Origin: Marixanthomonas ophiurae
Lineage (GTDB): Bacteria > Bacteroidota > Bacteroidia > Flavobacteriales > Flavobacteriaceae
Length of the DNA: 64,000 nucleotides
Direction of reading: 5' to 3'
Assembly (NCBI RefSeq): GCF_003413745.1
Contig: NZ_QVID01000001.1
Coordinates: 62,001 to 126,000, forward strand
The translations under genes and the position numbers were made by a program. The notes beneath the pieces were generated by a model that was given only the letters and a program-made list of their open reading frames with translations, did no database searches and was not told the origin of the DNA. Shown here in pieces: positions 1 through 64,000 of this stretch; within the stretch, counting starts at the first letter, position 1, and the number at the start of each line of letters is the position of its first letter.

Positions 1-33
1 AAAAACCACCATCAAAAATGACAGTGGTTTTTT
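1..33. terminator. Hairpin terminator downstream of typA
   Basis: Arms AAAACCAC (2-9) and GTGGTTTT (24-31) form a stem with A runs on one side and T runs on the other, so it can stop transcription from either strand. It lies 20 bases past the typA stop on the minus strand. Confidence 0.7.
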
Positions 34-54
34 CTATAAAATTTCAGAAATAAA

Positions 55-1851
55 TTACATTATCTTATTTCTTTTTCTATCTACTTCTTTTAAGTACACT
101 TTTCTAAGTCGCAGGTGGTTTGGCGTAACCTCAACATATTCATCTTTCTGAATATATTCCAACGCTTCTTCTAATGAAAATTTGATTGCCGGTACAATTT
201 TGGCTTTATCATCTGCACCAGAAGAACGTACGTTACTCAACTTCTTGGTTTTTGTTATGTTCACAGTCATATCATCTTGACGGCTGTTTTCACCAATAAC
301 CTGACCTTCGTAAATATCTTCTCCCGGATCTACGAAAAAGCGACCACGATCTTGTAACTTATCAATAGAATATGGTATTGCTTTTCCTTTTTCCATAGAC
401 ACTAAACTACCGTTTTGTCTTTCAGGAATACCTCCTTTTAAGGGTTGGTATTCTAAGAAACGGTGTGTCATAATAGCTTCACCTGCTGTAGCGGTCAATA
501 ATTGGTTACGCAAACCAATAATTCCTCTTGACGGGATATTAAACTTACAAACCATTCGTTCTCCTTTGGCTTCCATGCTTAACATTTCACCTTTACGCAA
601 GCTTACCATTTCAATGGCTTTACCGCTTACGGTTTCAGGAAGATCGATTGTTAATTCTTCAACTGGCTCACATTTTTTACCATCAATTTCTTTGATGATT
701 ACCTGTGGTTGTCCAATTTGAAGTTCATATCCTTCACGGCGCATGGTTTCAATTAAAACTGAAAGGTGCAATACCCCACGACCAAATACCAAAAATTTAT
801 CGGCACTGTCGGTTGGGTTTACACGCAATGCTAAGTTTTTCTCTAATTCACGCTCTAAACGTTCTCTTACGTGACGAGATGTAACAAATTTTCCATCTTT
901 TCCGAAGAAAGGTGAATCGTTAATGGTGAACAACATACTCATTGTTGGTTCATCAATAGCGATGGTTTTCAATGCTTCTGGGTTTTCAAGATCTGCAACG
1001 GTATCACCAATTTCAAATCCTTCAAGACCAACCAAGGCACAAATATCACCTGCCTGAACTTCTTCAACTTTTATGCGGCCTAAACCTTCAAATGTATGTA
1101 ATTCTTTAATTCTAGATTTTACTTTAGTACCATCACGTTTTACCAAAGTAACTTGCATATTTTCTTTCAATGTACCACGCTGTAAACGCCCAATAGCAAT
1201 ACGCCCGGTGAAAGAAGAATAGTCTAATGAAGTAATCAATAATTGAGTGGTACCTTCTTCAATTTTAGGAGAAGGAACATGTTCTAATACCATATCTAAA
1301 GCTGGCTCGATAGAGTCGGTTGGCTTTTGCCAATCGTCACTCATCCAGTTATTTTTAGCCGAACCGTATACGGTTGGGAAGTCTAGTTGCCATTCTTCGG
1401 CACCTAATTCAAACATTAAATCGAAAACAGCTTCATGTACTTCATCTGGCGTACAGTTATCTTTATCTACTTTGTTTACAACCACACATGGCTTTAAACC
1501 TAGTGAGATTGCTTTCTGCAATACAAAACGAGTTTGCGGCATCGGACCTTCAAAAGCATCTACTAACAATAAAACTCCATCGGCCATATTCAATACTCGC
1601 TCCACTTCACCACCAAAATCGGCGTGACCAGGAGTATCGATAATATTAATTTTTGTGTCTTTATACGTAACAGAAACGTTTTTAGAGGTAATTGTAATAC
1701 CGCGCTCACGCTCCAAATCATTATTGTCCAAAATTAACTCCCCGGTTTGTTCGTTTTCACGAAACAAACTACAGTGGTGCATAATCTTATCTACCAAGGT
1801 AGTTTTACCGTGGTCAACGTGCGCAATAATGGCGATGTTTTTAATGTTCAT
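55..1851 (-). CDS. typA: Translational GTPase TypA/BipA
   Basis: Ribosome-binding translational GTPase of the EF-G-like family, involved in ribosome assembly and stress adaptation. The P-loop AHVDHGKT is at residues 10-17, switch II DTPGH at 72-76 and NKVD at 126-129. EF-G-like domains and the TypA-specific C-terminus follow. The length of 598 aa is normal for the family. The start is well placed: a Bacteroidota -7 element TACTTTTG lies on the minus strand at 1882-1875, just upstream, and a terminator hairpin lies past the stop. It stands alone. The product is cytosolic. The identification rests on near full-length family similarity; the physiological role comes from the family, not from this sequence. 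Confidence 0.97.
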   Translation of the reverse strand: MNIKNIAIIAHVDHGKTTLVDKIMHHCSLFRENEQTGELILDNNDLERERGITITSKNVSVTYKDTKINIIDTPGHADFGGEVERVLNMADGVLLLVDAFEGPMPQTRFVLQKAISLGLKPCVVVNKVDKDNCTPDEVHEAVFDLMFELGAEEWQLDFPTVYGSAKNNWMSDDWQKPTDSIEPALDMVLEHVPSPKIEEGTTQLLITSLDYSSFTGRIAIGRLQRGTLKENMQVTLVKRDGTKVKSRIKELHTFEGLGRIKVEEVQAGDICALVGLEGFEIGDTVADLENPEALKTIAIDEPTMSMLFTINDSPFFGKDGKFVTSRHVRERLERELEKNLALRVNPTDSADKFLVFGRGVLHLSVLIETMRREGYELQIGQPQVIIKEIDGKKCEPVEELTIDLPETVSGKAIEMVSLRKGEMLSMEAKGERMVCKFNIPSRGIIGLRNQLLTATAGEAIMTHRFLEYQPLKGGIPERQNGSLVSMEKGKAIPYSIDKLQDRGRFFVDPGEDIYEGQVIGENSRQDDMTVNITKTKKLSNVRSSGADDKAKIVPAIKFSLEEALEYIQKDEYVEVTPNHLRLRKVYLKEVDRKRNKIM

Positions 1852-1874
1852 AATGTTACCAATTTTTAGGCGTG

Positions 1875-1882
1875 CAAAAGTA
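1875..1882 (-). promoter_or_regulatory. -7 promoter element of typA
   Basis: The minus strand reads TACTTTTG, a match to the Bacteroidota -7 consensus TAnnTTTG, 24 bases upstream of the typA start codon. Confidence 0.55.
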
Positions 1883-1992
1883 CTGTTTATTAATGAAATA
1901 TCAACTAATTATATATTATGATTTTCATTCTATCTTTTAAAGTATCGAATAATTTGATTAAATTTAAAGAACTAACCAATTTTTCAGAAAAA

Positions 1993-3399
1993 ATGATTTC
2001 AAAAAAGGCTCTTTTTTACAGTATATCTACTATTCTAGGAATTACAACTGCACAAGCTCAATTTGAACCGCAACAAGTAATATCAACAGAAGTTGAAGCT
2101 CCTTACATTTCTATTCCTTTTGACATTGATAACGATGGAAAATTGGATGTGGTGACTGCCTCCAACCAAGATTTTAAACTTAGATGGTTTAAAAACAATG
2201 ACGGAGCAGGTAATTTTGAAACTGAAGCCATACTTAATGAAAGTCCAGTATTTTATCTATCTATCGATTTTGTAGATTTAGATAGCGATGGAGACAAAGA
2301 CATTTTATTTTTAGAAAACAACCCACGAAATGTTGTGTGGCTCGAAAACATAGATGGTTTAGGAAATTTTAGTACAGAACAAATTATTATTGCCGAGCAA
2401 CAGGATTTTATTACCAGTGTTTCAGTAATAGACATAGATAATGATGGAGATTTAGACTTGATGACTTCAACAACTGACACCTTTACAGATAAAATTAGTT
2501 GGTATGAAAATACGAACGGTTTGGGAAATTTTGGACCAGAAATTCTATTGATAGAGAATGTTATGGAAATCTACCCTCCCGTATTAAAAGACATCGATAA
2601 TGACGGCAATATAGATATTTTAACGGCTCACGAAAATAACGGTCCTGCAAAACTTGTTTGGTATAAAAATGAAACCAACGGAAGTTTCGGTCCTGAACAA
2701 GAAATTTATCAGTTTGATTTTCTTGTTTCTGATCAAACAAGCATTACTTATATCCAGTATGTAGATGTTAATACCAATGGTAAAAAAGATATTGTTATTA
2801 CAAGTCATAATGATGATACGGGAACATTTGTCTATTGGCTGGACAACCTGAATAACCAAGGTAGTTTCGGTTTGCTACAACCTCTTCCAAATATATCTAG
2901 CAACCAATACCGATTTTTCGATCTAGATAATGACGAAGACATTGATGTGTTACTTTGGAATAGATATACCAATAATTTTTCTTGGCTGGAAAACAGTGAT
3001 GGCGAAGGAAACTTTACCACTGAAAGAACAATAACAACAAATATTGATTTCCCTGCCGATGCAACTGCAGGTGATATTGACGGGGACGGACAGCTTGATG
3101 TAATTTCTGCCTCCATTAGTGATAATAAAGTGGCTTGGTATAAAAATACAGGCTTGGGCATCGAAGAAAACTATCCATTATCATTTTTTTTACACCCAAA
3201 CCCTACAACTGGCAAAGTTAAAATAACATCAAACCAAACAGTCGAAACCATAGTAGTTTTCAACTTATTGGGACAAAAAATTAAAACCGCTCGGCAATCA
3301 AATAGTATAGATTTATCAAGTTTTGAGTCGGGCATTTATTTTTTACAGTTAAAAACTGAAACAGGAAAATCACAAACACATAAAATTATTAAGAAGTAA
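1993..3399 (+). CDS. FG-GAP/VCBS repeat protein with T9SS sorting domain
   Basis: Predicted secreted beta-propeller protein of 468 aa. The start chosen is ATG 1993, which begins a clean signal peptide (MISKKALFYS... ending AQA); the open frame runs 25 codons further upstream but that stretch does not look like a signal. At least seven calcium-type DxDxDG repeats are visible (DIDNDGKLDVV, DLDSDGDKDIL, DIDNDGDLDLM, DIDNDGNIDIL, DVNTNGKKDIV, DLDNDEDIDVL, DIDGDGQLDVI). These are typical of FG-GAP/VCBS propellers. The C-terminal 75 residues start HPNPTTGKVKI and end in KIIKK, a type A T9SS sorting domain. The protein is therefore likely exported to the surface or secreted. Its ligand or substrate cannot be read from the sequence. 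It is monocistronic. Confidence 0.88.
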   Translation: MISKKALFYSISTILGITTAQAQFEPQQVISTEVEAPYISIPFDIDNDGKLDVVTASNQDFKLRWFKNNDGAGNFETEAILNESPVFYLSIDFVDLDSDGDKDILFLENNPRNVVWLENIDGLGNFSTEQIIIAEQQDFITSVSVIDIDNDGDLDLMTSTTDTFTDKISWYENTNGLGNFGPEILLIENVMEIYPPVLKDIDNDGNIDILTAHENNGPAKLVWYKNETNGSFGPEQEIYQFDFLVSDQTSITYIQYVDVNTNGKKDIVITSHNDDTGTFVYWLDNLNNQGSFGLLQPLPNISSNQYRFFDLDNDEDIDVLLWNRYTNNFSWLENSDGEGNFTTERTITTNIDFPADATAGDIDGDGQLDVISASISDNKVAWYKNTGLGIEENYPLSFFLHPNPTTGKVKITSNQTVETIVVFNLLGQKIKTARQSNSIDLSSFESGIYFLQLKTETGKSQTHKIIKK

Positions 3400-3458
3400 A
3401 ACTCCCTATTTTTCCTTACTATAAAATTAGGTTTTCTGAAATTTGACACACTTTTAGC

Positions 3459-3466
3459 TATCTTTG
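3459..3466 (+). promoter_or_regulatory. -7 promoter element of kdsA
   Basis: TATCTTTG matches TAnnTTTG exactly. It lies 9 bases before the kdsA ATG at 3475, with a -33-like TCTG 20 bases upstream (3435-3438), so the mRNA leader is very short or absent. Confidence 0.6.
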
Positions 3467-3474
3467 CATAACAA

Positions 3475-4302
3475 ATGAAAGCTATGAACCTCAACGAAAT
3501 TCCAAGACTAAAACATACCAACTCCAACAACTTTTTCCTTTTAGCCGGACCTTGTGCCATAGAAGGCGAAGATATGGCTCTTCGTATTGCTGAAAAAGTA
3601 GTTTCAATAACCAATAAGCTTGAAATTCCTTACATTTTTAAAGGCAGCTTTAAAAAAGCAAATAGAAGTAGAATTGATAGTTTTACTGGAATTGGTGATG
3701 AAAAAGCATTGAAAATACTTCGGAAAGTTTCTGAAACATTTGATGTTCCTACCGTTACTGACATACATGAAAATAGCGATGCAGCTATGGCTGCAGAGTT
3801 TGTTGATGTGTTACAAATACCAGCTTTTTTAGTACGTCAAACCGATTTAGTTGTAGCTGCGGCAAAGACAGGAAAAGTAGTCAACTTGAAAAAAGGACAG
3901 TTTATGAGTCCTGAAAGCATGCAACACGCAGCAAAAAAAGTTACCGATAGTGGTAATGAAAAAGTAATGATTACCGACCGTGGAACCATGTTTGGTTATC
4001 AAGATATGGTGGTAGACTTTAGAGGCATCCCAACTATGAAACAATATGCTTCTACTGTTCTAGACGTTACCCACAGCCTCCAACAACCCAATCAAAGTGT
4101 TGGCGTAACAGGTGGGCGACCAGAAATGATAAGTACTATTGCTAGAGCTGGAATTGCAACAGGAGTAGATGGATTATTTATTGAAACCCACTTTGATCCT
4201 GCCAATGCCAAAAGTGATGGCGCCAATATGCTGGATTTGTCAAAGCTTGAAAAATTATTGACTGATTTAGTTGCTATTCGAAAGACAATAAATGGATTGT
4301 AA
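3475..4302 (+). CDS. kdsA: 3-deoxy-8-phosphooctulonate synthase
   Basis: Condenses phosphoenolpyruvate with arabinose 5-phosphate to give KDO 8-phosphate, the first step of KDO synthesis for lipopolysaccharide. The 275 aa span the whole DAHP/KDO synthase barrel, with the AGPCAIEG start motif, KGSFKKANR and the GVTGGRPE region. Cys27 in AGPC is the residue that ligates metal in class II (metal-dependent) KDO8P synthases; the metal-free E. coli type has Asn there. A metal-dependent enzyme is therefore inferred. The start is ATG 3475; a second ATG at 3484 (MNLNEIP) is equally plausible given the promoter position. No other LPS genes adjoin it. A hairpin terminator follows at 4331. Confidence 0.96.
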   Translation: MKAMNLNEIPRLKHTNSNNFFLLAGPCAIEGEDMALRIAEKVVSITNKLEIPYIFKGSFKKANRSRIDSFTGIGDEKALKILRKVSETFDVPTVTDIHENSDAAMAAEFVDVLQIPAFLVRQTDLVVAAAKTGKVVNLKKGQFMSPESMQHAAKKVTDSGNEKVMITDRGTMFGYQDMVVDFRGIPTMKQYASTVLDVTHSLQQPNQSVGVTGGRPEMISTIARAGIATGVDGLFIETHFDPANAKSDGANMLDLSKLEKLLTDLVAIRKTINGL

Positions 4303-4330
4303 AGAATATTTTGAAAATTATTTAATTAAA

Positions 4331-4357
4331 AAAACCTGCCTTCTTCAAGCAGGTTTT
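4331..4357. terminator. Terminator after kdsA
   Basis: Perfect 9-bp arms AAAACCTGC (4331-4339) and GCAGGTTTT (4349-4357) around a 9-base loop, followed by T-rich sequence on the plus strand. Confidence 0.7.
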
Positions 4358-4404
4358 CCTTTTAAACTATATTATTTGGCTAAAAATAAATTATAAGTTT
4401 CTGA

Positions 4405-4475
4405 ATAAAAAAGGGCTGTCAACATAAAATTGGCAGCCCTTGTAATCGCTATTATTAACTCCCCAATTAATTAAG
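4405..4475 (-). ncRNA. Candidate small RNA, copy 1 of a tandem pair
   Basis: No protein is encoded here. Read on the minus strand, the interval has a -33 TTG (4512-4510), a 20-base spacer and a -7 box CATCTTTG (4489-4482), so transcription should start near 4475. The transcript would carry GCT, then AATTAATTGGGGAGTTAATA, then AGCGATTA. The middle can fold as ATTAA/TTAAT with GGGGAG in the loop, closed by GCT/AGC. It would end in a strong GC stem (4411-4422 with 4430-4441) followed by TTTTTT. The expected length is about 70 nt. The same arrangement recurs 160-170 bp away with a different terminator. Family unknown; transcription is inferred, not shown. Confidence 0.5.
4411..4441 (-). terminator. 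Terminator of small RNA copy 1
   Basis: AAGGGCTG (4411-4418) pairs with CAGCCCTT (4434-4441), and the stem extends inward by about 4 bp. On the minus strand it runs into TTTTTTATT (4412-4404). The polarity fits a minus-strand transcript. Confidence 0.65.
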
Positions 4476-4510
4476 CTATCACAAAGATGGCATGAAATAA
4501 GGTTCTAAAC

Positions 4511-4554
4511 AATAGGTAAAAACACCTAATTGATAGAGGGTTTTTCCTGTTTTT
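4511..4554 (-). promoter_or_regulatory. Paired boxes upstream of small RNA copy 1
   Basis: On the minus strand a box CAGGAAAAACCC begins at 4549, and a related box TAGGTGTTTTTACC begins at 4528, 21 bp further on. The second is also an inverted repeat TAGGT/ACCTA (4513-4517 and 4524-4528). They end at the -33 TTG. Copy 2 has the same design. This spacing is typical of LytTR-type regulators, but the sequences are not the classical LytTR consensus. Confidence 0.4.
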
Positions 4555-4567
4555 AAATAATTCAACG

Positions 4568-4646
4568 AAAAAAGACCACTCAAAAAAAGTGGTCTTTATA
4601 TATAATCGCTTTATTAACTCCCCAATTAATTTAGCATTGATTAATT
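4568..4646 (-). ncRNA. Candidate small RNA, copy 2 of a tandem pair
   Basis: Second unit of the tandem pair, minus strand. The -33 TTG is at 4683-4681, then exactly 20 bases, then -7 CATCTTTA (4660-4653), giving a start near 4646. The core AATTAATTGGGGAGTTAATA plus AGCGATTA is identical to copy 1, while the leader and the terminator stem differ completely. The terminator is AAAGACCACT paired with AGTGGTCTTT, followed by TTTTTTC. The only ATG inside opens a 3-codon frame, so a coding role is unlikely. Conservation of the core against divergent flanks is the main reason to think it is functional. Confidence 0.5.
4571..4598 (-). terminator. Terminator of small RNA copy 2
   Basis: Perfect 10-bp arms 4571-4580 and 4589-4598 with an 8-base loop. 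On the minus strand the stem is followed by TTTTTTC. Confidence 0.65.
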
Positions 4647-4685
4647 ATAAAGTAAAGATGCAACGATTTATTTTATCTTTCAAGG

Positions 4686-4726
4686 GGGTTTTTCCTGTTT
4701 TTGCACAGGGTTTCTCCTGTTTTGTG
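4686..4726. promoter_or_regulatory. Direct-repeat boxes between small RNA 2 and the DUF3857 genes
   Basis: GGGTTTTTCCTGTTTTT (4686-4702) and GGGTTTCTCCTGTTTTG (4708-4724) are direct repeats exactly 22 bp apart. They end at the -33 of small RNA 2 on one side and cover the expected -33 of the plus-strand promoter (-7 TATATTTG at 4742) on the other. One regulator could serve both directions. Confidence 0.45.
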
Positions 4727-4741
4727 TTTATTTCATTTTAG

Positions 4742-4749
4742 TATATTTG
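4742..4749 (+). promoter_or_regulatory. -7 promoter element of the DUF3857 pair
   Basis: TATATTTG fits TAnnTTTG and lies 22 bases before the ATG at 4772. No good TTTG exists at the usual -33 distance; the GGGTTTCTCCTG box sits there instead. Confidence 0.55.
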
Positions 4750-4771
4750 GTGTACTTTACCTTATTATATT

Positions 4772-6736
4772 ATGAAATTAAAATTTATCGCTCCTCTTTT
4801 ATTTCTGTTCAGTATTAACTTTTCACAAGCACAACAACGTAAAACAGCAGAATTTGGAAACCCAACACGGTCAGAATTTTCACTTATTAAATACCAAAAA
4901 GATCCTACTGCAAATGGGGTTGTTCTTTTTGAAAGTGGGAAAAACTACGTAGAAATCGTTGATAATTATATTCGGCTAATAAAAGAAGTGCATCGCAAAA
5001 TAAAAGTATTCGATGCCAAGAACTTTAAACACGGTACTGTAGAAATCCCTTTTTATCATGATGGCGATGCCACTGAAAAGATTGCAAAACTTAAAGCGAT
5101 TACACATAATGATCAAGTTAAAACCTATGTAGCCGCCGATGCTTTTTATACCACAGATGAAACTCAAAATTGGTCACTCAAGAAATTTGCTTTTCCAAAT
5201 GTTAAAGATGGAAGTATTTTAGAATATACCTATAGAATAGAATCCCCTTATTTTTCAAATTTCGGTGGGTGGAACTTTCAAGGCCTCTTGCCTAAAATGT
5301 ACAGTGAATTTGAGTCTAAAATACCCGGTAATTACAATTATAACCGTACTTTATATGGAAATATGCAGCTCGACATCAATGAAGCCGAAGTGAAAAAACA
5401 TTGTTTTAACGTTCCCGGTTTTGAAATAGCGGCTGCTTGTGAAGTTGCAACATATGCCATGTTTGATGTTCCAGCTTTTAAAGAAGAAAAATACATGTTG
5501 GCTACAAAAAACTATACCGCCCGTTTAGATTTTGAATTAATGAAATATACCGACTTATCTGGTAGTACGGAAAAGTTTTCTAAAAGCTGGGACGATGTAG
5601 ACAAGCAATTTCGTTATGACAAAGATTTTGGTAGGCAACTTAAATACAGCAACTACTTTGAAGACAAACTGCCCACAACCGTACTCTCCATTAATGACAA
5701 AATGGAAAAAGCTAAAGCGGTGTATTATTTTATACAAAATCATTTTAACTGGAACGGCAATTACCGGGTTCGTTCAGACATTCGTGTAAAAGATGCTTTT
5801 GAAAAAAAGTCGGGCAATAATTCTGAAATTAACATAGCACTCCTAAATGCTATGGAAGCTGCTGGTTTAAAGGGTGATTTAGTGTTATTATCAACCCGGG
5901 GAAACGGACTTCCAACAACGGATTATCCGGTTATGACAGACTTTAATTTTACCATTGTCAAAATCAACGTTGACGATACTGATTATTTGCTGGATGCCAC
6001 TAATAAAAATACTCCTTTTGGGGTCTTGCCTTTTAGAGACTTAAATGTTCAAGGTCGGGTAATGAATTTTAAAAAAGGTAGTTATTGGCAACCCATTGTT
6101 CCTTTTTCCAAAAACGTTCATTATGTAAATACTCAAATAACGGCCAACAAGGGTGGAGTTTTTACTGGGGTTGTTAATGAAATCAATACAGGGTATATGG
6201 GCTGGCAAAAAAGGGAAGATTTGGAAAAGAATTCAAAAGAAGAATTCCTAAAGGAAAAACAGGTAAGGCTTTCTCAACTAGAATTATCTGACTATACCAT
6301 CGAAAACCAAAAAGAGCTTGAAGAACCATTCAAAGAAAGCTACTCCACTAAATTAGAAAAAAGTAACAGTGGAAAAATATTCCTGAACCCATTTTATATA
6401 GAAACTTATTTTACCGAAAACCCATTCAATCTTGAAGAACGAAACCACCCCATCGATTTTGGCTTTCCACTAACCAATACCTATTTAATTTCCATAGATT
6501 TAAACAATTTATACACTGTTGAGCAACTACCCACCAATACCGCTTTAAAACTCCCCAACGACGATGGTTCGGTATCGGTTGTTTATAGCAAAGGAGCAGG
6601 AAAAGTAACGATACGTTTAAATTTAAAGCTAAACAACCACTCATTCCCAGCTGAAGCGTATCAAGGATTAAAGGAATTTTTTGCCCAAGTGATGACCATC
6701 CAAAACCAACAACCTATTGTGTTGAAAAAGAAGTAA
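4772..6736 (+). CDS. DUF3857 / transglutaminase-like secreted protein, copy 1
   Basis: Exported 654-aa protein with a signal peptide ending SQA at about residue 20, an N-terminal DUF3857 beta domain (EVHRKIKVFDAKNF, DGSILEYTYRI) and a central transglutaminase-like core followed by a C-terminal beta domain. In the core the position of the catalytic Cys is occupied by the GNNSEIN sequence, and the usual His segment reads FNFTIVKINV; only the LLDATNK Asp region looks conserved. It is therefore probably a non-catalytic relative, as is common for this family in Bacteroidota. It is followed after 5 bases by a paralogue of the same length, so the two form an operon. Function unknown; a periplasmic or envelope location is inferred. 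Confidence 0.85.
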   Translation: MKLKFIAPLLFLFSINFSQAQQRKTAEFGNPTRSEFSLIKYQKDPTANGVVLFESGKNYVEIVDNYIRLIKEVHRKIKVFDAKNFKHGTVEIPFYHDGDATEKIAKLKAITHNDQVKTYVAADAFYTTDETQNWSLKKFAFPNVKDGSILEYTYRIESPYFSNFGGWNFQGLLPKMYSEFESKIPGNYNYNRTLYGNMQLDINEAEVKKHCFNVPGFEIAAACEVATYAMFDVPAFKEEKYMLATKNYTARLDFELMKYTDLSGSTEKFSKSWDDVDKQFRYDKDFGRQLKYSNYFEDKLPTTVLSINDKMEKAKAVYYFIQNHFNWNGNYRVRSDIRVKDAFEKKSGNNSEINIALLNAMEAAGLKGDLVLLSTRGNGLPTTDYPVMTDFNFTIVKINVDDTDYLLDATNKNTPFGVLPFRDLNVQGRVMNFKKGSYWQPIVPFSKNVHYVNTQITANKGGVFTGVVNEINTGYMGWQKREDLEKNSKEEFLKEKQVRLSQLELSDYTIENQKELEEPFKESYSTKLEKSNSGKIFLNPFYIETYFTENPFNLEERNHPIDFGFPLTNTYLISIDLNNLYTVEQLPTNTALKLPNDDGSVSVVYSKGAGKVTIRLNLKLNNHSFPAEAYQGLKEFFAQVMTIQNQQPIVLKKK

Positions 6737-6741
6737 AAAAC

Positions 6742-8706
6742 ATGAACAAAAAACGCTACTTCAGTTTTCTTTTTCTAGTATTAAATACCATGGTACTTTC
6801 TGCTCAAGAACGTCAAACGGCAGAGTTTGGCAAACCCACCGAAGAGGAGCTAAACTCATCATATAGCGAAAAATTTCCTGATGCCGCTGGTGTGGTGTTA
6901 TTTGAAAAAGGCGACACCCACTTTAAAGTTACTGAAGGCCAACTATTTATATTTAAGGAAGTTCATAAAAAAGTAAAGGTGTATAATGCTAAAAAATTCA
7001 CTTATGATATAGTCTCCATTCCACTACACAAAACCCATTATGACACCGAACTACTAACATCCCTTGTAGCTTATACACATAATGGTGAAGAACGATCTCA
7101 AGTGGAAGAGAAAAATATTCTAGAGGAACAAAAAGATAAAGAGGTGCTACTTAAAAAGTTTGTATTTCCCAACATAAAAGACGGTAGTGTACTCGAATAT
7201 CATTATGTTGTTAAATCGCCGTTTTATTTTCATGTAGATAGTTGGAACTTCCAAAACCTCCTTCCAACCTTGTATTCGGAATATAAAACCAAGGTACCTT
7301 CAAATCTAGTTTTTAGAAAAAAAATCATCGGAATGGAATATCTGGATTACAATGAAAGTTCCATACAAGAAAATTGTTTTTACATTCCAAACAGAGACCT
7401 CGGAAACTGTATTATAGACACTTTTATAATGAAGGATGTACCTGCTTTTAGGGAAGAAAGGTTTATGTTATCCCTTAAAAATTATGTGTCCAGAGTAATG
7501 TATTCGCTCGAAATTTATTTTAGTTTCTATGGTAAAAGAATAGATTACAGTACCACTTGGCAAGAGTATGATAAAAAGTTAGAAGAAAAGGACTGGTATA
7601 AAAAAAGAAAAATTTCCTATTCATTTTTTAAACGGAAAATTCCTAAAGATCTTCTTACTATTAGCGATAATTTAGAGAAAGCTAAAGCTATATTTTATTA
7701 TTTTCAAGAGCATTATACATGGAACAATTATGTGGGTGTAAATCCACGTGACATTACAGATGCATACAAGGATAAAGAGGGCACCCAATCACAAATAAAC
7801 CTATCCTTATATAACGGCTTAAAGGTTGCCGGGTTAAACCCAAGAATATTATTTTGCAGTAGCACTTACTATAGTGTTCCCGATGAAAAGGAACCGCTTT
7901 TCACAAATTTTAATTATTTATTGTTACAGATATTAATAGATGGTAAGGAGTACGTTCTTGATGCCTCTAGAAAAGAACTGCCCTTCGGTTTGATACCAAC
8001 ACAGGCTTTAAACCTCAAGGGACGAATTATAAACTTTAACACTGTAAATCATTGGACTCCTATACGCCCTTCTATTAATAGTCAACATACTGTAAGAGCA
8101 AAACTTACTGCAAATGAAAACGATACCTTTAAAGGAGAAATTTCAGAATCGCATAGTGGCTACCTAGCTTTAAAAGAGCGAGAAAGACTCAACGTAATGA
8201 GTATTAATAAATATAAGACAGAAAAAGAAACGTATTTTAAAAATTCGATTATCAATGATTTTAAAATTACGGACAGAGATAATAAAAAGATACCTATAAA
8301 ATTCTCTTATACTACAACTGTTGAAACTGAAAAGGCTGGAAAAAAGATAATTCTAAACCCCATATTTTTTGAAACTTTCTTAGATGAAAACCCTTTTAAA
8401 TTAGAAGATCGAACTTATGAGGTGTATATTGGCTACCCTTTAAGTAATACATACCTTATTACTATAAATTTAAACGATATATACAAAGTAGAACAATTAC
8501 CAAATAATACCCATTTAAAACTCCCTAATAACGACGGCGCAATTTCTGTTATTTACAATGCTACTCAAGAAACAATAAATATTCGTCTAAACTTAACACT
8601 CAATAAACATCAATTTCCAGCAGAAGCATATCAAGGTTTGAAGGAGTTTTTTTCGCAACTAATGACGATTCAAAACCAACAGCCTATTATATTGAAAAAA
8701 AAGTAA
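6742..8706 (+). CDS. DUF3857 / transglutaminase-like secreted protein, copy 2
   Basis: Tandem paralogue of the upstream gene with the same length (654 aa) and domain order. It has a signal peptide (MNKKRYFSF... LSAQ), DUF3857 (EVHKKVKVYNAKKF, DGSVLEYHYVV) and a degenerate transglutaminase-like core with GTQSQIN where a catalytic Cys would be expected. Identity to copy 1 is moderate overall but very high at the C-terminus: both share AEAYQGLKEFF and MTIQNQQPI and end LKKK. That pattern suggests constraint or gene conversion at the 3' end. It is translated from the same message as copy 1. Its stop lies 6 bases from the stop of the convergent dehydrogenase gene, with no terminator between. Confidence 0.85.
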   Translation: MNKKRYFSFLFLVLNTMVLSAQERQTAEFGKPTEEELNSSYSEKFPDAAGVVLFEKGDTHFKVTEGQLFIFKEVHKKVKVYNAKKFTYDIVSIPLHKTHYDTELLTSLVAYTHNGEERSQVEEKNILEEQKDKEVLLKKFVFPNIKDGSVLEYHYVVKSPFYFHVDSWNFQNLLPTLYSEYKTKVPSNLVFRKKIIGMEYLDYNESSIQENCFYIPNRDLGNCIIDTFIMKDVPAFREERFMLSLKNYVSRVMYSLEIYFSFYGKRIDYSTTWQEYDKKLEEKDWYKKRKISYSFFKRKIPKDLLTISDNLEKAKAIFYYFQEHYTWNNYVGVNPRDITDAYKDKEGTQSQINLSLYNGLKVAGLNPRILFCSSTYYSVPDEKEPLFTNFNYLLLQILIDGKEYVLDASRKELPFGLIPTQALNLKGRIINFNTVNHWTPIRPSINSQHTVRAKLTANENDTFKGEISESHSGYLALKERERLNVMSINKYKTEKETYFKNSIINDFKITDRDNKKIPIKFSYTTTVETEKAGKKIILNPIFFETFLDENPFKLEDRTYEVYIGYPLSNTYLITINLNDIYKVEQLPNNTHLKLPNNDGAISVIYNATQETINIRLNLTLNKHQFPAEAYQGLKEFFSQLMTIQNQQPIILKKK

Positions 8707-8712
8707 AAAATA

Positions 8713-9927
8713 TTACTCTTTTCCATCTACATAATCCTGTAAATAACCAAAGTTTTTAGTCAATTTGCCTTCACTAGTTGTCATCTTGGCTCGTGCTAAA
8801 ATACCATCTTTATCACCGTTGAAAAAAGCAGGAATGACACTTTCCAAAAACATCTCTCCAAAGCCTTCACTGGCGTTTTTGGGTAGTTCGCAAGGCAAAT
8901 TATCCACGGCCATTACAGTAATCGAACCAGGAATATCGTAAAAAGTTTCTTTTTCGGTGACAGGGTCATACCCATAAAACGGATCTTCAATGGTTGAAGG
9001 TCGTATGGTACTAGCCACAGGGCCATCGATATCGCACGATACATCGGCTACCAAATTAATATTGAAGTGTGGATGGCGGGCATCCTCTCGAGTAAATAGA
9101 TAAGGCGCTCCCTCTCCGTGAAAATGACCGGCGATAAAGAAATCGCTCACTGTAGCAAATCGCATAAAGTCACTTTCGTAGCCCGAAGGATTGTTGTAAA
9201 ATTCACGCTTATTACTAGGCAAACCATCTGTGCGTTTGTTGTAATCCAATACATCGATCATGCAATACACCGGCTGGTCAAAATCCTTAGTAAGGTAATC
9301 GGTAACGTTTACTTTTTTTATGTTTAAATAATCCAGAATTTCTTTAGCACCGTAAGCCACTTTCCCACTTCCGCTAAGCAGGATTTTGATGGTTGGTACT
9401 TTAATTTTGTCTAATTCTTCCTTAACAGCATCTAAATCGGGTAAGACATCTACTTTTTCCAAGTTAAACAACTTATCACGTAACCCTAAAGCTCTAAAGC
9501 CATTGTAAGCGCCTACTAATCCTGCATAACGCCCAAATCCAATTAAGCGACTCCCATTTTTTTTGGTAATAGTTTCGTGATCGTATAACTCTATGCTTTT
9601 CTGAAGAACAGCCTGTAACAACTCACGGTTATAAGGTTGTTTTTTTATTGTATGGCTAAAAAAGAAATATTTTTTGTTAGGTATTAATGCCTCTACTGGT
9701 ACTTCTTTCACGCCCAAGAGCACGTCAGCTTTTGAAATATCTTCTTGTACTTCTACGTCTGCTTTTCTATATGCTTTATCATGAAAAATTCGAATATCAG
9801 ATGTTTCAGCTATAATACGAGCGTCTGGGTATTGTTTTATGACTTCTTGACACATTATTGGTGAAAAAACGACACGACGGTCGGGTGGATTTTTACGTTC
9901 TTTGATAAGTGCAAAGGTTATTGCCAT
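8713..9927 (-). CDS. Saccharopine/alanine dehydrogenase-like NAD(P)-dependent oxidoreductase
   Basis: Resembles the Lys1 (lysine-forming saccharopine dehydrogenase) and alanine dehydrogenase/transhydrogenase N-terminal family. Visible parts are the N-terminal ALIKERKNPPDRRVVFSP segment, a nucleotide-binding glycine motif GSGKVAYGAKEIL, and a C-terminal catalytic half rich in His/Asp (AGHFHGEGAP, ADVSCDIDGP). The start is set at ATG 9927 (MAITFALIKERK), giving 404 aa. The open frame continues upstream another 78 codons, but that stretch lies antisense to tmRNA and does not look like protein. A -7 TATCTTTG is at 9990-9983 on the minus strand. The substrate is not certain; saccharopine is the best guess from family resemblance. 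Confidence 0.8.
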   Translation of the reverse strand: MAITFALIKERKNPPDRRVVFSPIMCQEVIKQYPDARIIAETSDIRIFHDKAYRKADVEVQEDISKADVLLGVKEVPVEALIPNKKYFFFSHTIKKQPYNRELLQAVLQKSIELYDHETITKKNGSRLIGFGRYAGLVGAYNGFRALGLRDKLFNLEKVDVLPDLDAVKEELDKIKVPTIKILLSGSGKVAYGAKEILDYLNIKKVNVTDYLTKDFDQPVYCMIDVLDYNKRTDGLPSNKREFYNNPSGYESDFMRFATVSDFFIAGHFHGEGAPYLFTREDARHPHFNINLVADVSCDIDGPVASTIRPSTIEDPFYGYDPVTEKETFYDIPGSITVMAVDNLPCELPKNASEGFGEMFLESVIPAFFNGDKDGILARAKMTTSEGKLTKNFGYLQDYVDGKE

Positions 9928-10076
9928 ATGGAATGCTTTTTGTATAATTATAATTGTCTTTTCATTTTTGAACAGACAGCTCCAAAGATATGGATTTTCA
10001 TGTATCTTTGTTAGTTCGTAGCTAGTAGAATGTGATTGTAAATTACTACATACTGGCAACAGTTTATTACAAAAAA
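9928..10076. promoter_or_regulatory. Divergent promoter region between dehydrogenase gene and ssrA
   Basis: Two perfect TATCTTTG boxes face away from each other: minus strand 9990-9983 for the dehydrogenase, plus strand 10003-10010 for ssrA. Neither has an obvious -33 TTTG at 20 bp. The plus box lies 66 bases before the mature tmRNA 5' end, which implies a processed leader or another start. Confidence 0.5.
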
Positions 10077-10473
10077 GGGGCCGACTGGTTTTGACAGCGG
10101 GTCTTATTGTATTGTAAGCATGCCGAGCGCCGGGACACAGCTCGTAAATATCATGTTTCAAACTTTTTTAAACGGCGAGAATAACTACGCCCTAGCAGCA
10201 TAATCTGAATTATAGTAGGATATGCCTCGGCCCGTAAGACGGGCATGCAGGAAGTCACTCAAAGGCCTTGGTTTGCGGCGTTTGACTTAGTGGCTTCGTA
10301 AAAGTAAACCTAGCTTGTGTAGGGCTTTGATGCACTTGCGAAATTTAAGCGAAGATAAGGAGTGCGTTGGTAGTTTCCGACCGGCAAGCTCACGAAAATT
10401 CAAATGGAAACTAAGCATGTAGAAAGCAGTATAATTGCGCGTTTGGACGGGAGTTCGAATCTCCCCGGCTCCA
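10077..10473 (+). ncRNA. ssrA: tmRNA
   Basis: One-piece transfer-messenger RNA of about 397 nt. The 5' end GGGGCCG pairs with CGGCTCC near the 3' end to make the acceptor stem, including a G-U pair. The T-arm sequence GGGAGTTCGAATCTCCC is at 10449-10465. The 3' encoded end is the A at 10473, and CCA is not encoded (CTA follows). The tag frame GGC GAG AAT AAC TAC GCC CTA GCA GCA TAA (10174-10203) encodes GENNYALAA. The RNA rescues stalled ribosomes together with SmpB. Pseudoknot-like GC stems lie between tag and 3' domain. Confidence 0.97.
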
Positions 10474-10484
10474 CTAATATAAAC

Positions 10485-10510
10485 AAAGCCACGCTAATTA
10501 GCGTGGCTTT
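10485..10510. terminator. Terminator between ssrA and the metalloprotease gene
   Basis: Perfect 26-base palindrome with arms AAAGCCACGCTAA (10485-10497) and TTAGCGTGGCTTT (10498-10510). It is bidirectional, lying between the converging ssrA and protease genes. Confidence 0.85.
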
Positions 10511-10536
10511 GTTTATTAAAACTACTATAACTCAAA

Positions 10537-13500
10537 TTATTCTTTTAAAAATCTTTTTGTTATAAAACCATCTGCTGTATAAATCGAAATAAAGTATAAA
10601 GCACTTTCCAGTTTAGAGACATCGACAGCCCCATTGTTTTGGTTATTTAACTGTTTTTCTAATACTTTTCTTCCACGTATGTCAAATACTTCCACCGTCG
10701 TAATAGGTGTATTCGGTGAGGTAATATTCAATATACCATCTGTAGGATTAGGAAATACCGAAATAGTCTCTAATACATTATCTGAAGTATTCAATACCGT
10801 CCCTTTGTATAGTATCTTAAAACGGTTATGGTACGTTCCTACATTACTACTGAAGGTATAATCCTCTTGGCTTAAATTGGTTAGATTTCCATTTTTAGTA
10901 TCCAATAGATACACTGTAGCATCGCTTACATTAATCCCTTCAAGGTTGTGGATACTGATTCTGTAGGTCTGTACTTCTTCTATCTGTGTAGAAAAACTCA
11001 GCATCACTTCATCTTCAATATCAAAAGGCTTACGACCTTGAATAACCAATTGTTCTCCAGTTTCCAATTCAGAATATATCGATACAGGCGTTGCCAATCG
11101 TTTACTGTCAACTCCATCATCAAATCCATCAGTGGTTACCTCAGAATAGCCTATCATTGTTGTGCTTCCCAGTTTATAAGCATCATTAAACACATTAACC
11201 CATACACGGTCTTTTTCTATTTCATTGTTTCGGTATGTATTATTGTTATCGGTTACTCGCATGGCGTTGTTGAAAACTACCGTTCCTCCACTGTTTGGCT
11301 TTACTCCAAATCCTTGTCCCGAAGCAATATACTCATTAGGTGTCGCCCCGCCATTTGCTGCTGGTACGCCTCCCATTGTTTCATTGTATATGGAAATATC
11401 GCCCATATCATAATTACTGACATTGTAGCCTGGGTAATTTGATGGTGGGTTCAAGTGTTCCCAGAAATACACATCGTCTATCATTGTGTTATCGTCAAAA
11501 AACACATCTACATCTATGGCTGAAGCATACGGGTTACCCAATATGTTCGGACTTCCATTTTGTGTACCGTTATAGCCCAGTGTAAAGCTAATTACACCAT
11601 TGTTAAGGGTTCCTTGGTCAAACTCAAAATCATAACTAGCAGGAGTTCCAATAGTCGGCGTGGTCTGGGGCATCATTAAATACCCTTCCCCGGGGTTCAT
11701 CATCCCTACGTATTGTTGCCAGTTATCACCATTGTCATCAGCAAAGTTATTGGCATCTGGAAAATCATCTTCAACATCTTGATTGGGCACAAAATTACTC
11801 GTTATATGATTTCGGAATTGTATCGGGTTGCCAAAAGCAGCTTTTGTATCTTCAGTCATTGGGCTGGAGGCGATCATAAAACCTCGATTGCCAATGCTCG
11901 GACTTGTTTTTTCAACTGTAATAGTTCCGTTGTTAGTCACAGTGGCATTGTCATCTACTTGTACTACACTACCTTCGTGGACTATCACTAAACTGGCACC
12001 ACTATTTACGGTGATATTTCCTTCTACCTTCATATAATCCCCACCACCAACGGTAACTTCAGCATTATTCCCTACTTCACAGGAACAGGCATCAATATCG
12101 GCGGTACTCGTATTATAATTTGAATTGAAAATAGCTTTCTTACTGGTATCTGGCACGCCATTATCCCAAGTACCGGTATAGGTAGTGGTTGGGCCTTCTA
12201 CTGTGACGATGGCTTCACAAGTAGCTATGCCCCCGTTACCATCATCGGCGGTAACTGTTACTATATTATCTCCTATATCCTTACAGGTAAAATCCATTTT
12301 ACTCAAAGAAAGCACTACAGGGTTTCCGCAATTATCGGCTAAATTATTAGTTATCCCAGGGACAAAAGCTACATAATCATTGTTGGCAGTCCAAACCTGA
12401 TTGTTTCTTCCGGTAGCGGCCAGAGCGGCTGTCCCGTCTGCATTTTCTATTCCCATCGTTCTAGATCCGCCATTATTTTGAACATCTGTACTATGGATTT
12501 CAATTAAGGAAGACCCTTCATATATTTGTACTTGAGCGGTGATTGTAGCAGCATCATTATATAATGGTACGCCTACAAAATCAATTACTAATTTCCTGTT
12601 TGGAGCTGTTCCAATGGTCTCATAGTTTATCGCACCCCCATTATTTGGGCTCAAATCATCCCAAACTACGGCAATCATATTGTTAGGGGTATTGGCATTT
12701 GGTAATGCAGTAGGTGTATAAGAAGAACTCCCAGTCATTCCACTCCCGTCAAAAGAAATAAAACCATTGGATGCAATATAAAAACTTGAATAGGTGTTTC
12801 CATAGAAACTAAAATCAAAACCAATTGGCAGTGCAGTTGTACCGTTATCATCTCCCAAAGAAATCGGAGTACCTGTAATGGTTTCCAGAGCAAACGTTCC
12901 AGATTCATCTAAGGTATATGTAGAGGTATCGGGAATCGTGTTGGCTATCACGTCTGAATTTTCAATAGAAGCATTCCCAGCTCCATCTAAGGTTATGCTA
13001 GTATTTTTACAAATAAGATCGGGTAAACCGTCTGTAATTTCTATGGTATCAATCAAAGCAGTATTACTTCCAGGATTACAAGCATCTGATACAGTATAGG
13101 TAATGCTCGCCGTTCCGATACCCGCTATTGAAGGATCAAAAGTAAATGTTGTACCATTACCATCATCACTAACCCCCGTACCACTGTAGATACCCCCTGT
13201 TGGTGTTCCACCACCCAAACCTGATTGGATACCAGCGGTAACACATAAAGTTTCCGGAGCTGTATTAAAAAGAGCAATATTAGGCGGCATATCAAATGCC
13301 TCCGTACCATCTGTAATACTTGTTGAAGAGCCTTGACTGGCACTAAAACCTAGACCGCGACGGGCAAAAGCTTTCCAAATAGTACAATAATTAGCTCCTC
13401 CATATAACGCTTGGTCTGCTGCAAGAATGGCATCCCTTCCATCTACAAAACCAGGGCCACAAGGCTGTAATTTTAAACCTTCCATGACCAAGTTCATAGC

Positions 13501-15246
13501 AATATTATTCCCTCCGTTTCCATTATAAATATCAGGATCGAATCCGTACACATCAATGAGGTCCCACGTCATGTCCCATAACATTACAGCCCATATTTCT
13601 CCAACCCCATGAGGCACTACTGCAGATTTAACAGCATCATAGGTATGAGGATTTTCAGCAAGGTCGGTACTGTATCTATAAGTTCTAATACCTTGACCAT
13701 TAGGACCTTCTCCTAACAACCATGTTCCCACACCACGGGCATCGTCACCTTGTTCGCCGACGTTCATGGTAAATACAAGCCCAAAGAAATCACTCCATCC
13801 CTCACCCATTTGTTCTGGGTGTGTAAATCTGTTTAAACAGTTTGAATCTCCAGCACCGCCGGTTAAACGGGTAGATATCCCATGACCATACTCGTGTGTA
13901 ATAACAGCATTGTCAAAATCACCATCCCGACTATTACATACATACATCTGCATTCTTCCTTTATTACCGTCGACCGGGGTAGAAAAATTAGCGTTACATG
14001 TACCAGAACCATCTTGAGCTTCAGCACGTACTGAATCGCCTCCTATTCCACCATTTCCGTAGTTATTAATTTGAAAATTTCCTGAAGCTTCATCAAAACC
14101 ATATTGATAGGTAATATCATGTATTATATTAGACCAATAAAACACATTGGTTACCGCTGCATCAATACTACGATCTCCATTAGAATAAACAGGGTTGAAA
14201 GGATCGTTGAAAACCAAACCTGCGCCTCCAAATGCACGTTCGGAATTATCACCTTCTCCAGTTCCTGTTTGAGTACTGCTACTGTCATCATAGGCATCAG
14301 CATTGTTACCAACCGTATATTCAGACTCTGCACCTGCCACACCATCGGTGTCATGCCAGCCATAGGGAGAAGCCACTGCATTATCTGGATTTGTAACGAC
14401 ACTTCTTGAGCCAAAATTGGGAGACTCTAAGGGTAGTTCTATTACATTATAACTCCCCACCATAGAAGTGGGCTCATTTTCGACTGTATATATCGGTTTT
14501 TCTTCCTTAACAATACCTTCATTATTTAACTTTGAATGGTGTTCGTGAGATTCTTCAATACAAGAAACTGTAAAGTTTACCTTATCGATTATTTGACCTG
14601 TTTGAGCATCTACCCTAAAATTCCACCAATCTGAAGAGTTTTTTTCTTCTACGGATAATTCCCAGATTAATGTAGTACCTACTCGTTCTCTATAATAATA
14701 CATTAATTTAACTGGGATTTTAGAGTTGGAAATACCAGCTTTACTGTAAACTGCCGCCTTATTTTTACCTTTTTCAGAAGTAATCTGACCTAAGTTTTTA
14801 ACTGCGCCATAATTCATTTGTTGTGCTACCGAACGAATAGCTTGCTCAGCTTGTATAGAACTAGAAGTGTTTAGCAAGGTATTATTAATGTTTTCTAAAA
14901 AATTTGAATGCTCCGCAACAACCTTTCCGGTGGCATCCAAGTGAACGCTAGACTCCGTTCCTACCACTTCAAGATCACCAATGGCCTGCCGTAAGTATAT
15001 ATGGCGTATGCCTGTTGTAGAACTTACATGCTCCGCCGTAATTACATAATCAGGGCTTTTTTGTTGAATCAGTTTTTTTAAATCAGCCGAAGCTTTTTGC
15101 ACGACATCTTTTTTAGTAGTTTTTGGACGGGTGGATTGATTTGGGTTTACTTGTGCGATGGCAAAAAGTCCACTTAAATAAAATACTATTAAAAAGAGTA
15201 AATTGAAATTAAAGCTCAAGCTGGAAGGTTCGTTATGCGTTTTCAT
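10537..15246 (-). CDS. M36 (fungalysin-type) metalloprotease with T9SS sorting domain
   Basis: Very large secreted zinc protease of 1569 aa. A signal segment near residues 15-31 is followed by an FTP-like propeptide (to about 230) and the M36 catalytic domain. HEYGHG is at 451-456, with both zinc His and the catalytic Glu, and the third ligand is in GEGWSDF (Glu482). Beyond about 660 come beta-rich repeat regions with HYR/cadherin-like and nonpeptidase segments. The last 70 residues start VFPNPTDGILNI and end RFLKE, a type A T9SS sorting domain. The protein probably degrades extracellular protein. It stands alone; its 3' end shares the bidirectional terminator with ssrA. No convincing -7 box was found just upstream. 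Confidence 0.93.
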   Translation of the reverse strand: MKTHNEPSSLSFNFNLLFLIVFYLSGLFAIAQVNPNQSTRPKTTKKDVVQKASADLKKLIQQKSPDYVITAEHVSSTTGIRHIYLRQAIGDLEVVGTESSVHLDATGKVVAEHSNFLENINNTLLNTSSSIQAEQAIRSVAQQMNYGAVKNLGQITSEKGKNKAAVYSKAGISNSKIPVKLMYYYRERVGTTLIWELSVEEKNSSDWWNFRVDAQTGQIIDKVNFTVSCIEESHEHHSKLNNEGIVKEEKPIYTVENEPTSMVGSYNVIELPLESPNFGSRSVVTNPDNAVASPYGWHDTDGVAGAESEYTVGNNADAYDDSSSTQTGTGEGDNSERAFGGAGLVFNDPFNPVYSNGDRSIDAAVTNVFYWSNIIHDITYQYGFDEASGNFQINNYGNGGIGGDSVRAEAQDGSGTCNANFSTPVDGNKGRMQMYVCNSRDGDFDNAVITHEYGHGISTRLTGGAGDSNCLNRFTHPEQMGEGWSDFFGLVFTMNVGEQGDDARGVGTWLLGEGPNGQGIRTYRYSTDLAENPHTYDAVKSAVVPHGVGEIWAVMLWDMTWDLIDVYGFDPDIYNGNGGNNIAMNLVMEGLKLQPCGPGFVDGRDAILAADQALYGGANYCTIWKAFARRGLGFSASQGSSTSITDGTEAFDMPPNIALFNTAPETLCVTAGIQSGLGGGTPTGGIYSGTGVSDDGNGTTFTFDPSIAGIGTASITYTVSDACNPGSNTALIDTIEITDGLPDLICKNTSITLDGAGNASIENSDVIANTIPDTSTYTLDESGTFALETITGTPISLGDDNGTTALPIGFDFSFYGNTYSSFYIASNGFISFDGSGMTGSSSYTPTALPNANTPNNMIAVVWDDLSPNNGGAINYETIGTAPNRKLVIDFVGVPLYNDAATITAQVQIYEGSSLIEIHSTDVQNNGGSRTMGIENADGTAALAATGRNNQVWTANNDYVAFVPGITNNLADNCGNPVVLSLSKMDFTCKDIGDNIVTVTADDGNGGIATCEAIVTVEGPTTTYTGTWDNGVPDTSKKAIFNSNYNTSTADIDACSCEVGNNAEVTVGGGDYMKVEGNITVNSGASLVIVHEGSVVQVDDNATVTNNGTITVEKTSPSIGNRGFMIASSPMTEDTKAAFGNPIQFRNHITSNFVPNQDVEDDFPDANNFADDNGDNWQQYVGMMNPGEGYLMMPQTTPTIGTPASYDFEFDQGTLNNGVISFTLGYNGTQNGSPNILGNPYASAIDVDVFFDDNTMIDDVYFWEHLNPPSNYPGYNVSNYDMGDISIYNETMGGVPAANGGATPNEYIASGQGFGVKPNSGGTVVFNNAMRVTDNNNTYRNNEIEKDRVWVNVFNDAYKLGSTTMIGYSEVTTDGFDDGVDSKRLATPVSIYSELETGEQLVIQGRKPFDIEDEVMLSFSTQIEEVQTYRISIHNLEGINVSDATVYLLDTKNGNLTNLSQEDYTFSSNVGTYHNRFKILYKGTVLNTSDNVLETISVFPNPTDGILNITSPNTPITTVEVFDIRGRKVLEKQLNNQNNGAVDVSKLESALYFISIYTADGFITKRFLKE

Positions 15247-15738
15247 CGTTTGGAAGGTTTTGGTTAGTTAGTAAAACATCTTTTTTTAACATCGATAAAA
15301 AAGGACTATGTCATCCTTTAAAAAGCAACGGGTTCTTTTAATTGGTGGAACTATTTCTATATTCTCCTTTTTTTTTATAATGGTATAGTCTGTTCTTCGT
15401 CTACAAGGTATCTTTTTATTGTGAATTTCACAACTACAAAACTCCCACAAATTGTTATTTTATAGGTGTTTATGTGCGATTGGTCGAATAATTACAATGC
15501 TCTTTAAAGATCATTACTTATAAGAGCTTGTATCATGGTATTTTTAAAGTAAAGCCATTTCAAAAAAAAAATGTTATATTTTCCAATAGTACCATGTGTG
15601 CATAAAGTATCCTAGATGAATGGAAAGGTTTAAGAAAGCCACTTTTTTTAGTGCTTCATATGTTTGGTTGCATTACACACCTTGTCTATCTTGAAAGCTT
15701 CTAATACAACTTACAACTCCATTTTTAAATTAACCCCA
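15247..15738. other. Non-coding interval between protease and hydrolase genes
   Basis: The interval is 492 bases of AT-rich sequence. It must hold the protease promoter on the minus strand. On the plus strand TTTG (15663-15666), 20 bases, TATCTTGA (15687-15694) fits a promoter for the small hydrolase gene. I see no ORF of interest, hairpin or repeat in the rest. Confidence 0.5.
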
Positions 15739-16233
15739 ATGAACATACTATACCTCCATGGCCTTGACAGTAGATTAAACAATGAAAAGCGAACGGTTTT
15801 AGAAAAGTTTGGAACCGTCTATGCTCCAAACATCGATTACCGAAATAAGCCGAATACTATTAATCAGCTACTTACAACCTATAAAAACCACGACCCAGAA
15901 ATAAATGTAGTGATTGGTAGTAGTATGGGTGGTTTTGCTGGGTATTATATTTCAGAAATATTAAACCGTCCAGCTTTGTTGTTTAATCCGGCTCTGGCTT
16001 CTCGCTCGGTAACACAAGAAATCCCAGATTCTATTATTTCGTCCTTAAATCTTAAACATATTATCTTGGGCGCAAAAGATGACGTAATTGACCCTAATAA
16101 AACCTTACAGTTTTTATCTAAAACTACCCTTGCAGAATATCGCATTCATACACTTTTAAACTTGGAACATCGTATTCCAGTTGCTGTTTTTAAAGAGGCT
16201 GTGGAAGAGTTTTTTGCTGAGCTTTGTTATTAA
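15739..16233 (+). CDS. YqiA/YcfP-like alpha/beta hydrolase
   Basis: Small serine hydrolase of 164 aa resembling the YqiA/UPF0227 esterases. It has an LYLHGLDS oxyanion motif at the N-terminus, the nucleophile elbow GSSMGG with Ser62, an acidic residue in LGAKDDVIDP, and His in NLEHRI near the end. These four elements make a plausible complete triad. The start is ATG 15739 (MNILYLHG); the frame is open 25 codons upstream but a -7 box TATCTTGA at 15687 lies inside that extension, which supports the shorter start. The product is cytosolic with no signal peptide. The substrate is unknown. Confidence 0.82.
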   Translation: MNILYLHGLDSRLNNEKRTVLEKFGTVYAPNIDYRNKPNTINQLLTTYKNHDPEINVVIGSSMGGFAGYYISEILNRPALLFNPALASRSVTQEIPDSIISSLNLKHIILGAKDDVIDPNKTLQFLSKTTLAEYRIHTLLNLEHRIPVAVFKEAVEEFFAELCY

Positions 16234-16368
16234 CCCTAACCCATTTGATTCTATATTTCTTTAATGTCCTTTTTTTTCAAGAGTTTCAGGGTATTACAAT
16301 AACATTAAATCTTTAGCCAAACATTATATTTTTTACTAACTTACGTTTTAATTAAATTTTATCAAACT

Positions 16369-17193
16369 ATGAAAAAAATTACGTTACTACCTTTACTATT
16401 TATCTTATTAACTTTTGGAATGCAGGCACAGGTATTTCCAAATCCATATTGCGAAATAGCAGATCCTTCCGACACTACTGTTGAAGAAATCACTGCCGTT
16501 AATTTCGCAGGAACTAACATCACGAACAATGATGCTTCTGCGGTTTTAATTAACAAAACTGAAACGATTATAGGCATTACACCTAGCGAAACCTACACTA
16601 TTTCAGTGGAAGGAGACACAAAAGGAGATTTCGACAATGATATAGTTGCTTTTATCGATTGGAACCAAAATGAGGTTTTAGATGATGCGAACGAAATTTA
16701 CGAAATAGGAACGCTTACCAACTCTACAGGAGATGATGGAGTTTCAGTAAGTATGGATATTATGGTTCCTTCTGATGCCGTGTTGGGGACAACGCGTATT
16801 AGAATTACCAAAACATACACAGATGAAGATTCCGTTGCTGAAATAGATCCCTGCGCAATTGCTTTTAATCCATTCGGACAGGGTATCTTCCCTGGATATG
16901 GACAAGCCTTAGATTTTACCCTAAATGTTGGCACTTTGACAACTGAAAACTTTGATGTTAATTCTTTCTCGGCATACCCAATACCAACACAAAATGTTTT
17001 AAATTTAAGTTACAAGTCCGAGATAAGTTCCGTTAAAATTTATAATCTTTTAGGACAAGAACAAGAAGTGTATACACAAAATAAGACAGCATCTACACTA
17101 CAATTAAACGTTTCAAAATTAACTACTGGAGCCTATATCGTCAAGTTAGTTAGCGAGGAAGGTTACTATAGCTTTAACATGTTAAAACAATAA
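16369..17193 (+). CDS. GEVED-domain secreted protein with T9SS sorting domain
   Basis: Secreted 274-aa protein. The signal peptide ends MQAQ near residue 22. The middle carries FIDWNQNEVLDDANE and the ITVPSDA-like MVPSDAVLGTTRIRI segment, typical of GEVED beta domains found in Bacteroidota surface proteins. The C-terminus has YPIPTQNVLNL, the LGQE turn and a Lys/Gln end, a type A T9SS sorting domain. It is a single gene. The binding target is unknown. The GEVED assignment is from motif recognition and is moderately sure; export by T9SS is more certain. Confidence 0.8.
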   Translation: MKKITLLPLLFILLTFGMQAQVFPNPYCEIADPSDTTVEEITAVNFAGTNITNNDASAVLINKTETIIGITPSETYTISVEGDTKGDFDNDIVAFIDWNQNEVLDDANEIYEIGTLTNSTGDDGVSVSMDIMVPSDAVLGTTRIRITKTYTDEDSVAEIDPCAIAFNPFGQGIFPGYGQALDFTLNVGTLTTENFDVNSFSAYPIPTQNVLNLSYKSEISSVKIYNLLGQEQEVYTQNKTASTLQLNVSKLTTGAYIVKLVSEEGYYSFNMLKQ

Positions 17194-17268
17194 AAACCAA
17201 CACAGTTTGTCTTGGCTTAAAAGGCATTTACATCGCTTAGCACAAATTAAATAAACACTGGAAAAATA

Positions 17269-17298
17269 GTTGGCACTATACAATTGAATAGTGTCAAC
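17269..17298. terminator. Convergent terminator overlapping the esterase stop codon
   Basis: GTTGGCACTAT (17269-17279) pairs with ATAGTGTCAAC (17288-17298) with one mismatch. The right arm contains the stop codon of the minus-strand esterase (17294-17296). T-rich tails lie on both sides. Confidence 0.55.
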
Positions 17299-18040
17299 TT
17301 TTCAACAACGGCCTCAGTGTCTCCCACACTGTATTCGCCACTATTTTATGTCCTTCAACAGTTGGGTGAATACCATCGGATTGATTCAATGCCGCAACGC
17401 CACCAACATCTTTCAAAATAAAAGGTATAAACGCGAGGTTATTTTTTTCGGCCAAATCTGCGTAAAGTTGTCTGAATCCCTTTGTATAATCCTGTCCCAT
17501 ATTTGGAGGCAATTCCATACCCGCAAGCACGATTGTGGTTTCGGGGCTTTTTTCTCTTACTATGTCGATAATTGCCTGCAAATTAGCCCGTGTTTCAGAT
17601 AAAGCCACACCACGTAATCCATCATTGGCACCAAGCTCCAATAAAAATATGTCCATATTCTGTTTTATTACCCAATCAATTCGGCTTTTACCACCAGCGG
17701 TTGTTTCACCACTTACACCAGAGTTGATCACCGTATATTCTAAACCTAACGAATCAATCTTTTCTTGCAATACGGCCGGATAGGCATCATCGGTATCGTC
17801 CAGCCCATAACCCGCGGTAATACTATCCCCAAAACATAAGATCGTCTTTGTTGAAATATCGGTTGCTACAGTATCTTCAATCTGTTCCGCAGCTTTTTTA
17901 TTTTCAGTTGTTTTTTCGGTTTTTGTATCGCCACAAGACAAAAGAAACAGGGCTATAAAAAAATAACTAAACTTTATGAGTTTCAGCCCAAAAGAAGGTA
18001 GTAAATTAATGTGAAAATGATTATTATGTGCGCTGAACAT
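17294..18040 (-). CDS. TesA-like GDSL arylesterase/lysophospholipase lipoprotein
   Basis: SGNH/GDSL hydrolase of 248 aa. Block I is FGDSITAGYG with the nucleophile Ser73, block III is GANDGLRG and block V is DGIHP with the catalytic Asp and His. The N-terminus has a hydrophobic stretch ending LLSC, a lipobox with Cys36, followed by a charged linker, so it is likely anchored in the envelope. The long n-region makes the exact start uncertain. It is divergent from ybbA-ybbP-like genes with 23 bases between. The same three genes are neighbours in E. coli (tesA-ybbA-ybbP), which supports the assignment and hints at a shared envelope-lipid role. Confidence 0.88.
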   Translation of the reverse strand: MFSAHNNHFHINLLPSFGLKLIKFSYFFIALFLLSCGDTKTEKTTENKKAAEQIEDTVATDISTKTILCFGDSITAGYGLDDTDDAYPAVLQEKIDSLGLEYTVINSGVSGETTAGGKSRIDWVIKQNMDIFLLELGANDGLRGVALSETRANLQAIIDIVREKSPETTIVLAGMELPPNMGQDYTKGFRQLYADLAEKNNLAFIPFILKDVGGVAALNQSDGIHPTVEGHKIVANTVWETLRPLLKS

Positions 18041-18063
18041 TCGTTGTTATTTAAATTAAGATC

Positions 18064-18753
18064 ATGCCAAAGATATTAAACATTACCAACTTGGAAAAGA
18101 CATATGCTAGCGGTAACAAGCAATTAACAGTATTGCAAGACATTACTTTCCATGTGGAAAAAGGCCAAACCTTTTCCATTGTAGGACCTTCAGGAAGTGG
18201 TAAGACTACCTTATTGGGGTTATGTGCCGGTTTAGATGAACCCAATGCGGGTTCAGTAGAACTTTGTGGACAGGATTTGAAAAGCTTGAATGAAGACCAA
18301 CGTGCGCAATTACGAAATGAGGAAGTCGGGTTTATTTTTCAGAATTTTCAATTGTTACCAACCCTTACGGCGCTTGAAAATGTAAGCGTGCCTTTAGAAT
18401 TACAAGGTGCAAAAGACGCCATACAAAAAAGCAGGAATCTATTAGAAAAGGTAGGTTTGGCAGATCGTGTTCATCACTATCCATCACAATTATCTGGTGG
18501 CGAACAACAACGTGTAGCACTGGCAAGAGCTTTTGCGAATGCACCTTCCATACTATTTGCAGATGAACCTACAGGAAATCTAGATGCCGAAACCGGTGAA
18601 AAGGTAATCCAGTTATTATTAGATCTAAATAAAGAAAATGGAACCACCTTGGTGATCGTTACCCACGATTTAGAGTTAGCCAACCGTACGCAGCAAATAT
18701 TAACGCTAAAAGGCGGAAAAACAGTTACCAACCAATCTACTCCCGTATTTTGA
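18064..18753 (+). CDS. ABC transporter ATP-binding protein, YbbA/LolD type
   Basis: ATPase subunit of 229 aa. Walker A GPSGSGKTT is at residues 41-49, followed by the Q-loop, the signature LSGGEQQR, Walker B ILFADEP and the switch His in VIVTHD. The length and pattern fit the MacB/LolD/YbbA group that drives FtsX-type permeases. The permease gene overlaps by 4 bases (18750-18753), so the two are translationally coupled. Synteny with a tesA-like gene points to YbbA rather than LolD. The substrate is unknown. Confidence 0.93.
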   Translation: MPKILNITNLEKTYASGNKQLTVLQDITFHVEKGQTFSIVGPSGSGKTTLLGLCAGLDEPNAGSVELCGQDLKSLNEDQRAQLRNEEVGFIFQNFQLLPTLTALENVSVPLELQGAKDAIQKSRNLLEKVGLADRVHHYPSQLSGGEQQRVALARAFANAPSILFADEPTGNLDAETGEKVIQLLLDLNKENGTTLVIVTHDLELANRTQQILTLKGGKTVTNQSTPVF

Positions 18754-21296
18754 ACAAGTTAAAACCTAACAAAAATATAAATGCACTTTGGCTATTTAAA
18801 ATGGCGTGGCGTGATGCCAAAGCCAGCAAAGTACGTTTGCTTTTATTTATGGCATCGATTATTTTGGGCATTGCGGCAGTCGTTTCCATACAATTATTCA
18901 GCACGAATTTAAAGGATAATATTCAGCGCCAATCAAAAAACTTGATGGGTGCCGATTTTATTATTGATTCTAAGCAAATACCTACAGAAGGAGCGCAAGC
19001 AATCATCGATTCGTTAGAGCCTGATGCTCATGAAGTAAACTTTGTTTCCATGGTGGCTTTTCCGAAGAACGGTGGCACCAAATTGGTAAAAGTACGTGGC
19101 ATGGAAGGTAATTTTCCCTTTTATGGAACTATTGAAACCCAACCGACTGCCGTAGCAAAAACCTATCAAGAGTCAGGGGGTGCTTTGGTAGATGCCACGC
19201 TTATGCTTCAGTTTAATGCGAAACCAGGCGATTCTATAAAAGTAGGTGAACTAACGCTTCCCATTGCGGGTGCTTTACAATCGATTCCGGGAAGCTCCGC
19301 GATTTCGACTTCTGTGGCACCGCCCGTCATCATTCCTTATCGATTTATAGAAGCTACAGACTTGTTGCAGTTTGGAAGCCGAAAAGAATACCAATACTTT
19401 TATAAGGTACAAGATACCGTAAACCTAACCCATCTTGAAGACAAACTCGAACCCGCACTGGATTTAGAAAATGCCGATCTGGACACACATACCAGTACTA
19501 CCGAACGCTTGGGCAGACGGTATGACAATGTGGGAAAATTTTTGAACTTGGCGGCTTTTATCGCCTTACTTTTAGGATGTATCGGTATCGCCAGTTCGGT
19601 ACATATTTACATAAAAGAAAAATTAAAAGCCATTGCAATTTTAAAATGTATGGGTGCCTCCAGACTTCAAAGTTTTTTAATTTTCTTGATTCAAATTGCT
19701 GGAATTGGAATCATTGGAGGACTCATCGGGTCGCTAATAGGCATCGGAATTCAAGGGTTATTTCCATATTTGCTTAAAGAGTTTTTACCCTTCACGCTTG
19801 AAATAACTATTATGGCGCAACCTATTATTATTGGCGTGTTGCTTGGGGTATTTATGTCTGTTTTATTTGCACTGCTACCCTTGTTAAGAACTTGGTATGT
19901 TTCACCTCTAGATGTGTTGCGTGTGGATGAAAAATCATCTCAAGAGCCTCGAAAAGTACGGTATCTAGTGTTCGGAACCATTTTGGTATTCCTATTTTTA
20001 TTTTCATTGTGGCTTATTAAAGATGCGTTGTATGCATTGGCATTTGTAGGCGGCACCGTTATTACTTTTGCGATTTTAGCAGGGGTAGCTTCTTTATTTA
20101 TAAAGATGGTAAAACGTTTTTTTCCGAAGCATTGGAGCTTTACGGCACGCCAAAGCCTGCTTAACCTATTTAGACCAAACAATCAAACTGTTGTATTAGT
20201 CGTTGCTATAGGTCTGGGAACATTTTTAATTAGCACCTTGTATTTTACGAAGGATATCCTTTTAACAAAAACAGAAATTGAGCAGACCGCTAAAAATGCC
20301 AATATCATCATTTTGGATATCCAACCTGAACAGCGCGATTCTGTAGCCGAAAGTATTACCGCTAAAGAATTACCAGTGCTCAACAAAATTCCGCTGGTGA
20401 CCATGCGAATGCATAGCCTCAATGGGACGTTGGTAAATAAACTCCGCCAAGACACTACACGCCAAATACGCGGTTGGATCCTGAACCACGAATTCAGAAC
20501 TACCTATCGCGATGCGCTTACACCCTCTGAAGAGTTGCTGGAAGGCACGTGGACTCCACAAGTAAAGGAAGACGAGCCTGTTTATATTTCCATTTCAGAT
20601 AATCTTGCTGAAGATGCTAAACTAAGTGTTGGCGACCCTGTTGTTTTTAATGTGCAAGGGGTGCTAATGGAAACCATCGTTGGCAGTGTACGCCAAGTAG
20701 ATTGGGCACAAATGCAGCTTAATTTTAGCGTTGTATTTCCTGAAGGCGTGTTGGAACAAGCGCCACAATTTAATGTTTTTACAACCCATGTGGCAGACGA
20801 GCAAGGTTCCGCAACCTTGCAACGGGACTTGGTCGCTACATTTCCGAACGTGACCATTATCGATCTGCGACAGGTATATAGCTTGGTAGAAGATATATTA
20901 GAGCAAGTATCTTGGGTGATCAATTTTATGGCATTCTTTAGTATTCTTACGGGAATTATCGTACTCATTGGCTCCGTGCGGACAAGTAAATACCAACGGA
21001 TTAAAGAAAGCGTACTGCTTCGCACCTTGGGAGCCAAAAACAAACAGATACTAAAGATCTCAGCATTGGAATATGTCTTTTTAGGCCTGTTGGGTAGCTT
21101 GGTTGGGATTATACTGGCATTAATAAGCAGTTTGTGTTTGGCGCTTTTTGTATTCAACGAACCCTTTGTACCATCCTTTATTCCATTTGTGGTATTTGTA
21201 CCGGGAATTACCCTACTGGTGTTAGCAATTGGCTTAAGCAACATCCAAACCGTACTGCGTAGTTCGCCATTAGAGGTGTTGCGCAAAGAAGGTTAG
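18750..21296 (+). CDS. ABC transporter permease, YbbP/FtsX type
   Basis: Inner-membrane permease of 848 aa with the YbbP layout: an N-terminal membrane segment (about 30-50), a large periplasmic domain, an FtsX block of three helices (about 270-385), two further helices, a second periplasmic domain and a final FtsX block at 725-840. The frame starts with TTG at 18750, which overlaps the ybbA stop as TTGA; there is no ATG nearby except the internal MAWRDAK at about residue 18, which would leave little before the first helix. Both starts are possible. It works with the upstream ATPase, probably moving hydrophobic envelope compounds, as inferred from the family. Confidence 0.9.
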   Translation: MNKLKPNKNINALWLFKMAWRDAKASKVRLLLFMASIILGIAAVVSIQLFSTNLKDNIQRQSKNLMGADFIIDSKQIPTEGAQAIIDSLEPDAHEVNFVSMVAFPKNGGTKLVKVRGMEGNFPFYGTIETQPTAVAKTYQESGGALVDATLMLQFNAKPGDSIKVGELTLPIAGALQSIPGSSAISTSVAPPVIIPYRFIEATDLLQFGSRKEYQYFYKVQDTVNLTHLEDKLEPALDLENADLDTHTSTTERLGRRYDNVGKFLNLAAFIALLLGCIGIASSVHIYIKEKLKAIAILKCMGASRLQSFLIFLIQIAGIGIIGGLIGSLIGIGIQGLFPYLLKEFLPFTLEITIMAQPIIIGVLLGVFMSVLFALLPLLRTWYVSPLDVLRVDEKSSQEPRKVRYLVFGTILVFLFLFSLWLIKDALYALAFVGGTVITFAILAGVASLFIKMVKRFFPKHWSFTARQSLLNLFRPNNQTVVLVVAIGLGTFLISTLYFTKDILLTKTEIEQTAKNANIIILDIQPEQRDSVAESITAKELPVLNKIPLVTMRMHSLNGTLVNKLRQDTTRQIRGWILNHEFRTTYRDALTPSEELLEGTWTPQVKEDEPVYISISDNLAEDAKLSVGDPVVFNVQGVLMETIVGSVRQVDWAQMQLNFSVVFPEGVLEQAPQFNVFTTHVADEQGSATLQRDLVATFPNVTIIDLRQVYSLVEDILEQVSWVINFMAFFSILTGIIVLIGSVRTSKYQRIKESVLLRTLGAKNKQILKISALEYVFLGLLGSLVGIILALISSLCLALFVFNEPFVPSFIPFVVFVPGITLLVLAIGLSNIQTVLRSSPLEVLRKEG

Positions 21297-21363
21297 TTTA
21301 TAAGAAGATCTCGAAAAGCGGCTATTTCAGGCATTCCCGCCAATTTTTCGTATATTTTATAGT

Positions 21364-21825
21364 ATGAAGCCCAAAAAACACAACTACCTCATCCCACTAC
21401 TATTCCTCTCCATAGCCATACTATTGTTTGGTTGTGCCGAAACAAAAAAACAGAAGAAAAAAATGACCACCATGACCTTAACCGCAACGGCCTACAATTC
21501 GGTGGAGCACCAAACCAAAAAAGGAAATCCGTCCCTAGCAGCTTGGGGCGATATTTTAGAACCCGGAGAACGCGCTATTGCCGTTTCGCGCGACCTCATC
21601 AAATTGGGACTGGATCACAACGAGGAAATCGAGATCTATGGCCTACCGGGCACCTACATTGTAAAAGACAAAATGCACAAACGCTGGAAACAGAAAATCG
21701 ATATCTATATGGGATTAGATGAAAATGCCGCCCGCAACTGGGGCAAGAAGAAAGTGGAGATTCGGTTTAATAAAAGGGATCGGCCGCATGATAAGTTTTC
21801 TAGGCAAGCGGAGGATGCTAGGTAA
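21364..21825 (+). CDS. 3D-domain (double-psi barrel) lipoprotein
   Basis: A 153-aa protein with a lipobox LLFGC (Cys about residue 24) and a domain resembling the 3D/RlpA-like double-psi beta barrel. The visible signatures are TATAYNSV, AAWGDILEPG, AIAVSRDL, GTYIVKDKM and IDIYMGLDE, where the spaced Asp residues define the 3D motif. Such domains occur in MltA-type lytic transglycosylases and peptidoglycan-associated proteins. No separate catalytic domain is present. It probably acts at the outer or inner membrane on, or next to, peptidoglycan. It lies 67 bases after the permease and may be a separate unit. Confidence 0.75.
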   Translation: MKPKKHNYLIPLLFLSIAILLFGCAETKKQKKKMTTMTLTATAYNSVEHQTKKGNPSLAAWGDILEPGERAIAVSRDLIKLGLDHNEEIEIYGLPGTYIVKDKMHKRWKQKIDIYMGLDENAARNWGKKKVEIRFNKRDRPHDKFSRQAEDAR

Positions 21826-21853
21826 GGAAAGATTCCCTTTTTTGTACTAAGAA

Positions 21854-23059
21854 TTATGGGCCTGTCGTTTTATCCTGCAATTGCCGGAATTTTGAGGGTG
21901 ACATCCCCGTTTTCTGTTTAAATACACGATTAAAACTGGTTTTGGATTGAAATCCACAATCGAAGGCAATGCTTAATAGAGTATATTTTTCGTTCCCTTC
22001 TTTAATCAGTTTTTCTTTGACTTCTTTAACGCGATAGTCATTTATAAAATTATAGAAATTAGTGTGAAGATGCTGATTAAGCAGTTCCGATAGCTTTTTA
22101 TCAGTAATATCCAACTCCTCTGCCAATTGAGAAAGACTTAATGATTCATCTAAATATGGTTTTTTAGTGATGAGCAATTCATTTAATTTATTTTTAAGTC
22201 CTTCAATTTCTCGTGGGGTAAATACATCGAGTTGTCGTACTGGTTTTATAGAGCTTTCAGCCTTCACTTTAGGATTTTTCAAAGGTTTCTGGTTACTGCT
22301 AGCTTGTTCTTCTAATAAAAAATGTGGTAATAAAATTTGCGATTGAAACATCCCTTTATATCCTAACACACAATATAAAAGAATTAGAGCCACTGCTATG
22401 AGCGTACCAATATTCCATGGGATTCTTGGAAAGATCAGTTCGTAAACTGAAAAGAAACTATCTACTACTACAATGCAAAACAACCCAATAATTAAATAGG
22501 AAATCCACTTGAGATTGCTACTTTCAACAAAAGAATACGTTTGTTCCCGTGCTTTTCGAATGGATTCTACCAATTGAAAAGACATCCAAATATAGCCCAG
22601 AAAGTATGCATTTTCAACTAAATTAATATAATCTGCTATTTGAACATATTGTGTGTGATATGCTTTAAACAAACCAAAAACCATACTTAATGCTACTGGC
22701 AATGAAATTGCAATCCAATACATGTAAAAGGGTATTAGATGAACCAACAATGGTTTTATAACTTTATTTAGGGGCTGTATAAGAGACCGAATGTAAAATA
22801 AGAGAAAAGGACCTAATAAAAAACCGGAGCCACTTCCAAATAAAACGGCAATCCCCCCTAAAGGGCGTGATGTATGTAAATAGGCGTAGTAATACAGTAA
22901 AAAGAAAATAGAGTTAATAAAGAAAACCGATAAGAGTTTCTTTGAAAAGCCCGTATTTGATTTCAATAAAAAGACCACCAATAAGAATAGCAGGGACATC
23001 CCTGCTATTAATATAAAGTCTACAAACATTGCCCAATTTTCCACGTTGAAAAATAGCAT
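21854..23059 (-). CDS. Membrane-bound AraC-family transcriptional regulator
   Basis: A 401-aa protein with about seven hydrophobic helices in residues 8-240, a linker, and a C-terminal AraC/XylS double helix-turn-helix at about 285-395 (LAEELDITDKKLSELLNQ and LSIAFDCGFQSKTSFNRVFK, ending GMSPSKFRQ). This 7TM-HTH design is common in Flavobacteriia and suggests sensing of a membrane or periplasmic signal. It lies just downstream of, and in the same direction as, the three T9SS cargo genes, so it may be local to them, but nothing in the sequence proves that. Confidence 0.9.
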   Translation of the reverse strand: MLFFNVENWAMFVDFILIAGMSLLFLLVVFLLKSNTGFSKKLLSVFFINSIFFLLYYYAYLHTSRPLGGIAVLFGSGSGFLLGPFLLFYIRSLIQPLNKVIKPLLVHLIPFYMYWIAISLPVALSMVFGLFKAYHTQYVQIADYINLVENAYFLGYIWMSFQLVESIRKAREQTYSFVESSNLKWISYLIIGLFCIVVVDSFFSVYELIFPRIPWNIGTLIAVALILLYCVLGYKGMFQSQILLPHFLLEEQASSNQKPLKNPKVKAESSIKPVRQLDVFTPREIEGLKNKLNELLITKKPYLDESLSLSQLAEELDITDKKLSELLNQHLHTNFYNFINDYRVKEVKEKLIKEGNEKYTLLSIAFDCGFQSKTSFNRVFKQKTGMSPSKFRQLQDKTTGP

Positions 23060-23099
23060 ATAATTTGCTAAAAAACAACGTGGCCTTCTTATCTGATTG

Positions 23100-24797
23100 C
23101 TACCGTTTTATAAATTTAAAGCTATTTTGATTGGCTATTGTAAGCACATAGAGTCCGCTTTTTAAGCCATCAACTGGTATTTCTAAATTTTCTGTTAGGG
23201 TCCCATTTGCTATTTTTTGGCCTATTAGATTATAAATAGTATACTTTTCTCCCAATAGTTTGTCAGTTGTCTGTATGCGTAAACGACTAGTAGTCGGATT
23301 GGGATACACTTGAATGGTATCGAGTTTATTTGTAGATGTACTGAGTGTTCCGTCTATAAATTTAAACAAGTAGTTATCTCTAAAATCGATACTAGTTACT
23401 TCTTCGGTTTCAGTAGGAAGCGGATTTAAATCTACTGTTGTTTCAAACTGAGCCGCTAAATAAATATTATTTTCGTCATCAATTCCTAATTGATGGGTAT
23501 CGATAAAGCCTACCCCTCCAAATTGATAAGCACTTACAAATTCTCCATCGGAATCTAAGCTAAGCAAAAAAGCCTGAGACGGGTTCGTAGACTCATTAGA
23601 GAGCATAAATTCTTCCGTTGGATCTGGGTTAAAATCTGCAGTACCACTAAAGTATCCAGTAGTATATACATTTTCATTAGCCCCCACTACTATATCGTAA
23701 GTAAAATAAGCATTATCAGAAGCCATATGTTTAGCCCAAGCTACACTACCATCTGCTAATACTTTTAGTACAAAACCGTTATATGCTTCATTACTAGTAA
23801 AGGTATACTCACTACTTCCTGATGCTGGAGCAAAATTAACTGTACCATCAAAATTACCTGTAATATACATATTGTTACTAGTATCATACGCAATTGCATA
23901 TACATTGATGTTCCCTCCTTCTGTAAGGGCTATATTCGTTATAGCTCCGGTTTCATCAATTTGCATCGTATAGCCTGCAAAACCTGTTCCTGAGGCCGTA
24001 ACTGTATACTCCTCAATAGGGCGGGGATCTAAATCTGTAGTTCCTGCAAAATAACCTGAAATAAATAGTTCACTACTACTCTTTACAGAAAGGTCAAGGG
24101 CTAAATCTAAATCCTCTCCGCCATAACTATAGACATTTACAAAATTGCCTGCACTGTCCAACTGTAATAAAAAAGTATCACTCCCTCCTTGACTCGTTAA
24201 TAATGCTTCTCCTAGATTGGGGTCAAAATCTACAGTTTCATATAAATACCCTAGAATATATACGTTTCCTAATTCGTCTACATCAATAGAGGTCGATTCT
24301 TCATATCCGGTACCGCCTACACTCTTTGCCCAAACAAATTCTCCATTGCTAGTAAGTTTTAGTATAAAAATATCACCTCCACCTTGTGAGGTTAAAAGCC
24401 ATTCGCCTCCGCCAGGGTTAAAATCAACCGTTTCATCAAAATAGCCGGTGACGTAAACATTACCTTGACTGTCTGTTGTGATACCCGTACCATAATCAAA
24501 CATAGCTCCCCCTATACTCACTGCCCATTCTAGATTGCCTTCTGTATTGGTCTTTTGAACAAACACATCATAAAACCCGTTGGAAGTAAGGTTGGATTCG
24601 TTATTGGTAATATCAAAATCGGCGGTATCTGTAAAATATCCGGTTACGTAGCTATTGCCTTCCGCATCCACGTGCATTTTTTTTACGACATCCTCTCCAG
24701 CACCTCCAAATCGGCCACCCCATTCATAGGATTGTGCGAAGGTGGTAAACGAGATACAAAGACAAAAAAGCCATACACTATAATTTTTAATCATCAT
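23100..24797 (-). CDS. SBBP-type beta-propeller protein with T9SS sorting domain
   Basis: Secreted 565-aa protein. The signal peptide ends TTFAQ near residue 22. It contains a series of about 50-residue repeats of the type GNVYVTGYFDETVDFNP, TSQGG.DIFILKL and G.FVWAKSVGG, recognisable as SBBP/beta-propeller blades; at least seven are visible. The C-terminus begins VYPNPTTSRLRI and ends KFIKR, a type A T9SS sorting domain. It is likely surface-exposed or released. The target is unknown. It reads in the same direction as two more T9SS cargo genes upstream, but a terminator and 345 bases separate it from the nearest. Confidence 0.87.
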   Translation of the reverse strand: MMIKNYSVWLFCLCISFTTFAQSYEWGGRFGGAGEDVVKKMHVDAEGNSYVTGYFTDTADFDITNNESNLTSNGFYDVFVQKTNTEGNLEWAVSIGGAMFDYGTGITTDSQGNVYVTGYFDETVDFNPGGGEWLLTSQGGGDIFILKLTSNGEFVWAKSVGGTGYEESTSIDVDELGNVYILGYLYETVDFDPNLGEALLTSQGGSDTFLLQLDSAGNFVNVYSYGGEDLDLALDLSVKSSSELFISGYFAGTTDLDPRPIEEYTVTASGTGFAGYTMQIDETGAITNIALTEGGNINVYAIAYDTSNNMYITGNFDGTVNFAPASGSSEYTFTSNEAYNGFVLKVLADGSVAWAKHMASDNAYFTYDIVVGANENVYTTGYFSGTADFNPDPTEEFMLSNESTNPSQAFLLSLDSDGEFVSAYQFGGVGFIDTHQLGIDDENNIYLAAQFETTVDLNPLPTETEEVTSIDFRDNYLFKFIDGTLSTSTNKLDTIQVYPNPTTSRLRIQTTDKLLGEKYTIYNLIGQKIANGTLTENLEIPVDGLKSGLYVLTIANQNSFKFIKR

Positions 24798-25142
24798 ATT
24801 ATTGAAATTTAAACAAGGTTAATTATTAATTTATGAAAACAAATAAACCCATAAAAAACCAATTACGTGCTCCATTGGAAGCAGTGAACCCTATTTATAG
24901 CCCCCTAAAAGTCTGGAACGACGTAAAAATTCTATATATATGATTTTCGACATCCGTTCGTTATCCAATTCATTTTACCTTGGTTAACCATCCCAAGAAT
25001 ACCAAACGGGGCAATTTAAGAAAACGAAAGTTTAAGGTTTGGTTTTTCTGTACAAAACAATACAAAAAAAAGGCTGCTCATACTGAGCAGCCTTACCTGT
25101 TAAAAAAATACAAATAGATTCCGGATTACTAACTAAGTAAAT
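24798..25142. other. Intergenic region with a short reading frame
   Basis: 345 bases. Besides the terminator at 25070, a 36-codon frame (24833-24943, plus strand, MKTNKPIKNQL...) is present. It has no recognisable domain, so it is not called as a gene. The region upstream of the SBBP gene should hold its promoter. Confidence 0.3.
25070..25094. terminator. Terminator after the fibronectin/T9SS gene
   Basis: AAGGCTGCTCA (25070-25080) pairs perfectly with TGAGCAGCCTT (25084-25094). The minus strand continues TTTTTTT, which fits the gene ending at 25143. Confidence 0.8.
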
Positions 25143-28100
25143 TTATTCTTTTAATAAGCGGAAACTCTTTTTACTGCCATCAAGGGTTACTTCCATAAGG
25201 TATACACCTGGGCGTAACGTTGCCATATGCATGGTCATGTGTGAAGCGTTAGGGGTAGCTTCTTTCATTACTTGACCTAATAAATTGTAGATTACAACCT
25301 GGTCGATAGACTCTTGTGCTGAAAGCGTCAATTCATTTTCTATAGGGTTTGGATAAAAAGAAAAGCTCGTAAAGCTATTCGAAGCTACCGTTAATTCCAT
25401 AGTTGTAAATGGGATAGGCCCTTCAAACACACTTTCTGTATCACTACTACACAGAGCACGTACGTACACATCATATTCGGTATTGGCATTTAAGTTGTCT
25501 ATTGTAATACCAGGATCGCCATCGGTATCTATCTTAAAGAAACCTTCTGTAGTAGGATTGAATCCTATTGAGCCATATCTAACTTCCCATTCGGTTTCAG
25601 TTCCGTTTACACGCCAACTTACATCAGCAGTCGTGGTTGTTACATTAGCCACTTCTATATTACTAGGAGCTGGACAAGCCATACCATCGTCACGTACTTC
25701 TATACAAAAATTTCCTTCTTCGCCGTTATAGCCATTAATTTGAACATAGTAGGTTTCCCCTGCTGTAAGTGCTGTTAACTGTACAGTAGATAAGTATTCG
25801 CCATTACCTGCATCTACATCATCGTTACAACCTATTTCAGCCCCCATAGTGGTGAGATTTGTACAATCTGAAGGCGCTTCATATACCGTCATTTGTGTAT
25901 CTTCCAAATCACTTGCTCCTATATTGGTAGTTACCGTTACATTTCCACTTGCTGGAGCTGTAAACGTAAACCATACTGTGGCATTAGGTATCGGGTTTAA
26001 ACATGCTCCTTGTGTCTCATCACGTTGTGCCGTTGCCCCTATATTGGCATATGAGTTTCCGTTACAAGTTTGATCTACAATCAAAGAAAGTGCATTACAT
26101 ACATCGTCGTTCACTGGGGGTGCTACCACCGTAGTAAACGTTACCACCTCACTTAAAAAGCTCTCATCGATTGGGTTGCAAATAGCACGAACGTAAACAT
26201 CATAAGTTATATTTGCTTCTAGACTGGTAAGTGTTTCTCCTAACGTACCATCATTGTCAATTACAAAGGTGCCCCCTGTGGTTGGGTTAAACCCAGTAGG
26301 ACCGTATAGAATTTCCCATTCTGGTTCTCTATCACCTGGTGTCCAGCTAACTGTTGCTGAATTTGGTGTAATGTCATTAACCACTACATCGGTAGGAGCT
26401 GCACAACTCGGTCCATCGTCTTGTACTTCAATACAGAAGGTTCCTTCAAAAGTACCATCACCAAAACTTACAAATCCGTTTACTTGCGCATAATACGTAA
26501 CCCCCGGAATTAAATCGGTTAAGGTAACCGTCGATAAAAATCCCGTTCCGGTAGTACCTCCATCTTCATCACAGCCTATTTCTTCTCCCATGGTTGTAAA
26601 ATCATTACAATCACCTGGTGCTGTATATATTGCTAATTCATTATCTGAAAGGGTTCCGCCTTCAAAATCGGTTGTCACTGTTATATTCCCACTTGGTGGT
26701 GCTTCAAATGTAAACCACACGGTTTGGTCTCCGGCAGCTTCAAAACAACTTCCTTGTGGCTCGTTAGCCTCAAGCGTAGCACCCACATTGGTAAAGCTAC
26801 CAGTAGTACAACCTTCGTCCACTATTAATGGAGCTGCATCACAGATATTATCATTTACCGGACGGGTTTTTACCGTTAACGGTCCTGTAAAAGCACTGTT
26901 TCCATCGCTTCCTCCACATTGTGCTTGCACATATACATTATAAATATGGGCCGGAATAAGATCTGTTATAGTACCATTAGGGTTGCTGTTTACCTGTAAT
27001 GAGGTTCCTTCTGTTTCGGGATCAAAACCAGGCTCACCGTATTTTAACATCCATTCTGTTTCAGCTCCAACTGGACTCCAGCTTACATCTGCTGTGGTAG
27101 CGGTAGTAGCATCGGTTATTAAATCAATTGGTTTAAAACAAGATGTAGTTTCGGTAAAAGAAATATCATCTACTGACATATAAAATGGAAAGAAACCACT
27201 ATTTATTTTTCCCTTAACTCCAATATATATGGTTTCTGAACGTGTTGCAGTGAATGAATTGGTTACTTCTTGATAATCACCACTGGTTATTTGGGTAACT
27301 GGTACTATTTCTTCCGTCATAGCACTGGCCGTATTCGAAGTTCCATACTTTACTGAAATCTCTGCCCCAGCTGAATTACTTTGTCTCGCATATAACGTAA
27401 AGGTATAATTTACATCTGTTTGGACCGACACTGGATAATACATCCAAGTTTCGCTTCCGTACGTCAAGTAAATATTCCAATCGCCCGTTCGCGGTGCTCT
27501 ATCGTCATTGGTAATGGAGGAGTTTGTTTTCCAATACGTATTGCTTATCAACTCTTGAGACCAACACCCATCTAGCTGATTTCCATCGGCATACCCACTT
27601 TCAAACCCTTCATTAAAGGGGGTTCTAGCAGGCATACAAGGAGTCTGTACTTGTAAAGGCCCAGCTTGTTCGCTTTCATCTGTTCCCCAAGCACATATTG
27701 CTCTTACATATATATCATACGTAGTGTTTGGTGTTAGGTTAATTAAAGTAGCGGCAGGTGTACCTGAAACTACAAGTGTTTGTCCATCTCTTTCTGGATC
27801 GAATCCTATTTCTCCATAGGTTACCGTCCACTCTGTCTCGTCTTGTCCTTCATTCCAACTAACATCTACCGAGGAAGCGCTTATGTTCGCAGCCGTGATA
27901 TTTGAAGGTTTTGGACAACTAGGTAAAGCAGTAACCGAAAATTCATCAACATACAATTGGAATGCTGGTGGACTTGTTGCTACTATCGCTACATATACAT
28001 CTTGTCCTGTATAAGAGGCAAGACTATAGCTATAATTTATATACTGCCCTAGATCATCTACATCGGCAATAGTGATTTCAGACCCTAATACTACTGTAAA

Positions 28101-28454
28101 ATCGGACGGTCTTGTCCCTGTAGTAGATAATTTAACGTCGAAGGTTTCTGGAAATGTAGCTCCTGTACCTCCAGCATAAAAAGAGACTTGATCTGAAATA
28201 CCCGTATTTACTGTAAATTGAGGGCTAATTAAATAATCGTCATGTGGATTGTCTTCATAATTAATACGAACTCCACCAACACCGCGGTAGCTATGAGCAG
28301 TTTGATGCTGCCACGTTCCCCCTTGACCATCGTTATCATCTATCGTCCAATCGCGTGGGATTTCAGTATCAAAACTTTCTAAAAATTGGGCTGAACTCTG
28401 CCAAGTAGTCAAAATGAGTACTATAACAAAGGTTAAAACTGTATTATTTTTCAT
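25143..28454 (-). CDS. Fibronectin type III multi-repeat protein with T9SS sorting domain
   Basis: Secreted 1103-aa protein. A signal peptide (to about SSAQ at residue 22) is followed by a jelly-roll or MAM-like domain (FLESFDTEIPRDWTI), and then four fibronectin type III units, each starting with a Cys-Pro/Ala-x-Pro motif (CPKPSNI, CFKPIDL, CAAPTDV, CPAPSNI) and containing the DVSW strand and the YDVYVRA ending. Two copies of a 120-130 aa beta domain (starting NDNICDA and NDDVCNA, with TVWFTF and ITVTT) alternate with the last three. The C-terminus FYPNPIENELTL to RLLKE is a type A T9SS sorting domain. It looks like an adhesin or a carbohydrate-binding surface protein; the ligand is unknown. 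Confidence 0.85.
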   Translation of the reverse strand: MKNNTVLTFVIVLILTTWQSSAQFLESFDTEIPRDWTIDDNDGQGGTWQHQTAHSYRGVGGVRINYEDNPHDDYLISPQFTVNTGISDQVSFYAGGTGATFPETFDVKLSTTGTRPSDFTVVLGSEITIADVDDLGQYINYSYSLASYTGQDVYVAIVATSPPAFQLYVDEFSVTALPSCPKPSNITAANISASSVDVSWNEGQDETEWTVTYGEIGFDPERDGQTLVVSGTPAATLINLTPNTTYDIYVRAICAWGTDESEQAGPLQVQTPCMPARTPFNEGFESGYADGNQLDGCWSQELISNTYWKTNSSITNDDRAPRTGDWNIYLTYGSETWMYYPVSVQTDVNYTFTLYARQSNSAGAEISVKYGTSNTASAMTEEIVPVTQITSGDYQEVTNSFTATRSETIYIGVKGKINSGFFPFYMSVDDISFTETTSCFKPIDLITDATTATTADVSWSPVGAETEWMLKYGEPGFDPETEGTSLQVNSNPNGTITDLIPAHIYNVYVQAQCGGSDGNSAFTGPLTVKTRPVNDNICDAAPLIVDEGCTTGSFTNVGATLEANEPQGSCFEAAGDQTVWFTFEAPPSGNITVTTDFEGGTLSDNELAIYTAPGDCNDFTTMGEEIGCDEDGGTTGTGFLSTVTLTDLIPGVTYYAQVNGFVSFGDGTFEGTFCIEVQDDGPSCAAPTDVVVNDITPNSATVSWTPGDREPEWEILYGPTGFNPTTGGTFVIDNDGTLGETLTSLEANITYDVYVRAICNPIDESFLSEVVTFTTVVAPPVNDDVCNALSLIVDQTCNGNSYANIGATAQRDETQGACLNPIPNATVWFTFTAPASGNVTVTTNIGASDLEDTQMTVYEAPSDCTNLTTMGAEIGCNDDVDAGNGEYLSTVQLTALTAGETYYVQINGYNGEEGNFCIEVRDDGMACPAPSNIEVANVTTTTADVSWRVNGTETEWEVRYGSIGFNPTTEGFFKIDTDGDPGITIDNLNANTEYDVYVRALCSSDTESVFEGPIPFTTMELTVASNSFTSFSFYPNPIENELTLSAQESIDQVVIYNLLGQVMKEATPNASHMTMHMATLRPGVYLMEVTLDGSKKSFRLLKE

Positions 28455-28487
28455 TCCTTTATCTTTATAACTTACTGTTTATCTCAA

Positions 28488-29981
28488 TTAGTTTTTAAGT
28501 ACTTTTTGAATAACTTTTGAACCGTCTTCAAGCGTTACATTTATAAAATAAACCCCACTGCTATAGCTTGATGTGTTTAATGTTATATTGTTTTTGTTTA
28601 ATGCATTAACTTCTTGTAGTAATACGCCACTTATGGTATAAACCTTTAGTTGAGTTATTGCATTTGACTGACTTTCTATATGTAAGTCGTTCTGTGTTGG
28701 GTTAGGGTATAAGCGAATTTGATTAGCAAACACTTCATTATTTTCTCCACCTAATAAGGTTGGATCCTTAAATATATAAGCTGCTCCTGCATCTCCTATT
28801 TCGTTATCTCCATTTACGTCATGGTCTTCTCTTGGTGACCCCACAATTACTTGATCTTCATACATTGCTACACACCATCCATAAAAATCTTCGCCTTCTG
28901 TATCTTCACCCTGGATTCGTTGATCTTCTACCCATGTACCTGATGAAGTTTTTTTATACATAAAAACTTCCCCCACTTCATTACCATAAATATGTGGTGC
29001 TGACACCATAATCATATCTTCTTGAATATCAGTAGACCATCCAAATTGCGTTCGATCTGTTGTAGGATCGCTCATTACTATTTGCACCTCTTCCCAAATA
29101 CCTTCTGAATTTTTTTCAAAAATGTAGGCTTTACCCAACTCATTATCTACACCATAGGCTCCTATGACCATTTGGTCATCTAAAATGCTAATAGAGTTTC
29201 CAAAGTAATCTTCAGCCACACCATCAGATGCTACTACTGTTTGATCATATTCCCATATACCATCATTATTTTTGGTATACATAAAAACAGCACCTTTAAG
29301 GTCATAAACCTTATCGGATCCGACTGCTAATTGATCCCCCGATATTGCCACACCTATTCCAAATGCCTCAGGCGATTGCGGATTAGGAGCCATTATCTTT
29401 TGTGTTTCTGTCCAAGTACCTTCTTGCTCGGTAAATATATACACAGAGCCTGTCCAAGCATTCTCTCCTGGCGCTCCCGCAACTATGGTATTATTTTCTG
29501 TGGCTAGGGACGTAGGATTCATCCCCATCTTAGCATCACTACTATAATCTGAAGCAATCAATTTTGAATTTAATTCCCAAACGTTGTTATTTTGTTCGTA
29601 CACATATAATGCACCGGCACGGATAACACCTTCTACATCGGCTCTTCCTGCTGCAACCACTACATAGTCATCAACAAAGGCTGCTCCGCCGCCATATTCT
29701 GCTCCATTATTAGAATCGGTTGCAGCTATTTTTTGCATAAAACTCCATTCACCCTCATTATCCTTTGCATACATATATGCAGCTCCTGACGCTCCATTTT
29801 CTCGTGAAGCTCCTACAACAGCAAAATTTTCATTTATTGCTACAGAGGTTCCGTATTCAGCTCGGCCTTCTCTGTCTTCACTAACCACTTTAGTCACTTC
29901 TTCAAATTGAGCAGTTCCTGTTACACTGGCTAGAAGACATAAAAGCACAGTAATCGTCTTTGTAGTATTCATCTTTATCAT
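28488..29981 (-). CDS. FG-GAP (integrin-alpha-like) propeller protein with T9SS sorting domain
   Basis: Secreted protein of 497 aa from ATG 29981, or 494 aa from the ATG three codons on (MNTTKTI). The signal peptide ends GTAQ. Seven propeller blades repeat the pattern S-x-A/I... YGGGAAFVDDYVVVAAGRA, GSVYIFTEQEGTWTETQKI and FGNSISILDDQMVIGAYG, which is the FG-GAP/integrin-alpha type seen in many Flavobacteriia. The C-terminus LYPNPTQNDLHI to KVLKN is a type A T9SS sorting domain. It lies 33 bases upstream of the fibronectin gene in the same direction, so the two are probably co-transcribed. Confidence 0.87.
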   Translation of the reverse strand: MIKMNTTKTITVLLCLLASVTGTAQFEEVTKVVSEDREGRAEYGTSVAINENFAVVGASRENGASGAAYMYAKDNEGEWSFMQKIAATDSNNGAEYGGGAAFVDDYVVVAAGRADVEGVIRAGALYVYEQNNNVWELNSKLIASDYSSDAKMGMNPTSLATENNTIVAGAPGENAWTGSVYIFTEQEGTWTETQKIMAPNPQSPEAFGIGVAISGDQLAVGSDKVYDLKGAVFMYTKNNDGIWEYDQTVVASDGVAEDYFGNSISILDDQMVIGAYGVDNELGKAYIFEKNSEGIWEEVQIVMSDPTTDRTQFGWSTDIQEDMIMVSAPHIYGNEVGEVFMYKKTSSGTWVEDQRIQGEDTEGEDFYGWCVAMYEDQVIVGSPREDHDVNGDNEIGDAGAAYIFKDPTLLGGENNEVFANQIRLYPNPTQNDLHIESQSNAITQLKVYTISGVLLQEVNALNKNNITLNTSSYSSGVYFINVTLEDGSKVIQKVLKN

Positions 29982-30276
29982 ATATTTAAAATTTATAATT
30001 GGTTACATATTTTGGTCAAAAGAAAACAGGGATGCCTAAAAAAGAATCGAAAATGATAATTCGATTGAAGTAAACAACTATAAAGTAAAAAAGTATGCTT
30101 AGACACGTTACTATTAAGAAGCAAAAGAAACCTTTTCACCTTTTTAAACACTCCCTGCTTTTCTTATGATTAACAAAAATTTACTTATTGATAAATATAG
30201 AAGTCAGTTGTATGTTTTAAGGAAAAATAACTTGGACATTTCGTGACATGCACAAAATAAAAAGTGACAAAATCAA

Positions 30277-31929
30277 TTAAATCGCTGAAAGATAGGCTTG
30301 AAGAGAAATATGGTCTGGAACGTCCATTTTTTTGGAAATACGCTCTTTTCGTTTTCGGCAAGACTGAGAAGTAATGTTTAATAGCGATGCTATTTCCTTA
30401 TAACTTAAATTCATATATATAAATGTTAAGAATCGGATGTCGTTAGAAGTAAGTTTTTTGTGTTTAGCCATGAGTCTGGTGAGAAAACCGCGATTTAGCT
30501 CTTCAAAATGGGTGAAAAAACTATCCCACTGAGTGTCATTTTTAAGATGCGCTTTTAAATCGTTTATTTGAGTTTTAAGCCGGACATCATTGGCTATTTT
30601 CACATTGCTAGATAAAGATTGTACCACCTCTTCTATCAATTCATTTTTGCTAGCTAGAGACATAGCTTTAGCCGTTAACTCTCTGTTTTTTCTTTCTAAT
30701 TCGTTTTTTAGGCGCTCTTTTTCAAGTAATACCATAGCCTCCTTTTGTTGTTGTTGTCTTTCTTGTAGCAAATGATCGCTTTTCTCTTTAGCTAATTCAA
30801 GCTCTACAATTTTTTTTCGCTGTTTGTATTTAAGTGCGTTATTTTTATAAAGCCATATAAGAAAGCCCATCACGACAATAACACCTATAATTAATTTGTA
30901 GAAAAATTGTTTTTCTTGTTCTCTAATTTTTTTACTCTCTAATAAGTCATGCTTGTAGTTTTGAATTTGGAGTTTCACTTTTTCACTCTTAAAAAGTGCC
31001 CCATTTTTTTTTGCATCCAGAGAATCTGAAGCAATTTGTACTGAATCTTTATAGGCCATGGCAATAGGAAGTAAATCCTTGGTTGGATAGAGTGTTGAAA
31101 GACGCTCGTAAATCTCTATACGCCCCTCAATATTTTTTTGCTCTCCTCTTGCTATTAATGCGTACTCTCTAGCTTTTTGATATTTATTTTGTTGCTTGTA
31201 TATATTGCTAATTATTAATAGTAGTGTGATTTTAGAATTTACTGTAGCGCCTTCTGCAACTATAGAAAGGTTATCTAATTGCGGTAATGTTTTTAATGCT
31301 AATCTTTCAGCTTGAACTAATTGATTTCTTAATAGCAGGTTTTCAACTCTTGCAATTTTTGCCAATAAGATTACATTCTTTTTTTTATCTAATAAAGGTT
31401 CTGCTTCTTCTATATAGGCACTAGCAACATCAACTTTTCCCATTTCATTAGCTAGTAAAGCTAAATTAACAGCGCATGCTCCTATTTGTTCTTTATCTCC
31501 TATTTGTTTGGCAATGTTATAAGCCTTTAAAAAATACTCCTCTGCCTTTATGGAGTCTTTTTCTTCTATATATAACACCCCTATATTATTATATACCGTC
31601 TTTTTTTGTCGAGCCTCCAGATGGTTTATTGCTATTTCATAGGCTTGTAAATAATACTGCAACGCCTCCCCATAATCCAACATCATATAATAGTTAGTAC
31701 CAATATTTAACGTTGCTGTGAAAGCTTGTAAATACCATCCTTCTTGAAGAGCCTTTTCTTTTGCTGAAAACAACTCTTCAATAGAAAGAAGGTGTTCCTT
31801 TTTTGACATGTACTCTATCCCTAAATCAATACGTTCTATAACTTCCGATTTGGTTTCACTTTGAGCGATGCCTTGTAGTGGCAGCAATAAAGTTAATAAC
31901 AAAAACAGATGATAATAATAAAAGCGCAT
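30277..31929 (-). CDS. TPR-containing LuxR-type transcriptional regulator with membrane segment
   Basis: A 550-aa protein with a signal-like N-terminus (ends GIAQ), several tetratricopeptide repeats (about 30-290; for example AEEYFLKAYNIAKQIG), one membrane helix near 345-362 (LIIGVIVVMGFLIWLY), a coiled coil rich in Lys/Glu/Gln (365-450) and a C-terminal LuxR/GerE helix-turn-helix (LTSNDIRFL, LSYKEIASLLNITSQSCRKRK). This layout is a well-known one-component type in Bacteroidota: periplasmic TPR sensor, membrane, cytosolic DNA-binding part. Targets are not evident. It lies upstream of the T9SS cluster in the same direction, with about 295 bases between. Confidence 0.9.
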   Translation of the reverse strand: MRFYYYHLFLLLTLLLPLQGIAQSETKSEVIERIDLGIEYMSKKEHLLSIEELFSAKEKALQEGWYLQAFTATLNIGTNYYMMLDYGEALQYYLQAYEIAINHLEARQKKTVYNNIGVLYIEEKDSIKAEEYFLKAYNIAKQIGDKEQIGACAVNLALLANEMGKVDVASAYIEEAEPLLDKKKNVILLAKIARVENLLLRNQLVQAERLALKTLPQLDNLSIVAEGATVNSKITLLLIISNIYKQQNKYQKAREYALIARGEQKNIEGRIEIYERLSTLYPTKDLLPIAMAYKDSVQIASDSLDAKKNGALFKSEKVKLQIQNYKHDLLESKKIREQEKQFFYKLIIGVIVVMGFLIWLYKNNALKYKQRKKIVELELAKEKSDHLLQERQQQQKEAMVLLEKERLKNELERKNRELTAKAMSLASKNELIEEVVQSLSSNVKIANDVRLKTQINDLKAHLKNDTQWDSFFTHFEELNRGFLTRLMAKHKKLTSNDIRFLTFIYMNLSYKEIASLLNITSQSCRKRKERISKKMDVPDHISLQAYLSAI

Positions 31930-32412
31930 TAACCTTTTTTTTTGAAATTAAATGTTAGTAGCGGTAGTTAAACCCTTAGTAACTACTATAATTAATAATC
32001 TATGACCTCTATGTTGAATAATATTTATAGAAACACAGCATATTCATAAAAAAAATTACATTAATAAATTTAATTAATATGAATCATGCTTAGTAGCCTA
32101 TAAAGATAATTGGTTTACGTTTTAAAATTATCTTTTATATAAAGAAAGTTTGTATTTAGTACTCTTGATAAACCCGTACAGCTTCATTAAAAAATAGTTC
32201 AATGAAAAAAAAGCAAGAAGTGATAATTCCGTTTAAGAAAAATAGGGAATGTACGATAGAGTTACTAGGCAGATTGAAAAGTTAGGTGGAATAATGCAAT
32301 TAAAAAACCTTCAACATCCATTGGAATGATTCCATTTAAAATAACAGAGGGCTATCTCTCGATATCCACATAGTAAGTTATAAGGTTATGTTTGCTTCCG
32401 TATGTACACCTA
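31930..32412. other. AT-rich interval with possible gene remnants
   Basis: 483 bases without a convincing gene. On the plus strand two short overlapping frames occur: 32202-32285 (27 codons, MKKKQEVIIPFKKN...) and 32249-32329 (26 codons, MYDRVTRQIEKLGG...). Their composition is protein-like, but both stop early and match nothing I know. They may be remnants of a lost gene. The sequence before the TPR-LuxR gene should hold its promoter. Confidence 0.3.
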
Positions 32413-32640
32413 CTATTTATTATTTCCCTCTCTTTGTCCCGAAGGTGATTCTTTTGTATCACCATTATCACTATAACCAGCAGGATCGTTAGATTCAGGA
32501 ACCTTTTTTGGGTTTTCCTTGGTAGGTTTTTTAGGTTTTTCGGGTTTGCTATTGGGTTCACCCGAGTAGTCTTGGTTTTCTATATCTTGCTCATTTTTCT
32601 TATCCTTATCGAGCATCGGTGTTTTTTTATTTTTTGCCAT
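32413..32640 (-). CDS. Small charged, disordered hypothetical protein
   Basis: A 75-aa frame starting MAKNKKTPMLDKDKKNEQD. It consists almost wholly of Lys, Glu, Asp, Asn, Pro, Ser and Gly, with a PKKP/KPEKPKKP tract, and has no hydrophobic segment. The composition suggests an intrinsically disordered cytosolic protein. Small proteins of this kind are common in Flavobacteriia, sometimes stress-related, but I do not recognise a family. The A-rich stretch upstream of the ATG fits a Bacteroidota translation start. An overlapping frame (32352-32561) is more hydrophobic but looks like a shadow. It may also not be a gene. Confidence 0.5.
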   Translation of the reverse strand: MAKNKKTPMLDKDKKNEQDIENQDYSGEPNSKPEKPKKPTKENPKKVPESNDPAGYSDNGDTKESPSGQREGNNK

Positions 32641-32766
32641 AACAATCTTTTTAAATGATATTTCTTTTTAAAGTTAGTTTTGTTTTTCCTTTTCTTCTAA
32701 AACTTTAATACCCTTTAACATGCAGTGTTAACAAGGTTCAAAAGGATGGTTTTGCCCCTATTGAAG

Positions 32767-34341
32767 TTACTTTTCATTTATTCTAGCAAAATCTAAATCT
32801 TGAAAATCATAACTAAAATCAGTCAATGGTGAAATAGCTTTCATGGTAAAACCATTAGCACGCCCTTCGGTATCTAATGAAAAGATGACAAAAGCATCGG
32901 CCTTTAATGAAGGATCATCCCAGCGCACTACATAAGTAGTTCCTTTATAGAATTGCAAGGTTCCAGTAAGATCTTTGGATTTTTCAGAAGTAAAATAAAG
33001 TTCGTTACTTTTTTGACTAACCATCACTTTCCCGAACCAAGGATCGCTATACGTTCCGGTATATGCCTTTACATTTGGTTTTGAAGCTTTGTTTTTCAAC
33101 GATGCAGCAATCTTTTTTTCTACCGAAGCAGTGATGCTATCTGCTTGTTTTTCACGCTTAAGTCGAGACTCATTGTATTGCTTTATACGGTTAGCATTAG
33201 ATATTCCAAAATAACCATCTTTAATAGAATTAGTAATAGCCGTAAACGCAGCACCCGATTGCTGATTAGTAAGCACAATAATACCCAAATCTAGTTCTGG
33301 AATTAAAGTCACTTGACTTACAATCCCCAACAGACCACCAGTATGACTGGCTTGAAAATAACCGTTTACATCTTTTAAAAACCATCCCAATCCATAGGCA
33401 TAAAAATGAGTATTGTATGCTCCTTTTCCGGTGCGGAGTATTGTTTGTGGGGTCCACATTTCTCGATGAGCTTGTTCACTGAACAAACTGTCTTGCTTTT
33501 TAAAACCATACTTCCCGTGATCCAATCGCACTTGTACCCAGTTCGCCATATCATCGATAGATGAATAAATTCCGCCTGCAGGATCAGATACTTTTGTAAA
33601 GGTAGCGCCTGTGATTTCCAGTTTGCCATTTACGGGCGCGTGACCATCAATACAGTTGTCATCGTTTGCAATTTTATTTCCATCCAGTGTAGTACGATCC
33701 ATATTTAATGGATTAAAGAAGTGTTCTTTTATATACGCATCATACGGTTGCCCTGAAACCCGAGCAACCACTTCCCCAGCCACTATATACAATAAGTTGT
33801 CATAATCAAACTTAGACCGAAAGGATGAAACCGGCTTTAAATACCGAAGGTTGTGGATCATTTCTGCCTTGGTCGTTGTGTTGTTTGCAGGGAAGATCAT
33901 CAAATCTCCGGCACCCAACCCCAAACCACTGCGGTGCGTCAATAAATCCCGTACGGTAAACGCATTGGTCACATACGGATTGTAGAGTTTAAACTCCGGA
34001 ATAATATCGCTTACCTTGGTGTCCCATTCCAATTTCCCTTGGTCAATTAATTGCGCCAAAGCCGCCGAAGTAAATGCCTTGGTATTGGAAGCCACTCCAA
34101 ACATGGTTTTAGTATCAACAGGTTTATTTGTTTTAAGCGACTGCACTCCATATCCTTTTTTTGAAATCACTTCTCCATCTTTTAAAACAGCAACCGCCAT
34201 ACCGGGAACATTGAAGGTTGTCATTGTTTTTTCTACCAGACTGTCAATTTGTTTAGAGGTAAGTGCTTGTGAAAAGCCAATTGAGGTGGCTAAAAAGAAA
34301 AATATTAAACTAAAAATAATATTGAAAGTAACTTTTTTCAT
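32767..34341 (-). CDS. Secreted serine hydrolase, class C beta-lactamase family
   Basis: Periplasmic penicillin-binding-protein-like hydrolase of 524 aa. The signal peptide ends GFSQA. The active-site SxxK is SNTK (Ser85-Lys88), the Y-x-N motif is YDN (180-182), and HTGG (near 334) replaces KTG, as in esterases and DD-peptidase-like members. A C-terminal beta domain (YTGTYSDPWFGKVMVSQ) resembles DUF3471 lipocalin-like tails. All catalytic motifs are intact. The family covers esterases, D-aminopeptidases and DD-peptidases; true antibiotic resistance is not implied. It is a single gene, divergent from the DUF2254 gene. Confidence 0.9.
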   Translation of the reverse strand: MKKVTFNIIFSLIFFFLATSIGFSQALTSKQIDSLVEKTMTTFNVPGMAVAVLKDGEVISKKGYGVQSLKTNKPVDTKTMFGVASNTKAFTSAALAQLIDQGKLEWDTKVSDIIPEFKLYNPYVTNAFTVRDLLTHRSGLGLGAGDLMIFPANNTTTKAEMIHNLRYLKPVSSFRSKFDYDNLLYIVAGEVVARVSGQPYDAYIKEHFFNPLNMDRTTLDGNKIANDDNCIDGHAPVNGKLEITGATFTKVSDPAGGIYSSIDDMANWVQVRLDHGKYGFKKQDSLFSEQAHREMWTPQTILRTGKGAYNTHFYAYGLGWFLKDVNGYFQASHTGGLLGIVSQVTLIPELDLGIIVLTNQQSGAAFTAITNSIKDGYFGISNANRIKQYNESRLKREKQADSITASVEKKIAASLKNKASKPNVKAYTGTYSDPWFGKVMVSQKSNELYFTSEKSKDLTGTLQFYKGTTYVVRWDDPSLKADAFVIFSLDTEGRANGFTMKAISPLTDFSYDFQDLDFARINEK

Positions 34342-34499
34342 AGAAGTACATATATGGAAAGAAGAATTATTTAATTTGGTATAAAGGTATTAAATTCTTT
34401 AAGGATAGTAAACAGGTGACTGAGTGAATCTCAAAACACAAAGGAGTTTTAAAATGTATACCAAAGCTCCGAAACCCAAAAAAACCTATATTTGTTACT

Positions 34500-35648
34500 A
34501 TGCTTAACCGACTAAAAAGACTAATACATAACATCGCCTTTGTGCCTTTTTTAATTGCCTTTGCTTTTGGAGCTTTGGCCACCGTAATTGTAGCATTCCC
34601 CATACAAGTTAAAGGCACCGCTTTAGAGTTTCTTGCGATAACCGATAAAAGCAATATTCAAACCATTATCAGTTTTGTTATTACGGGTATTTTCACCTTA
34701 ACGGTTTTCAGTTATACCATGGTGATGAATGTGTTAAACCGAAGTATTAGCAACTTTTCGCCACGTTTAATTCCATTATTACTATCACAGCGAGATCATA
34801 AAATTATTTTGGGCTTTACTAGTGGAACTATTGTATATGGATTGGTTTTGGCACTATTTGTCACAAACAGTTCAGAAAAACCTTTTCCCGATCTTGGCGC
34901 AGCATTAGCCTTATTATTCGCAGTGATATGTGTGGGTATTTTTATATATTTTCTGCACACCGTTTCACAAAGTATTCACATTAACTATATACTTAATGAA
35001 TCTTTTGAAAATACTCGAAAAAATCTTCAAAAGAGTATAGAGCCAAACGGTACGTTTTTAAAAATCGATGAGCCCGAAAATTTGGCTCACAAAATAAAAA
35101 CAAAAAAATGCGGCTATCTGCAAAATGTCGACCTTGACTACTTATCCAAACTTGCAAAAAAACATGGTTTTATAGCGAAGATAGCTCCCGAAATTGGCAA
35201 TTTTGTGTTAGAAAATGAAACGCTTTTATATATTTCTATTAAACCAGACCACAAGCTTTTAAAGAAAATTTGGCGCGTACTTGAAGTAAACCTCAACGAG
35301 CCTATGGATGTTCCTGAAATAGGATTTAAACACTTTGTAGAAGTAGCTATTAAAGCCAGCAGTCCTGCTATTAACGACCCCGGCACCTCCCTTACTACTA
35401 TAGATTATATTACACAGCTTTTTATTCTTCGTGCCAAAATAAAAGATCACAATGCATATAAAACTGTAAATGGTGAACTCATTTATTACAAAACAGTTCC
35501 ATTTAATAAACTACGGTATATCTGTTTTACTGAAATGAAACGATATATGAAAGATGATCCCGCTCTTATATCAAAACTCAACAACGCTTTGGAAATAATA
35601 AACAAAAGATGCCAAAATTATAAGACTTGTAACTATTCAGATATTTAA
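34500..35648 (+). CDS. DUF2254 membrane protein
   Basis: A 382-aa protein with four predicted membrane helices in the first 160 residues: at about 12-33 (IAFVPFLIAFAFGALATVIVAF), 53-75, 100-120 and 130-155 (ALALLFAVICVGIFIYFL). A soluble C-terminal half contains the family motif region AIKASSPAINDPGTSLTTIDY. The arrangement matches DUF2254, a bacterial membrane family of unknown function. It is a single gene with 158 bases to the divergent hydrolase gene. No regulatory signal is clear. Confidence 0.88.
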   Translation: MLNRLKRLIHNIAFVPFLIAFAFGALATVIVAFPIQVKGTALEFLAITDKSNIQTIISFVITGIFTLTVFSYTMVMNVLNRSISNFSPRLIPLLLSQRDHKIILGFTSGTIVYGLVLALFVTNSSEKPFPDLGAALALLFAVICVGIFIYFLHTVSQSIHINYILNESFENTRKNLQKSIEPNGTFLKIDEPENLAHKIKTKKCGYLQNVDLDYLSKLAKKHGFIAKIAPEIGNFVLENETLLYISIKPDHKLLKKIWRVLEVNLNEPMDVPEIGFKHFVEVAIKASSPAINDPGTSLTTIDYITQLFILRAKIKDHNAYKTVNGELIYYKTVPFNKLRYICFTEMKRYMKDDPALISKLNNALEIINKRCQNYKTCNYSDI

Positions 35649-35833
35649 AGTTTGAAAAAAAATATAAACTTCAATTTAGCTTTTCTACAAAATCTAAAGC
35701 CCTACTAATTTTAACTATAGAAATACCCTTCAATTTTAATCAAATAATAGCTTGAGTACAAGCTTATGTTTGTCAACTCATTAAAAAAGTCATAACTTTA
35801 GAAAAAAGAGGATTAATTTCCTAAAGAAAAAAA

Positions 35834-37330
35834 TTGCACCTCTATTGGTTTTACAAGCACACAATAAGAGGTATTTGCACTAAACTGTACCTTACTATTA
35901 GTTTTAATAACATCAATAGTACGCACTCTTGCAGCCAATCTGCCTCTCGGTATCTTTGTTCATTAAGGGTACTCATTATTCTATGCGTTCTATTTTTAAT
36001 CAATTCTTGTGCACCAAAATTAACTAATATTTCACCTCCTGTAGAGGAACCACAATCTTTTTCATATACAGGTACAGAAGTAATTCCCGAAAAATGGTGG
36101 ACCACCTTTAAAGACACAACATTAAATACATTAATAGATTCTGCTTTAAGCAAAAACATGGAATTAGCGGCTACTTGGCAACAAGTTTTAGCTGCAAGAG
36201 CCATAAAAAAGCGTCAAGCTTCCACCCTATGGCCACAAGTTGAAGCCAATGCAAGAACATCCTTAAACAGACCACAAGCTAATTTTACTGGAGGTGAAGA
36301 TATTCAACTAGGATTCTCGGCCTCTTATGAATTTGATTTATGGGGACGGCTCCGTTCTGCAAAACAAGCAGAAGCTTTTCGAGCACAAGCTAGTTTTTAC
36401 GACTACCAAACTACGGCTCTAGTTCTTTCTACACAAATAGCCACAATTTGGTATCAGCTAGTAACCGCGCAACGTCAATTAACATTAGTTAATCAACAAA
36501 TTGAAACTAACAACGATATTGTAAAATTAATTCAAACAAGGTTTAGCAGTGGTCAAACTCGAGCAGTAGATATCTTACGCCAGCGACAATTATTAGAATC
36601 TACCCGCAATATAAAAATAGGCTACGAAACTGATGTAGCTCTTTTACAAAATCAATTAGCCGTATTACTAGGAGAGGCACCTCAAAATAACCCGATACCA
36701 ATCGCTAACGACAGTTTACCTGCCTTACCTCCGTTACCAGAAACTGGACTGCCATTAGAACTTATTAGAAAACGCCCTGATGTACAACAAGCACAACATC
36801 TATTATTAGCAGCAGATCGCGATATGGCAGAAGCAGTGCGCAGTCAATATCCCCGCCTTTCAGTATCTGCAACGGGACAGTTTCGATCTAATGCTTATGA
36901 TGATCTTTTTAAGGAATGGGCCTATAGTTTAGCCGCAAATATTGTAGCACCCTTATTTTATGGAGGGCAAATACGTGCCGAAATAGACCGTACCGAAGCA
37001 CTAAAAAACCAGCAATTATATACTTATGGACAAACCGTACTTACCTCCTTTCGCGAAGTAGAAGATGCTCTTCTTCAAGAACAAAAACAAAAGGAACAAT
37101 TAGAAAGCCTAAAACGGCAATTAAAACTAACAGAAAAGGTAAATCGTCAATTAAAAATTGAATTTTTATATGGCGCTAGTGAATATTTAGATGTCTTACT
37201 TTCCTTAAATCAAGAACAACAGTTAAGAAGGGATGTAATTTCTGCTGAGCAAACACAACTAGAAATAAGAATTGATTTATACCGCGCCTTGGCTGGTAGT
37301 TTTGAAATAGAAAACCCAGCAACACCATAG
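35834..37330 (+). CDS. RND efflux outer-membrane factor (NodT/OprM family)
   Basis: TolC-like outer-membrane lipoprotein of the tripartite efflux system. It has a hydrophobic core and lipobox (VLIILCVLFLINSC), WWTTFKD, coiled-coil hairpins, YEFDLWGRL and RKRPDV, all typical of the NodT group. The start is unresolved. The frame is open from TTG 35834, which gives an implausible 47-residue n-region, and it has no in-frame ATG before the lipobox. The nearest ATG (35983) is in another frame, and a perfect -7 box TATCTTTG (35951) lies inside the putative leader. The true start may be a non-ATG codon around 35960-35980, or a frameshift may be present. The adaptor gene starts 19 bases after the stop. 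Confidence 0.88.
   Translation: MHLYWFYKHTIRGICTKLYLTISFNNINSTHSCSQSASRYLCSLRVLIILCVLFLINSCAPKLTNISPPVEEPQSFSYTGTEVIPEKWWTTFKDTTLNTLIDSALSKNMELAATWQQVLAARAIKKRQASTLWPQVEANARTSLNRPQANFTGGEDIQLGFSASYEFDLWGRLRSAKQAEAFRAQASFYDYQTTALVLSTQIATIWYQLVTAQRQLTLVNQQIETNNDIVKLIQTRFSSGQTRAVDILRQRQLLESTRNIKIGYETDVALLQNQLAVLLGEAPQNNPIPIANDSLPALPPLPETGLPLELIRKRPDVQQAQHLLLAADRDMAEAVRSQYPRLSVSATGQFRSNAYDDLFKEWAYSLAANIVAPLFYGGQIRAEIDRTEALKNQQLYTYGQTVLTSFREVEDALLQEQKQKEQLESLKRQLKLTEKVNRQLKIEFLYGASEYLDVLLSLNQEQQLRRDVISAEQTQLEIRIDLYRALAGSFEIENPATP
35951..35958 (+). promoter_or_regulatory. -7 promoter-like box inside the 5' part of the efflux operon
   Basis: TATCTTTG matches TAnnTTTG. If it is used, transcription would begin near 35965, so the TTG at 35834 could not be the start codon. 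Confidence 0.4.
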
Positions 37331-37349
37331 CAAACAAAGCACTACCAGT

Positions 37350-38558
37350 ATGAAAAATAAAAAAATACTCCTTATATGCTTGGTTATCCTACTTGCAGCT
37401 GTAGTGATTACCTTTTTTATCTTTTTTACAGAACCTACTGCTGAAAGTGAAGGTGCGACCAAACAAACTGCTATGCTTGTTAACACGGTACAAGTAAAGA
37501 AAGGAGACTATCAACCTACTTTACAAGCTACTGGAACGGTACAGCCGGTTGAAGATATCATGCTTAGTCCTTTAGTTAATGGGCAAATAATCCGTAGATC
37601 TCCAAAGTTCACGCCGGGTAGTTTTGTAAAAAAAGGACAAACCTTATTACAGATAGACCCTTCAGATTTCAGAAACACCTTAGAACTAAGACAAAGTGAA
37701 CTGCTTCAAGCACAAACTAATTTAGAGGTAGAAATGGGAAGACAACAGGTAGCGGAAAAAGATTTAGAATTAGCCGGAATTGACTCGTTAAGCGATAAGG
37801 AACGGCAATTAGTCTTAAGAAGACCACAATTGGATGCTGTTCGCGCCACCGTTAAAGCAGCGAAAGCTTCCGTCAACCAAGCAGAAACAAATGTTACAAG
37901 AACTACTATCAAAGCTCCTTTTGATGCCCATGTGATAAGCCAAAATGTGACCGAAGGGTCTCAAGTAGCACCGGGAGATAACTTAGGGCGCTTGGTAGGT
38001 TCCGATTATTATTGGGTAACTGTTACTGTTCCGGTTTCTCAATTAAAATGGCTCACTTTCCCCGACACCGATTCTGAAAAAGGATCTATAGTAAAAATAA
38101 AGCACACAACAGCCTGGGATAAAGACACCTATCGAATAGGCTATTTAAACAAACAGATAGGTGCATTAGACAATCAAACTCGTTTGGCGAGAGTTTTGGT
38201 AAAAGTACCAGACCCCTTAGGTTATGAATCAGATTCTAATCTGCCTAAATTAATAATAGGTTCTTTTGTTGAAGCTCATTTAGAATCTAAAATCATAGAA
38301 GATATAGTTCGGTTAGATAGAGGCTATGTTCGCAGCAATCAAACTGTTTGGGTTATGGACGAAGGAAAATTAAGCATTCGGAAAGTAGATATAGTACTCA
38401 CTGATTCAAAATACGCCTATATCCGCTCAGGATTAGAGGACAATGAAAAAATAGTCACAACCAATTTAAGTACTGTAGCCGAAGGCATTGCCTTGCGAAA
38501 TGAAGAAAGTGATTCCATTCAAGAAACAACTCAAAACAAAAGTAAAGAGGAGCAATAA
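37350..38558 (+). CDS. RND efflux periplasmic adaptor (membrane fusion protein)
   Basis: A 402-aa HlyD/AcrA-type adaptor. An N-terminal membrane helix ([21 protein letters not shown]) is followed by the barrel-sandwich start ([21 protein letters not shown]), an alpha-hairpin (about 105-175) and the second lipoyl half ([21 protein letters not shown]), then a beta barrel and a membrane-proximal domain. It links the inner-membrane pump to the outer-membrane factor. It lies between both partners with gaps of 19 and 2 bases, so a single operon is clear. Confidence 0.94.
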
Positions 38559-38560
38559 TC

Positions 38561-41500
38561 GTGGAGGATAATCAAGAAAAAAAAGTGAGGAAAGAAGGAG
38601 CTATTGGGTATATGGCCAGGAATTCCATTATTGCAAATTTAATCATGATCCTCTTAATTGGCGGTGGTATTTGGACGATGTTCAATATTCAAAAAGAGGT
38701 TTTCCCGCAGTTTCAGCTTGACTTTGTTGAAGTAAATGTGGTATATCCAGGGGCAGCACCTGCCGAAGTAGAGCAAGGTATCTTATTACCTGTAGAAGAA
38801 GCCATACGCGGCATACAAGGTATTAAAGAAATTGTTTCTACCGCTAATGAGGGTTCTGGTGAAATTCTTATTGAATTAGTAGCTGGCACCGACCGGATGA
38901 AAGCTTTTCAAGATATTGATCAAGCAGTTAACCGCATTCGTACTTTTCCAGACGATATAGAGCAACCTCAAGTGGCACTTCAGTCTAGACAGCGAGATGT
39001 TATGCAAATTAGCCTCTACGGAAATGTAGACATCACAGCCTTACGAAACCTTACCGAACGTTTACGAAACCGTCTTTTAAGTAACGATGAAATTACACAA
39101 GTTGAAATAGGAAACGTACCTGATTACGTCACCCACATTGAAATACCAAGGCACAATTTACGGCAATACAACCTTACATTAGGGCAAGTAGCCGATATTG
39201 TTGCGCAATCTAGTGAGGATGTACCTGCCGGAGCCGTAGAAACACAAAGTGAAGAGATTTTATTGCGAATGAAAGAACGCAAGCAATGGGCGGAGGAGTT
39301 TGGAGATATTACCATACTATCCTCTAATTCTGGAGCTCGAGTAACCCTCTCTGAAATTGCTACCATAACGGATGGTTTTGAAGAAACTGGCTTTCATGGT
39401 CAGTTTAATCAAACTCCATCCATCGACTTAGAAATTTTTCGCATAGGAGACCAATCTCCTTTAGATATTGAAGAAAAGGTGAAAGAGATCATGGAGGATT
39501 TTCAGTTGCCTCCGGGTGTGCAATATCGTATTGATAGTAACCGTGCAGAAGACTATCGGGAACGTCTTTCACTCTTAACTGAAAATGGAGTGCTTGCAAT
39601 TATCATCGTCCTAGTGATACTTACTTTATTTTTAGAGTATCGGCTTGCCTTTTGGGTAATGATTGGGATGACTATTTCCTTTATAGGGGGTGTTATTTTG
39701 CTTCCGCTTATAGGCATCAGTATCAATATGATTTCCATGTTTGGATTTTTAGTAGTATTAGGTATTGTGGTAGATGATGCGATTGTAGTAGGTGAAAACA
39801 TCTACGAATACCGACAAAAAGGATTACCCTTTATGAAAGCCGCCATTAAAGGGACAAAAGATGTGTCAAAACCGGTTACCTTTAGTATTATCACTACTAT
39901 TGTGGCATTTATACCGCTTTTATTTATGCCTGGTGAAACAGGGAAATTTTGGCAACCCTTACCCGCTGTAGTGATTGTTATTCTAGCAGTTTCACTTTTA
40001 GAAGCTTTGTTTATTCTGCCTTCACACTTAGGGCATCTTTCAGAAAAAAAGAAAAAGAAAAAATGGGTATTGCGTTTAGAAAAAGGACAACAATATTTTT
40101 CAAATGGTCTTACACGTTTTGTTGACACACACTATCGCCCATTTTTAGATAAATGTCTTAAATATCGATATATCACATTGTCAATTGCAGTAGCGCTACT
40201 ATTAGTAGTGGGAGGTTATGGCTACAGCGACCATATGGGAATGATTATGATGCCCGAGGTAGCAGCAGATGAAATAGAAGCTGGCGTACGACTTCCGGTA
40301 GGTACAACGCCAGACCAAGCTGCTAAAGTAGCTGAAGAGATTACAAAGTCTACGCAACAAATGTTTGAAGACCACAATCTATACGAAGCTGCTGAAGGGA
40401 TTAAAACTAACGTACGCGGTCAAAATTTTATCGATGTAGAAATTGTAATGCTTCCGCCCGATGACCGCGATATGACAGCTAGAGAAATGATTGCTATTTG
40501 GCGTGATAACATTGGGGATATTGAAGGAGTGGATCAAATAACTTTTGAAGCAGAAAGAGGTCCTGGCGGAGCCAGTCAAGCAATTAGTATAGATTTAAGT
40601 CATACCGACGTTGAAACGTTAGAACGTGCCAGCAAAGCTTTTTTTGAACGGATGGAAGCATATGACAACACAAGAGATGTGAGTGATAATTACAACAAGG
40701 GAAAACTTCAATACGACTTCAAACTACTACCGGAAGGCAGAAACCTTGGTCTCACTTCTAATGAAGTAGGGCGACAAGTTAGAGATGCTTTTTACGGAGC
40801 ATTAGCAATACGCCAATTAAGAGGTATTAATGAAATTGAAGTTCGCGTTAAATTACCTTTAGAAGAACGTAAAAATTTACAAAACCTAGAGAACTTCTTA
40901 ATCCGTACCCCTGATAGTGTAGAAGTTCCGTTATTCGACGTGGTAACAGTTAGTCAACGAGAGGCTTTTACTAGTATAAACCGCCGGGATGGACGCCGTG
41001 TCATTAACGTAGGTATGGATGTGGAACCTTCAAATGCAGTAGGGCGCGTATTAGCTTCTATTAATAATGAAGTGTTACCACAACTTCGTGCTGATTACCC
41101 TGGTATTACATGGACCTTTGAAGGAAGTCAAGCCGATATGAGAGAGTCCACACAATCTCTGTGGAGTGGGTTTTCTTTAGCTATGATGATTATGTATGCG
41201 TTATTAGCTATTGCCTTTAGCAGTTACACACAACCTTTAATCGTCATGACGGCTATTCCTTTTGGAGTTGTAGGTGCCGTGATTGGACATATTCTTTTAG
41301 GATACGATCTTTCCATTGTTAGTTTAATGGGAGTGATTGCTTTATCTGGAGTGGTTGTAAACGATTCGCTTATAATGATAGATTATGCAAATAAAAAACG
41401 AAAAGATCATTCTATATATGAATCGATTCATGAAGCTGGACTGCGCCGTTTTCGGCCTATTTTATTGACTACCTTAACCACTTTTGGAGGATTAACGCCT

Positions 41501-41677
41501 ATTATTTTAGAAACGTCTAGTCAAGCGTTTCATTTAATTCCGATGGCCATTTCATTAGGTTTTGGGATTGTTTTCGCCACATCGATTATTTTAGTAATTG
41601 TACCGTGTTTGTATTTAGTTTTGGAAGATGCCGTACTATACATTCAAAAAGGAAAAACAGTGGAGCGAAAAAAATAA
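38561..41677 (+). CDS. RND efflux transporter permease
   Basis: Inner-membrane pump of 1038 aa in the AcrB/hydrophobe-amphiphile superfamily. The order is one helix, a periplasmic loop, six helices with [15 protein letters not shown] (the proton-relay region), a second loop, and then a matching helix block with [15 protein letters not shown]. Length and repeats are normal. The start codon is GTG 38561 ([11 protein letters not shown]); a GGAG-like AGAGGAGC precedes it and no ATG lies closer. It is the third gene of the efflux operon, followed by a terminator. The substrate cannot be told from the sequence. Confidence 0.95.
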
Positions 41678-41690
41678 TTACAGAACTAAA

Positions 41691-41715
41691 AAAGCTACCC
41701 TTTTTGGGTAGCTTT
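41691..41715. terminator. Terminator between efflux operon and the next minus-strand gene
   Basis: AAAGCTACCC (41691-41700) pairs with GGGTAGCTTT (41706-41715) around TTTTT. It can serve both converging genes. Confidence 0.8.
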
Positions 41716-41738
41716 TAAAAATATATAAAAGGTTTTAC

Positions 41739-42119
41739 TTACGCACTAATAGCATCATCTACTACTACTTGTGCTACATTATTATAATGAAACAACTGCG
41801 ATTTATAAAACCGTGATTCTTTTTCACCTTTCTCTAGGCATCCCTTTAAAGTTTCTTCTAAATTACTATATGATATATTAGTCGTTGCTAGTTGGTTAAT
41901 AGTATATAAAGAACGAGGAGAGTGATCTACAATAGCACCACCATATAAAGTAATGGTTTTTCTATCCCTATCAATTAGTACCGAAGCAGCATTAAAAAAG
42001 AACTTCAATAATGACTTCTGAAAGCTATAAAATTCAGGATTTAATTGTGAATCTACAACGCAACTTTTCTTAATAAGTTTACGCATTTCTTCGTGAATAA
42101 TTTGATCTTGATTTTTCAT
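41739..42119 (-). CDS. Hypothetical protein
   Basis: A 126-aa cytosolic-looking protein with no signal peptide or membrane segment. It appears to be a mixed helix/strand fold with a central conserved-looking block (AASVLIDRDRKTITLYGGAIVDHSPRSL is the longest hydrophobic part). I do not recognise a family. It is flanked by a shared terminator and about 120 bases of AT-rich sequence before the rhodanese genes, so it is its own unit. Coding is supported by codon use, length and a good ATG after an A-rich leader. Confidence 0.65.
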   Translation of the reverse strand: MKNQDQIIHEEMRKLIKKSCVVDSQLNPEFYSFQKSLLKFFFNAASVLIDRDRKTITLYGGAIVDHSPRSLYTINQLATTNISYSNLEETLKGCLEKGEKESRFYKSQLFHYNNVAQVVVDDAISA

Positions 42120-42243
42120 AGTATATCAATTTATATGTTAAATATAGCTATAGAAAAGAATAGACACTTGAAGTTAACAGCAGTTTAGCGTTATTTTAAC
42201 CTGATAAAAATCAATCTGTTAATATTTTAAGAAGAAATGAAAG

Positions 42244-42639
42244 TTATTGTTCAGTTTCTAATCCTTGTTCATCCCAAGAAGTAATCCCCCCTTGTAGATC
42301 GTACACTTTAGTAAAACCGTTTTCTTCAAGAATCTTTGCCGCACGGGCACTTCGTCCACCACTTCGGCAATAGACATACACAGGCTTTGTTTTGTCTAAG
42401 TCCTTAATCTTTTCTTGAAAATCAGCATCTGTTACACAGATGTTTTGAGCATCTTTTAAATGGCTAACACCAAACTCTTCTGTGGTGCGTACATCTACCA
42501 ACTGACTTTGCTCATCGCTTTCCATAGTTTCTAAAAAGTGGTGAGGATCCATTACCTCAACTCTGCTAGAATTATTTTGACCGCACGAAACGACTAGGAT
42601 TAACAAACTAAATATAGGTAGTAAAATATAATTTTTCAT
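42244..42639 (-). CDS. Rhodanese-like lipoprotein
   Basis: Sulfurtransferase-fold protein of 131 aa. The N-terminal hydrophobic stretch and lipobox (LLILVVSC, Cys19) place it in the envelope. The single rhodanese domain carries VDVRTTEEF and the active-site loop YCRSGGRSARAA with an intact Cys, so sulfane-sulfur transfer is possible. It lies 9 bases downstream of a second, cytosolic rhodanese, in one transcription unit. The natural substrate is unknown. Confidence 0.9.
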   Translation of the reverse strand: MKNYILLPIFSLLILVVSCGQNNSSRVEVMDPHHFLETMESDEQSQLVDVRTTEEFGVSHLKDAQNICVTDADFQEKIKDLDKTKPVYVYCRSGGRSARAAKILEENGFTKVYDLQGGITSWDEQGLETEQ

Positions 42640-42648
42640 GATAAAGTT

Positions 42649-42957
42649 TTAAGAAACGGTTTCGCCTTCCCATTCGGTAATACCTCCTAATAGATTATAG
42701 CAATTTTCGAAACCTTGCGACTTTAAAATAGCACAGGCTTGAGCACTTCGGGCGCCAGAACGGCAATACACATAATAATTTTTTGAAGCATCCAACTGCT
42801 GTAGCTTCTCCATAAATTTTGGCGGATTCTGAATGTCCATCTGTTTAGCATTGGGTATATGCTTTTCAGCTACTTCTTCGTCCGTGCGGACATCTAAAAT
42901 CTGTGCATTATCGTCTTCGGTAAGCTTTTCGCTCCACTCTTGTTGGCTTAAATCCAT
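42649..42957 (-). CDS. Cytosolic rhodanese-like protein
   Basis: A 102-aa single-domain rhodanese with no export signal. It has ILDVRTDEEVAEKHIP, the active-site loop YCRSGARSAQAC with the catalytic Cys, and the closing NLLGGITEWEG. It is first in a two-gene unit with the lipoprotein rhodanese, giving one copy on each side of the inner membrane. The role in sulfur trafficking or redox is inferred from the family. Confidence 0.92.
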   Translation of the reverse strand: MDLSQQEWSEKLTEDDNAQILDVRTDEEVAEKHIPNAKQMDIQNPPKFMEKLQQLDASKNYYVYCRSGARSAQACAILKSQGFENCYNLLGGITEWEGETVS

Positions 42958-43072
42958 CGGTTTTAATTTTTTGTAAAAATAATGATTCTCATTGCTATAG
43001 ACGCAAAAAAATTAAAAACGTTACAGGTTTTGATATAAAGTGCATTAAGGGTTTAAAAAAATGCTAATGATA

Positions 43073-43101
43073 AAACCCGATTACATTATGTAATCGGGTT
43101 T
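43073..43101. terminator. Terminator after the thioredoxin-fold lipoprotein gene
   Basis: Perfect 13-bp arms AAACCCGATTACA (43073-43085) and TGTAATCGGGTTT (43089-43101) with a 3-base loop. A T-rich run follows on the minus strand. Confidence 0.85.
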
Positions 43102-43122
43102 ATAAAAACACAAGGTTATATT

Positions 43123-43815
43123 TTACTGCTTTACAGTACAACCAATAGCTTTTGTTTCGGTTACGGTTACTTCTTTTCCAGCCAATAATTCGTTTACTGC
43201 ATTTGCTAAAAATCGATCTTTTACCGCCTCGGCATTACGCACATTATCGTCAATGGCTCCAATGTATTTTACTATGTTTTTGTCATTCTCTTTTTTCAAA
43301 AGGTATACGTGTGGTGTTTTGGTCGCGCCGTATTTTGCATAAATAGTTTGGCTTTCGTCATACAAATATGGAAAGGTAAATCCAGCTTCTTTTGCTTTTT
43401 CTTGCATTAACTCGTAGGTATCGTCTGGTTGCACTTCTGGATTATTAGGATTAATGGCAATTACAGGATAGCCTTTGCCTTTAAACTCTTGGTCCAAAGC
43501 AACCATACGCTCTTCACTTGCGACTGCAAATGGACAGGTGTTACACGTAAAAATCACAACAAATCCTTTTGCATCTGGATAGTCAGATAAGGAAACCATA
43601 TCGCCATCAACATCTTTTAATTTAAAATCGGTTGCTTGGTCACCAATTGTATAGCCTTTAGCATTTTCAACTTCTGCAGGCGTAGCCATCGCAACTTCTT
43701 CATTTTTATGAGTGGCAACTTCCTCTTGATTTTTATTTTCGTTTTTACAACTGCCTAATCCAATTAATAAGAAGGCTATTATGGCCATAGGCAAGTATTT
43801 TGATACTGTTTTCAT
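43123..43815 (-). CDS. Redoxin-family thioredoxin-fold lipoprotein
   Basis: A 230-aa protein with a lipobox LIGLGSC (Cys23) and an AhpC/TSA-type thioredoxin fold. It shows DFKLKDVDGDMVSLSDY, then VVIFTCNTCPFA with the CxxC pair, then cis-Pro in TKTPHVYLL. The CNTCP form is typical of a Bacteroidota group annotated as thioredoxin family proteins. The envelope location suggests periplasmic disulfide or peroxide chemistry. It lies 12 bases downstream of a TlpA-like gene and is probably co-transcribed with it. Confidence 0.88.
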   Translation of the reverse strand: MKTVSKYLPMAIIAFLLIGLGSCKNENKNQEEVATHKNEEVAMATPAEVENAKGYTIGDQATDFKLKDVDGDMVSLSDYPDAKGFVVIFTCNTCPFAVASEERMVALDQEFKGKGYPVIAINPNNPEVQPDDTYELMQEKAKEAGFTFPYLYDESQTIYAKYGATKTPHVYLLKKENDKNIVKYIGAIDDNVRNAEAVKDRFLANAVNELLAGKEVTVTETKAIGCTVKQ

Positions 43816-43827
43816 TGTGTTATTGCT

Positions 43828-44400
43828 TTATAGTAGTTTTTGTATTTCAGTTTTTAACTCTTCATAGGTAAACGATTTTTCGTAAAAAGTACGACTATCA
43901 TTTTTATAAATTACCGTGGCAGGAATAGCGCCACTCCATTTTTCGGAAACTTGCGGAATCCAGCTATTGGCATCAGCATCGTCCAGCAAAACAATTTCAG
44001 AATGTAATTTATTCTTTTTTATAAAAGGAACCACCTGACTCTGCACCTTATTAGGAAAGTCTAAACTTGCCAAGATTACTTTTACTTTTTTATCGGCATA
44101 TTCTCTATTGATTCTTTCAAAATACGGCAACTCTTTTACACAGGGCTTACACCACGTGGCCCAAAAGTTAACTACGTAGGTAGTATCATTGCTTTTCTGA
44201 AGTATTTTTTTCTGAAATGCTTCAAAATCATAGGAAGGTATTCTAACCGAAATTGGTTCTTCTTTCTTCTCATCTTTAGCTAAACTTTGAATGTCTTCAG
44301 AAACCTCCTCCGAAAGTTCGACTCTTGGTTCCGTCTTCTTTTTATCATCTGCACAAGCTTGAAGTATCAATATTAACAGTAGTAATGCTATTTTTTTCAT
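43828..44400 (-). CDS. TlpA/ResA-like thioredoxin lipoprotein
   Basis: The start chosen is ATG 44400 (MKKIALLLL), giving 190 aa; the frame is open 21 codons upstream but that part does not look like a signal. The lipobox is LILQAC. The thioredoxin fold has VVNFWATWCKPCVKELPYF with the WCxxC active site and a cis-Pro region SGAIPATVIY. It is probably a membrane-anchored thiol-disulfide reductase facing the periplasm, as for ResA/TlpA. It is first in a two-gene unit with the redoxin lipoprotein. Confidence 0.9.
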   Translation of the reverse strand: MKKIALLLLILILQACADDKKKTEPRVELSEEVSEDIQSLAKDEKKEEPISVRIPSYDFEAFQKKILQKSNDTTYVVNFWATWCKPCVKELPYFERINREYADKKVKVILASLDFPNKVQSQVVPFIKKNKLHSEIVLLDDADANSWIPQVSEKWSGAIPATVIYKNDSRTFYEKSFTYEELKTEIQKLL

Positions 44401-44551
44401 GGTCGAAATATATTCAAAGTAATTGATTGTCAGTTTTCTTTTAACGTTTATTTCACGCAACATATTTCCAATCTTTCAAAATTAAAAGTCATTCTTTTCA
44501 GCATTAGTTTTTGTTAAAATTTGTTAAACTATTATTTCGTTTGAATTAAAC

Positions 44552-44588
44552 GCATACATTTGTATGCACAACAATTGTATATACAATT
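44552..44588 (+). promoter_or_regulatory. Promoter with two palindromic operators before the MarR gene
   Basis: The -7 box TACATTTG (44555-44562) lies wholly inside the inverted repeat GCATACATTTGTATGC (44552-44567, 7-bp arms). A second, perfect palindrome AATTGTATATACAATT (44573-44588) touches the ATG at 44589. Both contain TTGTAT, so they look like two sites for one dimeric regulator, most likely the MarR protein itself. Confidence 0.65.
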
Positions 44589-45044
44589 ATGGAAATTGAA
44601 GATGTAATAAAGACAAAAAAACCTATGGAAATCACCTCTAAAACGGTGATTAATATAGCTTATACTTCTCGGGTTATAGAAATGGCTACTTCGGTTTTTA
44701 AAGATTTCAACCTTACCAATCAACAGTATAATGTACTACGTATTTTAAGGGGCCAAAAAGGAAAACCAGCCAACTTATCTACGCTACAAGAACGTATGAT
44801 TGACCGCAATAGCAACACGACGCGGTTAGTAGACAAATTGATTCAAAAAAAATTAGTGACCCGAAAGGTTTGTCCCGAAAATCGAAGAAAAATAGAAATT
44901 CTTATTACTGAAAAAGGTTTGTCTGTTTTAAAAGAATTAGACCCTATTATCACGGAAGCAAATCAAAATGTTGTCAAAAACTTAAATACTGAAGAACTAG
45001 AAACTTTAAATAATCTATTAGATAAATTAAGAAACGATGAGTAA
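44589..45044 (+). CDS. MarR-family transcriptional regulator
   Basis: A 151-aa winged-helix regulator. The fold is helix-rich at the N-terminus, with NLTNQQYNVLRIL, the recognition region MIDRNSNTTRLVDKLIQKKLV and a wing RKVCPENRRKIEILITEKG. It overlaps the nitroreductase gene by 8 bases (45037-45044) and the YceI gene follows, so it heads a three-gene operon. Two palindromes between -7 box and ATG suggest negative autoregulation. The effector is unknown; homologues respond to phenolics or oxidants. Confidence 0.92.
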   Translation: MEIEDVIKTKKPMEITSKTVINIAYTSRVIEMATSVFKDFNLTNQQYNVLRILRGQKGKPANLSTLQERMIDRNSNTTRLVDKLIQKKLVTRKVCPENRRKIEILITEKGLSVLKELDPIITEANQNVVKNLNTEELETLNNLLDKLRNDE

Positions 45045-45669
45045 ATACCTTGAAAATTTAAACTGGCGATATGCCACCAAAAAGTTTGACACCACAAAAA
45101 AAATAAACGATACAGATTTAGAGTTTCTAAAAGAAGCGATGCAGTTATCGGCTTCTTCGTACGGACTTCAGCCATATGAAATTTTAGTAATTGAAAATAA
45201 CGAACTTCGAGAAAAGCTTAAACCAGCTGCATGGAATCAATCACAAATTACCGATGCTTCTCATCTAATTGTAATTGCTAATAAAGTAGGTTTTGGAGAT
45301 GAACTAATCGATTCATACATAGAAAATGTTAGTGCCGTGCGTGAGCTTCCTTTGGAAAGTTTATCAAATTTTTCAAGTTTCATGAAATCTAAAATTGGTG
45401 AGTTCTCTATTGAACAAAAAGCTCAGTGGGCGCAAAACCAAAGCTACATTGTTTTAGGAAACCTTCTTTCAGCAGCTGCCGAAATTAAAGTGGACGTTTG
45501 CCCTATGGAAGGATTTGATGCCAAAGTCTTCAATGACATTCTTGGACTAGATAAAAAAGGCTTGAACACAGCTGTTATAGCAACAATAGGCTACCGAAGC
45601 GAAGAAGATGAGACACAACACAACCTAAAAGTAAGAAAAGAAAAAGAAGAATTATTTACTACTATTTAA
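45037..45669 (+). CDS. NAD(P)H-dependent nitroreductase (NfsB-like)
   Basis: FMN-dependent oxidoreductase of 210 aa. The N-terminal NWRYATKKFD with the Arg/Lys FMN contacts, LQLSASSYGLQPYEILVIE, and the C-terminal glycine-rich CPMEGFDAKVFNDILG and ATIGYRSEEDE are all typical of the NfsB/YfkO group. The length is right. The start overlaps the MarR gene. It probably reduces nitro or quinone compounds and is induced together with MarR derepression. Confidence 0.93.
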   Translation: MSKYLENLNWRYATKKFDTTKKINDTDLEFLKEAMQLSASSYGLQPYEILVIENNELREKLKPAAWNQSQITDASHLIVIANKVGFGDELIDSYIENVSAVRELPLESLSNFSSFMKSKIGEFSIEQKAQWAQNQSYIVLGNLLSAAAEIKVDVCPMEGFDAKVFNDILGLDKKGLNTAVIATIGYRSEEDETQHNLKVRKEKEELFTTI

Positions 45670-45684
45670 CTTAAAAAAATTGCT

Positions 45685-46257
45685 ATGAAAAAGAAAACAA
45701 TTTTAAAATCAGTATTAATCTTGGCTGTCGCAGCAGGCACAGCCGCATTTACATCAACTATGGAAAAGAAAATAGATATTTCAGAAAGTTCAATTGAATG
45801 GAAAGGAAAAAAAGTATTAGGCTCACATACTGGGACTATTAATTTACAAGATGGCCATCTTGAAATGGAAGGAGACCAATTAACGGGCGGAAAATTCACT
45901 GTAGATATGACTTCCATTACCGTAACAGACCTTAAAGGAGAAGATAAAGGAAAATTAGAAGGTCACCTAAAAAGTGATGACTTTTTTGGAGTGGAAAATC
46001 ATCCCACAGCTCAATTGGTTATCAATAATGCCACTAAAGACGGAAATACCTATACCGTAACCGGCGATATCACCATAAAAGGTAAAACAGAACCTGTAAC
46101 CTTTGATTTAATCATGGGTGAAAGTGCTGCAACGACTAGTTTTAAAATAGACCGTACTAAATTTGGTGTACGCTATGGTTCGGGTAGTTTCTTCGATAAC
46201 TTGGGTGATAATACCATCTCTAACGATTTCACCTTAGATGTAACCTTAAAATTTTAA
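45685..46257 (+). CDS. YceI-family periplasmic protein
   Basis: A 190-aa exported protein. A signal peptide (MKKKTILKSVLI... TAAFTS) is followed by the YceI lipocalin-like beta barrel, with ESSIEWKGKKVLGSHTGTI, SDDFFGVENHPTAQLVI and the ending FTLDVTLKF. The family binds polyisoprenoid-like lipids; members are often induced by stress or base. It follows the nitroreductase by 15 bases, hence in the MarR operon. The ligand in this organism is unknown. Confidence 0.93.
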   Translation: MKKKTILKSVLILAVAAGTAAFTSTMEKKIDISESSIEWKGKKVLGSHTGTINLQDGHLEMEGDQLTGGKFTVDMTSITVTDLKGEDKGKLEGHLKSDDFFGVENHPTAQLVINNATKDGNTYTVTGDITIKGKTEPVTFDLIMGESAATTSFKIDRTKFGVRYGSGSFFDNLGDNTISNDFTLDVTLKF

Positions 46258-46267
46258 GCATTGGTTG

Positions 46268-46299
46268 TTTGTGGATTACAACTTTCATTTCTATCTTTG
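46268..46299 (+). promoter_or_regulatory. Promoter of the trp leader
   Basis: TTTG (46268-46271), 20 bases, TATCTTTG (46292-46299): a complete Bacteroidota promoter. The expected start is near 46306, seven bases before the leader ATG. Confidence 0.7.
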
Positions 46300-46312
46300 A
46301 AATCATAAGTTT

Positions 46313-46360
46313 ATGAACACAAACAAACAACATACCTGGTGGCATATTTTACACACGTAG
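46313..46360 (+). CDS. trpL: trp leader peptide with tandem Trp codons
   Basis: A 15-codon frame, MNTNKQHTWWHILHT, with two adjacent Trp codons (46337-46342). It is followed by RNA segments that can form alternative hairpins: 1:2 pairs TTTTACACACG (46347-46357) with CGTGAGTAAAA (46366-46376); 2:3 pairs TCGTGA (46365-46370) with TCACGA (46414-46419); 3:4 is the terminator at 46401-46428. A ribosome stalled at the Trp codons would cover segment 1, letting 2:3 form and preventing termination before trpE. This is the classical attenuation design and supports Trp, not folate, as the pathway. Not experimentally shown here. Confidence 0.8.
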   Translation: MNTNKQHTWWHILHT

Positions 46361-46400
46361 CACATCGTGAGTAAAAGCACCATGGTACTTAAATAAAACC

Positions 46401-46431
46401 AAAGGCTTGTCTTTCACGACAAGCCTTTTTT
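46401..46431 (+). terminator. trp attenuator terminator
   Basis: AAAGGCTTGTC (46401-46411) pairs perfectly with GACAAGCCTTT (46418-46428) around TTTCAC, followed by T residues to 46431. It ends 14 bases before the trpE start. Confidence 0.85.
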
Positions 46432-46445
46432 GTTTACAACATATT

Positions 46446-47843
46446 ATGAAATATCACTTAAAAACACATTCAAAAAAATTATTAGCAGACACGTTAACGC
46501 CGGTTTCGGTGTATTTGCGGCTGCGGGACAAATTTCCTAATAGTCTTTTGTTAGAGTCCAGTGACTATCACGCCAACGATAATAGTTTCAGTTACATTTG
46601 CTGCAACCCCATTGCTTCGATTAAAATAGCAAATGGAGTGATTACGCAACAATTCCCAGACGGAAAAGAAGCCGAAATCACCATTAATCCTGAAACAAAC
46701 GTACCCGCTATCCTTGATAAATTTGCTGCTTCTTTTTCTTCCGAAGAAAACGATTTAAAATTTATCAATAACGGTTTGTTCGGATATATGGCTTACGATG
46801 CTGTTCAGTATTTTGAAAATATTGACATGACGAAAAAAGAGGAAACACTTGAAATGCCCGATGTGTACTATGCCGTGTATCAAAACATCATAGCAATCAA
46901 TCATTTTAATAACGAAGCCTATCTATTTGCACATTGTTACGAAACAGAAAACAACATTCCACAACTGGAGCAATTGCTAAAATCTAAAAATTTTGCTGAG
47001 TATCCATTCAATACGCAAGGCGAACCAAAAACAAATATTGACGATGAAGGCTTTAAAGAATTGGTGAGAAAATGTAAAGAACATTGCGCACGTGGCGATG
47101 TATTCCAGATTGTACCCAGCAAACGGTTTTCACAAACTTTTACGGGAGATGAATTTAATGTATACCGTGCGCTACGAAGTGTAAACCCATCCCCCTATCT
47201 CTTTTACTTTGACTACGGAAACTTTAAAATCTTCGGAAGCTCGCCAGAAGCACAATTGGTTGTAAAAGGGGATGTTGCCGAAATTCATCCCATTGCCGGA
47301 ACCTTTAAAAGAACCGGTAATGATGAACAAGACGCCGAATTAGCGAAACAACTTTCTGCAGACGAAAAAGAAAATAGTGAACATGTGATGTTAGTCGATC
47401 TGGCTCGAAATGACTTAAGCCGTCATGGAACCAACGTAACGGTTGATACGTATCGGGAAGTTCAGTTTTTCTCGCATGTAATCCATTTGGTAAGTAAAGT
47501 AACCGCCAACAAACATAAGGAAACGCCTACTATGCAAGTGGTGGCCGATACCTTTCCGGCCGGCACGCTAAGTGGCGCTCCCAAACACAAAGCCATGCAG
47601 TTACTGGAACAATACGAAAATAGAAGCCGTGAGTTTTATGGTGGTGCGATTGGGTTTATGGATTTCAGCGGAAATTTCAACCACGCCATCATCATCCGTT
47701 CGTTTCTAAGTAAAAACCACACCTTACATTATCAAGCGGGAGCCGGAGTGGTTTCAGAAAGTAAAGAAGAAAACGAATTACAAGAAGTGTATAACAAATT
47801 AGGTGCTTTAACAAAAGCCTTGAAATTAGCAGAGAAAATTTAA
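46446..47843 (+). CDS. trpE: Anthranilate synthase component I
   Basis: Chorismate-using subunit of anthranilate synthase, the first step of tryptophan synthesis; 465 aa. The start is ATG 46446; an in-frame ATG at 46407 lies inside the attenuator terminator and is rejected. An N-terminal LLESSD-type region (Trp-binding site for feedback inhibition) and a C-terminal chorismate-binding domain with HPIAGTFKRTG, PAGTLSGAPK and AGAGVVSESKEENE are visible. It works with TrpG, which begins one base after its stop. Aminodeoxychorismate synthase (PabB) is the alternative, but the Trp-codon leader argues for TrpE. Confidence 0.93.
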   Translation: MKYHLKTHSKKLLADTLTPVSVYLRLRDKFPNSLLLESSDYHANDNSFSYICCNPIASIKIANGVITQQFPDGKEAEITINPETNVPAILDKFAASFSSEENDLKFINNGLFGYMAYDAVQYFENIDMTKKEETLEMPDVYYAVYQNIIAINHFNNEAYLFAHCYETENNIPQLEQLLKSKNFAEYPFNTQGEPKTNIDDEGFKELVRKCKEHCARGDVFQIVPSKRFSQTFTGDEFNVYRALRSVNPSPYLFYFDYGNFKIFGSSPEAQLVVKGDVAEIHPIAGTFKRTGNDEQDAELAKQLSADEKENSEHVMLVDLARNDLSRHGTNVTVDTYREVQFFSHVIHLVSKVTANKHKETPTMQVVADTFPAGTLSGAPKHKAMQLLEQYENRSREFYGGAIGFMDFSGNFNHAIIIRSFLSKNHTLHYQAGAGVVSESKEENELQEVYNKLGALTKALKLAEKI

Positions 47844-47844
47844 T

Positions 47845-48411
47845 ATGAGAATATTAGTAATTGATAACTACGATAGTTTTGTGTACAATTTAGTGCATTA
47901 TCTGGAAGAATTAGACTGTGAAGTCACCGTAAAAAGAAACGACAGGTTTACCATAGAAGAAGTGGAACAGTACGATAAAATACTTTTGTCCCCAGGACCC
48001 GGCGTACCCGATGAAGCAGGATTGTTAAAAAAGATAATTGAGGTGTATGCTGCCAAAAAACCTATCTTAGGGGTTTGTTTAGGGCAACAAGCCATTGGCG
48101 AAGTTTTTGGTGGGACTATCAACAACTTAAGTGAAGTGTTTCACGGCGTTGCAACCAAAGCTTCAATTCTAGTGGATGACGAACCGCTTTTTAAAGATCT
48201 AGGTGATGAAATTGAAATAGGTCGCTACCACTCGTGGGTTGTTAATAAAGAAGATTTACCGGAAGTATTAGAAATTACATCGGTAGATTCCAACGGACAA
48301 ATTATGTCGCTACGCCACAAGTTGTATGATGTTCGTGGCGTACAATTTCATCCCGAGAGTGTCTTGACGCCTAAAGGGAAAGAGATCATAAAAAATTGGG
48401 TGGAAAGCTAA
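47845..48411 (+). CDS. trpG: Anthranilate synthase component II (glutamine amidotransferase)
   Basis: Class I glutamine amidotransferase of 188 aa that supplies ammonia to TrpE. Visible are VIDNYDSFVYNLVHYL, the nucleophile elbow GVCLGQQAIGE with Cys, and HPES with the catalytic His-Glu near the end. It is coupled to trpE (1-base gap). Unusually for Flavobacteriia, trpDCFBA do not follow; a heptanucleotide repeat and then yidD come next. It may also serve folate synthesis (PabA), as in organisms with a shared subunit. Confidence 0.93.
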   Translation: MRILVIDNYDSFVYNLVHYLEELDCEVTVKRNDRFTIEEVEQYDKILLSPGPGVPDEAGLLKKIIEVYAAKKPILGVCLGQQAIGEVFGGTINNLSEVFHGVATKASILVDDEPLFKDLGDEIEIGRYHSWVVNKEDLPEVLEITSVDSNGQIMSLRHKLYDVRGVQFHPESVLTPKGKEIIKNWVES

Positions 48412-48413
48412 TT

Positions 48414-48451
48414 GTAGTGAGTAGTGAGTAGTGAGTAGTGAGTAGTGAGTA
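48414..48451 (+). repeat. Heptanucleotide tandem repeat (GTAGTGA)
   Basis: Five perfect copies of GTAGTGA plus GTA, starting two bases after the trpG stop codon. Because 7 is not a multiple of 3, TAG and TGA stop codons occur in all three forward frames. It lies at the end of the shortened trpEG unit. Confidence 0.9.
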
Positions 48452-48475
48452 AAAAATATTATTTTAGTATTACCA

Positions 48476-48715
48476 ATGAAAAAAATCTTAATCGCTCCTT
48501 TTGTATTTTTAATTCAGGTGTATCAACAGGTGATATCTCCACTCACGCCTTCCACATGCCGCTACACACCGACTTGTTCACATTATAGTGTAGAAGCCTT
48601 AAAACGACACGGATTGCTTAAAGGTGGCTGGCTGGCTATAAAACGCATCGCTAGTTGCAATCCTTGGGGTGGTTCTGGTTATGATCCTGTTCCGCCAAAA
48701 AAAGAAAGACCGTAG
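48476..48715 (+). CDS. yidD: Membrane protein insertion efficiency factor
   Basis: A 79-aa protein of the YidD/DUF37 family, which assists YidC-dependent insertion. An N-terminal amphipathic helix ([14 protein letters not shown]) is followed by the Cys-containing core [35 protein letters not shown] and GYDPVP. All family signatures are present and the length is normal. It lies between trpG and lgt, and lgt follows after 96 bases. Confidence 0.95.
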
Positions 48716-48811
48716 CGTTTGTATAGCTATTGGATTTTCTATCTTTACAATCGCACACGTACTCTTTTAAATGACTGAAATTAAAAAGGTACGTTATATA
48801 AAACATACTAC

Positions 48812-49645
48812 ATGACACAATTTTTAGCTTTCACCTGGGACCCTTCTCAAGGGATCGATCTTGGTTTTTTTGTTATCCGTTATTACAGTTTAATGTTTGT
48901 AGTCGCCTTTACACTGGGGTGGTTTATTATGAAACGGATATTTAAAAATGAAAACATTTCAGAAGAAAAACTAGACAGCCTTTTTATTTACACAGTTATC
49001 GCAACGCTTTTAGGAGCACGTTTAGGGCACGTAATTTTTTATCAAACTGAACTTATTTGGCAAGACCCTCTTTCGGTATTGCTTCCTATTCGTACCGTAC
49101 CAGAGTTTGAGTTCACCGGTTTCCAAGGGCTTGCTAGCCACGGAGCGGCTATTGCTATTATTATTGCCATGTTTATGTACAGTAAAAAGGTGATTAAAAA
49201 ACCCGTGCTATGGATTTTAGACCGAGTAGTAATTGCCGTAGCTTGTGGTGGTATTTTTGTACGTATTGGTAATTTTATCAATTCTGAAATAATAGGAAAA
49301 CCTACTAACGGCGACTTTGGTGTTATCTTTAAACAGTTAGGAGAAACTTTTCCGCGCCACCCAGCGCAGTTGTACGAAGCGGGAGGTTATATTTTGGTAT
49401 TCCTTATCCTTTGGTTTATCTACTGGAAAACAGATAAACGAAAGTACTTAGGGTATATTTTCGGGCTGTTTTTGATCCTACTTTGGACCGTTCGCTTTTT
49501 AGTAGAATTTGTAAAAGAAGCCCAAGTGGAAAACCGTGCCGAATGGGCGCTTAACACCGGACAATGGCTAAGTATTCCTTTTATTTTAATAGGTATCTAT
49601 TTAATGGTACAATCGGCTAAACGAAGATATCCGAAAGAAGCATAA
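48812..49645 (+). CDS. lgt: Prolipoprotein diacylglyceryl transferase
   Basis: Inner-membrane enzyme of 277 aa that transfers diacylglyceryl from phosphatidylglycerol to the lipobox Cys of prolipoproteins. It has seven membrane helices, the conserved IRYYSLMF, the RIGNFINSEIIGKPT signature with the essential Arg and Asn, HPAQLYEAGGY, and the final RFLVEFVKEAQ helix. The many lipoboxes in this window are its substrates. It is a single gene, possibly co-transcribed with yidD. Confidence 0.96.
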   Translation: MTQFLAFTWDPSQGIDLGFFVIRYYSLMFVVAFTLGWFIMKRIFKNENISEEKLDSLFIYTVIATLLGARLGHVIFYQTELIWQDPLSVLLPIRTVPEFEFTGFQGLASHGAAIAIIIAMFMYSKKVIKKPVLWILDRVVIAVACGGIFVRIGNFINSEIIGKPTNGDFGVIFKQLGETFPRHPAQLYEAGGYILVFLILWFIYWKTDKRKYLGYIFGLFLILLWTVRFLVEFVKEAQVENRAEWALNTGQWLSIPFILIGIYLMVQSAKRRYPKEA

Positions 49646-49653
49646 ATTTTACT

Positions 49654-49746
49654 GTCATCCCGAAGGAGGCACGACGAGGGATCTCATCTGAGTGAATAAC
49701 TACACGTAATTAATAGGATGTGATTTCTCTTTACAGTCGAAATGAC
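49654..49746. repeat. Dispersed REP-like intergenic element
   Basis: Imperfect inverted repeat. The left end GTCATCCCGA (49654-49663) matches the right end TCGAAATGAC (49737-49746). Inside, GGGATCTCATC and GATGTGATTTCTC also face each other. It resembles the GTCATTTCGA-type palindromic elements often scattered between genes of Flavobacteriia and other bacteria. It has no ORF and can fold into one long hairpin. Copy number in the genome cannot be known from this window. Confidence 0.7.
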
Positions 49747-49761
49747 TACAAACAATATCTC

Positions 49762-50256
49762 ATGAAAAAAGCAATCATACTGCTACTTAGCATCACCTTA
49801 ACGGGTGCTATTTTTAGCTGCAAAGACAAAACAAGCGAACAAAAAAGCATTACCAAAGAAGTTTCCTTCACTAAAGAAGGCGAACTGACCTTAAAAGAGG
49901 CTAAAACCGACTCTATTATTACTACGTTGGATATAGAAATTGCCGACGACGAATATCAAACTCAAACCGGCTTAATGTATCGCAAAGGCATGGGCGATAA
50001 CCAAGGGATGCTTTTTGTATTCGAAGACTCACGCCCGCGATCATTTTATATGAAAAATACTGAGTTTAGTATAGACATTATTTATATAAACAGTGACAAG
50101 GAAATTGTTAGCATCCAAAAAAACGCCAAACCCATGGACCCAACTTCCCTACCTTCTCAAGGTGCCGCCCAATATGTGCTGGAAGTAAACGCGGGTCTTA
50201 GCGATACGTGGGAATTGGAAAAAGGAGATGTTGTGGGGTGGACGACAAATAACTAA
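49762..50256 (+). CDS. DUF192 lipoprotein
   Basis: The start is ATG 49762 (MKKAIILLL), giving 164 aa. The frame extends upstream 14 codons into the repeat element and is rejected there. The lipobox is AIFSC. The DUF192 domain shows the signature TQTGLMYRKGMGDNQGMLFVFEDSRPRSFYMKNT, abbreviated here by its key parts GLMYRK, GMLFVF and FYMKNT, and IDIIYIN. The family is widespread, small and of unknown biochemical role. It is envelope-anchored and a single gene. Confidence 0.9.
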   Translation: MKKAIILLLSITLTGAIFSCKDKTSEQKSITKEVSFTKEGELTLKEAKTDSIITTLDIEIADDEYQTQTGLMYRKGMGDNQGMLFVFEDSRPRSFYMKNTEFSIDIIYINSDKEIVSIQKNAKPMDPTSLPSQGAAQYVLEVNAGLSDTWELEKGDVVGWTTNN

Positions 50257-50364
50257 TTTCATTAATTATTGGGTTACCCTCATAACTCTTGTATTTTAAA
50301 TGAATGTTGAAAATTGTTAATAATCATTTCTAACAAACTATTAATAAATAGTTAATTTTATACA

Positions 50365-50496
50365 ATGACATTTTGGGATATCATAAGTATAATTTCTTCT
50401 ATAATTGGAATCATAACCTTTTTCGGGATTGATTTTCATCATCTACCCTTTTTAAAAAATTCATATTTAAATTCGGTACCTATAACAACTAATTGA
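50365..50496 (+). CDS. Possible small membrane protein or gene remnant
   Basis: A 43-aa frame starting MTFWDIISIISSIIGIITFF. One hydrophobic helix is followed by a short polar tail (LPFLKNSYLNSVPITTN). The N-terminus resembles the single anchoring helix that starts longer Bacteroidota membrane proteins, so it could be the leftover 5' end of a deleted gene. Coding is uncertain: there is no clear promoter and no partner. Confidence 0.3.
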   Translation: MTFWDIISIISSIIGIITFFGIDFHHLPFLKNSYLNSVPITTN

Positions 50497-50712
50497 TTTA
50501 CAGGTTACTAAAATATAAAATTTTTTTAAATAAATCAGTTAAACTTCGAATTCAGGATTAAGATAAAATATCTTTAAGCATTGAAACTAAATTTAACTTC
50601 TACAGAACCATAACGTAAGTACGGAAACTAACCTCTAACCATCTTATGATCAAAGGCCACTAATCCCAAGTTAAATAAATTTATAAACTAAACTAGCTAA
50701 TTTAGACCCAAG

Positions 50713-50746
50713 AAAGCCCATCTTCTCATTTGAAAAGACGGGCTTT
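50713..50746. terminator. Terminator after secDF
   Basis: AAAGCCCATCTT (50713-50724) pairs with AAGACGGGCTTT (50735-50746) with one mismatch. A T tail follows on the plus strand and an acceptable one on the minus strand, downstream of secDF. Confidence 0.75.
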
Positions 50747-50773
50747 TTTATAGTTCCGAAGAAACTAGAAACC

Positions 50774-53700
50774 TTATTTTTTAAGAGCTTCTGGTGTTTC
50801 TTCTTCCTCTTCTTCTTTTTTCTCAGTAAGATCAATTCCTCTTTTCTTAACCGTATCGTAGAATACTGGTGTTGCGATGAACAGCGATGAGTAGGTACCT
50901 ACTACAACCCCAACCATCAAGGCGAAAATTAATCCACGGATAGATTCTGCACCTATAAGGAATATCGATAACAATACAATTAGCGTAGTAACCGAGGTGT
51001 TTAACGTACGACTTAACGTACTGTTTAATGCACTGTTAATAATACGGTTCATCTTCCAACTGTTATGCTCATTAAAGAATTCCCGGATACGGTCAAACAC
51101 AACCACGGTATCATTCAGCGAGTACCCGATTACTGTCAAGATCGCGGCAATGAACGATTGGTCAATCTCCATATTAAACGGCATAAATTTATAGGTAAGT
51201 GAGAAGATACCCAACACGATCAATACATCGTGGAATACTGCCGCAACAGCACCTAAACTGAATTGCCATTTTCTAAATCGTAGTAATATGTATAAAAACA
51301 CGACAATCAACGATCCCAATACGGCCCAGAATGAGTCCCTTTTAATATCATCGGCAATCGTTGGACTTACTTTGTAGTATTCCATTCTACCAACTTCTTT
51401 TCCTTCGTCGTCAGCTTTAAACGTTTCGTAAGTCATCCCAGAAGGTAAGTTTGGTTGCAAGCCTTCAAATAACATTTGTTCAATTTCTTGATCCACTTCC
51501 GCATTGGCTTCATCTACCTTATACTTCGTAGTGATTTTAAGTTGATTATCACTACCATAGGTTTTTGCTTCAGCACTTCCAAAAACTTCGATTAAATCGT
51601 TTTCGATGTTTTTGGCATCCACTGTTTTATCAAAACGCACAGTATAAGTACGTCCTCCCACAAAGTCAACACCTTGGTTTAACCCGTTAGTGAATAACGA
51701 TATCAAACTGATTGTAACTAAAATACCTGAAATGATAAAAGCCACTTTACGTTTTCCTAAGAAGTTAATATTTACATTCTTAAATAGGTTTTTAGTAGCC
51801 CCTGTAGAACACGTTAGCGGTTTTCCGTTTTTAGCATACATATCAACAAACAATCGAGTAATGAAGATTGCCGTAAACAAGGAAGTAAGAATACCTATTA
51901 ATAAGGTAGTCGCAAAGCCTTGTATAGGCCCTGTACCAAATACCAATAATATTAAACCGGTTAACCCAGTTGTAATATTGGCATCGAGAATAGATGACAA
52001 TGCATTGTTAAAACCATCTTTAATGGCATCGCGTTGTGCTTTTCCTTTTGCGAGTTCTTCCCTAATTCGCTCAAATATAAGTACGTTCGCATCTACCGAA
52101 ATACCAATAGTCAATACAATACCAGCAATACCAGGCAACGTTAACACGGCTCCAAGTCCTGCTAAAATTCCGAAAATAAACAAGATGTTCACGACCAAAG
52201 CAATATCCGCAAAAGCACCGGCTTTACCATAGTAAAAGATCATCCAAATTAATACAAAAGCCAAGGCAAGTACAAATGATAGAATCCCGCTACTAATAGC
52301 TTCCTGCCCTAGTGTAGGTCCTACTACTTCCGATTGGATAATATCAGCAGATGCTGGTAGTTTACCTGCACGTAATACGTTTGCTAAATCCTGTCCTTCC
52401 GTAATGGAAAAGTCTCCTGTAATCTGGCTACTTCCACCTGCAATAGGCCCTGTAGTAACGCCTGGGGCAGAATACACAATGTTATCAAGCACAATAGCTA
52501 TCTGACTTTGGTTTTTATATGCTTCGCCGGTTAATTCTTCCCAAGCTCGGGCTCCTTTTCCGTTCATTTGCATAGAAACGGCTACTTGCCCTCTTTGGTC
52601 GTAGGTTTGACTTGCATCGGTCACCACACCACCAGCAATCGGTGGTTCATTGTTTCGGTTTCCTTTAATTGCATATAATGAGGTTACTTCCCCTAAATCT
52701 TCTACTTGACTCTCTGTTGGAAGTCCCCAAACAAATTTTGCATAACGGTATTCATTAGGTAATAAAGATTTTACTTGCGGCATACGCAAATAGCTATTAA
52801 TTGCTGCAGTATCTTTTACTTCAAACGTAGCCAATATTGGGCTTCCCTGAAATCCAGGAGAAACCATTTTATCTAATATCGGGTTTTCTTCAGCTGTTTC
52901 TTCTACATCTTCTCCACCCAATAATTTACTAATATCATCCTCATCGGTAGCCGTTGTATCTTGAGCTACTTCTGTAGAATCGTTTTCTGTGGAAGCTTCT
53001 GCCTGCTCTGAAGCATTTGAAGAATCTCCCGTCTGGGCAGTTTCTTCTTTCTCTGAAACATCACTTCCTTTTAATGCTTTTACTTTTTCATTGGCTTGAG
53101 ATAAAAAGCCTGCCATATCATCAAACTTGTAAACATCCCAGAACTCTAACTGTGCTGTACTCTGTAGTAGTTTAGTAACACGCTCTACATCTTTAGCCCC
53201 TGGTAATTCTACCAAAATACGTCCAGAGTTTCCTAAACGCTGTAAATTAGGTTGCGTCACCCCAAACTTATCAATACGTTTACGTATAACCTCGAATGCT
53301 GAAAGGATAGCCTCATCAATCTTTTGCTCCAATACCGACTTTACTTCATCATTGGTCATGGATGCGTTAATATCATCCTCTAAATTTTTATTAAAGAAAA
53401 TACTAGTAGAAGCTAAAGAATTATCGCCCGGAATGGCTTCAAACGCTTGATAAAAAGACTCTAAATACGTATCCTGACTACTTTTTTGAAGTTCATCAGC
53501 GTTATTGAGTGCCTGGTTAAAAGCAGGATCTTTAGAGTTGTTTGCCAACCCACTTAAGATATCTTTAACCGATACTTGAAGAATTACATTAATCCCTCCT
53601 TTTAAATCAAGCCCCTTATTAAGCTCTTTGTCTTTTGCTGTATTGTAGTCAATACCAATTATCACAGGATCGCTACCAATTGAATCTAAATAACGAGATT

Positions 53701-53866
53701 CTGCTGCTTCGCGTTCATCGTGTTGGTTTTCCTGCGTGTATTGGCTTTTCGCAAACGCCTCTGCATCGCCTTCCACCTTGTTTGCAACAAATGTAAATGA
53801 CAATTGGTATAAACTTACCAAGCCAAATAGTATTGCAAATACTGTAATGAGTCCTTTATTTTGCAT
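50774..53866 (-). CDS. secDF: Protein translocase subunit SecDF (fused)
   Basis: Fused SecD-SecF proton-driven translocation motor of the inner membrane, 1030 aa. The SecD half has an N-terminal helix, LDLKGGINVILQV, the P1 base and six helices; the SecF half starts near 690 with FLGKRKVAF, GLNQGVDFVGGRTY and a second helix block. A strongly acidic Ser/Thr/Glu/Asp linker at about 265-330 is inserted into the periplasmic part of SecD. Single-gene fusions are usual in Bacteroidota. A -7 box TATATTTG is at 53907-53900 on the minus strand, 34 bases before the ATG. Confidence 0.96.
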   Translation of the reverse strand: MQNKGLITVFAILFGLVSLYQLSFTFVANKVEGDAEAFAKSQYTQENQHDEREAAESRYLDSIGSDPVIIGIDYNTAKDKELNKGLDLKGGINVILQVSVKDILSGLANNSKDPAFNQALNNADELQKSSQDTYLESFYQAFEAIPGDNSLASTSIFFNKNLEDDINASMTNDEVKSVLEQKIDEAILSAFEVIRKRIDKFGVTQPNLQRLGNSGRILVELPGAKDVERVTKLLQSTAQLEFWDVYKFDDMAGFLSQANEKVKALKGSDVSEKEETAQTGDSSNASEQAEASTENDSTEVAQDTTATDEDDISKLLGGEDVEETAEENPILDKMVSPGFQGSPILATFEVKDTAAINSYLRMPQVKSLLPNEYRYAKFVWGLPTESQVEDLGEVTSLYAIKGNRNNEPPIAGGVVTDASQTYDQRGQVAVSMQMNGKGARAWEELTGEAYKNQSQIAIVLDNIVYSAPGVTTGPIAGGSSQITGDFSITEGQDLANVLRAGKLPASADIIQSEVVGPTLGQEAISSGILSFVLALAFVLIWMIFYYGKAGAFADIALVVNILFIFGILAGLGAVLTLPGIAGIVLTIGISVDANVLIFERIREELAKGKAQRDAIKDGFNNALSSILDANITTGLTGLILLVFGTGPIQGFATTLLIGILTSLFTAIFITRLFVDMYAKNGKPLTCSTGATKNLFKNVNINFLGKRKVAFIISGILVTISLISLFTNGLNQGVDFVGGRTYTVRFDKTVDAKNIENDLIEVFGSAEAKTYGSDNQLKITTKYKVDEANAEVDQEIEQMLFEGLQPNLPSGMTYETFKADDEGKEVGRMEYYKVSPTIADDIKRDSFWAVLGSLIVVFLYILLRFRKWQFSLGAVAAVFHDVLIVLGIFSLTYKFMPFNMEIDQSFIAAILTVIGYSLNDTVVVFDRIREFFNEHNSWKMNRIINSALNSTLSRTLNTSVTTLIVLLSIFLIGAESIRGLIFALMVGVVVGTYSSLFIATPVFYDTVKKRGIDLTEKKEEEEEETPEALKK

Positions 53867-54352
53867 TCTTGTACGTGTTTATATAAATTTTAAAACGTGC
53901 AAATATAGGTTTTCAATTAAGAAATGCCAATTATTTTCTTTCTAAAAACTTTAACAAATTAATTGAATACAAATCAATATTTTATATGATTGAGTATACA
54001 ACATATATGATTTTCTTTTTCTAAAAAAAAAGAACCTGTAAATAAAACATCATACTGCCCAATACCTTCTTTTAATTTTCACCAATATTATTCTGAATTC
54101 TATTTATAAATGGATGAAGAATATATCAAAAAATCAAACAAGCCCAACATCATACAACCCAGCCACTTATCAAGTTTTATTTAAAAATTTGTTAACTTTT
54201 TATTGTTGACAAATTTTTATTATTCTGATAATCAAATTATTAACATTTTTTTCTTGACAACTTTTTATTTTTAAATAGCGTGAAGTGTCATCTATTTTTC
54301 TATATTTACACTTTCAAAATTGATTTCTCAACTACAAAAATTAACACATTAT
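53867..54352. promoter_or_regulatory. Divergent regulatory region between secDF and the ribonucleotide reductase gene
   Basis: 486 very AT-rich bases. Minus strand: TATATTTG (53907-53900) for secDF. Plus strand: three similar units GTTAACTTTTTATT (54191-54204), GTTGACAAATTTTTATT (54205-54221) and CTTGACAACTTTTTATT (54253-54269) precede the reductase gene. No cobalamin riboswitch, hairpin or ORF is visible. Confidence 0.45.
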
Positions 54353-56902
54353 ATGCAAGTAAAAGCTCCTGCCTCCGCCCCCAAAACCTACACACAAGAA
54401 GAAGCCTTTTCTGCTTCATTAAAATACTTTAAAGGAGACGATCTAGCAGCTCGCGTTTGGGTAAACAAATATGCCCTAAAAGATTCTGATGGTAACATCT
54501 ACGAAAAAACACCTAACGATATGCATCGTCGTATCGCAAAAGAAATTGCTCGCGTTGAGAAGCAATATCCAAACTCGATGACTGAAGACGAGGTGTTCGA
54601 TCTAATTAAAGGCTTTAAGTATATTGTACCACAAGGAAGTCCCATGGCCGGTATAGGTAACAAATACCAAGTAGGGTCACTTTCTAACTGTTTTGTTATA
54701 GGAAACGACGGAAATTCTGATTCCTATGGAGGCATTATGAAAATTGACCAAGAGCAGGTACAGCTTATGAAACGTCGTGGCGGTGTTGGGCATGACCTTT
54801 CGCACATCCGACCAAAGGGATCGCCGGTAAAAAATTCTGCTTTAACCTCAACAGGCATTGTTCCTTTTATGGAACGATACTCCAACTCTACTCGCGAAGT
54901 TGCACAAGATGGTCGCCGTGGAGCATTAATGCTTTCTGTTTCCATTAACCACCCAGATGCAGAAGACTTCATCGACGCTAAAATGGAACAGGGTAAAGTA
55001 ACAGGTGCCAATGTTTCGGTGCGTATGGACGATACGTTTATGAAAGCTGTAAAAAACGAAGGTAACTACACTCAAAAATATCCTATCTTCAGCGAGAACC
55101 CAAAGTATTCAAAAGATATTGAAGCTAATAAGCTTTGGAAAAAAATTGTACACAACGCTTGGAAATCTGCCGAGCCGGGCATTTTATTCTGGGACACTAT
55201 CATTAATGAATCGGTGCCAGATTGCTATGCCGACTTAGGTTACAAAACCGTATCGACTAACCCATGTGGAGAGATTCCTTTATGCCCGTATGACTCTTGT
55301 CGTTTATTGGCTATCAACTTATTTTCATATGTTGAAAAACCATTTACTGAAAAAGCGAAGTTCAATTTTAAACTATTTAAAAAACACATAGCCGCTGCCC
55401 AACGCATTATGGACGATATTATCGACCTAGAGTTGGAAAAAGTAGATGCTATTTTGGCTAAAATCGATGCTGACCCTGAAGGTGCTGAAGTAAAGGCTGT
55501 AGAACGAAACCTATGGTTGAATATTAAAAGAAAAGCTGAAGAAGGGCGTCGTACCGGAATTGGCATTACTGCCGAAGGTGATATGCTAGCAGCTTTGGGC
55601 ATAAAATACGGAAGTGAAAAAGGCGTTGATTTTTCTGTAGAAATTCATAAAACTATTGCTCTTGAAGCATATCGTGCCTCAGTTTATGCTGCTAAAGAAC
55701 GTGGAGCTTTCGGGATTTTTGATTCAGAAAGAGAAAAAGAAAACCCGTTTATTCTTCGCTTAAAAGAAGCCGATGAAAAACTGTATTACGATATGCTGGA
55801 ATACGGCCGTCGGAACATTGCACTCTTAACTATTGCTCCAACCGGAACAACTAGTTTAATGACGCAAACTACTTCTGGAATTGAACCAGTATTTTTACCG
55901 GTGTATAAACGAAGAAGAAAAGTAAACCCGAACGATAAAGATGCGCGCGTCGATTTTATAGATGAAGTAGGCGACTCTTGGGAGGAATACGTTGTTTTCC
56001 ACCACCGCTTTAAAGAATGGATGAAAATCAATGGTCACGATACCGATACAAATTACAGCCAAGAAGAATTGAATGAATTAGTGGAGCAATCACCGTATCA
56101 TCAAGCCACTTCTAACGATGTGGATTGGTTGAGTAAAGTACGTATGCAAGGCGCCGTTCAAAAATGGGTAGACCATAGTATTAGTGTAACCATCAACCTT
56201 CCTAATGATGTAGATGAAGAATTGGTGGGTAAATTATATTTAGAAGCTTGGCAAGCTGGCTGTAAAGGAGTTACCGTTTATAGAGATGGGTCTCGTTCTG
56301 GTGTATTGATTTCAAATGAAGAGAAAAAAGAGGAAAATCAAGAATCTTTAATTTCTTTCCCCACCAAACGACCTGAAGTTTTAGAAGCCGATGTAGTACG
56401 TTTTCAGAACAACAAAGAAAAGTGGATTGCTTTTATTGGCTTGATTGACGATAAACCTTACGAAATCTTTACTGGATTGGCAGATGAAGATGGGATCTTG
56501 CTTCCCCGTTGGGCAACAAAAGGATTGATTATAAAAAACCGAAACGAAGACGGAACCTCTCGATATGATTTTCAATATCAAAACAAAAGAGGATACAAAA
56601 CTACGATTGAAGGGTTATCACATAAGTTTGACCCAGAATATTGGAATTATGCAAAATTAATTTCCAGTACACTTCGTCATGGTATGCCTATTGAAAAAGC
56701 GGTAGAGTTAATTAACAGTTTACAATTGGACAGCGAATCAATAAATACATGGAAAAATGGAGTTGCAAGAGCATTAAAACGCTATGTTGAAGACGGAACA
56801 TTAGCAAGAAAGCAAAAATGTGACAACTGTAATTCTTCTCAGTTAATTTATCAAGAAGGCTGTTTAACATGTAAAGATTGCGGTTCGTCTAAATGCGGAT
56901 AA
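54353..56902 (+). CDS. nrdJ: Adenosylcobalamin-dependent (class II) ribonucleotide reductase
   Basis: Reduces ribonucleotides to deoxyribonucleotides using coenzyme B12; 849 aa. The start is ATG 54353 (MQVKAPASAP); the 11-codon upstream extension begins with a TTG and is rejected. The catalytic barrel shows SNCFVIGN with the first redox Cys, NPCGEIPL with the radical-site Cys, RLLAINLFS, and APTGTTSLM near 513-521. The C-terminus is a zinc-ribbon-like tail with CDNC, CLTCKDC and a final KCG, expected to re-reduce the active site. Oxygen-independent and B12-requiring. No NrdA/NrdB gene or B12 riboswitch adjoins it. Confidence 0.94.
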   Translation: MQVKAPASAPKTYTQEEAFSASLKYFKGDDLAARVWVNKYALKDSDGNIYEKTPNDMHRRIAKEIARVEKQYPNSMTEDEVFDLIKGFKYIVPQGSPMAGIGNKYQVGSLSNCFVIGNDGNSDSYGGIMKIDQEQVQLMKRRGGVGHDLSHIRPKGSPVKNSALTSTGIVPFMERYSNSTREVAQDGRRGALMLSVSINHPDAEDFIDAKMEQGKVTGANVSVRMDDTFMKAVKNEGNYTQKYPIFSENPKYSKDIEANKLWKKIVHNAWKSAEPGILFWDTIINESVPDCYADLGYKTVSTNPCGEIPLCPYDSCRLLAINLFSYVEKPFTEKAKFNFKLFKKHIAAAQRIMDDIIDLELEKVDAILAKIDADPEGAEVKAVERNLWLNIKRKAEEGRRTGIGITAEGDMLAALGIKYGSEKGVDFSVEIHKTIALEAYRASVYAAKERGAFGIFDSEREKENPFILRLKEADEKLYYDMLEYGRRNIALLTIAPTGTTSLMTQTTSGIEPVFLPVYKRRRKVNPNDKDARVDFIDEVGDSWEEYVVFHHRFKEWMKINGHDTDTNYSQEELNELVEQSPYHQATSNDVDWLSKVRMQGAVQKWVDHSISVTINLPNDVDEELVGKLYLEAWQAGCKGVTVYRDGSRSGVLISNEEKKEENQESLISFPTKRPEVLEADVVRFQNNKEKWIAFIGLIDDKPYEIFTGLADEDGILLPRWATKGLIIKNRNEDGTSRYDFQYQNKRGYKTTIEGLSHKFDPEYWNYAKLISSTLRHGMPIEKAVELINSLQLDSESINTWKNGVARALKRYVEDGTLARKQKCDNCNSSQLIYQEGCLTCKDCGSSKCG

Positions 56903-56936
56903 TTCATTAAAAAATAAATCGTATCTTATTATCATT

Positions 56937-56963
56937 AAAGCCCCGATATTAAATCGGGGCTTT
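56937..56963. terminator. Terminator after nrdJ
   Basis: AAAGCCCCGAT (56937-56947) pairs perfectly with ATCGGGGCTTT (56953-56963), then T residues. Confidence 0.9.
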
Positions 56964-56999
56964 TTTAATTATCTTTAAAACGTCTAATCATTTTTTAGA

Positions 57000-57533
57000 A
57001 TGAAACCTGCATCCTCCATTTTAATAAAACAAGTTCAATCAAAATCTGTACTTGAACTTCAAAAGATTGCCAAAGAAACGTTTTTCGAGACGTATGCTTC
57101 GGAAAATACCAAGGAAGATATGGATGCTTATTTAGCTAAAAACTTCAACACCGAACACCTACAAAGAAGTATAATAAACCCAGATTCGTTTTATTATTTT
57201 GCGATGAATCACCAAGAGGTTATTGGCTATTTAAAGGTAAATCAAGGTAGTGCTCAAACAGACAATAAACTTCCTGATGCGCTGGAAATAGAACGCATCT
57301 ACATCCTATCAAAGTTTCAAAGAAAAGGAGTAGGAAAGCTTTTACTGAAGAAAGCCGTAGAAAAAGCACAGTCATTCAATATAAAAACACTTTGGTTAAG
57401 TGTCTGGGATAAAAACCAAAAAGCTATCTATTTTTATAAAAATCAAGGGTTTAAAGCGTTTGACAATCAGTTTTATTGGGTTGGCACCGACAAACAGACC
57501 GATGTGTTAATGAAACTGGAATTAGATTTCTGA
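57000..57533 (+). CDS. GNAT-family N-acetyltransferase
   Basis: A 177-aa acetyltransferase. The acetyl-CoA site is in LEIERIYILSKFQRKGVGKLLL (key part RKGVGK), followed by KTLWLSVWDKNQKAIYFYKNQGF, where the Asn/Tyr region is typical of GNAT motif B. The N-terminal substrate region is variable. The target (small molecule or protein) is unknown; the pattern is close to the PaiA/spermidine-type subgroup. It is a single gene between two terminators. Confidence 0.9.
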   Translation: MKPASSILIKQVQSKSVLELQKIAKETFFETYASENTKEDMDAYLAKNFNTEHLQRSIINPDSFYYFAMNHQEVIGYLKVNQGSAQTDNKLPDALEIERIYILSKFQRKGVGKLLLKKAVEKAQSFNIKTLWLSVWDKNQKAIYFYKNQGFKAFDNQFYWVGTDKQTDVLMKLELDF

Positions 57534-57555
57534 TTAAAATTTCAGAAAAAGATAA

Positions 57556-57587
57556 AAAAAACCGCCTCAATTGAGACGGTTTTTTTA
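57556..57587. terminator. Convergent terminator between acetyltransferase gene and mdh
   Basis: ACCGCCTCAA (57561-57570) pairs with TTGAGACGGT (57571-57580) with one mismatch, flanked by A7 and T7 runs. It serves both converging genes. Confidence 0.85.
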
Positions 57588-57599
57588 TTCTTGAATGGT

Positions 57600-58526
57600 T
57601 TACAATTCTAGTAAACCATTAGTTTTACTAACGCCTTCAGCGCTTTCTTTTAAATGGTCCTTTTCAGCATCGGTCAATTCTATATCAACAATTTTTTCGA
57701 TACCGTCACGGCCTAATACTACTGGCACACCGATACAAAGATTGTTTAAACCGTATTCTCCTTCTAACAAGGTAGAACAAGGGAATATTTTTTTCTGGTC
57801 GCAAGCGATGGCCTGTACCAATCCGCTTACGGCAGCTCCAGGAGCATACCAAGCCGAAGTACCCAATAATTTAGTAAGGGTTGCGCCTCCAACTTTGGTA
57901 TCTTCTTTTACTTGGTTTAATCTATCTTCAGAAATAAATTCGGTTACTGGCACACTGTTTCTTGTCGCTAAACGTGTTAAAGGCACCATACCTTTATCAC
58001 TGTGACCGCCAATCACCATACCGTCAACATCACTAATAGGAGCACCTAATGCTTCAGCTAAACGGTACTTAAAACGAGCGCTATCTAAAGCACCACCCAT
58101 ACCAATAATTCGGTTTTTTGGAAGGTCGGTTGTTTTGTGCACCAAATACGTCATCGTATCCATTGGGTTACTTACCACAATGATAATGGTATTTGGAGAA
58201 TGCTTTACTAGATTAGAAGAAACATCTTTTACAATTCCAGCATTGATACCAATTAACTCTTCACGAGTCATTCCTGGTTTTCTAGGAATACCACTTGTAA
58301 TCACACAAATATCACTATCTGCTGTTTTACTGTAATCTCCTGTTGTACCCACTACACGTGTATCGAATGCATTTAAGGAAGCTGTTTGCATTAAATCCAT
58401 TGCTTTTCCTTCGGCGTAGCCCTCTTTAATGTCTAAAAGAACTACTTCACTTGCAAAATTTTTAATGGCAATATATTCGGCACAACTTGCGCCTACTGCA
58501 CCTGCTCCTACTACTGTAACTTTCAT
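57600..58526 (-). CDS. mdh: Malate dehydrogenase
   Basis: NAD-dependent malate/oxaloacetate enzyme of the citric acid cycle, LDH-like type, 308 aa. The start is ATG 58526 (MKVTVVGAGAVG); an upstream ATG at 58589 is rejected because it precedes a -7 box TATTTTTG at 58594-58587. Visible are the Rossmann motif GAGAVGASCAEY, the substrate Arg loop GIPRKPGMTREE, MGGALDSARFK, and catalytic His in VIGGHSDKGMVP. The length fits the family. The protein is cytosolic and the gene is monocistronic. Confidence 0.96.
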   Translation of the reverse strand: MKVTVVGAGAVGASCAEYIAIKNFASEVVLLDIKEGYAEGKAMDLMQTASLNAFDTRVVGTTGDYSKTADSDICVITSGIPRKPGMTREELIGINAGIVKDVSSNLVKHSPNTIIIVVSNPMDTMTYLVHKTTDLPKNRIIGMGGALDSARFKYRLAEALGAPISDVDGMVIGGHSDKGMVPLTRLATRNSVPVTEFISEDRLNQVKEDTKVGGATLTKLLGTSAWYAPGAAVSGLVQAIACDQKKIFPCSTLLEGEYGLNNLCIGVPVVLGRDGIEKIVDIELTDAEKDHLKESAEGVSKTNGLLEL

Positions 58527-58586
58527 TATATGTTGTTTTTGAATGAATGATTTATTTGAAACGAGAATTGAATAATTCTTGTTGCG

Positions 58587-58594
58587 CAAAAATA
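58587..58594 (-). promoter_or_regulatory. -7 promoter element of mdh
   Basis: The minus strand reads TATTTTTG, an exact fit to TAnnTTTG, about 60 bases before the mdh ATG. Confidence 0.5.
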
Positions 58595-58708
58595 CAATTA
58601 TCTCATTTAAAATATGATAAGAAAGGGTTAAATATAAGGGAACAAGGATTCTATTGCTCGCATTAGATGAAACTGCAACAATAAATTAATTCAAATGAAA
58701 GCCATAAA

Positions 58709-58749
58709 AACCAAGAACCACAACGGTATTTTTGTCGTGGTTCTTGGTT
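58709..58749. terminator. Terminator between mdh promoter region and the DUF6588-like gene
   Basis: AACCAAGAACCAC (58709-58721) pairs with GTGGTTCTTGGTT (58737-58749) around a 15-base loop. It lies 71 bases downstream of the minus-strand envelope gene ending at 58820. Confidence 0.7.
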
Positions 58750-58819
58750 CTATTTATCTTGTTTCTTTTTAGTCATTTAAACTGAAAAAGAGAAAACGCT
58801 TTAGAAAAACATGAGCGTA

Positions 58820-59842
58820 TTAAATTCCGAAGTGTACCCCAGCTGTAACTGTATTAAATTCTGAAAAATTATAATCGGCGTGCAAGCCGAAAAAACCTAA
58901 TTTTAATTTAGCGCCTATAGTTCCTTTAACCCCTGAAACTTTTGTCCGTACCGAAAAAGGATCTGTAAACTCACTAGTGTCTTCTACTAAAGGAATACCA
59001 TCGGCTACTCTGTAGGTCCCAAGGACATCAAAATCTGATGTTCCGGTAACGTAACCAACACCTCCATACACATTAAAAACCGGTAGTTTAGTTGATGCCT
59101 GCAATTGAAACAACCAACTGTTTTGCTTGACATCAAATTGCTGGTTTTCACCAGTTACAATACTATCATCTGTAAAATCGTAATTTCCACTAAGGTTATT
59201 ATAGCTTACCAATCCTGAAATAGCAACCGGAAAGACAGATTCTGCAGGCAGCCATTGTGTGAATTCATGCTGTAACCCCACGCCAAAAAGACCTGTTTTT
59301 ACATCTTCACGTTCTATCTTTGGAAAGTAGCGCACTTTTAATTCCGTGGCTTTAAAAACCCCAAACCGAGCTTGTAAAAAAGCAGTGGGTAAAAAATCTA
59401 AGTTAGCAGAAGCCAATCCCTGCGGAAGTGAAAACTCAACTTCTTCTGTGAATGTTCCTGTCTCATCTTGAACTTCGGCATACACTATTATATCTGGATT
59501 ATTTTCACCAAAAGCCGTAGCAACTTGTTTTACCGTACTTGCATCCCTAAAATAAAGGTTGTTATAATCGGCTGTGTTTAATGTAAAACTTTTGTTCTCA
59601 TCTTTTACAAACGAAACATTTCCAACTACAGAAATTTCAAATCGCAGTGGTTTTTTTACTTCAGCTGATTGTATCCAACCATTTGCAGTATTATAAATCA
59701 TCCCCTCGGCAGCTGGAGTAATATATTCTGTTGCAAATCGCTGTGCATCTTCAATTCCGGCAGCTAATAAATCTTCTAAATTTTCCTGAGAAAGGGTTGG
59801 CAAACTCACCAACAAGCCAATCAAAACTACAACATGCTTCAT
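58820..59842 (-). CDS. Outer-membrane beta-barrel-like protein (DUF6588-like)
   Basis: A 340-aa exported protein with a signal peptide ending TLSQ, a short N-terminal helix (LEDLLAAGIEDAQRFATEYI), the motif EGMIYNTANGWIQSA, and then alternating beta strands ending in an aromatic-poor final strand VTAGVHFGI. The pattern looks like a small outer-membrane barrel and resembles DUF6588 proteins of Flavobacteriia; that name is from memory of the family and only moderately sure. It lies 27 bases downstream of the OmpA-family gene, so the two are likely co-transcribed. Confidence 0.72.
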   Translation of the reverse strand: MKHVVVLIGLLVSLPTLSQENLEDLLAAGIEDAQRFATEYITPAAEGMIYNTANGWIQSAEVKKPLRFEISVVGNVSFVKDENKSFTLNTADYNNLYFRDASTVKQVATAFGENNPDIIVYAEVQDETGTFTEEVEFSLPQGLASANLDFLPTAFLQARFGVFKATELKVRYFPKIEREDVKTGLFGVGLQHEFTQWLPAESVFPVAISGLVSYNNLSGNYDFTDDSIVTGENQQFDVKQNSWLFQLQASTKLPVFNVYGGVGYVTGTSDFDVLGTYRVADGIPLVEDTSEFTDPFSVRTKVSGVKGTIGAKLKLGFFGLHADYNFSEFNTVTAGVHFGI

Positions 59843-59869
59843 AACTTTTATGTTTAAATATCTTCAAGT

Positions 59870-60763
59870 TTATCGTTTACTTGGAAGCACAACAATTTCT
59901 ACTCTTCGGTTTTGTTCTCTTCCTTCTTCGGTTGTATTGTCCGACACAGGATTGCTTTCTCCATAGGCTTTGGTAGTTATAGAATCAGCAATAATCCCAT
60001 TCTTCACCAAAAAACCTTTCACTTCTTGTGCTCTTTTTTCTGAAAGAATCTTATTGGTTTCAGCTGAACCTACGTTGTCCGTATGCCCTTCTACAACAAC
60101 GGTATATTCGCTTATTTCTTTTATTTTATCGACCACTTTACTTAATTCTTCCGTCTTTTTTAAAACAGCATTACCCGTATCAAACAAAAAAGCACTGTTT
60201 AATTTAAAGTTAAATGCAGAACCAATGGCACCAATAGCATCAATATCTGCTCCTGGCCATTTACCACTCTTTTTTTTCTTTATGTCCACGATTTTTACAT
60301 ATCTAAAAATTGCTGACGGTTCCACAAATTCCGATATATCTATTTCTGAAAAGCCTCCACCTGTGCGGCCAATAGAAATCCAATTTTCACCTTCTTTGGA
60401 AATATACACGTCCACAGGCTCAATTAGTGGACCAATTTCAAAAATATAAAGGTCGGGCCCCTCAATATCAGCCAACGTATTATCATTGAATTTCACAATC
60501 AACTCCCCTCCATATCCTAAAGTGGTATATTTTTTTTCGTAATTACCTTTATAATCTGGAACCTGAAGCGTTTTTTCTGGCCCGTACCCCTCTATAGGTG
60601 CTGGATCTCCAACTTTAAAGGAAACTAGTTCATCGGCAAATGAAATATCACCAAGCGGAAAATATACTTCACCGCCTTTTCCATCTGGATAGGTTTTCCC
60701 AGTTTGAGAGTATGTTTGTTGGACAACAAATAAAACCAACAAAAAGATGTATAGTTTTTTCAT
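59870..60763 (-). CDS. OmpA-family envelope protein
   Basis: A 297-aa exported protein with a signal peptide ending TYSQ. The N-terminal 170 residues form a beta domain (ADELVSFKVGDP, GYGGELIVKF, WISIGRTGGG) resembling the cell-surface domains found in secreted Bacteroidota proteins. The C-terminal OmpA peptidoglycan-binding domain has VVEGHTDNVGS, LSEKRAQEVKGFL and EQNRRVEIVV with the conserved Asp and Arg. It is thus anchored to peptidoglycan. First gene of a two-gene unit. Confidence 0.9.
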   Translation of the reverse strand: MKKLYIFLLVLFVVQQTYSQTGKTYPDGKGGEVYFPLGDISFADELVSFKVGDPAPIEGYGPEKTLQVPDYKGNYEKKYTTLGYGGELIVKFNDNTLADIEGPDLYIFEIGPLIEPVDVYISKEGENWISIGRTGGGFSEIDISEFVEPSAIFRYVKIVDIKKKKSGKWPGADIDAIGAIGSAFNFKLNSAFLFDTGNAVLKKTEELSKVVDKIKEISEYTVVVEGHTDNVGSAETNKILSEKRAQEVKGFLVKNGIIADSITTKAYGESNPVSDNTTEEGREQNRRVEIVVLPSKR

Positions 60764-60853
60764 AATAGAAGTTATTTACCTTAAATGTAACAAATTTATT
60801 TTACAGTAACAGGCTCAACAAGAATTGCATAGCTATCTAAAACGCATAAAAAA

Positions 60854-60877
60854 AGCCCATAACAAGAGTTATGGGCT
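60854..60877. terminator. Terminator after gyrB
   Basis: AGCCCATAAC (60854-60863) pairs perfectly with GTTATGGGCT (60868-60877); the minus strand continues T7. It lies 21 bases past the gyrB stop. Confidence 0.9.
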
Positions 60878-60898
60878 CATAAGATGGAAGTGGGTTAC

Positions 60899-62893
<1,995 letters not shown>

Positions 62894-63120
62894 TTATAAA
62901 ATAAAGGCATTCCATTGATTAACCTCCGGAAGTTATTAACAGATTAATGTGAAAAAAAGACAGTAATTAAACCTTATCGGTTTATTACAGTCAAATTTGA
63001 CAGAGAGTCCTATTCTTTTATGATTTTAAAAAAAAGATGAAGACAAATTAAACATATAACTTTTAGAAAACTTTATAACAATTTCGTTTTTCAGAAGTTA
63101 TCTTTAAACAAAAAACAACT

Positions 63121-63666
63121 ATGAAGTCATTTCTTACTATACTATTTTTTGTAGCTATCACTGCTTTTAGCACCGATACTGTGCAGTCACAAACTTTCCC
63201 TAAGATGGATACAAGCCCTATGGATTTAGCAATGGCCCGTCCTGATAGAAACACACCTCCTATCGCCCGTGTTATTTACAGCCGACCACAAAAAAATGGG
63301 CGCGAAATTTTTGGGGAATTAGTTCCTTATGGAAAAGTATGGCGTACTGGAGCAAATGAAGCTACTGAATTGACTATATACGAACCTTTAAAGGTTAATG
63401 AAACAGTATTGCAGCCTGGAACGTATACGTTATATACCATTCCTGAAGAAGACATGTGGACCGTAATCATTAATAAAAACGCTAATGTTTGGGGTACTGT
63501 TTACAAAAAGGAAAACGACATTGTTAGACTAGAAACTCCAGCACGAAACGCCGCTGCTCCTGCAGAATCGCTTTCTATGGTTTTTAGACCTGAAAACAAC
63601 GGTGCAACCCTAATGATTGGATGGGACAAAACGTATGTAGAGGTACCTTTTGAAAAAGTAAAGTAA
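63121..63666 (+). CDS. DUF2911 periplasmic protein
   Basis: A 181-aa exported protein with a signal peptide (MKSFLTILFF... SQTF). The DUF2911 fold is shown by VIYSRPQKNGREIFGELVPYGKVWRTGANEATELTI (key parts YSRPQKNGR and VWRTGANEAT), QPGTYTLYTIP and the final VEVPFEK. The family is common in Bacteroidota, of unknown function. Single gene; a -7-like TTATCTTTAA is about 20 bases upstream. Confidence 0.9.
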   Translation: MKSFLTILFFVAITAFSTDTVQSQTFPKMDTSPMDLAMARPDRNTPPIARVIYSRPQKNGREIFGELVPYGKVWRTGANEATELTIYEPLKVNETVLQPGTYTLYTIPEEDMWTVIINKNANVWGTVYKKENDIVRLETPARNAAAPAESLSMVFRPENNGATLMIGWDKTYVEVPFEKVK

Positions 63667-63678
63667 GGGAATTACATT

Positions 63679-63999
63679 TTACGGAATATTTAGGTACTTA
63701 TGGGTCTGTAAAGATACTTTCCATTTGGGGTTTTGCATGACATAGTCAACAATTTGTGACATCATTTTATCCCGTTTACTCCATTCGGGTTGTAAGTATA
63801 GAATACAGTTATTGTTTACTTTCTCGGCTTGCTCTTCAGCAAACTTAAAGTCATTTTTGTTGTAGATAATCACTTTTAGTTCGTGTGCCTTTTCGTATAT
63901 TTCCGGAGTTGGCAGTTTTATTTTTTTTGGTGAAAGGCAAATCCAATCCCAAATTCCTGTAAGCTTATATGCCCCAGAAGTTTCAATATGAACTTGCAT
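63679..63999 (-). CDS. queE: 7-carboxy-7-deazaguanine synthase (partial, cut by window end)
   Basis: C-terminal part (106 aa shown) of the radical-SAM enzyme QueE, which makes the deazaguanine core of queuosine. Visible are VHIETSGAYKL, WICLSPKK, ELKVIIYNKNDF, NCILYLQPEWS and the final VSLQTHKYLNIP. The N-terminal half with the CxxxCxxC iron-sulfur motif lies beyond base 64000, so the start codon is not here; the ATG at 63999 is internal. It converges with the DUF2911 gene with 12 bases between. Confidence 0.88.
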   Translation of the reverse strand: MQVHIETSGAYKLTGIWDWICLSPKKIKLPTPEIYEKAHELKVIIYNKNDFKFAEEQAEKVNNNCILYLQPEWSKRDKMMSQIVDYVMQNPKWKVSLQTHKYLNIP

Positions 64000-64000
64000 G

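Follow-up and report, generated by a model that had tools for sequence, protein, structure and literature searches.

Two tandem units with a shared promoter and core

The minus strand at 4405–4730 of the window (the whole 64-kb stretch of DNA analysed here) carries two tandem units, in each of which upstream boxes, a promoter, an identical 20-base core and a terminator follow one another in the same order. What do these units encode, and on what would their products act? The original prediction proposed a duplicated regulatory RNA, and sequence analysis bore this out: there is very little doubt that the small RNA (sRNA) family to which the units belong is real and that each unit is an RNA gene. 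The window contains exactly two copies of the core, AATTAATTGGGGAGTTAATA (4453–4472 and 4612–4631, both on the minus strand), against a mean of 0.02 matches in shuffled sequence, and the unit-to-unit repeat distance is 159 bp. Elsewhere in the 3.3-Mb genome, the nearest core-like places have one mismatch over 16 bases, and one of these is a candidate target. No reading frame of at least 60 amino acids covers the 4405–4730 stretch.

Both units have a promoter of the Bacteroidota type, TTG-N20-CATCTTTG/A. The proposed succession of a TTG, exactly 20 bases and a box was recovered without deviation as TTG-N20-CATCTTT(A/G), at 4683–4681/4660–4653 in unit 1 and at 4512–4510/4489–4482 in unit 2. The identical promoter spacing is therefore exact, and can be refined to that of an ordinary Bacteroidota primary-sigma promoter; in F. 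psychrophilum, the primary-sigma element is TAnnTTTG at −12 to −5 (PMC9723704).

Unit 1 (all features on the minus strand) begins with a distal box ACAGGAGAAACCC, a GG-N5-CC dyad found at the same position in relatives (4708–4720). A proximal box ACAGGAAAAACCC follows 22 bp away (4686–4698) and adjoins the −33 element, a TTG (4681–4683; CTTG is kept in alignments) that lies 20 bases 5' of the Bacteroidota-type −7 element CATCTTTA (4653–4660), which is comparable to the F. psychrophilum consensus. The predicted sRNA of ~82 nt (4567–4648), its start taken from the promoter and its end from the T run, has a 5' leader 12 nt longer than that of unit 2. It contains a GGGG-loop hairpin (4613–4635, loop 4620–4623; folding and covariation), whose outer stem is closed by a downstream AGC, and an intrinsic terminator stem-loop followed by a T run, located by a terminator scan (4571–4597).

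Unit 2, also on the minus strand, has a sole CAGG box, the distal ACAGGAAAAACCC (CAGGAAAAACCC, 4538–4550), and, 21 bp from it, a diverged proximal dyad TAGGTGTTTTTACCTA (4513–4528) that is present in relatives L008 and L011. Paired boxes 21–22 bp apart had been proposed for both units; the proposal stood for unit 1, with its two CAGG boxes, and is corrected for unit 2, whose second box is the diverged dyad. The −33 TTG lies at 4510–4512 and the −7 element CATCTTTG at 4482–4489. With CATCTTTG aligned to the −12 to −5 element, unit 2 would start at ~4477, so that an RNA made from this ordinary primary-sigma promoter would open with the GGGG hairpin. The predicted sRNA of ~70 nt (4407–4477; promoter and folding) thus has at its start the hairpin GCUUAAUUAAUU-GGGG-AGUUAAUAAUAGC (4448–4476, loop 4461–4464; folding and covariation), our proposed seed. 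A terminator stem-loop and T run follow (~4407–4440), which folding reveals and which the terminator scan missed because the stem is interrupted; a terminator with a T run, as foreseen, is accordingly present in each unit. The starts and ends of both RNAs are predictions. Their folding z-scores against shuffles are −4.99 (unit 1) and −3.59 (unit 2).

Distribution of the family in Flavobacteriaceae

Conservation of the core outside this locus had been named in advance as the deciding point, and exact and covariance-model searches recovered it in at least 12 genera. An exact 22-base search returned 11 further stretches in named Flavobacteriaceae records (Ulvibacter, Cochleicola, Thermobacterium, Luteirhabdus and MAGs), all of the same anatomy and with up to four tandem copies. 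With a covariance model, the family was detected in at least 21 of 400 Flavobacteriaceae genomes and at least 12 of 237 genera, counts that are lower bounds since only 10 candidates per genome were scored; there are one to four or more copies per genome. The family is thus kept in many marine members of the Flavobacteriaceae. A second model, applied to 36 selected genomes, retrieved divergent members, including a long three-hairpin form (~113–130 nt) in seven more genomes, which has an extra 5' hairpin ahead of the GGGG hairpin and the same boxes upstream. An own promoter and an intrinsic terminator, with no protein coded, were found in relatives as in this window.

Most arrays adjoin kdsA, DUF1801, an HTH_34-CreD cluster or ald, a shared neighbourhood that makes the locus orthologous. 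Here the conserved neighbour is kdsA (KDO-8-phosphate synthase; 3475–4302, plus strand), and a bidirectional terminator-like hairpin lies at 4324–4359, between kdsA and the converging sRNA array. The HTH_34-CreD cluster is absent beside the array in this window; the position it has in relatives is taken here by two tandem related DUF3857/DUF3858-type genes (4772–8706, plus strand).

The family had been said to match no named one, and this holds for Rfam 15: there was no match above threshold, and a search at gathering and loose thresholds identified only a tmRNA elsewhere in the window. Weak matches at the loose thresholds were to unrelated, low-complexity terminators and were rejected. Text searches of the literature for the box and the core returned nothing relevant. 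The family, absent from Rfam 15, is new but, judging by its sequences, would be of a known kind, the base-pairing sRNAs. The alanine-dehydrogenase frame (8713–10161, minus strand) runs at its 5' end into the tmRNA gene (10077–10476, plus strand; tag GENNYALAA), and the true ald start is probably an internal ATG at MAITFALIKERK.

A varying stem around a fixed GGGG loop

The core had been described as a repeated sequence, which it is; comparison with relatives refines this, as compensatory changes alter the stem around a constant GGGG loop. Across 42 aligned units, standard pairs filled 97% of the pair cells, and four pairs had changed on both sides, compared with 1.1 in shuffles; in slid controls of the alignment the paired share fell to 24–57%. 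Although the alignment had been fitted to the model, stems rebuilt around the fixed loop can also be seen in the raw sequence (GGTTTAATTAGCT-GGGG-AGTTGATTAAACC, TTTCAATT-GGGG-AGTTGATA and TATAAATT-GGGG-AGTTTATA). Among the varied hairpins the second stem pair is U-G, C-G or U-A, while the GGGG loop and the AGUU that opens the 3' arm are both nearly invariant. Across the family as a whole, UUGGGGAGUU or UCGGGGAGUU is nearly invariant.

Candidate targets with start-proximal CCCC

We searched for sites complementary to the core with its reverse complement TTAACTCCCCAATTAATTAA as the query (up to three mismatches, arrays excluded) in 17 genomes with the sRNA and 17 without. Sites were counted as sense-leader sites if they lay, in sense orientation, at an ATG or up to 60 nt upstream of it. 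Nine of the 31 sites in sRNA-positive genomes fell in sense leaders versus none of the 19 in sRNA-negative genomes (one-sided p = 0.008, in Fisher tests that treat related genomes as independent and so overstate independence); antisense leaders held one of the 31. The leaders matched are those of a PAS histidine kinase, an FG-GAP T9SS protein, an M43 metallopeptidase, an outer-membrane beta-barrel protein, a polysaccharide-synthesis protein and a lipoprotein. For TAACTCCCC, sites in two sister species were mostly antisense or coding, with no orthologue in common. At positions −25 to −1 of 280 sampled genes, CCCC was present in seven and GGGG in one.

The PAS histidine-kinase leader of this genome, with TTAACTCCCCAATTtAgTAAGCTA directly before the ATG, gave a predicted duplex of −28.6 kcal/mol, ranked first among 213 sampled leaders; a receiver-only gene comes after the kinase. 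CCCC was found in the kinase leaders of all four sRNA-positive orthologues (this genome, G281, G064 and G039) versus one of 24 sRNA-negative orthologues, many of which have uncertain start codons, or one of six if only the closest orthologues with clear starts are counted. The kinase duplexes of the three other genomes (G281, G064 and G039; −14.7 to −15.8 kcal/mol) were not above background, and a kinase orthologue is absent in the closest species (G055 and G276).

Neither Pfam nor NCBIfam has a match for the lipoprotein, which occurs in 132 of the 400 genomes. Of 28 sRNA-positive genomes, 24 have CCCC no more than 25 nt from the lipoprotein ATG; of 25 without detected sRNA, 7 do (p = 2 × 10–5), the 25-nt window having been chosen after the first leaders were inspected; five of the genomes without detected sRNA were screened by the less sensitive first model only, and four further leaders were unreadable. 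Counted by genus, the figures are 14 of 16 versus 5 of 18 (p = 6 × 10–4); relatedness among the genomes qualifies these p values as well. Most of these motifs (27 of 31) are CCCCA, the complement of UGGGG. The sRNA is present without a lipoprotein CCCC in G361, G190, G315 and G289. In several genomes, the CCCC leader was seen first and a long-form sRNA discovered afterwards, which counts as a prediction come true.

The lipoprotein leaders (G000:C1:202067–202609, minus strand; orthologues L256–L292 and L309–L328) also carry a CGTT(A) box, similar to an ECF-sigma −10 element, ~10–20 nt before CCCC. The same CGTT(A)-CCCC layout, CGTTATTTTTGCCCCAATG, is seen at an Ig-like lipoprotein (L136:3872).

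The sRNA family could be real and the CCCC leaders not its targets; the motif would then be conserved because transcription start, or translation of mRNAs with short leaders, needs it, and common ancestry would explain the correlation with the sRNA. The ECF-like CGTT(A) box shared by the lipoprotein leaders would place CCCC near the likely mRNA 5' end, and seven genomes without detected sRNA have a CCCC lipoprotein leader. However, sRNA-negative orthologues that lack CCCC keep the CGTT box (G131, G243 and G395), unrelated genes have sense-leader anti-core sites in sRNA-positive genomes only, and the kinase leader of this genome is complementary to nearly the whole hairpin. We consider this explanation unlikely, though deserving of some weight.

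Proposed mechanism and comparison with known sRNAs

Our preferred reading, which the sequences make reasonably probable, is a trans-acting antisense sRNA whose GGGG seed acts on start-proximal CCCC. Each unit would be an independently transcribed sRNA gene of a Flavobacteriaceae family, its RNA (~70–82 nt; ~113–130 nt in the long form) exposing a GGGG-loop hairpin. Acting in trans, the RNA would use its UGGGG(A) loop to begin pairing with (U)CCCCA located no further than ~25 nt ahead of a start codon; opening of the AU-rich stem could then lengthen the duplex, and translation initiation would be blocked. The seed, at 4–5 nt, is short. The likeliest targets would be envelope or surface functions, namely the clade-conserved lipoprotein, the PAS histidine kinase and secreted or outer-membrane proteins. 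At the sequence level the seed is conserved and unpaired, and complementary sites lie near the start codons of unlinked mRNAs, as in trans-acting base-pairing sRNAs; the earlier suggestion that the GGGGAG loop could bind a target is upheld to the extent that sequence comparison allows.

A broader reading is put forward more tentatively, as somewhat less likely than not: the family, in its short two-hairpin and long three-hairpin forms, might control an envelope regulon in which a G-rich loop recognises CCCCA beside start codons, some targets having short leaders behind ECF-like promoters. Such an arrangement would mirror the Firmicutes C-rich loops on Shine-Dalgarno sites, fitted to mRNAs that lack these sites. 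Surface lipoprotein output would in that case depend on a single sigma factor together with a single sRNA family. Very few base-pairing sRNAs are known in the phylum outside Bacteroides, and the family bears on how an sRNA can stop translation in bacteria that mostly lack Shine-Dalgarno sites. It offers a concrete seed and a candidate target with a 4–5-nt site, both conserved; genomes that have the sRNA and genomes that do not occur in nature, which opens the question to point mutations in a laboratory strain.

By analogy, the family may work like other tandem base-pairing sRNAs. LhrC1-5 of Listeria monocytogenes are tandem sRNA copies with a stress-regulator promoter, whose loop motif acts on the translation start regions of envelope mRNAs. 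The tandem copies and the loop motif (here with predicted targets) are shared, although LhrC belongs to a different phylum and we claim no kinship in sequence. LhrC uses C-rich loops on a G-rich Shine-Dalgarno sequence, whereas here a G-rich loop would meet a C-rich leader, in a bacterial group mostly without Shine-Dalgarno sites.

Closer in phylogeny are FopS/GibS of Bacteroides thetaiotaomicron, which are likewise short Bacteroidota sRNAs in multiple paralogous copies, with a terminator and a seed that is conserved among them; FopS has a primary-sigma promoter and acts on a start-proximal envelope mRNA (PMC11697453). In FopS, however, the 5' seed is single-stranded, the copies number 14 and Rfam has an entry, in contrast to the hairpin-loop seed, tandem copies and lack of an Rfam match here. 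Membership in FopS was rejected, as there is no Rfam match and the 5' end folds as a hairpin.

Rfp18 of F. psychrophilum, an sRNA conserved in Flavobacterium, is reported to have three or more stem-loops, a single one of which pairs with every predicted target, metalloproteases included (PMC9723704). Compared by description, it resembles the present family in being conserved within the Flavobacteriaceae, in having several stem-loops and in its predicted secreted-protein targets, and the family might be the marine counterpart of this known regulator of metalloproteases and an adhesin. The long form has three stem-loops, and one anti-core site precedes an M43 metallopeptidase. Yet the text of PMC9723704 has no GGGG or LytT term, and deletion of Rfp18 lowered, rather than raised, its target mRNAs. 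We regard such a correspondence as improbable.

Another way to account for a fixed loop on a varying stem is that the RNAs are protein-binding decoys, in which GGA-loop hairpins sequester an RNA-binding protein in the way that CsrB or RsmY/Z titrate CsrA. The hairpin presents GGA in its loop UUGGGGAG, several copies make up the array, and GGGGAGUU persists while the stem varies. There is, however, just one GGA hairpin per RNA, where decoys of the CsrB/RsmY type have several, and CsrA as partner; loop-complementary sites are enriched in sense leaders; and what the lipoprotein leader keeps is CCCCA, not GGA. To our knowledge, CsrA is rare in Bacteroidota, and we give the decoy explanation a low probability. 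That the locus is a cis-acting element or a DNA repeat, as a tandem repeat in an intergenic region might suggest, is very improbable, given that every copy has retained a promoter with constant spacing, together with a terminator of its own that differs between copies, that the stem covaries, and that the downstream genes differ among genomes.

Upstream boxes

The preferred antisense-sRNA reading includes a regulator that would bind the two GG-N5-CC dyads, 21–22 bp apart and adjoining the −33 element, beside the primary-sigma promoter, presumably in response to a signal. Regulatory RNAs of the Qrr, VR-RNA and RNAIII type are driven by two-component regulators, and the putative activator boxes just upstream of the promoter are reminiscent of them, but the boxes here are GG-N5-CC dyads and not the LytTR consensus. 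The spacing of 21–22 bp fits a pair of direct 9-bp LytTR sites separated by 12 bp, yet the boxes are inverted repeats, and no link emerged between the array and any of the six LytTR genes in the genome. LytTR direct repeats were therefore rejected as the box type.

Other exact CAGGAAAAACC boxes in the genome are nearly all in coding DNA; one, at G000:C1:494773, is described below. A similar dyad box and promoter precede an M19-peptidase-like gene (M.THYVD.HCHPSLK) in two genomes (L300, 1501–1577; L308, ~1501–1572), and the dyad boxes may mark a small regulon that includes this gene. At G000:C1:494773 (minus strand; L023), a CAGGAAAAACCCC box and a second GGGGGATAAAAC box lie before a secreted-protein gene, with a different promoter spacing.
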